From: Flavobacteriaceae bacterium
Lineage (GTDB): Bacteria > Bacteroidota > Bacteroidia > Flavobacteriales > Flavobacteriaceae
Assembly (NCBI GenBank): GCA_024644725.1
Contig: JAHEHE010000028.1
Span: 1 to 32,293, forward strand
DNA length: 32,293 bases
Direction: 5' to 3'
Shown here: piece by piece, positions 1 to 32,293 of the stretch
Layout: each line of letters starts with the position of its first letter
How positions within the stretch are numbered: position 1 is the stretch's first letter
The notes under the pieces: generated by a model
What the model was told of the DNA's origin: nothing
Databases searched by the model: none
What the model saw: only the letters and a program-made list of their open reading frames with translations
Program-made: the position numbers and the translations under genes

Positions 1-448
1 CCTTTTGTAGTTCAAAACTCTTGAGATTGGCCCGGGAAATGATATCCCCGAAGAGAACCTGAAAACCTTTTCCTGAGGTCTTCTTTTTGGGATGACTACT
101 GAGCGTAACCTTGAACATGGGGCGTTCAAACAAGATGCTGTTAATGTTTAATCTCCTGGAAAATGCCAGCTCATACCATTTCATGCCGCTAAGCTGCGCG
201 TAGCTCACAGTACCCCGTATTACTGTTGCTCCACTGTCAATGGAAACCGGAACGATGCCCACTTCCTCCAGGGTCACTCCTTTGAAGAAGCTGTGAACGT
301 CAAAATCCTTGTATCGAATGTCGTAGGCCCGATCGGGCTTGCGGTTGATGATTCTTTGGAACCTGTATTCGACCCACCATTCCATTCCTTGAGACAACAG
401 GAACAAGATCCCAACTGCGATCAGAATGCGTTTAGCTATTTTATTCAT
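1..448 (-). CDS. AsmA-like / DUF748-type envelope protein, N-terminal part only
   Basis: This gene starts at an ATG read leftwards from 448 and runs off the left edge of the window, so about 149 N-terminal residues are visible. It opens with a short basic stretch (MNKIAKR) and one hydrophobic segment (about residues 8-19), which would anchor it in the inner membrane with the rest in the periplasm. The following beta-rich sequence, with a segment reading YKDFDVHSFFKGVTLEEVGI, resembles the start of AsmA/DUF748-type proteins, which span or sit in the periplasm and take part in envelope lipid homeostasis. The family call is by resemblance only, because the diagnostic C-terminal repeats are outside the window. 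The next gene on the same strand ends 63 bases upstream of its start. Confidence 0.55.
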   Translation of the reverse strand, partial: MNKIAKRILIAVGILFLLSQGMEWWVEYRFQRIINRKPDRAYDIRYKDFDVHSFFKGVTLEEVGIVPVSIDSGATVIRGTVSYAQLSGMKWYELAFSRRLNINSILFERPMFKVTLSSHPKKKTSGKGFQVLFGDIISRANLKSFELQK

Positions 449-511
449 AGGTAAAGGTCAATTGCTACTACAAGGTACAGATTTTTCCCGTTCAGGCAAT
501 GCATCAGTCAC

Positions 512-1051
512 CTATTCTTGACAGTCAAATACTGAGTGTAAGACGTGTAGTCTTCCCGTTTCTTTGCTGATGACGACCTGGTAGATTCGGTTGTAAATGC
601 TTTCATCGATGGGCTCCAACTTCTCACCGATGAGCAATCCGGCCAGGACCGGGGTTGAATTGCTGTGTCCTACCACCAGGGCGTTTTCGCCTCTTTCGAT
701 CAACACTTTCGCAAACTCCTCGAGCTTTTTATGGTCATAGAGACGCGTTTCCATATTTCGGTTCTCAGCTACGGGCTTTGCTGTATGCCGCGTTCGGGTA
801 AAGTCGGAGCTGTAAATCGCATCCAGCTGAACCGCCGACAGGAAGACCTCCAGACCAGCCGCTCTTTGCTCTCCACAAGGAGTCAGTGGAGGATCCTTGG
901 GGTTATCTTCAGACAGTTCCTTCTCGGCATGACGTACCAGGTAAATCGTAATCATCGGATCTTCATTCTGGGCATAAGACGCAACCTGGTAACCAAAAAC
1001 AATCATGAAGAAAAGGGTCCAGCTCTTTAGAAGGGGGTTTTTTAAAATCAT
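512..1051 (-). CDS. Exported histidine phosphatase family protein (SixA/phosphoglycerate mutase-like)
   Basis: The 179-residue product starts with an apparent signal peptide (hydrophobic stretch ending ...GYQVASYAQ), so it should act in the periplasm. The mature part begins with the family signature LVRHAEK, whose His is the residue that becomes phosphorylated. It continues with a YSSDFTRTRHTA segment (second Arg/His region) and the late VVGHSNS motif holding the second catalytic His. Length and order fit the short SixA-like branch of the histidine phosphatase superfamily. The open frame extends upstream to 1180, but I chose the ATG at 1051 because it places the signal peptide at the N terminus and leaves a leader between it and the divergent gene at 1183. 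The substrate cannot be told from sequence. Confidence 0.85.
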   Translation of the reverse strand: MILKNPLLKSWTLFFMIVFGYQVASYAQNEDPMITIYLVRHAEKELSEDNPKDPPLTPCGEQRAAGLEVFLSAVQLDAIYSSDFTRTRHTAKPVAENRNMETRLYDHKKLEEFAKVLIERGENALVVGHSNSTPVLAGLLIGEKLEPIDESIYNRIYQVVISKETGRLHVLHSVFDCQE

Positions 1052-1182
1052 AATTTTTGTAAATTTTAAATAGACAGTGGGTGAATTTTGAACAGAAAGA
1101 TAATGAAAAACAGGAAGGGAAAACGCAAAGAAACTAGACCTGAATGTTGTACATTTAAAGTACGAAGTCAAATTGATCAACC

Positions 1183-2040
1183 ATGCGACCTGTAATTCTC
1201 TTCTCTCTTATAAGTTTAATGCATGTTTCCTTGTACAGTCAGGCTCTGGTGAGTCAGGCCCCGGAGAGTCTGATCGCACCCAATGAGAGGTTTGACAAAG
1301 ACCATGATCTTCTACTGCTGTTTTATGATTGTAAAACTGACGTGGACGATCTGCATTCGGCTGCCGCATTCACCACCCTGAGTTCAAATAGAGAGTACGC
1401 ATCTTTGTCTTATCACGCGGTTGCGGGGACCTATGGAATCCAGGAAGGCCTTTACGTGCCTCCCGAAACTCTTTTTGAGCTCGCTTTTGGGGATAACTGG
1501 TCGGATGCCCATGCTGACTTCTCAAACGCCTCGGATGAGGTCAGCCTGATCGCCAAAAGAACCCTGGAACAGGGAGGCAATGTCTGGATTGCTGAAGCCG
1601 GGCAGTCCGATTTCACAGCAGAGGTAGTCAAAAAAATTCAGGTATTGCTTCCTGATTTGAATACAAGGGAGCGAATTCACGTCGTACAGCACAGTGATTG
1701 GAACGAAGAAGTTACATCCCCCGAAAGCCTGGCGTTTGTAAAACAAAACACAGCCTATTACAAGATCCCGGATGGAAATGTCGTCGGAAACGGCACTCCA
1801 GGGTTCCGGTCGCCCAATTATACGAAATGGGAAAAGCGCATCAAGGATCCTCACCTGAAACAGATCTGGGAGCTCGCTGTTGAACTTGGAAACGAGTACA
1901 ACGGCAAAGAAGGCCGATATGACAACGAAGCTGTATCCGCAGGTGGTCTGGACTTCTCGGATACGTCAGAGGTTTGCTGGATACTTGGCCTTGAGAAGAT
2001 CAAAGACACCAAAAAATTCTTCAAACGTTTTGGAAAATAA
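1183..2040 (+). CDS. Exported nucleoside-hydrolase-like protein
   Basis: The 285-residue product has an N-terminal signal peptide (about residues 1-20, ending SLYSQ). Soon after comes a hydrophobic strand followed by DCKTDVDDLHS (residues 49-59). This resembles the Asp-rich calcium-binding motif at the N terminus of inosine/uridine nucleoside hydrolases (DxDxxxDD) and of the related DUF1593 group. A C-terminal GGLDFSDTSEVCWIL segment (about 254-268) could supply the late Asp ligand. The fold call is therefore nucleoside-hydrolase-like. The spacing of the Asp residues is not the textbook one, so substrate and activity are uncertain. It is transcribed away from the phosphatase gene and converges with the desaturase-like gene, whose stop lies 21 bases beyond its own. 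Confidence 0.6.
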   Translation: MRPVILFSLISLMHVSLYSQALVSQAPESLIAPNERFDKDHDLLLLFYDCKTDVDDLHSAAAFTTLSSNREYASLSYHAVAGTYGIQEGLYVPPETLFELAFGDNWSDAHADFSNASDEVSLIAKRTLEQGGNVWIAEAGQSDFTAEVVKKIQVLLPDLNTRERIHVVQHSDWNEEVTSPESLAFVKQNTAYYKIPDGNVVGNGTPGFRSPNYTKWEKRIKDPHLKQIWELAVELGNEYNGKEGRYDNEAVSAGGLDFSDTSEVCWILGLEKIKDTKKFFKRFGK

Positions 2041-2061
2041 TCAGAAAGCTACCCTACGTAA

Positions 2062-2817
2062 TTAACCCTCATATTCTGTTTTCATCAAGCGGTCCCAAAA
2101 GGTGAAATAGAGCCCGAAGTTCTTGTTGGCCCTCCGGTGGTGGATGTCGTGGTGCGTGGCTCCGATCACATATTTTCTGAACTTGTCGAAACTGGGTTTG
2201 CCCGGATACACCTCCACCCCAGCATGATTGATAATGGCCGAGACCGTCATGATCAAAAGCACAATGAGGATCGCTATCGGATGCATCGGGACAAGCACCA
2301 AAAGAATGGGCACAATGATCGCTTGCAAAAAGGATTCCACCGGATGAAACGAGAATGAGGTCCAAACGGTGGTGTTGACACTCTGATGATGCGCATTGTG
2401 CACCTTGATCAACCATCTTGAGTGGTGCATCCACTTGTGCAACCAGTAGTAATACGTGTCGTGCAACAAAAGAAAGATCGCTATGCTGATGGGCACGTAC
2501 CACAGGGGGTATTGAAAGGGATCGGAATAAATTTGGGTATAGTTTTTTTGCCAAAGCCAGATCAAACCTATGGTCACTGCCCCAAAAACGAAAGTGCTGT
2601 AAATGGAAAGCTTCAGCTCCCTTTTAATCTGATCCCGTGTAGGCATCTTTCGCGTCAAAACCTTATTGCCGTACTTTTCTTTGAAAAGAATCAGAAACAC
2701 TCCATAATACAGCCCCGACATGAAGAAATAACGGATCAGGAGAATCGCCAGTATGCCTCCGTAGAGAATCAGCAAAGTCCCGAAATCGGTTAGATCAATG
2801 TTATAAATGTCTTCCAT
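2062..2817 (-). CDS. Sterol desaturase / fatty acid hydroxylase superfamily membrane protein
   Basis: This 251-residue integral membrane protein has hydrophobic segments at about 13-45, 70-88, 108-118 and 165-198. It carries the di-iron histidine clusters of the fatty acid hydroxylase superfamily: HDTYYYWLHKWMHH (119-132), HNAHH (140-144), an isolated FHPVE His (158) and HHDIHH (222-227). These enzymes use a non-heme di-iron centre at the cytoplasmic face of the membrane to hydroxylate or desaturate lipids, sterols or carotenoids. The exact substrate is not readable from the sequence, and carotenoid or sphingolipid modification are as likely as sterol chemistry in this phylum. The family assignment is firm because all histidine boxes are intact and in order. 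It is a single gene with 102 bases before the next minus-strand gene. Confidence 0.9.
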   Translation of the reverse strand: MEDIYNIDLTDFGTLLILYGGILAILLIRYFFMSGLYYGVFLILFKEKYGNKVLTRKMPTRDQIKRELKLSIYSTFVFGAVTIGLIWLWQKNYTQIYSDPFQYPLWYVPISIAIFLLLHDTYYYWLHKWMHHSRWLIKVHNAHHQSVNTTVWTSFSFHPVESFLQAIIVPILLVLVPMHPIAILIVLLIMTVSAIINHAGVEVYPGKPSFDKFRKYVIGATHHDIHHRRANKNFGLYFTFWDRLMKTEYEG

Positions 2818-2919
2818 GTCGTGGCAGACAAAAATAACACAATTCTCCTGTGTATCCTCGTCTTCCTCTGAGAAGATAGATCAGAAATCTAATTGATGAA
2901 TCAGATGGGTCGAATCTGT

Positions 2920-3693
2920 TTATTCGGTAATCGACATCACTCTTTCGTAAATGATGCGACGCTCGAAACCATTGGGTGTAAGCTCATCCATTTTCGTCTT
3001 GTCGATCACATCGTTCCATCCGGCTGCATTCATGGAGTTGGACGCAGTTTCTGTGAACCGAAGATAATCAAGCGCATCGTTGAGCGATTTGAATCCATCC
3101 ACGGTAAAAACCGAGAATCTGGCTTTGTGACCCGCAGGATAGATCGCGGATGACATGCCCCAATAGGTCATATTGTTTAAAATGTTGTCTATGCTTGCCT
3201 GGTGCAGGGGTTTCCAGAGTTCCCTGTTTTCCTGGATGAAGGCCGCCAGGTCGGTGGGCTTGGCATAGTTGACTAGTGCATAGGTATAATCCCCTGGAAT
3301 TTGATCTTCCGATTGGACATAGTAGTCATAAGTGGTCGTTGTAAAAGAATTGGTCTCAATGTCTTCGGGCTTGACATCTCCAATGGCATCCATGTTGTCA
3401 TTCCATACTTTTGAAGGATCCATCTGGTCAATATTTTCATACGTGTTGACAAAGACATAATTCGGAATTGACTCGTCATTGCCGATTGCTCCAACAACTC
3501 TCCAAAGCGACCAGGACATCATCTGACCTTTTTTGATCGCTGATTGAGCAACTTTTGACCAATGCTTGGTTTCTCTTTCCAAAAATTTTGCCTCGTGATC
3601 CGCAGGCACATGGCGGTATTGCAAGTAACTTATCTGTCCGTAAATCGACCCCGTTAAGAGAATTGCAATGATTATAAGACCTAGATTTTTCAT
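2920..3693 (-). CDS. Exported protein of unknown function, probably two alpha/beta-barrel lobes
   Basis: The 257-residue product begins with a clear signal peptide (MKNLGLIIIAILLTGSIYGQ) and has no further membrane segment. I do not recognise a named family. The mature part alternates strands and helices in two similar-looking lobes, one around residues 22-135 and one around 140-245. Each lobe has an aromatic strand such as YALVNYAKP followed by an amphipathic helix, which suggests a duplicated dimeric alpha/beta-barrel (ferredoxin-like) fold. That structural reading is inference. The open frame continues upstream to 3825, but the ATG at 3693 puts the signal peptide at the N terminus. The gene at 21572-22273 encodes a protein of similar design. 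Confidence 0.75.
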   Translation of the reverse strand: MKNLGLIIIAILLTGSIYGQISYLQYRHVPADHEAKFLERETKHWSKVAQSAIKKGQMMSWSLWRVVGAIGNDESIPNYVFVNTYENIDQMDPSKVWNDNMDAIGDVKPEDIETNSFTTTTYDYYVQSEDQIPGDYTYALVNYAKPTDLAAFIQENRELWKPLHQASIDNILNNMTYWGMSSAIYPAGHKARFSVFTVDGFKSLNDALDYLRFTETASNSMNAAGWNDVIDKTKMDELTPNGFERRIIYERVMSITE

Positions 3694-3842
3694 AATTAAG
3701 GGATGATAGTTAATAATAAATTCTCTTAAAGTTACTGATTTTTTTGAATTTCTGAAAGTCCAGGACAGGATGCTAACAGGTAATGACGAGTTGATTATCC
3801 CTAAATATGCAAGGATCAGGCCCATTATCGTTTATCAGACTC

Positions 3843-4817
3843 CTAATCGTTGACAGGATAATATGCCTCTTTGATTTGACGCCAGGTGACCAGTTCCACT
3901 TTCTCAGCTTTCAAAAGGTTCCTGCAGGCCTCACTGGTAAAAAAGTCAAAATCCTTTTGCCTCCACTCGTTTCCCCAGTCGGGGTGATCTATGTTCATCC
4001 CCTTCATTTCCTCGTTATCGTATGCCGTGTGGATTAAAAGCGTTGAAACCCCGGGTTTCAGATTTCTTATTGCATCGGAGTAATACGCCCCCACCCCTTT
4101 TGCGTATTCATCGGGCATTATCGTAAGGGCATCCGCCAAAACGGCTTTTACCTCATACTTCTGAAGTAGATCAGCAGGAAAATCCGCGGTGACCAAAACA
4201 GGCAATCGATAATTCTGGCCCATTTTAAGGTACAGCTCCATCAACTCAGGGGTTTGAAAAAGGCAGCCCATGTGGCTGTCGAGATGTGTCGGCACGAGAC
4301 CCATGGCATAGGCCCTGTCGATTTGTGCGCGCAATTCAGCCTCAGCCTCCACGATGTCAATCGAGGTGGAGCAATCCGCGAGAAAATAGCCGTGATCCCC
4401 GAGCAAACTGGAAACCTCATCAGTCGAACTCACCGGCCCCCATCGATAGTTCTTCCATTCGGAGGTGAGCACCAGGTGCAAACCGAAATCATGGGTATCG
4501 GGATGGGCTTTGGCATATTCGGCCACCTCCAGAACCCAGGGCGTCGGCATCATGACGCTGGCCGAATTGACCGAACCATGCTCAATAGCCTCAAAGGATG
4601 CTATGTTCTCAGAGTGAGATACCCCAAGGTCATCGGCATGAATGATCAGCAGGCGGGCATCAGCATCATATCCCAATCGGGTAGCCAGGTTTTCCTGGGC
4701 CAGCAAGGTCCCGTTTGAAAAAAGTATTGCAAGCAGCGCTGCAAATAAAACAAAATCATTCTGATGCTTTGAGGTCAAAAAGAGCCGTTCCATAAAATTG
4801 GTTTTCGATTTAGACAA
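3843..4817 (-). CDS. Exported ChbG/YdjC-family carbohydrate deacetylase
   Basis: The 324-residue product has a hydrophobic stretch at about 22-40 ending LLAQ, which looks like a signal peptide with a long basic N-region; an alternative start at Met9 would shorten that region. The mature domain shows the YdjC/ChbG signatures: LLIIHADDLGVSHSEN (57-72) with metal-binding Asp, FGLHLVLTSEW (His114), and THLDSHMG (177-184). This NodB-unlike TIM-barrel family removes N- or O-acetyl groups from sugars such as chitin oligosaccharides and uses a divalent metal. Export is unusual for Escherichia coli ChbG but common for Bacteroidota homologues, where it would act on imported glycan fragments. It is likely transcribed alone, ending 149 bases ahead of the next minus-strand start at 3693. 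Confidence 0.85.
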   Translation of the reverse strand: MSKSKTNFMERLFLTSKHQNDFVLFAALLAILFSNGTLLAQENLATRLGYDADARLLIIHADDLGVSHSENIASFEAIEHGSVNSASVMMPTPWVLEVAEYAKAHPDTHDFGLHLVLTSEWKNYRWGPVSSTDEVSSLLGDHGYFLADCSTSIDIVEAEAELRAQIDRAYAMGLVPTHLDSHMGCLFQTPELMELYLKMGQNYRLPVLVTADFPADLLQKYEVKAVLADALTIMPDEYAKGVGAYYSDAIRNLKPGVSTLLIHTAYDNEEMKGMNIDHPDWGNEWRQKDFDFFTSEACRNLLKAEKVELVTWRQIKEAYYPVND

Positions 4818-4948
4818 TGATTGTGAAATGAAAACCTAAAGTTAATGAAAAACCTCTGGTAGGGCACATCAACGAAAAAAACTAACCATCATAACTTAAC
4901 ATGGACTTTATCCCCCTCTAGCCCAATTATCTTCTTATTCGGTTTTTT

Positions 4949-6373
4949 TTATCTCTCCTCCAGGATTTTTCGATTCTTTATCGAGTATTCCCAGTGGGCA
5001 CCCATGTTCTTCCTCAGGTTTTCAGGAAGGTTCTCAATCGGAACGACAAGATCCGAGTCTACGGGCCAGTTTTCCAACAGTTCGGGATGATACCCTTCGG
5101 GATAGTACAGTTTAGGATCGATCTGCTTCTCCCTGACAAACGGCTCCTGGATCTCCTCCCGGCTGGTTGTTGGAAGAGGCACCACAAGCTGCCCATTGTC
5201 AAAATTGAACTGTGGAGCTCTCGTATTCGGATAGTCAGGCAAAATTCCTTCACGGACCCAAATAGACTCCTTGGTGATGTTCACCACTATACCATCCGGA
5301 GCCCCGAATCGGTAGGGACCCTTCCAATGCTCCCTGACTTCGGCTACCACCTCTTCATTGAGAAAGGGATCGAAGTCCTGGTGCGTGGTCATTAACATCC
5401 GCGGTTGAATCTTGTTCGCGACATATCCCACGCCATAGGCCGGCGAATGGTGGGTGTCGATCGTGTATCTGGCCAAAAATGGTGGCACTCCCTGAACCCC
5501 AGAGTTTATCTCAACCACTTCTTGCTGCAGTTCGGTGATGTACAGGTCAACCCCTTTTGCAAATTCAACATCGAGCTCATTGGGCCTGCCATCTCCTGTC
5601 CAGACCACAGACATCCCATTCCAATCCAAACGGTACGCCGAGGCACCGTCCTTGGCATGAGATCGCTGCCAATGTGTGATCTTGACTCCGTTTTTCTCAT
5701 ACACCACTCCTCCATTGTCTCTGAAGTCAAATTCATTTACCTGGATGTCCCAGCCTTTGCCACTTGGAAAAACACTGAAAGCATCCTGGTGCCATCCGGT
5801 CATCATTTTCATGCCTTCCACCATTGTAGCCGTACCGTATTCCGGAGTTCTTCCAGACGGGCCGTGAACTGTCAGAGGCTGATGCCAGCCTCCGTTCCAT
5901 GTCCTGAACATCCATAAATAAGGCAAAGCGCCGAAATGATCCACGTGCAAGTGAGTGATGAACACGTGGTTGATTTGATTCAAAGCGACTCGGGCTGCAG
6001 TGTAGTTGGCAACCGAGCCTTCCCCAAGGTCAAAGACAAAGCTGTCTCCGTTCCCCAATTCTACAAAAATGGAAGTATTCATCTGCCCGGGTCGGATCAA
6101 TGGAGCCGTACCCATAAAAGTCACCCTGATTTCCTCGGGCTGAACTTCTTCTGTTCCTGGAAACCAGTTGGCAGCACTTTTCATCCAGGGCATGGGTCTG
6201 ACACCGTCGAAAAGCAATCCTTCTTTCCATCGTCCATTTGGAACTCCACCCGTCAGGGTTTTTACCATGTCTTCTTGTGATGAAGGCTCTTGTTCTTCTT
6301 GCGCCTGGTTGGAAAAAGGAATAAAAATTGAAAAAGCCAGGAAATATAAAAAGAGCTTTGAAATTCGTTTCAT
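4949..6373 (-). CDS. Exported metallo-beta-lactamase-fold hydrolase
   Basis: The 474-residue product has a signal peptide (residues 1-24, ending SNQAQ). It then carries an MBL-fold domain with the zinc-binding THLHVDHFG motif (His141, His143, Asp145, His146), a later WTGDGRP segment (Asp261) and MTTHQDF near 328-334 as the terminal His. The RVTFMGTA...SIFVELGNGDSFVFDLGEGS opening resembles the arylsulfatase/RNase Z-like branch of the superfamily. A C-terminal region of about 120 residues rich in Pro and acidic residues follows the catalytic domain. The substrate is unknown. It diverges from an AraC-type regulator gene across a 90-base gap, a common layout when the regulator controls its neighbour. 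That link is inferred from position only. Confidence 0.85.
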   Translation of the reverse strand: MKRISKLFLYFLAFSIFIPFSNQAQEEQEPSSQEDMVKTLTGGVPNGRWKEGLLFDGVRPMPWMKSAANWFPGTEEVQPEEIRVTFMGTAPLIRPGQMNTSIFVELGNGDSFVFDLGEGSVANYTAARVALNQINHVFITHLHVDHFGALPYLWMFRTWNGGWHQPLTVHGPSGRTPEYGTATMVEGMKMMTGWHQDAFSVFPSGKGWDIQVNEFDFRDNGGVVYEKNGVKITHWQRSHAKDGASAYRLDWNGMSVVWTGDGRPNELDVEFAKGVDLYITELQQEVVEINSGVQGVPPFLARYTIDTHHSPAYGVGYVANKIQPRMLMTTHQDFDPFLNEEVVAEVREHWKGPYRFGAPDGIVVNITKESIWVREGILPDYPNTRAPQFNFDNGQLVVPLPTTSREEIQEPFVREKQIDPKLYYPEGYHPELLENWPVDSDLVVPIENLPENLRKNMGAHWEYSIKNRKILEER

Positions 6374-6463
6374 ACGAGTTGATTTAATAATTGTTTTGAT
6401 AGATTTCTCAAAATTATCCTATTTTTAGGAGCCTTAATATCAAAAACCCGCAAATCCAAATCC

Positions 6464-7387
6464 GTGTTTTCCAGGAATCATTTTAGCGACCTTGATGAAA
6501 TGCTGCAGTCCCTTGTAGGTTGGGACCTGGATTTTCTTCCTCTCGAAAGAGGAAAATTTCCCTCCCGGATCGGACAGTATTTATTCAACGACACCTTTAT
6601 CGGTGAAGCCAACTTTTTTAAAAAAGTAGAACAGCGAGGAGCTACACCTCCTGGGTACAGAACCTTTGTTGTTCCTAAAAACGACCGGGTAAACTATCAT
6701 TGGAGAGGGCGTGAAATAGATGGTCAAACCCTCTCATTGTTCCCTCCCAATGGAGAGCTCTTCAGTGTCTCAAATGGCTCTTTTCAAGTATTTACCATTT
6801 CTTTCTCATTCCGGATTCTTGAAGAAGCTTTGGAAAAAGTGAAGTCTAACAAAATTAAAGCTTCCATACAAGGGGAACAGATTTGGAAAGTATCTCACCA
6901 GAAGCTCCATCGGATAAGAGATCTGATTCGCAGACTGATATCAAAAAGCTCGGAACCTGGCCTGTTTAATAGTCAGGAAATTGAATATGAGCTCGTCTCA
7001 GAGATCCTGAATTCCATAGATCATAGCAGGTCTTCAGCATTGGAAAGTTGGAAAAGAAGAGATACAGCCCTCCTCAAATGCGTCGAACTCATCCGATCTG
7101 TTAACCATAATCACAATTTGACCCTTTCTGATCTATGCAGGGAATCAAAGGTCAGTGAAAGAACAAACCAATATGCCTTTAAGGACAGATACGGCCTGAC
7201 TCCAAAAGAGTACATCAAGAATTATAATCTTAGGATGGTCAGAAATAAGCTTAAAATGAGCCGGAAAGGAGCAAGGATTCAAGATGTTGCCTCGGAATTC
7301 GGCTTTTGGCACATGGGCCAATTTGCTTCTGATTACAAACATCACTTTGGAGAATTGCCCTCTGAATCCTTGATTCGCTCAAAATAA
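6464..7387 (+). CDS. AraC-family transcriptional regulator
   Basis: The 307-residue product ends in an AraC/XylS-type DNA-binding domain (about 205-305). The first helix-turn-helix lies around LTLSDLCRESKVSERTNQYAFKDRYGLTPKEYIKNY and the second around IQDVASEFGFWHMGQFASDYKHHFGELPSESL, the latter matching the family's most conserved stretch. The N-terminal 190 residues form a beta-rich effector or oligomerisation domain that I cannot assign to a ligand. The start is a GTG at 6464: upstream in the same frame there is no ATG, GTG or TTG before a stop, and the next internal ATG (6500) would cut only 12 residues. The gene diverges from the exported MBL-fold hydrolase. Confidence 0.9.
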   Translation: MFSRNHFSDLDEMLQSLVGWDLDFLPLERGKFPSRIGQYLFNDTFIGEANFFKKVEQRGATPPGYRTFVVPKNDRVNYHWRGREIDGQTLSLFPPNGELFSVSNGSFQVFTISFSFRILEEALEKVKSNKIKASIQGEQIWKVSHQKLHRIRDLIRRLISKSSEPGLFNSQEIEYELVSEILNSIDHSRSSALESWKRRDTALLKCVELIRSVNHNHNLTLSDLCRESKVSERTNQYAFKDRYGLTPKEYIKNYNLRMVRNKLKMSRKGARIQDVASEFGFWHMGQFASDYKHHFGELPSESLIRSK

Positions 7388-7408
7388 CCTTAAACTCTGC
7401 AACGAAAT

Positions 7409-7534
7409 ATGGAACTTGCCAGAAGCTCTTTGATTTTAACACATTTCGCTCTTGTTTTGATCCTGAGTGTTGGAGGGATTAAAGCGACTTATTCGGAAAA
7501 AGCCATCGATCCCGGGAAGAACATGTCTTCGTAA
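7409..7534 (+). CDS. Possible small exported peptide or gene remnant, 41 residues
   Basis: A short open frame starts 22 bases after the AraC gene stop and ends at a TAA inside the 3' end of the convergent gene (46-base overlap). Its translation opens MELARSSLILTHFALVLIL and continues SVGGIKATYSEKAID, which has the shape of a signal peptide followed by only about 15 residues. It could be a genuine small peptide, the leftover N terminus of a deleted exported protein, or chance. No start-site evidence decides between these. Confidence 0.2.
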   Translation: MELARSSLILTHFALVLILSVGGIKATYSEKAIDPGKNMSS

Positions 7535-8625
7535 TTGATCTGTTTTTTGATGAAACCCTGCTCAAAGCAGTAACGGCAAATGGTCTCCAAAGTCTTTCGA
7601 TTTGCATCCATCCCATAGGGCCAGAAATTCGCACCCATAGCCCGCTTGGTATCCTCATGCTCCTGTCCGTACCAGGGGAGTGTGTCATAGGCCCAACCTA
7701 ACTTACTCATGTAGTTGTAGTTCATCGTTTTGGACTCACTGTAGGCCTTAAAGAGGGATTGGGCCAACCCAGGCTCCTTGTCCAATAAGGATTTTCGAAC
7801 CGCTACCGAATGCATGATTGGAAAAATACCCGTCTTTGCGTAGTAATCCTGCTCCACTTTACGAGAGTCCGAAAAAAGTCGCCCAACCTTCGGGTCTCCT
7901 TTCACAAAAGCCTTGGGTTGTACCGCGTGAAACAACGCATCGACTTCTCCGTTCACCAGCAAATCGGACTCATCCATACCTGGGGTTCCATAGCTCATTT
8001 TGAGGCCTTCTGGAAGAACCTGTTCCTGTTTGGAAGCCTTGCCGCTCACATCGGCCGAGGAGTCCTTTCGGGCGAGCACCCATTCTACATCCATAGGGCT
8101 GATCCCATACTCATCCTGCATCATCCCTCGTATCCAGGTGAGTGAAGACGAGGAGTAGCCTGTAGTGCCAATTTTCTTCCCTTTCAAATCCAGAGGTGAT
8201 TTGATTGGTCCGCCTGTTCGGATAAAAATGCTCTTGTGACGAAACATCCGCAATGGAAAGACAGGAAGCAGGTAATAATCCCTGAAATCCTGGTTCGCAT
8301 AAGCAATAATAAAAGGTACGATTCCGATCTCGGAAACGTCATAGGTCTGCGGTCCGTCAAAGGCAATCGTGTTCATTATACTAATTCCGCTTTTCTCGAT
8401 CTCAAAAGTGCAACCTTCAATCGCCACCTTACCCTCAAAAAGTGCTGAGACCCTCTGGTAATCATAACCGGCCATTTTAAGGTGCAATCGGTCTGATGTG
8501 GAGGACTGTATCCTCTGCGATTGGCTAAAAATCTCGAATGAGCTCAATGAACTCAGCAAACCCGCTCCGAGCGCTGATTTTTTGATAAAGCTTCTTCTTC
8601 CTGAAAAATTTTTGTTGAATTTCAT
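7489..8625 (-). CDS. Tat-exported periplasmic solute-binding-like protein (NMT1/4,5-dihydroxyphthalate decarboxylase-like)
   Basis: The 378-residue product starts with a twin-arginine signal (GRRSFIKK at 9-16, then a mild hydrophobic stretch to about 35). The mature part reads as a type II periplasmic binding protein: a LKMAGYDYQRVSALFEGKVAIEG opening, a middle TGGPIKSPLDLKGKKIGTTGYSSSSLTWIRGMM segment, and LLVNGEVDALFHAVQPKAF. These are typical of the NMT1/THI5-like group that database annotators often label 4,5-dihydroxyphthalate decarboxylase. The label should not be taken literally. No ABC permease or ATPase gene is adjacent, so either the transporter is elsewhere or the protein has a non-transport role. 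Tat export suggests it folds, perhaps with a cofactor, before export. Confidence 0.8.
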   Translation of the reverse strand: MKFNKNFSGRRSFIKKSALGAGLLSSLSSFEIFSQSQRIQSSTSDRLHLKMAGYDYQRVSALFEGKVAIEGCTFEIEKSGISIMNTIAFDGPQTYDVSEIGIVPFIIAYANQDFRDYYLLPVFPLRMFRHKSIFIRTGGPIKSPLDLKGKKIGTTGYSSSSLTWIRGMMQDEYGISPMDVEWVLARKDSSADVSGKASKQEQVLPEGLKMSYGTPGMDESDLLVNGEVDALFHAVQPKAFVKGDPKVGRLFSDSRKVEQDYYAKTGIFPIMHSVAVRKSLLDKEPGLAQSLFKAYSESKTMNYNYMSKLGWAYDTLPWYGQEHEDTKRAMGANFWPYGMDANRKTLETICRYCFEQGFIKKQINYEDMFFPGSMAFSE

Positions 8626-8695
8626 TTTTTTACTGAGTAATCGTTCTTATTCAATTTGAGAGTGCTGAAATAGAGGCTTTTTAACATTAAGATCC

Positions 8696-10648
8696 TCATT
8701 TGGACAACCGAAGCGTAGGAAATATCTTTTCTATTCCCTCGACTTCGCGCAAAGCCTTAGAGGATCTGTCCTTAATTCCTTTGCAGGGCAGATACGGATC
8801 ATCTATATCCATGGCAATCCGGGAAAGCTCGAGAGCGTAATCATTCTCACCCACAGCCGCAGCTGCAATAGCCAGGTTCGCGGGAGGGGCGTTGTGCTCC
8901 TTGTACATGGCCTCCAATTCTCTGTAGATTTTTTGTGCCTCTTCTGCGACTCCCAGTTCCATGTAAATCGCCATCATTAAATTGAGGTTCCATGCATGGC
9001 GGTTCGAAGAACTCAGAGCGAGCTGACACTCATCCAAAGCTTTTTGATACTCGCCTGCACAAAGAAAGCAGTAACTCAAGGTGTAGCGGGGAAGCATGGC
9101 GTTTGGTTCCAACTCCACAGCGTGCTGAGCCATCTCAATCGCCTCATCGACCTCATTTGCCGCTGCCAATACAAGTCCACAACACGAATACGCATAAGAA
9201 GACAGGGGGTCGTTTTCAATGGAGATTCTCGACTGTTCGATTCCTTCCTCAAATCGTTCCTGAACGTACGTCAATAAGAACAGAGCGTACCACACGCGTG
9301 CCTGCCCGTTCAACGGATTGATGGACAACGCTTTTTTAAATTCAATTTCGGCTCGTTCCGGATCCCTGTCATGAAGCAAAGCAATCAGGGCCATTGTGCA
9401 ACTGGATTCTGCCAGGTCCGGTCCGTATTTGATTGCATTTTGTGAAGCCGGTATGGCCTTTTTCCAACAAACCGAAGGCGACAGGTAACCGTGAAAACTC
9501 AACATGACATAAGTATCTGCCAGGCCGGAAGAAGCGAGGGCATATGTCGGATCGATGGCGAGGGCCGATTCAAAACATCGAAGTGCCTCGTACAGCGCCA
9601 TTCCCCTTTTGTAGTAAAGTGATCTTCCTTTGCAATAGAGCTGAAAAGCTTCAACGTCTTGCGTCTGCTCTCGGATCTTCGGAGCAACAGTATTGCCCAG
9701 CAGGGTGACCTGAAGTTGGTTCGCAATCTCATGACCGATCTCATCCTGAATCTGAAAGATGTCCACCAGGTCCCGGTCATACTTCTTCGACCAGAGATGA
9801 AAACCGGTTGAAGCCTCTATCAACTGGGCCGTAATTCGAACTCTTTTCCCGAATTTTCGGACACTTCCTTCCAGAATATTGCCGACCCCAAGTTTGTCCC
9901 CAATCTGGCGAAGGTCTTCGTTTTTTCCTTTGAAGCTGAAGCACGAGGTTCTGCCGGCAACTTTCAAACCCGGCAACTGAACTATCGTATTGATAATTTC
10001 CTCAGAAATACCCTCACAGAAAAAGTCCTGCTCGGCGTCACTGCTCATGTTGACAAACGGAAGAACGGCTATCGAATTTTGATTTCGATTCAGAGCTTGT
10101 GAGGTATGGGATTTACGCAGATCTTTTTTATCGTTTTCAAGCTCGTCGCAATTGACATTGACATTGTAAATCCGGACCGGCTGCTTGACATGCTTCAGGG
10201 ACTCCTCCTTTACAAATTCAACTTCTATTCCCTTTTTGTTTTGAATGTTGCGCTGAACAGAATCAGAAACCCAAATGCCTCCGACCGGAGCAATCGACTG
10301 AATTCGCGAAGCGATATTGACCCCGCTTCCAAAAACATCATCACCCTGGTTTACAATTTCCCCCTGGTGGATCCCAATCCTTAGATCCAAATGCTCCTCG
10401 TTCTCACAGGCCCGTTGAATGTACCCCGCAGAGTAAATGGCATCCGTCACGGTTGGGAAGCTGGCCAGGATGCCGTCCCCCATCTCCTTTAAAAACTTCC
10501 CCTTGTATTTTCTGATCACCTCCCCGTGAATGGCACGATTTCGCTCAAGCATTTCGAATGCCGCATCTTCATCCTTATCCATCAAAGCAGTATATCCGAC
10601 AATATCGGTGAACATGATTGCGGCCAGGTGTCGAGAGCTATGAGGCAT
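8696..10648 (-). CDS. Class III adenylate/guanylate cyclase with TolB-like and TPR domains
   Basis: The 650-residue soluble protein has three parts. Residues 6-165 form a class III cyclase catalytic domain with every key residue in place: metal-binding Asp15 (FTDIVGY) and Asp58 (MGDG), base-recognising Lys54 and Asp104, and transition-state Asn111 and Arg115 (GSGVNIASR). Residues 190-315 match the TolB-like module usually found in such proteins (SIAVLPFVNMSSDAEQ ... FCEGISEEI ... ILEGSVRKFGKRVRITAQL). From about 330 to the end are TPR repeats, with recurrent A/L pattern and segments such as FESALAIDPTYALASSGLADTY. No membrane segment is seen, so it is likely cytoplasmic. The Lys/Asp pair predicts ATP as substrate and cAMP as product. 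The gene stands alone on this strand. Confidence 0.9.
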   Translation of the reverse strand: MPHSSRHLAAIMFTDIVGYTALMDKDEDAAFEMLERNRAIHGEVIRKYKGKFLKEMGDGILASFPTVTDAIYSAGYIQRACENEEHLDLRIGIHQGEIVNQGDDVFGSGVNIASRIQSIAPVGGIWVSDSVQRNIQNKKGIEVEFVKEESLKHVKQPVRIYNVNVNCDELENDKKDLRKSHTSQALNRNQNSIAVLPFVNMSSDAEQDFFCEGISEEIINTIVQLPGLKVAGRTSCFSFKGKNEDLRQIGDKLGVGNILEGSVRKFGKRVRITAQLIEASTGFHLWSKKYDRDLVDIFQIQDEIGHEIANQLQVTLLGNTVAPKIREQTQDVEAFQLYCKGRSLYYKRGMALYEALRCFESALAIDPTYALASSGLADTYVMLSFHGYLSPSVCWKKAIPASQNAIKYGPDLAESSCTMALIALLHDRDPERAEIEFKKALSINPLNGQARVWYALFLLTYVQERFEEGIEQSRISIENDPLSSYAYSCCGLVLAAANEVDEAIEMAQHAVELEPNAMLPRYTLSYCFLCAGEYQKALDECQLALSSSNRHAWNLNLMMAIYMELGVAEEAQKIYRELEAMYKEHNAPPANLAIAAAAVGENDYALELSRIAMDIDDPYLPCKGIKDRSSKALREVEGIEKIFPTLRLSK

Positions 10649-10910
10649 AAGCTTGTAATTTACTCAAAAAATAATAAAATAGATGCGTCAGGCTGAAAAT
10701 AAAGGCCCGTTCTCAGTGACAAATGGCCACATTAGGACAATCCTGTTTTCCCGAATCAATCCTCTGTAATGTCGGGTGTTTTTTCGTTAATAACTATCTT
10801 AATAACTAATAAGTATCAGATTATCAGTTGCCTGAATAAATTGTTAAGTTGAGGAAGTTTTTTATCCCTCTATAAAGACTGCCTTAATTGAACTAAAAAA
10901 ATATAGATCG
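10649..10910. other. Divergent intergenic region between the cyclase and the SPOR gene
   Basis: This 262-base AT-rich gap must hold promoters for both flanking genes. I see a 10-base direct repeat TTAATAACTA at 10787-10796 and 10799-10808. A TTG at 10849-10851 lies 19 bases before TATAAAG at 10871, which is only a partial match to the Bacteroidota -33/-7 pattern. No RNA gene or ORF is evident. Confidence 0.4.
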
Positions 10911-12035
10911 ATGAAAAAATTAATGACTATGATGATGGCCCTCGTTCCTCTCGGTATGATGGCCCAAAGTGTGCAGGAGTCCTATGCCAGTGCAGATGAA
11001 ATTTTTAACAGTTCCTACGCGGATTTGGGAGATGTGACGGTTGAAGAAACTTCCGATGAAGACTTTTTCAAAGTGAACGATTTATTGCTGGCCGATCCTG
11101 ATTTCGACGTTCAGGATGACATGATTGCCTACACCAAGAACCAAAAAACAGTTTACTTCAGTGCCAACAGAAAGCTGAAGGATAAAAAAGAAGATGTAAA
11201 GATCAAAAAGTCGGTGCAGCTCCAGCTGTTCAAAGCAGATGTGACCGAAACCGGTGAATGGGTCAACCTGGAGATGATGAATTTCAATGGGAAAAAGCAT
11301 TCAACCGGGTACCCTGCATTGAATGATGACGATTCAGTTCTGTATTTTGTTTCGGACGGGCCTCTTTCAACGGGTAAGACCGACATACTCGCGGTTGACC
11401 TTTACGATAATGGAACCTACAGCGAACCTAAAAACCTGGGTAGCAAGATCAATAGTGCGGAGCGCGAGATTCTTCCTGTAGTCGACAACAGCAATGTTTT
11501 GTACTTCGCATCAGACGTTGAAACCGAAGGAGAAGAGCTGAACGTTTTCGCATCCAAGGTCATTGATAACCAACCAACAGCACCCGTGAAGCTCGACGTG
11601 GAGGCCAACGCCTCCAAAGAAGCCTACATCGCGGCTTTCAGGGAAGTGGACGCTGAAACCATCCGACTGGCAGAGGAAGCCGCTAACCTCAGGGACCTCG
11701 AAATACTTCTCGAGGCTGAGAACCTGGTCGAAATCGAGCGTATCGAAAAAGTATTGGGTGAAGACCTGGTGGGCGCAGCTTACGACTTCGAAAGCAACAA
11801 CGTGGTTTACACCGTTCAAATCGGCGCCTTCGTCCAAAAGGTGAAGACAGGAACCTATGACAAATCATCGGGGCTGTTCAATCACAGATACGACGACGGT
11901 TATAACCGCTTTTATTCCGGGGTGTTTTCAACAGTTGAAGAAGCCAATGCCCACATGATGCAGATGAAAAATGACGGTTACGGGGATGCATTTGTTCTCG
12001 GACTCGAGGGCGCAAAGCGCTTTTTGCCGGAATAG
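10911..12035 (+). CDS. Exported PD40-repeat protein with C-terminal SPOR domain
   Basis: The 374-residue product has a Met-rich signal peptide (1-19, ending MMAQ). Residues 75-215 contain WD40-like beta-propeller (PD40) motifs: KTVYFSANR, GYPALNDDDSVLYFVSDGP and ILPVVDNSNVLYFASD. An acidic helical linker (about 230-290) leads to a SPOR domain (299-368: YTVQIGAF ... FYSGVFSTVEEANAHM ... AFVLGLEG). In Bacteroidota PD40 domains usually sit in OmpA-type or type IX secretion-linked lipoproteins, and SPOR domains bind denuded peptidoglycan at division sites. Here the usual C-terminal OmpA domain is replaced by SPOR, suggesting a cell-wall-associated periplasmic role. It is monocistronic, closed by a strong terminator. 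Confidence 0.88.
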   Translation: MKKLMTMMMALVPLGMMAQSVQESYASADEIFNSSYADLGDVTVEETSDEDFFKVNDLLLADPDFDVQDDMIAYTKNQKTVYFSANRKLKDKKEDVKIKKSVQLQLFKADVTETGEWVNLEMMNFNGKKHSTGYPALNDDDSVLYFVSDGPLSTGKTDILAVDLYDNGTYSEPKNLGSKINSAEREILPVVDNSNVLYFASDVETEGEELNVFASKVIDNQPTAPVKLDVEANASKEAYIAAFREVDAETIRLAEEAANLRDLEILLEAENLVEIERIEKVLGEDLVGAAYDFESNNVVYTVQIGAFVQKVKTGTYDKSSGLFNHRYDDGYNRFYSGVFSTVEEANAHMMQMKNDGYGDAFVLGLEGAKRFLPE

Positions 12036-12068
12036 TCAACGTTTTCTAATAAAATCTATTTTCCTCTT

Positions 12069-12119
12069 AAAGGATCCGAACACGCGTTTATTTCTGAACG
12101 CGTGTTCGGATCCTTTTTT
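12069..12119 (+). terminator. Strong intrinsic terminator after the SPOR-domain gene
   Basis: Two perfectly complementary 20-base arms (12069-12088 and 12097-12116) flank an 8-base loop (TATTTCTG). A run of six T (12114-12119) begins within the second arm and continues past it. It lies 33 bases after the stop codon at 12035. The left flank lacks a comparable A-run, so it should work mainly in the plus direction. It separates the SPOR gene from the cyclase gene at 12215. Confidence 0.93.
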
Positions 12120-12214
12120 GTTTTCGCGCCTGGAATCTGTTGCCCTTTTCCTAATTATCACTAACTTAAGGGAGAATAATCATCCTGATCACAGATCTTT
12201 CAACTATCACAATT

Positions 12215-15200
12215 ATGAAAATCTGTCCTCATTGCCATCAAGAAAATCCTGACCAGGCAAAGTTTTGTCTCGGTTGCGGCACCAAAATCAGTCCTTTGCA
12301 AAAGGAGACTGGATCCGAATCTGCTGATCAGGGAGAGCGTCGGCAGATGACCCTGTTTTTTTGCGATCTGGTGGATTCCACCCCGCTTTCTGAACGCATG
12401 GACCCGGAAGATTACCGTCAGATGATCCTCGATTACCACGATGTGGCCGAAAAGGTGATCAACCTCCATGGTGGGAAAGTAGGCAATTATATCGGAGACG
12501 GCCTGCTGGTCTATTTTGGCTATCCAAAAGGTTTGGAAAACTCAGCGATCACAGGGGTCCAGACGGCCATAGAGGTCATTGAAGCCCTGGATGAAGTGAG
12601 GCAACGCTGGGAGGACCCGGAGGCCAATATCTACATCAGGATTCGTGTGGGCATGCACACCGGACTGGTCATCGTAGACGATCATCTGGCCCTTGGCGAG
12701 ACGGTCAACCTGGCCGCACGCCTCGAGGGCCTGGCTCCTCACAATGGAATCGTGGTTAGTCCGCAGACGCTGGACTTGATCAAAGGCTGGTTCAAGGTCA
12801 AAAGCATTGGGAAAAAGTCACTCAAAGGCATCAGCGAGCCCCTGGAAGTCTTCGAAGTAACCGGTGAAACGGGAGCCAGGACCCGTCTCGACATCTCCAA
12901 ATTCAAAGGCCTTTCTCCCTTGGTGGGACGCGAAGACGAACTCAAAAGACTGCGCAAGAGTTGGGCCCTTGCCAGAGATGGAAAAGGAAGTTCCCTCATG
13001 CTCCTGGGCGAGGCCGGGATAGGAAAGTCACGACTTTCAGATAAACTGGAAGCAGAAATTCAGCGTGATCCGGGAAATCTCTTGCTCGAAGCACGCTGCT
13101 CAATGCATCATACTAACAGTGCTTTCTTTCCCTTGCTGGAAGTCATCGAGACGGATCTACTGGGCATCAGGGCATCGGATGAGAACCTGCAGCGAATAAA
13201 TAAACTCAAGCGCTTTTTCAAGGAGCATGATTTGGGCAGTGAGGAGATGATTCCTTTGTTGGCCGAATACCTGGGAATCTCCTCGGAAACTTACCCACCT
13301 TTACAAATAAGTCCTTTTGCGAAAAGGGCAAATATCATGGCAGGCATTTCTGACGTTTTTCTTCAACTCGCAAGCGAAAAGCCCCTTCTGATGGTTATTG
13401 AAGACCTGCATTGGGCAGATGCATCCACTCTTGAATGGCTGCAATCCTTTAAGGCAGAACTGGCAGACAAGACCCTGTTTCTGCTGTGCACTGCTCGTCC
13501 TCATCCAAAAGGGGAACCGAAAAAATTCCCTTCTATCAAGACTGTTGACCTCAACCGGCTCGATGCTGATAACATGAAACAAATCTGCCTCCACCAGGCC
13601 CGAGGAAAAAGACTTCCAAAAGAGGTGCTCAATAAGATTGTCGAAAAAACCGAAGGCGTACCCCTGTTCGTAGAAGAATTGACCAAAATGGTCCTGGAAT
13701 CGGATCGCTTGCAGGAAAAAAAAGATCACTATGAGCTCATTGGACCTCTGTCAAAAATGGATATTCCTTCCACCCTTCAGGATTCCTTACTGGCTCGTTT
13801 GGACCAGCTCAAAGATGTCAAAGACATTGTACAAATGGGCTCCGTGATCGGTCGTGAGTTCTCTATGGCTATGTTAGCAGCAGCGCTTCCTGAAGAGAGA
13901 AAAAGACTGAAAGATAACATCGAAAAGCTGCTGAATGCTGAAATATTCCAAAAAGCCGAAAAAGATAATGAACCTGGATATCAGTTCAAACACGCCCTGA
14001 TACAGGATACGGCATATCGGTCCATGCTCAGGACCCGCCGCCGGCAAATGCACCAGAAAGTAGCCTCGGTACTCATAGAGAAGTTCAATGAGGTATGTGA
14101 GACCCAGCCCGAGCAGCTCGCCTATCACCTGACAGAAGGAAATCAACCCGAACTGGCGATTCCGCAGTGGTTAAAGGCCGGGCAACTCGCTAAAATGACC
14201 AACGCTTCCCAGGAGAGTATTGCCCACCTGAAAAAGGGCCTGGAATTGTTACCCGAACTTAATGATGAAACGGCAAGAAAAAATCTCGAACTGGACCTGT
14301 TATTGACTCTAGGCGGAACTTATATGGTATCGCATGGATTCCCTCATCCATTGGTAAAAGAAACCTTTAACACCGCAAGAGATATAGCCCAATCCCTAGC
14401 GGTGAGTCCCAAGCTGGCCCTTATTCAAATGGGTCTGCTGGGTTATTACTTCAACACCGAAGATTATGCGTCCTTTGATGAATTAGCCGATCACATGATG
14501 ACCCAAGCTGAAGATCCTGATAGCGGTTACTGGTTCGAATTAATCTCTACCCATTTCAAGGGAGTCGCTCTTGTTCGAGGCAACTTTGCTGAAGGAAACA
14601 GGCATTTCCAACATACCACTAATATGTTCGATCCATCAAAGCCCTTTAGGTGGGAACTTACACCGAGCGGATACCTTCCGTTTGCCACGAAAGGATGGTG
14701 GATGATCTGCTTGCAGGTCATGGGGTTAAACGACCAGGCCAAGAGAATTTCAACGGAACACCTGAATTCGAGGGAGGAATATAGGGATTCTGATTCCATG
14801 ACGCTTTACCATATTCATACGTTTCCGGCTTTGTACTACCTGGAAGCCAGAGAATGGAAAACAGCCCAAATCATTATGGAAAGGTATCTTCCTATTGTAA
14901 GAAAATTTGGAGACCCTGTATTTATTCTCACGGCTGAGGTCTACTATCACTTAGCCCTTTCATTTCAAGGACAGAAGCCCTCCTTTGAAAAGGTGGTTCA
15001 GATGATGGATGTCTGTTTTGAGATCGGCTTCAAGGCTTTTGCAGTAACCATGTCGTCTTTGGTCGCAGAAGGATATCTAAATGCAGATGACCCGGGTTCT
15101 GCACTAAGCTGGATTGAAAAAATTCTGGCACACGCAGAACAAACAGGGACTCATTTCGCAACAGCCGAATTGAACAGGCTGAAAGGAAGGAGTCTGAAGT

Positions 15201-15457
15201 TACTCGGCAAACCCGATGAAATTGTCGAACACCAATACAAAAAGGCCTTCGATCTGGCCAGAAAACAGGAGGCGAGGACCTTTGAAATCCGGGCTGCCAT
15301 GGATTTGGCTCTCCTTTGGGATCAGAAGGGACAGGGCAAAAAAGCTCACACCCTTCTTAAAAACAGCTATGAAGGGTTCACCGAAGGGTTCGATTCGGTG
15401 GATCTGGTTAAAGCGAAATCCCTGCTTCAGTCACTCGAGGCGCCTACCAAAACTTGA
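12215..15457 (+). CDS. Zinc ribbon / class III cyclase-like / AAA ATPase / TPR signalling protein
   Basis: The 1080-residue protein has four modules. Residues 1-25 form a zinc ribbon (CPHC at 4-7, CLGC at 18-21). Residues 43-215 are a class III cyclase homology domain with metal ligands Asp51 (FFCDLVDST) and Asp95 (IGDG) and transition-state Asn165 and Arg169. The base-selecting Lys is Asn91 and the second base-selecting residue is Leu158. Residues 230-640 are an ATPase of the STAND/AAA_16 type: VGRE start, Walker A LLGEAGIGKS (263-272), Walker B LLMVIEDLHWAD (391-402). The rest, about 640-1075, is helical TPR-like repeats. Such proteins are thought to be cytoplasmic signalling switches. Because both base-recognition residues are lost, cyclase activity is doubtful or of altered specificity. 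Confidence 0.88.
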   Translation: MKICPHCHQENPDQAKFCLGCGTKISPLQKETGSESADQGERRQMTLFFCDLVDSTPLSERMDPEDYRQMILDYHDVAEKVINLHGGKVGNYIGDGLLVYFGYPKGLENSAITGVQTAIEVIEALDEVRQRWEDPEANIYIRIRVGMHTGLVIVDDHLALGETVNLAARLEGLAPHNGIVVSPQTLDLIKGWFKVKSIGKKSLKGISEPLEVFEVTGETGARTRLDISKFKGLSPLVGREDELKRLRKSWALARDGKGSSLMLLGEAGIGKSRLSDKLEAEIQRDPGNLLLEARCSMHHTNSAFFPLLEVIETDLLGIRASDENLQRINKLKRFFKEHDLGSEEMIPLLAEYLGISSETYPPLQISPFAKRANIMAGISDVFLQLASEKPLLMVIEDLHWADASTLEWLQSFKAELADKTLFLLCTARPHPKGEPKKFPSIKTVDLNRLDADNMKQICLHQARGKRLPKEVLNKIVEKTEGVPLFVEELTKMVLESDRLQEKKDHYELIGPLSKMDIPSTLQDSLLARLDQLKDVKDIVQMGSVIGREFSMAMLAAALPEERKRLKDNIEKLLNAEIFQKAEKDNEPGYQFKHALIQDTAYRSMLRTRRRQMHQKVASVLIEKFNEVCETQPEQLAYHLTEGNQPELAIPQWLKAGQLAKMTNASQESIAHLKKGLELLPELNDETARKNLELDLLLTLGGTYMVSHGFPHPLVKETFNTARDIAQSLAVSPKLALIQMGLLGYYFNTEDYASFDELADHMMTQAEDPDSGYWFELISTHFKGVALVRGNFAEGNRHFQHTTNMFDPSKPFRWELTPSGYLPFATKGWWMICLQVMGLNDQAKRISTEHLNSREEYRDSDSMTLYHIHTFPALYYLEAREWKTAQIIMERYLPIVRKFGDPVFILTAEVYYHLALSFQGQKPSFEKVVQMMDVCFEIGFKAFAVTMSSLVAEGYLNADDPGSALSWIEKILAHAEQTGTHFATAELNRLKGRSLKLLGKPDEIVEHQYKKAFDLARKQEARTFEIRAAMDLALLWDQKGQGKKAHTLLKNSYEGFTEGFDSVDLVKAKSLLQSLEAPTKT

Positions 15458-15461
15458 CGAA

Positions 15462-15481
15462 GGTCAATAATTGCATTGACC
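15462..15481. promoter_or_regulatory. Inverted repeat upstream of the ftsH operon
   Basis: GGTCAAT (15462-15468) and ATTGACC (15475-15481) form a perfect 7-base inverted repeat with a 6-base spacer, 4 bases after the stop of the preceding gene. A T-run follows at 15492-15498, 10 bases beyond the second arm. It could be a weak terminator for the cyclase gene or an operator for the ftsH operon starting at 15576. The gap from stem to T-run is long for a classical terminator. Confidence 0.35.
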
Positions 15482-15575
15482 ACGGTTAATGTTTTTTTGA
15501 CCTGTGCCCCTTATTTTTAGATTGATCAATATTTCAACTCCTCTCAACTTTGGGGATTGAGCTTATTTCCAGGTC

Positions 15576-17483
15576 ATGAAAGAAGATGCCGGCAAAAAAA
15601 AGAAAAGACCTCTGTTCTGGTTCTACCTCATGCTCTTTGCTATATTGTTGATCTCCTTTTTGACTAATACAGGCAACAAGATCCCGGAAATCAGTTGGCT
15701 CGAATTCGAGCGAGACATGCTCAGTCAGAATCAGGTGGAAAAAATTGAAGTCGTCAATCAGTCGGTTGCCCTGATTTATATCAAACCCGAAAAAATCTCA
15801 GATTCCCAGACCAAATCCCTCCAGGATCGACTCTATGGATCCGCGCCCAGGCCCCAGTATACGATCCGGTTGGGGTCCCTTGAGAGCTTTGAGAGAAAAC
15901 TGGACGAAGCCCAGAAGGAACTGGCGCCCGAAAATCGCGTGCAAATTCGATACGTTGACCGCTTTGACTGGACCAGTCTTCTCGCCTGGGTCATGCCCCT
16001 GGTGTTTCTGTTCCTAATCTGGATTTTCATCCTGGGACGAATGACCACCAGAGGAAGAGCAGGCTCCATGTTCAATTTTACAAAATCCACGGCCAAACTC
16101 ACGACGAAAGAGACAAAAAGCAGCATCACCTTCGACGACGTCGCGGGGCTGAAGGAAGCCAAAACCGAAATCATGGAAATCGTCGATTTTCTAAAAAATC
16201 CCGAACATTACACCCGATTGGGTGCCAAGATTCCCAGAGGCGTAATGCTCGTCGGACCTCCTGGAACCGGGAAGACACTTCTGGCCAAAGCTGTTGCCGG
16301 AGAGGCGCAGGTTCCTTTCTTCTTCCTCTCCGGGTCTGAGTTTGTCGAAATGTTTGTCGGAGTTGGAGCCTCCCGGGTAAGAGATCTGTTCAAACAGGCC
16401 AAGGAGCATGCGCCCAGCATCGTGTTCATCGATGAAATTGACGCTGTCGGGCGTGCTCGAAACCGGGCCAATGTCTTTCAGGCCAATGACGAACGAGAAA
16501 ATACATTGAACCAACTCCTGGCCGAACTCGATGGTTTTGGCGTCAATACGGGAGTAATAGTCCTGGCGGCGACCAACAGGGCCGACATCCTTGACAAGGC
16601 CCTCTTGCGCCCAGGTCGTTTCGATCGACACATCTATCTTGAGCTGCCTTCCCAAAAAGAACGCATCGAGATTTTCAAGGTCCACATCCGACCCCTCAAG
16701 TTGGCGGATGACATCGACCTGGAGAACCTGTCCAAACTGTGCCCCGGATTCTCAGGTGCCGACATCGCCAACATTTGCAATGAAGCTGCACTGATCGCCG
16801 CACGAAAGAAAAGTGACAAGGTGCATCAAGCCGACTTCATGCAGGCGCGAGATCGAATCGTGGGTGGCATCGAACGAAAAAACAAGATTACTTCGGCCAA
16901 AGAGAAGGAGATCATTGCTTACCATGAGGCCGGCCATGCCGTGGCGAGCTGGCACCTCAAGCACGTCGACTCGCTCATGAAGGTATCGATTATCCCCAGG
17001 GGGAAATCCCTGGGTTCGGCCTGGTACCTTCCGGAGGAAAGACAAATTGTAACCAAAAGCCAGTTCATCGACCAGATTTGCGCCTCCCTGGGCGGTCGGG
17101 CAGCTGAGGAGATTGTCTTAGGTGAGGTTTCCTCGGGAGCGCTGGACGATCTCGAAAAAGTCACCAAACAGGCTTATAACATGGTAGCCTTTCTCGGTCT
17201 GGATGAGGAAATCGGACCCATCAGCTACTATGATTCCACGGGTAAGAACGAGCAGATGCTCGTCAAACCCTACAGCGAGGAAATGGCGCAAAGCATAGAC
17301 CGGGAAGTACACCAGTTGATCACATCGGCCTATGAGCGGACAAAGGAGCTCTTGCTGGAACACAGCAATGAGCTCGAGGCTCTTAAGCGCCTGCTTATAA
17401 AAAAGGAAGTGGTTGACAAAGAGGACCTGGAGGAAATCATGGGAAAAAGAAACGCATCCCTTCACAGGGAATCATTAAACTAA
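15576..17483 (+). CDS. ftsH: FtsH-family ATP-dependent zinc metalloprotease
   Basis: The 635-residue product has the complete FtsH layout. There are two transmembrane helices (about 12-30 and 134-153) around a periplasmic domain of about 100 residues. The AAA+ module has Walker A GPPGTGKT (227-234), pore loop FVEMFVG (256-262), Walker B IVFIDEID (282-289) and arginine fingers near RPGRFDR (345-351). The protease domain has HEAGH (450-454) and the third zinc ligand in the GALDDLE segment (521-527). FtsH degrades misfolded membrane proteins and some cytosolic regulators as a hexamer. The stretch after Walker B ([18 protein letters not shown]) differs from the usual GAGxGGGHDEREQT, hinting at a divergent paralogue rather than the housekeeping copy. 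Two small genes follow at 12- and 13-base spacing, so it heads an operon. Confidence 0.95.
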
Positions 17484-17495
17484 AACCAATGCATT

Positions 17496-17882
17496 ATGAA
17501 AGAAGAATTGATTTTTAACACCGACTTGCATTTCGAGCATGAAACCTGGAACAGGGAACTCGACTTTTGGCAAGATGAACTGGAGTCCTTTCAAAACAGG
17601 CTCAATGAGATGGTCATGCGATTTACCGACAAATACGTATATGCGAATGTTGAGAAGTTTCAGAACCAACTGAGCATTCATGAAGGAGTCATGAACTCAA
17701 TCCGAAACCAGATCCAGATGCACGAGTCAAATATCGCCGATCACTACCGTAAGAACGAGGATTCGATGAATCGTGAGATGGTTAAAAAACACCTGGAGAT
17801 CAGGAATCGCATGGAGAACCAGAGAGACATCATCAGCGAAATGAAAAGGAACCTGTTCTCATTTCTGACGGAATATTTGTAG
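17496..17882 (+). CDS. Small soluble helical/coiled-coil protein in the ftsH operon
   Basis: The 128-residue product has no signal peptide, membrane segment or recognisable domain. It is highly charged and nearly free of Pro and Gly after residue 20. Heptad-like spacing (DFWQDELESFQNRLNEMV, then VKKHLEIRNRMENQRDIISEM) points to two or three long antiparallel helices. It lies 12 bases after ftsH and 13 bases before the DUF2236 gene, on the same strand, so the three are almost certainly co-transcribed. A role as an adaptor or regulatory partner of either neighbour is possible but is inference from context. Confidence 0.8.
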   Translation: MKEELIFNTDLHFEHETWNRELDFWQDELESFQNRLNEMVMRFTDKYVYANVEKFQNQLSIHEGVMNSIRNQIQMHESNIADHYRKNEDSMNREMVKKHLEIRNRMENQRDIISEMKRNLFSFLTEYL

Positions 17883-17895
17883 ATTTTTGTCAGAC

Positions 17896-18657
17896 ATGGA
17901 ATATTTTGTCGCAAGGGATTCGGTGGTAAGAAGGATCTGGGGCAGAAGTGACATCATTCTTTTCATCTTTGCCGGGGCCTCAGCGGAATTCGCCCTGAAC
18001 AAAGCGGTGGACTGGTTGTACTTCACCGGGAAGCTTCCCTCCGACCCTCTGGGCCGATTATTCTCAACTGTGAGCTACGCCCGGGAGATTGTATTCTCTA
18101 CCCGAGAGGATGCCCTTTCAGCCATCGACAAGATCAAAAACATACATCAGGTCGTCGAGCAGGATCGCGGAGGCAAGATTCCTGACTGGGCCTATCGCGA
18201 CGTGCTTTTTATGCTGATCTACTATTCAAAAGCGGCTTTTGAGTTGCTCGAACGAAAAATGAATCCGTCGGAAAAAGAAGAATTGTACCAGGTCTTCTAC
18301 CAGGTAGGTAAACGCATGGAACTCAAAGAGCTTCCCGTAAACTATCTCGATTGGCTGCCCGTGCGCCAGTCGCACCTGGAACATGACCTCGAAAATAGCC
18401 ATTACAGCATCGATCTTTTCAAACAATACCGAAAGCACCTGGGAACGTTCAGGTACAGGGTATTGATTGAAGCACAGAAGCTGGTGGTTCCAAAAAGAGT
18501 GATTTCACTACTTGGATTCAGCAGCCTTCTTTGGTTGCAACCAGCGGTTCCATTCTATAAATTCAGCAAACAGTTGAGACTGGACGGATTGATCAAAAAT
18601 CTTCTGCTTCCTTCAGACTATCAAGCACAGATTCAGGCTCTGGATGTCGTGTCTTAG
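17896..18657 (+). CDS. DUF2236 family protein (MpaB/latex-clearing-protein-like)
   Basis: The 253-residue product matches the DUF2236 layout: an opening SVVRRIWGRSDIILFIFAGASAEFALNKAVD segment, then DPLGRLFSTVSYAREIVFST, then IKNIHQVV, and YRDVLFMLIYYSKAAFELLERKMNPSEKEELYQ. The Rxxxx[T] arrangement (RLFST) followed about 26 residues later by a His (NIHQ) parallels the heme-pocket residues of the latex-clearing protein Lcp and MpaB-type oxygenases, as I recall them. Heme binding is plausible but not shown. I chose the ATG at 17896; a TTG three codons upstream is the only alternative. It is the last gene of the ftsH operon. What such a putative oxygenase does beside a membrane protease is unknown. 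Confidence 0.8.
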   Translation: MEYFVARDSVVRRIWGRSDIILFIFAGASAEFALNKAVDWLYFTGKLPSDPLGRLFSTVSYAREIVFSTREDALSAIDKIKNIHQVVEQDRGGKIPDWAYRDVLFMLIYYSKAAFELLERKMNPSEKEELYQVFYQVGKRMELKELPVNYLDWLPVRQSHLEHDLENSHYSIDLFKQYRKHLGTFRYRVLIEAQKLVVPKRVISLLGFSSLLWLQPAVPFYKFSKQLRLDGLIKNLLLPSDYQAQIQALDVVS

Positions 18658-18740
18658 TGATTTCACCACAGTTCGACTCCTGATCACGGAGATATTCCGA
18701 CCCCGTATGAAGTAGCATCCCTGCCCTGTTACAAACTCTA

Positions 18741-20234
18741 TCAAGGTAAGGCATACTCGTGCTTGAAGCTTTGCATGCAATCGGATGCAGGAGCCTGAGA
18801 AGGATCATCCAGGAACTCCTTGAACATCATGATGGCGCATGGACCGCTGTCAACAGGAGAGTGCACTACATTGTCGAAAAGGTAGAGATACGAATTCTTC
18901 TGACCTTTGGCCAACGTTGTGGCATAGCTTGGTTTGCACAGGTGGTCAAATTTGCCGCCCATGAGCAATAGTGGAGTTTCTGTTCGAATTTCATCCGGAT
19001 CAACTCCCGGAGCCACGGGCCATGCTTTGATAGCTTCCCTGTAGAAATAAGGGCCGAACAAGGAGAGACTGGCTCCCTTGATTAGCTCCTCATATTCTGA
19101 TCCTTCCAGCCAATGTCGGGGTTTCACATCATAAGTCCCTGAAAGAAATACGCTGAGGGAAAGACCTGAGCTGAATTCAGGAATCGGAAAGATAAGTCCC
19201 GGATTCTGTTCGATTTCCTCGTAATTTCCTTCGCAAATCTTGCTCAACGAGCGAGGCAGCTGGGTATTAAAATAAAGTTGATGAAACAGCCATAGAGCCA
19301 CTCGATTGCCGTTCAGCACTACCTTATATTTACTATTGTTCGGGCCATACATGAGATTCAGGGTGTCGGGGGTCTTATTCAGCGATGAGATCTTTCCTAG
19401 GAATCTTGTCTTGAGATTTGGATAGGAACTTAGAAGCTCAGCATCCTCCTCAACCGCCTGAAAAGCCTGCTCCAGGGCATCGGTCATCCCCACATGCATA
19501 TCATACGCAGATCGATAAATGTTAACGGTACCGTTCAGGGCCGCACTGCTAAGGCGATCGGGGTGATATAAAAGCATGTATTGAACGAGCACTGTACCAT
19601 AGGAACTTCCGAACATCGAAAACGTATCATATCCTAACTGGGTCATGACATAGGCAATCTCGTGGGTCATCTCTTCGGGATTCATGGCAGACAGGTCATA
19701 GCCCTGAACAGTGAATCTGGCATGAGCCTTTTCAAGCGCCTCTGCATATAGATCTATTGTCTCATCAACTCCTACATTTTGATCCAAAATAGAAAACTGA
19801 ACATTTTCAATTTCGGGAATATGGAGATAGGGCTCGGAGTACTTCAGCCCGCGCGACTCGATGATCACCACGTCGCGATCCTCAAGGAAAAGATCACCTA
19901 AACCACCCGCAAAACCGGGTACGAAGTCATCGAGGTAAGACAGTCCGGGCCCTCCTGCACAAAGAACCAAAGGATCCTTTGTCACCTCTCCACGGCTTTT
20001 AAATATTCCAACGGCCAGTTTGAAAGCGGGGCCTGACTGAACTTGCGCTCGCTGAGGAACCTTGATACGACCAAATACGAACTTCCCATCTGCCTCGAGC
20101 TCTTTGGTTATCTCAAAAGGACTTTCTTCTTGGACGAACTTCCCCATTTCCGGAGACTGTTGTGGCCAGATCAGTTGCCCGGAGGAAATTAAAACAGTTG
20201 CCAAAAAAGCGAAAATTAGTGCGTATTTCTTCAT
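18741..20234 (-). CDS. Exported alpha/beta hydrolase, TAP-like (peptidase S33 type)
   Basis: The 497-residue product starts with a signal peptide (1-19, ending ISSGQ). It shows an oxyanion-hole GGPG motif (94-97), the DVVIIESRGLKYSEP strand, a nucleophile elbow GSSYGT with Ser211, an acid at Asp430 (MGGKFDHLC) and a catalytic His458 (NVVHSPVDSGPCA). The C-terminal pattern with a Cys following the His is characteristic of the TAP-like C-terminal domain found in tripeptidyl/prolyl aminopeptidase-like S33 hydrolases. It is therefore likely a periplasmic or outer-membrane exo-peptidase or esterase. The catalytic triad is complete. It converges with the DUF2236 gene over an 83-base gap. Confidence 0.88.
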   Translation of the reverse strand: MKKYALIFAFLATVLISSGQLIWPQQSPEMGKFVQEESPFEITKELEADGKFVFGRIKVPQRAQVQSGPAFKLAVGIFKSRGEVTKDPLVLCAGGPGLSYLDDFVPGFAGGLGDLFLEDRDVVIIESRGLKYSEPYLHIPEIENVQFSILDQNVGVDETIDLYAEALEKAHARFTVQGYDLSAMNPEEMTHEIAYVMTQLGYDTFSMFGSSYGTVLVQYMLLYHPDRLSSAALNGTVNIYRSAYDMHVGMTDALEQAFQAVEEDAELLSSYPNLKTRFLGKISSLNKTPDTLNLMYGPNNSKYKVVLNGNRVALWLFHQLYFNTQLPRSLSKICEGNYEEIEQNPGLIFPIPEFSSGLSLSVFLSGTYDVKPRHWLEGSEYEELIKGASLSLFGPYFYREAIKAWPVAPGVDPDEIRTETPLLLMGGKFDHLCKPSYATTLAKGQKNSYLYLFDNVVHSPVDSGPCAIMMFKEFLDDPSQAPASDCMQSFKHEYALP

Positions 20235-20560
20235 GGTAAATGGATTTTAATTGATAGGAAGAAACGCCCAGGTCGATGAAGTGATGAAACCGTTTTGGCA
20301 TTCAGTCAATTAGACGATAGCCCCCGGTTGGAGGTTACTTGAATAGTAATTTTATTGATACTGAAAAATTCGCAAAGGCCTGATCGATGAGAATCGATTA
20401 TGGAAGGGCACTTGATCGAATTCATCGATTATTGGAAAAGTTGGATGCCGAGATAGAAACAAAGAGTCTATGAGCTCTCAATAAAGGTTATTATCTTACT
20501 GGAAAACTGCCCGAAAAGTCGTAAATTTAATAAGCAAATACACCCTAAAAATTTTGTGAT
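20235..20560. other. 326-base divergent intergenic region with a direct repeat and a possible 28-residue ORF
   Basis: This is the longest gene-free stretch between complete genes. It holds two imperfect copies of a TGATCGA...ATCGATTA-TGGAA motif (20381-20406 and 20413-20438), 32 bases apart. A tiny ORF (20387-20473) beginning MRIDYGRALDRIHRLLEKL overlaps the repeats. A -7-like TAAATTTA sits at 20522-20529 ahead of the amidotransferase gene, with no good -33 match. I see no RNA gene. Confidence 0.4.
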
Positions 20561-21427
20561 ATGTGCAGATTTGTGGCCTACCTCGGCAAGCCCATCTTTG
20601 CGGATGAGCTGATCATGAAACCTGGGAACTCATTGATGAAACAAAGTTATCACGCCCTTGAGGCAGAGATAACGGTCAACGGAGATGGTTTTGGGCTGGG
20701 CTGGTACAACCACGCCCGAAGGGATGAGCCTGCCCTGTACAGGTCGATCCGTCCGGCATGGAACGATGAGAATCTTTCCTACAACGCCCCCATGATCTAT
20801 ACCAATTGCCTTTTCGCCCATATTCGGGCAGCGACTCAGGGTGGGGTCTCCATTCACAACAGCCACCCCTTTCAGTACAGGCAATTCCTGATGATGCAAA
20901 ACGGGGGCATCCTGGAGTTCAAAAAGATCAAGCGCAGGATGATAAACCTCCTGGACGAAGAGGTCTTCAACTGGATCGACGGTCAGACCGACACACAATA
21001 TATCTTCGCCCTTTTCATTACCCTGGCAGAGAGACGAAGAAAGGATAAGGAAAAACTAAGCTTTGATCAGCTTCACAGTTGTTTGAACGAGACCTTTGCC
21101 ATTATTGAGGACCTCAAAAAGGAAGTCGGGGTGGACGCCCCCTCGCTCTACAACCTGGTGCTGACCGATGGCAAAGCAATGATCGCGACTCGTTACAGCA
21201 CACAACCCGAAGTTGAAACCCGATCCCTGCACCTCGCCATGAATGCCCAATGCTACATTTGTGAGGAGGGCAACCTCACCCTGAAAGATAAGAATCAGGA
21301 AAAAAGGGGAGTCCTGATCAGTTCAGAAGTACTCACAGAAGACAAGGCGCTGTGGACTGAGGTTCCTGAAAATCACTTCATCATGGTCGAGGAGGACCTT
21401 ACGGTGCGATTGAAAGAGTTGGATTGA
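20561..21427 (+). CDS. Class II glutamine amidotransferase (EgtC/YafJ-like)
   Basis: The 288-residue product begins MCRFVAYLG, so after Met removal Cys2 would be the N-terminal nucleophile of an Ntn-type amidotransferase. Other conserved segments are NGDGFGLGWY (about 40-49), HIRAAT (around 87-92), NSHPF (around 99-103) and MMQNGGI. These match the GATase_4 family, which includes EgtC (gamma-glutamyl-hercynylcysteine sulfoxide hydrolase in ergothioneine synthesis) and YafJ. No egtA, egtB or egtD gene is next to it, so an ergothioneine role is not supported here. It is a free-standing cytoplasmic amidohydrolase of unknown substrate, and the start is fixed by the Cys2 requirement. Confidence 0.9.
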   Translation: MCRFVAYLGKPIFADELIMKPGNSLMKQSYHALEAEITVNGDGFGLGWYNHARRDEPALYRSIRPAWNDENLSYNAPMIYTNCLFAHIRAATQGGVSIHNSHPFQYRQFLMMQNGGILEFKKIKRRMINLLDEEVFNWIDGQTDTQYIFALFITLAERRRKDKEKLSFDQLHSCLNETFAIIEDLKKEVGVDAPSLYNLVLTDGKAMIATRYSTQPEVETRSLHLAMNAQCYICEEGNLTLKDKNQEKRGVLISSEVLTEDKALWTEVPENHFIMVEEDLTVRLKELD

Positions 21428-21509
21428 TTCTTTTTATTCGATAAATTCTTTTTGTGTCTGGGAAAGTAATTAAGCCCTTTCGTCCATGTGGGGTCTCATT
21501 TGATCAATC

Positions 21510-21541
21510 TTTGGCTTATTTTCCATTCACGAATATCTTAC
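21510..21541 (+). promoter_or_regulatory. Candidate Bacteroidota-type promoter
   Basis: TTTG at 21510-21513 and TATCTTAC at 21534-21541 are separated by 20 bases. This resembles the -33 TTTG / -7 TAnnTTTG promoter, with two mismatches in the -7 element. It would give a leader of about 25 bases before the ATG at 21572. Confidence 0.3.
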
Positions 21542-21571
21542 TTAAGAACCACTTAATTTAATTAAACAATC

Positions 21572-22273
21572 ATGAAAAAATTCTTTACATGCATTTTTCT
21601 TCTCGCCTTTTTGCTTGTCAGCGGACAGGAGAGTTACTGGACCAATTACAGCTTCATCGTGAAACCCGAAAATGAGGCTACCGTAGTGAAATTGATCGAC
21701 GATTATTTCAAGGAGCACAAGTTCGAGGGGATTACGGTCACCTTGTATGCGAACCACTTCCACGACGAGGGAAATTCTCAGACCCACGTGATCGGTTTTT
21801 CGGGCTCCTTGGATGCCATGGGCAACCTTTATGCCACAGCGGGTGGAGACGCCTGGGATTTACTGAGTTCCCGACTGGATCATTTCATCAAAGACGGAGC
21901 TGGTGCGAGAATGGGTGAAGTGAAAAAATACTACGGAGATACGGATGGAGACTATCCAATACAACGATATTACATCTTGGACGTCGAAGACGCCGGTGCA
22001 TTCATGTCAAGCATGGACAAATTCAATGCGGATCAGCCTCCTAAAGGCGTTGTGATCTGGGGCAATATCACCTCCGGAATTTCACCACATGGAGAAAACT
22101 ATTGGGTCCTGGTCGGGTTCAAAGACTTCAAAGGAGCCATTGGAGGCGCCAGAGCCGGTCTCACGGATGAGCAAAAGGCCTCCCGGGATGCCAGTTGGAA
22201 GATATTCGATGAGACTAACGGCGGCGTAAAGCTTGTTCGTTCAGGAATGCGTGTCCGGGTTGGACAATGGTAG
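21572..22273 (+). CDS. Exported protein of unknown function, two-lobed alpha/beta design
   Basis: The 233-residue product has a signal peptide (MKKFFTCIFLLAFLLVSGQ) and no other hydrophobic helix. I do not recognise the family. Two lobes seem present: one opening YWTNYSFIVKPENEATVVKLIDDYF (about 22-46), and one opening YYILDVEDAGAFMSSMDKFN (about 132-151). Each has a strand, a helix and a later aromatic strand (THVIGFSGSL; YWVLVGFKDF). This suggests a duplicated dimeric alpha/beta-barrel domain as in NIPSNAP- or antibiotic-monooxygenase-like proteins, but this is structural inference. The exported protein at 2920-3693 has a comparable plan. It converges with the gutted GH43 gene 8 bases downstream. 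Confidence 0.75.
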   Translation: MKKFFTCIFLLAFLLVSGQESYWTNYSFIVKPENEATVVKLIDDYFKEHKFEGITVTLYANHFHDEGNSQTHVIGFSGSLDAMGNLYATAGGDAWDLLSSRLDHFIKDGAGARMGEVKKYYGDTDGDYPIQRYYILDVEDAGAFMSSMDKFNADQPPKGVVIWGNITSGISPHGENYWVLVGFKDFKGAIGGARAGLTDEQKASRDASWKIFDETNGGVKLVRSGMRVRVGQW

Positions 22274-22281
22274 GATAAAAA

Positions 22282-22668
22282 TCACTTCAACGGACGGATG
22301 CCCTGGGAGGTCATTTTAACCTCCCTGATGCTTCCGTCTTCGTGGTAATACAGGTAGTCGGCACAGACCCGTCGTTCATAAGGACTTGGGCCTTCAATAT
22401 GATAGAAGAGATACCATTGGTCCTCAATTTCAATGATCGAGTGGTGAGAATTGCGGGAGTCATTGTCCAGGATGATGCCCCGGTATTCAAAGGGCCCGTA
22501 AGGTGAGTCGGAGGTGCTCCCCGGCTCATCCGTTGAGGGATAGATCCAGTATTTGCCGTCCCAAAAGTGGATCGAAGGATCAGCGTGAAAATCTGGTAAT
22601 ATCGGTTTCTGAGCCTGTAACAGGACGGGGGAAAAAACAAAAATTAGGACGAAAAGGAATTGTTTCAT
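22282..22668 (-). pseudogene. Internally deleted GH43 glycoside hydrolase (128 residues)
   Basis: The reading frame is intact but the protein is far below the 300 or more residues of GH43 enzymes. It has a signal peptide (1-20, ending LLQAQ) and the first GH43 blade, PDFHADPSIHFWDGKYWIYPS, with catalytic base Asp30. It then jumps directly (around residues 47-54, near 22507-22530) to the last blade: SPYGPFEYRGIILD, SRNSHHSIIEIEDQWYLFYH and DYLYYHEDGSI. The middle blades, which carry the general acid Glu and the pKa-modulating Asp, are missing. It cannot fold as a five-blade propeller hydrolase as it stands. It may be a decaying gene that happens to stay in frame. It begins 6 bases after the upstream NTF2-like gene. 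Confidence 0.75.
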
Positions 22669-22674
22669 CTGTTT

Positions 22675-23094
22675 CTACATCCAGCCCAGTCCTTTAAGTG
22701 CCCATGACGAATTCCAAATTTTGATTGCGCTCTCCACGAGGCCTGCATTGTTCATTTTCAAAGCAAACACATAATGAGAATGCGCTGTTTTGTTGGTCGG
22801 GGGCACCGGGCCTCCTTCCCCCGAATGTGTAGCGGTGAAAGTAGCAAAGATCAAAGCCGTGTTGGTCGCTTCATCAAGAGCTTTGGCATGAATCTCAAAA
22901 CTGCTTCCAGCCAATGCGGTATTGCCAAGACCCGCCATCCATTCCACGTAATCTTTGATTTCATTCACCTCGGCCAAAGGATCCGCTTCGCAAGTGAATT
23001 TGCCGTTTCCGTCAACATAATCTTTGCAAGCTTCCCATCCTTTTGCAGATTCACAATTGCTGAAGAAGGTTACGGCATTTTCCAATAAATTCAT
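22675..23094 (-). CDS. NTF2-like / SnoaL-type fold protein
   Basis: The 139-residue product has no signal peptide. The order is an N-terminal helical pair with two Cys (NCESAKGWEACKDYV), a central IKDYVEWMAGL helix, and strands ending in HYVFALKMNNAGLVESAIKIWNSSWALKGLGWM. This is typical of the nuclear-transport-factor-2-like family, small cone-shaped proteins that bind or isomerise hydrophobic small molecules. The final WALKGLGW tail is common in marine bacterial members, in my experience. Substrate is unknown. It is transcribed ahead of the remnant GH43 gene and diverges from the gene at 23164 across 69 bases. Confidence 0.75.
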   Translation of the reverse strand: MNLLENAVTFFSNCESAKGWEACKDYVDGNGKFTCEADPLAEVNEIKDYVEWMAGLGNTALAGSSFEIHAKALDEATNTALIFATFTATHSGEGGPVPPTNKTAHSHYVFALKMNNAGLVESAIKIWNSSWALKGLGWM

Positions 23095-23163
23095 GATGTT
23101 TGGTTTAGATAGTTAATGATAGTCTTAAAGTTACGGATTTAAAATTTTATATCTTTAAACACC

Positions 23164-23538
23164 ATGATAAAGAAAATAAAATCAACCTTCTTCGCTTCAT
23201 TTGTATTGCTGTCTTCCCTTGTGTTTTCGCAATCCAAAAAAGAGCTGGTCAATGAGTTGAGTGGACTGATCCAAAACAGGAACCGGCAAGCTGAGGTTTT
23301 CTACGTCGACTATACCGGAAAGCTGGATATCAATGGCAATCAGATTCCCCTGAGTCAGGTGGGCATGTACTACAGTGATAAGAAAGGGCCCATGCTCGTT
23401 TTTCAGTGCTTTATGAAAACAAAGGTCAACTGCATCCAAAAACCTAAAAACAATCATAGCTTTGAAATTTTTTCGGTTCCGATGGACGACAAGGAAAGTG
23501 TAGACCGGGCCATGGAGATTATCAATCAGCTGAAATAG
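23164..23538 (+). CDS. Small exported protein of unknown function
   Basis: The 124-residue product has a signal peptide (MIKKIKSTFFASFVLLSSLV, ending FSQ) and a mature part of about 100 residues that I do not recognise. It contains strands such as QAEVFYVDYTGKLDI and MYYSDKKGPMLVFQCFM, two Cys (in FQCFM and VNCIQ), and a C-terminal helix DKESVDRAMEIINQL. A -7-like TATCTTTA lies at 23150-23157, very close to the ATG. It converges with the CPBP protease gene, the two stops being only 7 bases apart, so both ends are likely correctly placed. Confidence 0.7.
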   Translation: MIKKIKSTFFASFVLLSSLVFSQSKKELVNELSGLIQNRNRQAEVFYVDYTGKLDINGNQIPLSQVGMYYSDKKGPMLVFQCFMKTKVNCIQKPKNNHSFEIFSVPMDDKESVDRAMEIINQLK

Positions 23539-23545
23539 TAAAAGC

Positions 23546-24328
23546 TCATTCTTTACGGATCAACAAGTCCTTTCGCCTGGCGTAAAAAATCAGTGCCAGT
23601 GTAGCCGTCAAATAGATCAGGAAAATCCAAAAGGTTTTCATGTTCCCGGTAAATTCTGGCAAGATCGGCAGGTAGTTAAAGGCAGCGTTGGCTCCCATAT
23701 GAGCGAGGATAGAGGTAAGTACGCTACGAGTGTAATAGTATATCCAGCTGATGAAAAGCGTCCCGAGAATTACCCAAAGCAAAAAGATAAGGAAGTTCAT
23801 TTGCTGGGGAACCCCGGTTCCGATCAGATACCCCGGGAAATGCCATAGTCCCCAGATCAAACCCAGGATCAGGCTTGATTCAAACACGCTGAATTTGTTC
23901 AGCAACCGTGGCAGCAAAAACCCGCGCCAGCCATATTCTTCTCCGACAGCAATCAAGAAAATAACCAGGAATTGGGGCATCAGCTGTGTGCTTCTCAATC
24001 CAAACCCGGAAAAATCAAAATTCATAGAGGTGAGAACCGCCAAACCAGCAAGAGCAGGCAACCCAAAAAGCGAAAGAAAAAGGCATTTTAGACTCAGTTT
24101 CCTGACTGTCTGAACTACGAACAGGTCATAAATACCCTTCCTTCCTTTTGAGATAGCCGTAAGGACAAGTGCCACGAGCGACGGAGTGAATACCGAGAGT
24201 ATGGACAGGTTGGGTTCACCAAGGTCATAGGCGGCAAAACAGATCAACGAGCTGAGGGCGATTGCAATAGCCGAGAAGGTAATGATTTCAACATTTCGGA
24301 TGTTTTGAAAAGCCCTTGATTCTCTCAT
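23546..24328 (-). CDS. CPBP (CAAX/Abi) family intramembrane glutamic protease
   Basis: The 260-residue protein has about seven to eight hydrophobic helices. It carries the three CPBP signatures: GEEYGWRGFLLPRL (motif 1; catalytic Glu130-Glu131 and Arg135), WGLWHFPGYL (motif 2; His163) and LTSILAHMGANAAFN (motif 3; His210 and Asn214). These intramembrane proteases process prenylated proteins in eukaryotes, and in bacteria act in bacteriocin self-immunity, peptide maturation or signalling. No bacteriocin-like gene is adjacent, so the substrate is unknown. All predicted active-site residues are present. It is likely monocistronic. Confidence 0.92.
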   Translation of the reverse strand: MRESRAFQNIRNVEIITFSAIAIALSSLICFAAYDLGEPNLSILSVFTPSLVALVLTAISKGRKGIYDLFVVQTVRKLSLKCLFLSLFGLPALAGLAVLTSMNFDFSGFGLRSTQLMPQFLVIFLIAVGEEYGWRGFLLPRLLNKFSVFESSLILGLIWGLWHFPGYLIGTGVPQQMNFLIFLLWVILGTLFISWIYYYTRSVLTSILAHMGANAAFNYLPILPEFTGNMKTFWIFLIYLTATLALIFYARRKDLLIRKE

Positions 24329-24428
24329 TTGTCAGGAGTTGCGAAAATTGGTGAATTTAGATTTCTATTCTCTACTCTATGACTACTTAATGAAACATCA
24401 AGTTACATCGTGTCAAACGATGATTTTA

Positions 24429-24457
24429 TTGAACCGTAGCATAGACTGTTTATTTTG
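24429..24457 (+). promoter_or_regulatory. Candidate Bacteroidota-type promoter for the DinB operon
   Basis: TTG at 24429-24431 and TATTTTG at 24451-24457 are spaced by 19 bases, close to the TTG / TAnnTTTG pattern used by Bacteroidota primary sigma factors (one base short in the -7 element). Transcription would begin around 24463. This lies downstream of a possible TTG start at 24455 and supports the ATG at 24497 as the real start. Confidence 0.45.
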
Positions 24458-24496
24458 TATCTTGAGCAAACAACTAACAAAATCAAATCTCAACTC

Positions 24497-25150
24497 ATGA
24501 AACAGAATCAAAAACCAACCGACCGAAGAGACTTCATCAAAAAAACATCCTTGCTTGCATTTGGAACCAGCAGCCTTATGGCATTCTCGAATTCCTCGAG
24601 TTCGTTTTCAGCTTTTGCTGACGAACGAATCAATATTGTCGGGCCTAAAGAGGGGTATACCCCTCAAATTGGGACCCTGGTTTCCATGCTCAATTGGATG
24701 CGCATGGTAATTTTGTATCCTGTAGAAGGCATGAGCGTTAAGGACCTGGACTATCTTGTGGACGACAAAGCCAATTCCGTAGGAGCCATGTTGTGGCATT
24801 TGGCAGCAACGGAACGATTCTATCAGATCCACACCTTCGAAGGAAAGAAATGGGGAGACTGGAGCAAAGAGGACGATGAGCTATGGAGCACAGCCATGGG
24901 TCTGGGAGACAATGCGCGCAAAGAAATCAAGGGAAATGACCTGGAGTTCTATCTGGATAAACTTGAATCCGTCCGTGCTCATACCCTTGAAGAATTGGCT
25001 AAAAGGGATGATGACTGGCTTATGGCCGTTGATGAGGAATGGCCCTGGGGCCCGACCAACAATTATTGCAAATGGTTCCATGTATGTGAGCATGAGTCCA
25101 ATCACAATGGTCAGTTCAAATTCATCAAAAGCAGGCTTCCTTCAACCTGA
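24497..25150 (+). CDS. Tat-exported DinB-family protein
   Basis: The 217-residue product starts with a twin-arginine signal (TDRRDFIKKTSLLAFG, residues 8-23). The mature part is a four-helix DinB/YfiT-type domain with the expected metal-binding histidines: His101 (MLWHLAATE), His199 and His203 (HVCEHESNHNGQFKFI). DinB-like proteins include bacillithiol and mycothiol S-transferases and maleylpyruvate isomerases, and are mostly cytoplasmic, so Tat export of a prefolded metal-binding member is notable. I chose the ATG at 24497 because it sits directly before the Tat motif and because the candidate promoter overlaps the longer frame. The stop is 7 bases before the next start, indicating an operon with the class I amidotransferase. 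Confidence 0.85.
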   Translation: MKQNQKPTDRRDFIKKTSLLAFGTSSLMAFSNSSSSFSAFADERINIVGPKEGYTPQIGTLVSMLNWMRMVILYPVEGMSVKDLDYLVDDKANSVGAMLWHLAATERFYQIHTFEGKKWGDWSKEDDELWSTAMGLGDNARKEIKGNDLEFYLDKLESVRAHTLEELAKRDDDWLMAVDEEWPWGPTNNYCKWFHVCEHESNHNGQFKFIKSRLPST

Positions 25151-25157
25151 GAAAACC

Positions 25158-25892
25158 ATGAAAAAACTTCTCATTTTACAGATGCGGCCCGAAGATGAGA
25201 CCTGTCACAGTGAGTTCGAGGCCATTTTGAAGGTGGGGCAGATCGACCGGGAAGATGCGGTGCAAATCAGGGTTGAGCAGCTTGAAAAGTTTAATCTAGA
25301 TCTGAAAGATTACAGTGCGATCATTGCCGGAGGCAGCCCTTTCGACGTTTCGTCCCGGGAGTATAAAAAAAGTGAGGTTCAAAAAAATGTGGAAGCATTT
25401 TTCAGTGACTTGTTCGACCAGGTGATCCCTTTGGATTTTCCCTTTTTGGGCATTTGTTCGGGCAACGGGCTCCTCGGAAATTACTACGGCACAAACATAT
25501 CCCGTCGCTATGGAGAAGGGATCGGAAGCGTTTACATCGCCTTGACCGAAGAAGCAGAAAAAGATCCTTTGCTAACAGGTTTACCCCAAGAGTTTTTGGC
25601 CCTGGTCGGACATAAAGAAGCCTGCGATGATGTGCCTGAGAATGCGGTGTTGTTGGCGTCCTCTAAAACCTGCCCTGTTCAGATGTTTCGCATAAAGAAC
25701 AACGTCTATGCGGTTCAATTTCACCCCGAAGGAGATGAAGAGGAATTCATTCTTCGCATCAAAGTCTACAAGAACTACGGGTATTTCCAACCCGATCAGG
25801 CGGATCAGCTGATCGCAGCGCTCAAGGATGTTCAAACCCCGGTACCCAAGGAAATACTCAGGCGCTTTGTTGCGAAATACCATGCGGAGTAG
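25158..25892 (+). CDS. Class I glutamine amidotransferase-like protein
   Basis: The 244-residue product has the class I GATase fold of GMP-synthase-like stand-alone amidotransferases. It shows YSAIIAGGSPFDV (strand and loop near 52-64), the nucleophile elbow LGICSGNGLLG with Cys100, and the VQFHPEGD motif with His189 and Glu191 completing the triad. The usual GxCxGxQ is GICSGNG here, a variant seen in the unassigned amidotransferase subgroup rather than in GuaA or CarA. No synthase partner is encoded nearby. The frame is open back to 24876, inside the DinB gene, but the ATG at 25158 follows that gene's stop by 7 bases and begins with a typical MKKLLILQMRP strand. Confidence 0.88.
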   Translation: MKKLLILQMRPEDETCHSEFEAILKVGQIDREDAVQIRVEQLEKFNLDLKDYSAIIAGGSPFDVSSREYKKSEVQKNVEAFFSDLFDQVIPLDFPFLGICSGNGLLGNYYGTNISRRYGEGIGSVYIALTEEAEKDPLLTGLPQEFLALVGHKEACDDVPENAVLLASSKTCPVQMFRIKNNVYAVQFHPEGDEEEFILRIKVYKNYGYFQPDQADQLIAALKDVQTPVPKEILRRFVAKYHAE

Positions 25893-25934
25893 CGCATTGT
25901 AGATATAGAGAGTATAATTTATAAAAATTAAATC

Positions 25935-26585
25935 ATGTTTGTTGGACATTTCGCTGTTGGCCTTTTAGCCAAAAAAAATGAAGACCAGCCTTCCCTGGCT
26001 ATGATGTTTATAGCTGTTCAATTGCTGGATTTGCTCTGGCCCGTTTTTATCCTCCTGGGTATAGAAACCATGTCTATTGATCCAGGAAATACAAGGCTGA
26101 CCCACCTGGATTTCGAGTATTATCCTTATTCTCATAGCCTTCTTATGGCAATTGTGTGGAGTTTGGCGCTAGGCTTGGGTTATTTCCTGTTCACAAAAAA
26201 CAAGAATGGATCAATGCTACTTGGGGCACTGGTATTCAGTCATTGGATACTGGATTTGATCACGCATCGACCTGATTTGCCTCTCTCCCCTTTTACAGAC
26301 ATAAAAGTGGGGTTTGGTCTTTGGAACTATCCAGTTGTCGAGATCATTCTTGAGTTACTGATCTTTGGTTTGGGCGCCTTTCTGTATTATAAGTCCCCTT
26401 GCTTCAAACGGAAAATAGCATTCTTGTTGTTGATGGCTTTTCTGTTGATTGTCCATTTGATGAACCTTTTTGGACCTCCCCCACCCGATACCATGGCAGT
26501 TGCCTGGTCTGCCAACCTCATGTGGCTCATCGTTCTCTGGGCCTGGTGGATCGAGAGAAAACCTCCTACTCGATCCAGCCCATGA
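25935..26585 (+). CDS. DUF457/YdjM-like membrane-bound metal-dependent hydrolase
   Basis: The 216-residue protein has about six hydrophobic helices. It opens with MFVGHFAVGLLAKK and has further polar residues in membrane segments: LLDLLWP, YSHSLLMA and SHWILDLITHRPDLPLSP. Such His/Asp clusters at helix ends are the signature of the DUF457 (YdjM/LexA-binding-inner-membrane) group, predicted to be zinc-dependent phospholipase C-like hydrolases. The function of this family is largely untested. It starts 42 bases after the amidotransferase gene and could belong to the same transcript. Its last 20 bases overlap the 3' end of the large glycosyltransferase fusion on the other strand. Confidence 0.8.
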   Translation: MFVGHFAVGLLAKKNEDQPSLAMMFIAVQLLDLLWPVFILLGIETMSIDPGNTRLTHLDFEYYPYSHSLLMAIVWSLALGLGYFLFTKNKNGSMLLGALVFSHWILDLITHRPDLPLSPFTDIKVGFGLWNYPVVEIILELLIFGLGAFLYYKSPCFKRKIAFLLLMAFLLIVHLMNLFGPPPPDTMAVAWSANLMWLIVLWAWWIERKPPTRSSP

Positions 26586-29500
26586 TGGCGTTGGCAACGA
26601 ACCGGGGCTCAGGAGGCAGCGAATAGATGTCTTTTTCGTAGTTCTTGTTGTAGGGTGAGATGTTCATGACCTTACCATCGACGACCAGGGTGCTGCTTCC
26701 TCCCGGATCGAAGCCCATGGCCTTGTGCATGCCGAACTTCAAAAGAATGTCGGCCATATCGAAATGGGTGGCGCCCACCGACTCACGGATTCTTCCATTC
26801 ACCATAAGGACCATGAGCTTCCCTTCTTTTGTGATTCCCACAGCGATCTTGGGCCCGCGCATGTCAGTAAAATCAAGACGGGCCGCCTGTGTACGGATGG
26901 AATTCGCGGTTTTCCAGCCCTCCTCCTCCATGTTCAGAATCTGCTTTCCTTGGTCGATGAGCATTGGGCCCGCTTCTATGGCATAGGATATTTCTTCCCA
27001 GCGGTAAGGCTTTTCAACAGGCTCCAGCATTTGAATTGCAAGTGACTTGTCTTCTTCAAACATTTGGGGCACAAACAACTTTTTAGGCACCGAGAGAGTC
27101 ACTCCCACGGGAATCAACGGAACTTGCTCCCCTGATTTTGTAGGAATGACTTGTTTAACCTTATTTCCGGCTACCCGCACGATGACGTTCCCATCTCCGG
27201 GGATGCTTTCCTCTTGAAAAGACAGGTCGTAAAAACTAGCCTCAGTGGTGCTGTGCCGATTGTAGTTCGCTGAAGAAAACTCAAGGGCATCGGATTCTGC
27301 TTTTACAAGGAATCCGGAGCGACTGTTGACTTTTCTGATGTCCACTTCGCCGTTCTTGTATATGATGAAAGCCGGCTTGTTGAAAAGAGGTGGGCAAAAA
27401 ACCTTGCCGTCCATGATCAATAAACCCAGGGGTGAACCGATGTAGGTCTCGGGCAATCCGAGCTTGCCCACCAGTTCGGGATTGAGAATATAACCTCCGT
27501 TCCAGGCCAGTTCAATTTTATGTGGGTTTTTGCTCTTTTTTCGATATTCCTTGACCAGGGCCGGTACATTCTTGGGTTTCTTTTTGGCAATGTGAGCCGC
27601 GAACTTCCAATTGAATTCCCGCGTATCTACCAGGGCTGACACCCCACTCCAGGGCAATCCGTCTTCGTAAACGCCTGAGGCGAATGACGACTTCACGCGT
27701 ACAACTTCCTCCCCCTCTTTCAACTCGTCCTTGATCTGCTTCAGAACCTTTACCACGGGGGTCCCTTTATCGGTTGCGTCCTCTGTTATCCTTCGAAACA
27801 ACTCTTCTTCCCCAATCTTCTCCCGGAGGTCTTTGAAAAGTTCGCTTTTCAAGGCTCTTTCAAAATCTTTGGCCGTCTGAACGGGGGTAGGATAAGCAAG
27901 TGTCGTACGTACACCTGCCGGTACAAACTGAATGAAACCACTGTCTTTGGGTATGCCCATGATCTTGGCAGTCAACTGATGCCCGACCTTTCCGATGTGG
28001 AAATGGTCGATCTCAATGATGTCGGTCATCATTGCAGCATATTCCCCGTTGGTTACTAGAAATCCTTTGGCCTCTTTGATCTCACGCAGTATTTTAACGG
28101 CCTTAGCCCCCATTTGAGGGAAATGAACTCCTTCTGACCATTGTCGTGTTTCCACGATCTGAACCACACCGCTCCTGTATAACAGACCTAACTCAGGCTC
28201 CTGTCCGCTCTCCAGGTACTCCTGAATATTCGCGCTGGAAAACCATTTTGTGATCCGGGGCTCATGGATGAAAATATAGACCTTCTCCAAATGCTTCCCT
28301 CTTTTTTCGAGAATCTCTGCTGTAAGCTCTTCCTGAATGGACAGCTTAAGCTGGGCGCGGATCGGTTGCAACACAAAATACTCCAGCTCATGCTTGATGT
28401 AGCGTCCCGGAAAATACCCCTTGGGCACATTTTCCTTCAATCTGCGCGTCAGCATCTTTCGGTTGTCGATCCCCAGGAAATTACTGTTGGTCAATTGGAA
28501 CAAAGCGAGCTCCCAGTCAGCAAAGAACTGCGGTGCCAGGGTCAGGTCACCCAGGTTCTTTGGTTTAAACACATCATTGTAGATCATATTGACCAGCCCT
28601 GTCAACTCCTGGTAGGTGAAAGCCTGGTAGGCAAAGGATACTTTATTCCTGTGCCTGTAAGCCAGTGCGTGGTCGTGTCGTATTGAGATCTCCCCGTCCA
28701 CATACCTGAAAATATCATCGATGGCATTGTAATATTCATGAATGAGTTCCAGATCCTTGTTGACCATATCCGGAATGTCGTTTTCCATCATCCGCGCATA
28801 ACGCATGACCATACCCCGGGTCAATTGCTCCTCAACCCTGAAAAAACTTGGGTCTATCAACGATTTCAGATAGAGCATAAAAGCGAGGCGACCATACCCT
28901 GGCAGATAGTGACGGGTTTTTCGATTGAGAATCGCATCGAGATCCTCATTGGTGAAGTTGACCAACTTGTTGTAGGATTTCAGCAGGTGGTCGAGTCGAG
29001 GGGAGACTTCTGACGTGTTGGCAGCCAGCTGCAAATGCAGTCGCTCCAGGACATAGCGGATGTTCTTCTCCAGCGACTCCAGGCTGAAACGCTCCTGGAT
29101 CACGTTTCGGTTGTGCGTTACATCGATCATCCGGTTCTGGGGATAGAACACGTGATCGCATATGCTCTGAGCCAATCGCTTCGGAACCTTGGAGCCTTTG
29201 AACTCCAAAACCTTCAGACGATGCTCTTCGTCCAGGTGACGCCCGATGACCTCGTCATAGACCTCCCGGGGTTCGTATTGCCTGCAAAAAATTGGGGTGC
29301 CACAGGCTGCCGCTTCAATGATCGGAAGACCCCGACCTTCGGTCTGACTGGGCAGCAGGATCAAAGAAGCCACGTCATACAACTGCTCGATGTCCAGAGG
29401 CTTTTTGTACTTTTTCTTGAATTCATTCTTGTCGAACTCGCTGAACAGGAACCCGAGAAGAACACGGGTCCTGAATTCTTTAGGCAGCTTTTCGAGGAAC

Positions 29501-30756
29501 TTGTTGAAATCCCGCTTCAGGTCGTGGTAATAATCCTGCTGACCATGCGGGATCGGCCCGGAAACGATCAGAGACAGCTTCAATTGCGGGTTCGTTATGA
29601 ATTTCTCATAAAAAGACTCATAAGAAAACAGCCGCTTGATCAATTTGAAATTGAGTTCAATGGATTTTCGGCTGATCACCCTTGTTGGCTGCAGAAATAC
29701 AATGTTGTTGTTGACAAAATCAAATTTCTTGACCGTTTTGTATCCCAACAGTATGGGCTTCAGAGAGCGCTCGCTCTTGGTGTGACGCGCCGCCGTATGT
29801 ACGGTAATCGTGTCTTTTTTATTGGCGAAAATGCTCGACACCTGCATGAAGGCCTTGATGATGTCCCGCTTGCTCATTCGGTGCGATTTCATGTCGACTG
29901 CCGTTCCGATCAGAGCCACGTTCGCCGGATTGTGACCGTTGACATTGATCAGGTGGTTCTGCTGGATCCGGTTGATGTTCATATTCATCCAGGAACGACT
30001 CTCCCAGGGGTAGACCATCTCAATCAATGAAAAGAACTCTCCCACGTGGGAATTGTGGAAAAAGAAATCTCTCGGTCCCCTTTTGAGGCCTTTCTTTTTG
30101 ATCTCGACCTCGCGGCTGCCTCCTTCCCAATAAAAATCGTGGTTGTTGTTGATCACCGGAAGCCCGAGATACTCAGAGATCAATACCGTCGCCAGGGCCA
30201 GCGAGACATTCCCGGGATTTGAACAGACGTTGATCAGGTACAGAAGAGCAATGTCGTTTTCTTCGATGTAGTTGCCCAGGGCCTCAACGAGAAAGAGAAC
30301 TTCGTTCCAGAACTTGCCGATCAGCTCATTGTATTCGACACTGCCGCGTTCCATTTTGATCTTGAAAAAGTCCTCGTAAAGCGGCCAGGCATCAAAGGCC
30401 TCCATCTCAGGGATCACCTTTTTGAAGGATCCTTCAGGGATCAACTCATCGGCTTCCTCTTTGATTTCCCCGGCTATGAAATGGATCGGAATCTCCGGAT
30501 AGATGTTCTTGAAAGTCTTGGCATATTTTTCCGTTTCAACCGTTATCCCGTCTATGGTGTAATAAAAAGTGATAAAGGCAAGTCCTCCTTTTTCGAGGTA
30601 CCGGTCAAAATCTTTGGCATCCCCCTCAAATGCCGGTTTGAATTTTCTTTCTTTGAACCGGTCCAGGAAGAGGCCCAGGTCAAACCAAGTGTTTATTTCT
30701 TCTTTGTTTAATTCTTCTAATACATCTTTGATCTTCAGTCTTCCTTTTTCAATCAT
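26566..30756 (-). CDS. Glycosyltransferase (GT-B) fused to a C-terminal phosphodiester glycosidase (NAGPA) domain
   Basis: This 1396-residue cytoplasmic-looking protein has no signal peptide. Residues about 58-570 form a GT4-like GT-B glycosyltransferase: YTIDGITVETEKYAK (66-80), NNHDFYWEGGSRE (204-216) and the nucleotide-sugar site SQTEGRGLPIIEAAACGTP with Glu473 and Glu481. Residues about 580-1020 are unrecognised, first helical (580-830), then mixed with HFHIGKVGHQL (918-928). Residues about 1030-1396 match the NAGPA/phosphodiester glycosidase family: LAWNGGYI (1083-1090), GLLIMDGKVFCPP, AIEAGPMLI (1259-1267), RGPKIAVGIT and the hallmark FDPGGSSTLVVDGKV (1349-1363). The family uncovers or cleaves sugar-1-phosphodiesters. 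The fusion suggests one polypeptide that both transfers a sugar and trims a phosphodiester. It follows the partner glycosyltransferase gene by 11 bases. Confidence 0.85.
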   Translation of the reverse strand: MIEKGRLKIKDVLEELNKEEINTWFDLGLFLDRFKERKFKPAFEGDAKDFDRYLEKGGLAFITFYYTIDGITVETEKYAKTFKNIYPEIPIHFIAGEIKEEADELIPEGSFKKVIPEMEAFDAWPLYEDFFKIKMERGSVEYNELIGKFWNEVLFLVEALGNYIEENDIALLYLINVCSNPGNVSLALATVLISEYLGLPVINNNHDFYWEGGSREVEIKKKGLKRGPRDFFFHNSHVGEFFSLIEMVYPWESRSWMNMNINRIQQNHLINVNGHNPANVALIGTAVDMKSHRMSKRDIIKAFMQVSSIFANKKDTITVHTAARHTKSERSLKPILLGYKTVKKFDFVNNNIVFLQPTRVISRKSIELNFKLIKRLFSYESFYEKFITNPQLKLSLIVSGPIPHGQQDYYHDLKRDFNKFLEKLPKEFRTRVLLGFLFSEFDKNEFKKKYKKPLDIEQLYDVASLILLPSQTEGRGLPIIEAAACGTPIFCRQYEPREVYDEVIGRHLDEEHRLKVLEFKGSKVPKRLAQSICDHVFYPQNRMIDVTHNRNVIQERFSLESLEKNIRYVLERLHLQLAANTSEVSPRLDHLLKSYNKLVNFTNEDLDAILNRKTRHYLPGYGRLAFMLYLKSLIDPSFFRVEEQLTRGMVMRYARMMENDIPDMVNKDLELIHEYYNAIDDIFRYVDGEISIRHDHALAYRHRNKVSFAYQAFTYQELTGLVNMIYNDVFKPKNLGDLTLAPQFFADWELALFQLTNSNFLGIDNRKMLTRRLKENVPKGYFPGRYIKHELEYFVLQPIRAQLKLSIQEELTAEILEKRGKHLEKVYIFIHEPRITKWFSSANIQEYLESGQEPELGLLYRSGVVQIVETRQWSEGVHFPQMGAKAVKILREIKEAKGFLVTNGEYAAMMTDIIEIDHFHIGKVGHQLTAKIMGIPKDSGFIQFVPAGVRTTLAYPTPVQTAKDFERALKSELFKDLREKIGEEELFRRITEDATDKGTPVVKVLKQIKDELKEGEEVVRVKSSFASGVYEDGLPWSGVSALVDTREFNWKFAAHIAKKKPKNVPALVKEYRKKSKNPHKIELAWNGGYILNPELVGKLGLPETYIGSPLGLLIMDGKVFCPPLFNKPAFIIYKNGEVDIRKVNSRSGFLVKAESDALEFSSANYNRHSTTEASFYDLSFQEESIPGDGNVIVRVAGNKVKQVIPTKSGEQVPLIPVGVTLSVPKKLFVPQMFEEDKSLAIQMLEPVEKPYRWEEISYAIEAGPMLIDQGKQILNMEEEGWKTANSIRTQAARLDFTDMRGPKIAVGITKEGKLMVLMVNGRIRESVGATHFDMADILLKFGMHKAMGFDPGGSSTLVVDGKVMNISPYNKNYEKDIYSLPPEPRFVANAIMGWIE

Positions 30757-30767
30757 TTATCTGTTCA

Positions 30768-32012
30768 TTAAAACGTAAAAAGCGTGTTAAGTTTCTCTTC
30801 GAGCACCTCGTAGGAAAAATGCTTCTTGCCCACCTCAAAATTGTATTCGCCAATTTCTCGACAGCGCACCGGGTCGTATATGATCTCAGCCATTTGCTTT
30901 ACTTTATCATCGGTCAAGTGGCTGTCTTCGATCATGACGGTTTCAAAGCCCTTGTTGCCGATGTCCTGCATGTAAACCGGCTTGTAGTTGTTCACAAAAA
31001 TCGGCTTTTTTGCCAGGACGCACTCGACAAAAGCGTTTCCAAAACCTTCATACGTACTGAAATAGGTGCAGGCCCGACCATGCGCGTAAACATCCGACAG
31101 GTCTTTGTGATCCAGCACCTTATGGGATGCAAAAATCACCTGCCTCGAAAGATTCAGATCGTGGATCTGATCGATCAATTCGTTGAAGTATTCCTTGTTC
31201 TCGTCATCATGGTTGTTGCCCGTAATGACCAGTTTCAACTTGTCGTCGTTGAGCTTGTCGATCAGCGAAATCGCAGTTTCAATTCCTTTTCGGCGCACAA
31301 TGCGGGTCACCTGCAGCAGGGCAATCTCACCTTCCCTGACGCCGACATCCCTCAGAAAGAATTCATTCTCCGGGGTCGGAATCCCATAGGGTCGGTTGAA
31401 ATCCATGACGTTGGGCACCAAAAGTGCTTTTCTGCCAAAGCGATTTTTGAACGTTTCCACCCCAAAAGTATTGATCACAGCGTGCCTCACATCGGGAAGC
31501 AATAGCGGAAAGTTCTCATCCACGTATTGATTTACCTCCGGGTGAACCGACATGTAACGCTCACCGCGCTCCCAATGAAAGTCGTGATCGTGGCTCACTA
31601 TGGGCAAGGCCGTCCGTTTGATGAGTTTTTTGATCGCCACCCCCATCGACAGCTGACAGGGAAGAGCCGAGGCGTTTTCCGACAGAATCACTTCAATCTT
31701 TTTTGCCTTGACCCAGCGAAGGAGCCTTTTCTCAATCATGTCCGACCATCTCTCGATGTGCTCCAGTAAAGGGTTCGGACCTTCATCCGGCTCGAAGAAA
31801 GCCTTGCGCTGCTCCCATTCCGCCTCCGCGGAAAAAAAGGACAGGGCCGGAAACAAGGTATGATGCTTGCGATCCATTTTCCAGGACTCAAATTCTCCGG
31901 ACATGATAAACACCTCATGACCGAGCTTTTTCAATATGTCAATCCATTTCTCGGTCTCCAGGGCTACGCCATCCACACCTCCGATTCTACCAATGATAAT
32001 ACCTATTCTCAT
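30768..32012 (-). CDS. GT4 family glycosyltransferase (mannosylglucosylglycerate-synthase-like)
   Basis: The 414-residue product is a complete GT-B enzyme. It has an N-terminal Rossmann start (MRIGIIIGRIGGVDGVALETEKW), the acceptor-side motif SHDHDFHWERGERY (140-153), a nucleotide-binding LLQVTRIVRRKGIETAISL (232-250) with the usual Arg and Lys, and the EX7E motif YEGFGNAFVE (Glu322 and Glu330). From memory, the HDHDFxWER motif is shared with GT4 enzymes such as mannosylglucosylglycerate synthase, which build glycerate-based compatible solutes. That assignment is tentative. The DG[VI]xxETEK motif also occurs in the downstream fusion protein, so the two are distant homologues. It heads a two-gene operon. 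Confidence 0.88.
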   Translation of the reverse strand: MRIGIIIGRIGGVDGVALETEKWIDILKKLGHEVFIMSGEFESWKMDRKHHTLFPALSFFSAEAEWEQRKAFFEPDEGPNPLLEHIERWSDMIEKRLLRWVKAKKIEVILSENASALPCQLSMGVAIKKLIKRTALPIVSHDHDFHWERGERYMSVHPEVNQYVDENFPLLLPDVRHAVINTFGVETFKNRFGRKALLVPNVMDFNRPYGIPTPENEFFLRDVGVREGEIALLQVTRIVRRKGIETAISLIDKLNDDKLKLVITGNNHDDENKEYFNELIDQIHDLNLSRQVIFASHKVLDHKDLSDVYAHGRACTYFSTYEGFGNAFVECVLAKKPIFVNNYKPVYMQDIGNKGFETVMIEDSHLTDDKVKQMAEIIYDPVRCREIGEYNFEVGKKHFSYEVLEEKLNTLFTF

Positions 32013-32021
32013 GCAAATTTC

Positions 32022-32048
32022 TTAGGGGGTTCGAATTCCCTAAAGATA
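32022..32048 (-). promoter_or_regulatory. Palindrome overlapping a -7-like element before the glycosyltransferase operon
   Basis: Positions 32022-32043 form a 22-base near-palindrome, TTAGGG-GG-TTCGAA-TT-CCCTAA, with two mismatched pairs. On the minus strand it overlaps TATCTTTA (32041-32048), a 7-of-8 match to the TAnnTTTG -7 element, and ends 10 bases before the ATG at 32012. This placement suits an operator or a start-proximal hairpin. No clear -33 TTG is found at the expected spacing. Confidence 0.4.
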
Positions 32049-32293
32049 CATTTTTATCGAGACTAAGGCCCATTTCACAGGTAGTCTGGCAAAGAAATGT
32101 CACTTCGAAAATTTTGGCTTGGCATAATTCTCATTTTAAAAAAATGTTGCGAAATAATTCAGAAATCGACAACTCAGATACTTTCTGCTCGAATTATCCG
32201 TTATCAAAACTCGACCAAGAAACAGTAGAGTAGAAACTACAACATAAACAGGCCGTTCTTGAAAAGCCATATGAGTAGAGATCTTTAAAAAAT
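32049..32293. other. Gene-free right edge
   Basis: These 245 AT-rich bases lie upstream of the glycosyltransferase operon and run to the window edge. I see no ORF with coding character, RNA gene or repeat. Confidence 0.5.

Follow-up and report, generated by a model that had tools for sequence, protein, structure and literature searches.

The NAGPA (DUF2233) family of phosphodiester glycosidases, PF09992, includes the human uncovering enzyme of lysosomal sorting, BACOVA_00430 and Slr0280. Synthase-phosphatase fusions are known in osmolyte pathways of the trehalose- or sucrose-phosphate type. Mannosylglucosylglycerate synthase (NF041101) is one of the glycosyltransferases of the GT4 type, and the DUF89 family (PF01937) consists of damage-control metallophosphatases, SPAC806.04c being presumably the fission-yeast Duf89. 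The passages of PMC9352595 that concern this family link At2g17340 (1xfi) to DUF89 and describe two Asp residues as essential for phosphatase activity in the characterised enzymes. As for NAGPA, passages in PMC12419801 and PMC11488536 mention it in proteins that are assembled from cell-surface domains and extracellular domains for ligand binding.

The protein described here has something in common with each of these systems. It is encoded in the window, by which is meant the whole stretch of 32,293 nucleotides from a Flavobacteriaceae bacterium that was analysed, and its gene lies at 26566-30756 on the minus strand as a single open frame of 1396 amino acids; the plus strand of the same interval contains stops throughout. 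To our knowledge, the three putative activities of this fusion are not known together, and no published description of the protein or of a fusion between a glycosyltransferase and NAGPA was found in open-access full texts. The window also encodes two long proteins (8696-10648, minus strand, and 12215-15457, plus strand), each of which starts with a class III adenylate/guanylate cyclase domain, followed by TPR repeats in one and by an AAA_16 ATPase domain in the other. In addition, a gene for a YdjM-like membrane protein (25935-26585, plus strand) runs antisense to the fusion gene and shares 20 bases with its 3' end, an arrangement which is also seen at locus L041.

Three modules in one chain

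An earlier note on this DNA, which did not give the strand, had read the gene as one protein joining a glycosyltransferase to an NAGPA-type domain. This is real: the frame lies exactly at 26566-30756, and every motif that had been named is found in the translation, namely NHDFYWEGG (residues 205-213), the EX7E pair Glu473/Glu481, WNGGY (1085-1089), AGPML (1262-1266) and DPGGSSTLV (1350-1358). The two-part architecture proposed there holds for both named ends but overlooks a DUF89-like middle module at about residues 576-1020, that is, the fusion is three modules in one chain, not two, in the order GT4, DUF89-like fold and NAGPA fold. A scan of named genomes gave 190 relatives, of which the best 80 were studied, and these together with the window's own protein make up the 81 fusion proteins referred to below.

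Module 1 (29032-30756, minus strand) extends from residue 1 to about residue 575, the borders being approximate, and is a glycosyltransferase of the GT4 (GT-B) type. The Glycos_transf_1 profile, PF00534, matches the fusion at residues 450-495 only (E 5.3e-7, 29.8 bits against a cut-off of 26.4), which together with the EX7E spacing of E473 and E481 agrees with the GT4-type N-terminus of the earlier note; the same profile is matched at E ≤ 1 by 11/11 members of an 11-member alignment. The catalytic GT4 motifs are intact, E473, E481, H206-D207, R359, R363 and K364 being present in 81/81 fusion proteins. Like mannosylglucosylglycerate synthase and other GT4 enzymes, module 1 has the GT4 motifs, and NF041101 is the best NCBIfam match both of module 1 and of the glycosyltransferase encoded next to it, the partner; all 52 members of the module 1 alignment match it at E ≤ 0.001, and the window's own genome has no NF041101 matches besides the fusion and the partner. 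Unlike the NF041101 enzymes, module 1 bears two extra modules, and the scores of 46.9 bits for the fusion and 206.9 bits for the partner both fall far below the equivalog cut-off of 640. In PHROGs, only general glycosyltransferase and NAGPA-region matches were obtained for the fusion. Another long glycosyltransferase frame (L141, 1217 amino acids) has glycosyltransferase domains only.

Module 2 (27697-29031, minus strand; about residues 576-1020) contains the blocks SLIDPSFFR and HDH..YRHR, which are invariant or nearly so among the 81 fusion proteins. No convincing Pfam match was found to residues 560-1045 in any of 61 members, and a PDB profile search with the module gave chance matches only. 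Its fold was recognised from AlphaFold2 models. With the model of residues 560-1045 (mean pLDDT 85.8), all eight Foldseek matches at E ≤ 1e-3 are DUF89 phosphatases (1xfi, 4.6e-6), and these are the module's only significant matches. A second model of residues 560-1396 (pLDDT 86.7, pTM 0.83) gave 29 matches at E ≤ 1e-3, of which ranks 1-15 are NAGPA-type, 5h3k and 6ozd being classed so by profile match, and ranks 16-29 are DUF89-type, with noise after them. According to these models, module 2 resembles DUF89 in fold only. Sequence kinship between the two was considered and rejected: hhalign against a DUF89 profile of 15 proteins (from 18 matches found) gave a probability of 0.1%, or 0.04-0.7% with sub-profiles, and PF01937 was absent at E ≤ 10 from the 61 members among the families listed (25 of 36). 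Furthermore, matching the strands manually gave no equivalent of the catalytic Asp pair of DUF89; the strand order, read by hand and not by superposition, puts the variable residues 831-832 and H878 at the DN and D sites. A profile search of 247 phylum genomes for a stand-alone module 2 gave the window's own protein and one weak match (G530, E 0.005, 30 positions) in a frame that, on visual inspection, resembles a PAS sensor kinase.

Module 3 (26569-27696, minus strand; about residues 1021-1396) has the NAGPA fold. PF09992 matches residues 1235-1372 with E 4.2e-20 and 73.1 bits against a gathering cut-off of 25, a significant match within the C-terminal part of about 370 residues that had been assigned to this family, and the Foldseek match of the 560-1396 model to 5h3k has an E value of 1.8e-22. 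The profile is found at E ≤ 1 in 10/11 alignment members, the eleventh (L028) ending before the core. Like NAGPA/DUF2233 proteins, the fusion has the WNGGY-type and AGP motifs and keeps D1350, N1365 and the near-invariant R1385. Among 148 phylum genomes surveyed, NAGPA occurs in 50, at 65 places, and the window's frame is the sole one longer than 1000 amino acids, the others having 239-848. As a separate observation, locus L142 has a 1272-amino-acid frame (1212-5030, minus strand) with NAGPA, Golvesin_C and calcineurin-like phosphoesterase (Metallophos) domains, a hydrophobic N-terminus and no glycosyltransferase domain, which makes it another fusion of NAGPA with an enzyme.

The partner gene and the cellular location

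The partner gene (30768-32012, minus strand) encodes a mannosylglucosylglycerate-synthase-like GT4 protein of 414 amino acids and ends 11 bp upstream of the start of the fusion gene on the same strand. The profile of the partner aligns with module 1 over 408 columns (hhalign probability 99.7, E 2e-25), and by this comparison the two are paralogues. Searched by profile against the PDB, the partner had no match at E ≤ 1e-5. In 395 genomes of the class, the partner is found at E ≤ 1e-100 in eight, all of which have the fusion, and eight of the nine genomes with the fusion also have the partner, the ninth fusion being a contig-edge fragment. One genome (G405) has a partner relative of 35% identity (E 5.9e-51) without the fusion. 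Among the 81 loci, 42 have the partner immediately upstream in the same orientation as the fusion, 18 have it downstream in the opposite orientation and one has it downstream in the same orientation, and 20 are without it within the flanking DNA covered. Where at least 1.4 kb is covered on both sides, the partner is present in 45/51 loci, in 33 of them immediately upstream in the same orientation and in 12 downstream in the opposite one. Of the loci covered for 1.4 kb or more on the upstream side and 9 kb or more on the downstream side, 32/35 have it; in the exceptions (L082, L108 and L114), the coverage exceeds 5 kb on the upstream side and is about 10 kb on the other. This co-occurrence of the fusion with the adjoining GT4 gene makes the coupled pathway that had been suggested for the protein likely.

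Outside the fusion-partner pair, the flavobacterial flanks are variable, and no pathway genes other than the partner were seen to recur across lineages in the neighbourhoods compared. The Bacteroidales loci (L076, L079, L083, L088 and others) share a recurrent, housekeeping-like neighbourhood read by eye as hemW, ruvB, nadA and pheS, with the partner on the opposite strand. An attempt to deduce the pathway from neighbouring genes failed, the flavobacterial flanks being variable and the Bacteroidales neighbours being of the housekeeping kind.

The fusion differs from NAGPA/DUF2233 proteins in being without an export signal and in carrying the NAGPA fold C-terminal to a GT4 and a DUF89-like module. 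A hydropathy cut-off, which is a crude test and was applied to unequal lengths, finds a strongly hydrophobic segment in the first 60 residues of one of the 81 fusion proteins (L086) and in the first 90 residues of 37 of 42 other Bacteroidota NAGPA frames, in keeping with the absence of a signal peptide which the earlier note had read from the window's protein. A 19-residue stretch of module 1 (residues 184-202) is borderline hydrophobic (1.85); 60/81 members reach a hydropathy of 1.8 somewhere, 57 of them near this stretch. It looks like a part of the glycosyltransferase core, but the fusion may contact the membrane through it.

The altered core and the candidate reactions

The reading which we tentatively place first is that of a cytosolic three-module enzyme acting with the adjoining GT4 in successive glycosylation, its modules 2 and 3 handling a phosphorylated intermediate. 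The two paralogous GT4 enzymes would add sugars in sequence to a small acceptor to give a soluble or lipid-linked glycoside, and the DUF89-like and NAGPA-like modules, being part of the same chain as module 1, would bind and process the phosphorylated acceptor or intermediate; such an acceptor or intermediate is suggested because a phosphate-handling fold and a phosphodiester-glycosidase fold are present on one chain. The fused processing may, by analogy, work like that in the synthase-phosphatase fusions, with a chemistry other than that of canonical NAGPA. The likeness is that a GT-B synthase is joined to a phosphatase-like module, but the phosphatase-like fold is another one and the fusion has an NAGPA-fold module in addition. 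The fusion and its partner would then form a glycoside-making unit of two genes, with a distant relationship to mannosylglucosylglycerate synthase.

In the other Bacteroidota NAGPA frames, the core reads PR, (D/E)GR and DGGGS in 42/42, the second motif being DGR in 40 and EGR in two; these 42 frames come from 43 loci (L170 was missed), two pairs being the same place, which leaves 40 distinct places. The fusion family departs from this core, with which it aligns without gaps, at three positions, and PK (K1303), NGR (N1320) and DPGGS (D1350) are found in 81/81. In other words, the NAGPA hallmarks described in the earlier note are genuine as regards profile and fold, with three positions of the core unlike those usual in the family, and canonical phosphodiester-glycosidase chemistry cannot be assumed for module 3 because the core differs at these positions in every member. 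Asn also occupies the acidic position in 5h3k (Slr0280), a homologue of solved structure; therefore, the change to Asn is not unique to the fusion. In addition, residues around the core are invariant in 81/81 (W1085-Y1089, A1262-P1264, W1281, R1293, R1322, G1328-H1331 and others), and the last 100 residues have the highest mean column conservation of the protein (0.79, against 0.47-0.71 elsewhere). Taken together, the invariance of the substituted residues and the best-conserved C-terminus argue for a working site rather than decay, as judged from the alignment.

The main rival is a pseudo-enzyme in which only the GT4 module is catalytic and modules 2 and 3 are scaffolds for ligand sensing, acceptor holding or dimer formation. 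We consider it rather unlikely, though it draws on the same core, of which three positions are replaced in every member, and on the middle module, in which no counterpart was found of the Asp pair that is essential in the characterised DUF89 members covered by the passages of PMC9352595, the variable 831-832 and H878 standing at those sites in the manual strand order. Against it, the invariant W1085-N-G-G-Y, W1281, R1293, R1322 and H1331 around the core are more than a scaffold needs, and the Asn at the acidic position is shared with 5h3k.

Still somewhat less likely, in our estimation, is a new three-site glycan enzyme which would combine GT4 transfer, phosphate handling by the DUF89 fold and a re-purposed cytosolic NAGPA-fold site with a new reaction, and which with its partner would make an undescribed glycoside or osmolyte. 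Examples of such a reaction would be the hydrolysis of an unusual sugar phosphodiester and transglycosylation with it as the donor.

The model of the earlier note was that the glycosyltransferase makes a glycosyl-phosphodiester, from which canonical NAGPA then removes a capping sugar in the cytosol. A genuine NAGPA homologue in sequence and fold is indeed joined to a genuine GT4 module, but GT4 enzymes make glycosides, not phosphodiesters, and nothing in the analysis points to a glycosyl-phosphodiester product. Moreover, the core Arg, Asp/Glu and Gly, kept in all the other frames, are Lys, Asn and Pro throughout the fusion family, and the model leaves the DUF89-like module without a role; we regard it as improbable.

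Distribution and biological meaning

The whole protein is present in 8/22 genomes of the genus searched, the window's own included, with 79-92% identity, and a full-length copy is absent from the sample of 15 genomes of other genera of the family and 23 from the rest of the order. Among the 395 class genomes, there are nine carriers including the window's own, G089 with only a contig-edge fragment, and in G312 the match is confined to the NAGPA part. In 395 genomes of the phylum, the fusion is found only in the window's own genome, the other nine matches being NAGPA parts. All of the best 80 of 190 loci have one uninterrupted frame with the same module order; 77 are essentially full-length and three are clipped by contig ends (L077, L101 and L105). 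That an assembly or annotation error has joined separate genes has next to no chance of being right, even though the window's genome is a draft in 161 contigs, since the same frame is intact in the named loci and in seven other genomes of the genus, one of which (G011) consists of a single contig; the joining of two genes by assembly can be excluded.

Carriers among the best 80 of 190 are mostly marine-named Bacteroidota (Lutimonas, Winogradskyella, Lutibacter, Flavivirga, Algibacter, Maribacter and Marinifilum), the closest named relative of the window's fusion being that of Lutimonas saemankumensis, and single metagenome-assembled carriers are labelled Calditrichota, KSB1, Planctomycetota, Fermentibacteria and others. 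The fusion is also carried by L114 and L068, whose records are titled DPANN archaeon and Gammaproteobacterium, respectively; in the tree, L068 groups with a record labelled Calditrichota, and L114 with some labelled KSB1 and Planctomycetota, and the titles of L114 and L068 may be binning errors. Plasmids and phages gave no match to the fusion at E ≤ 1e-10 and viral contigs had no stretch matching the six peptide patterns, and a mobile-element origin was dropped on these grounds.

Passages of PMC3694870 describe mannosylglucosylglycerate as an osmolyte that occurs in Petrotoga and in a marine planctomycete, Rhodopirellula baltica. Since the compound is an osmolyte and the carriers of the fusion are mostly marine-named, an osmolyte-like product is a reasonable first guess by analogy; no direct tie of the fusion or partner genes to mannosylglucosylglycerate was found.

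The fusion is thus a conserved putative enzyme of 1400 residues for which no description was found in the open-access literature. Carriers in Winogradskyella, Lutibacter, Maribacter, Marinifilum and Flavivirga are cultured, and therefore the fusion is testable. It is also a natural experiment on which residues of the NAGPA core are essential and, if the three-site enzyme with a new reaction were true, marine Bacteroidota and scattered other lineages would make a glycoside or osmolyte that has not been described.
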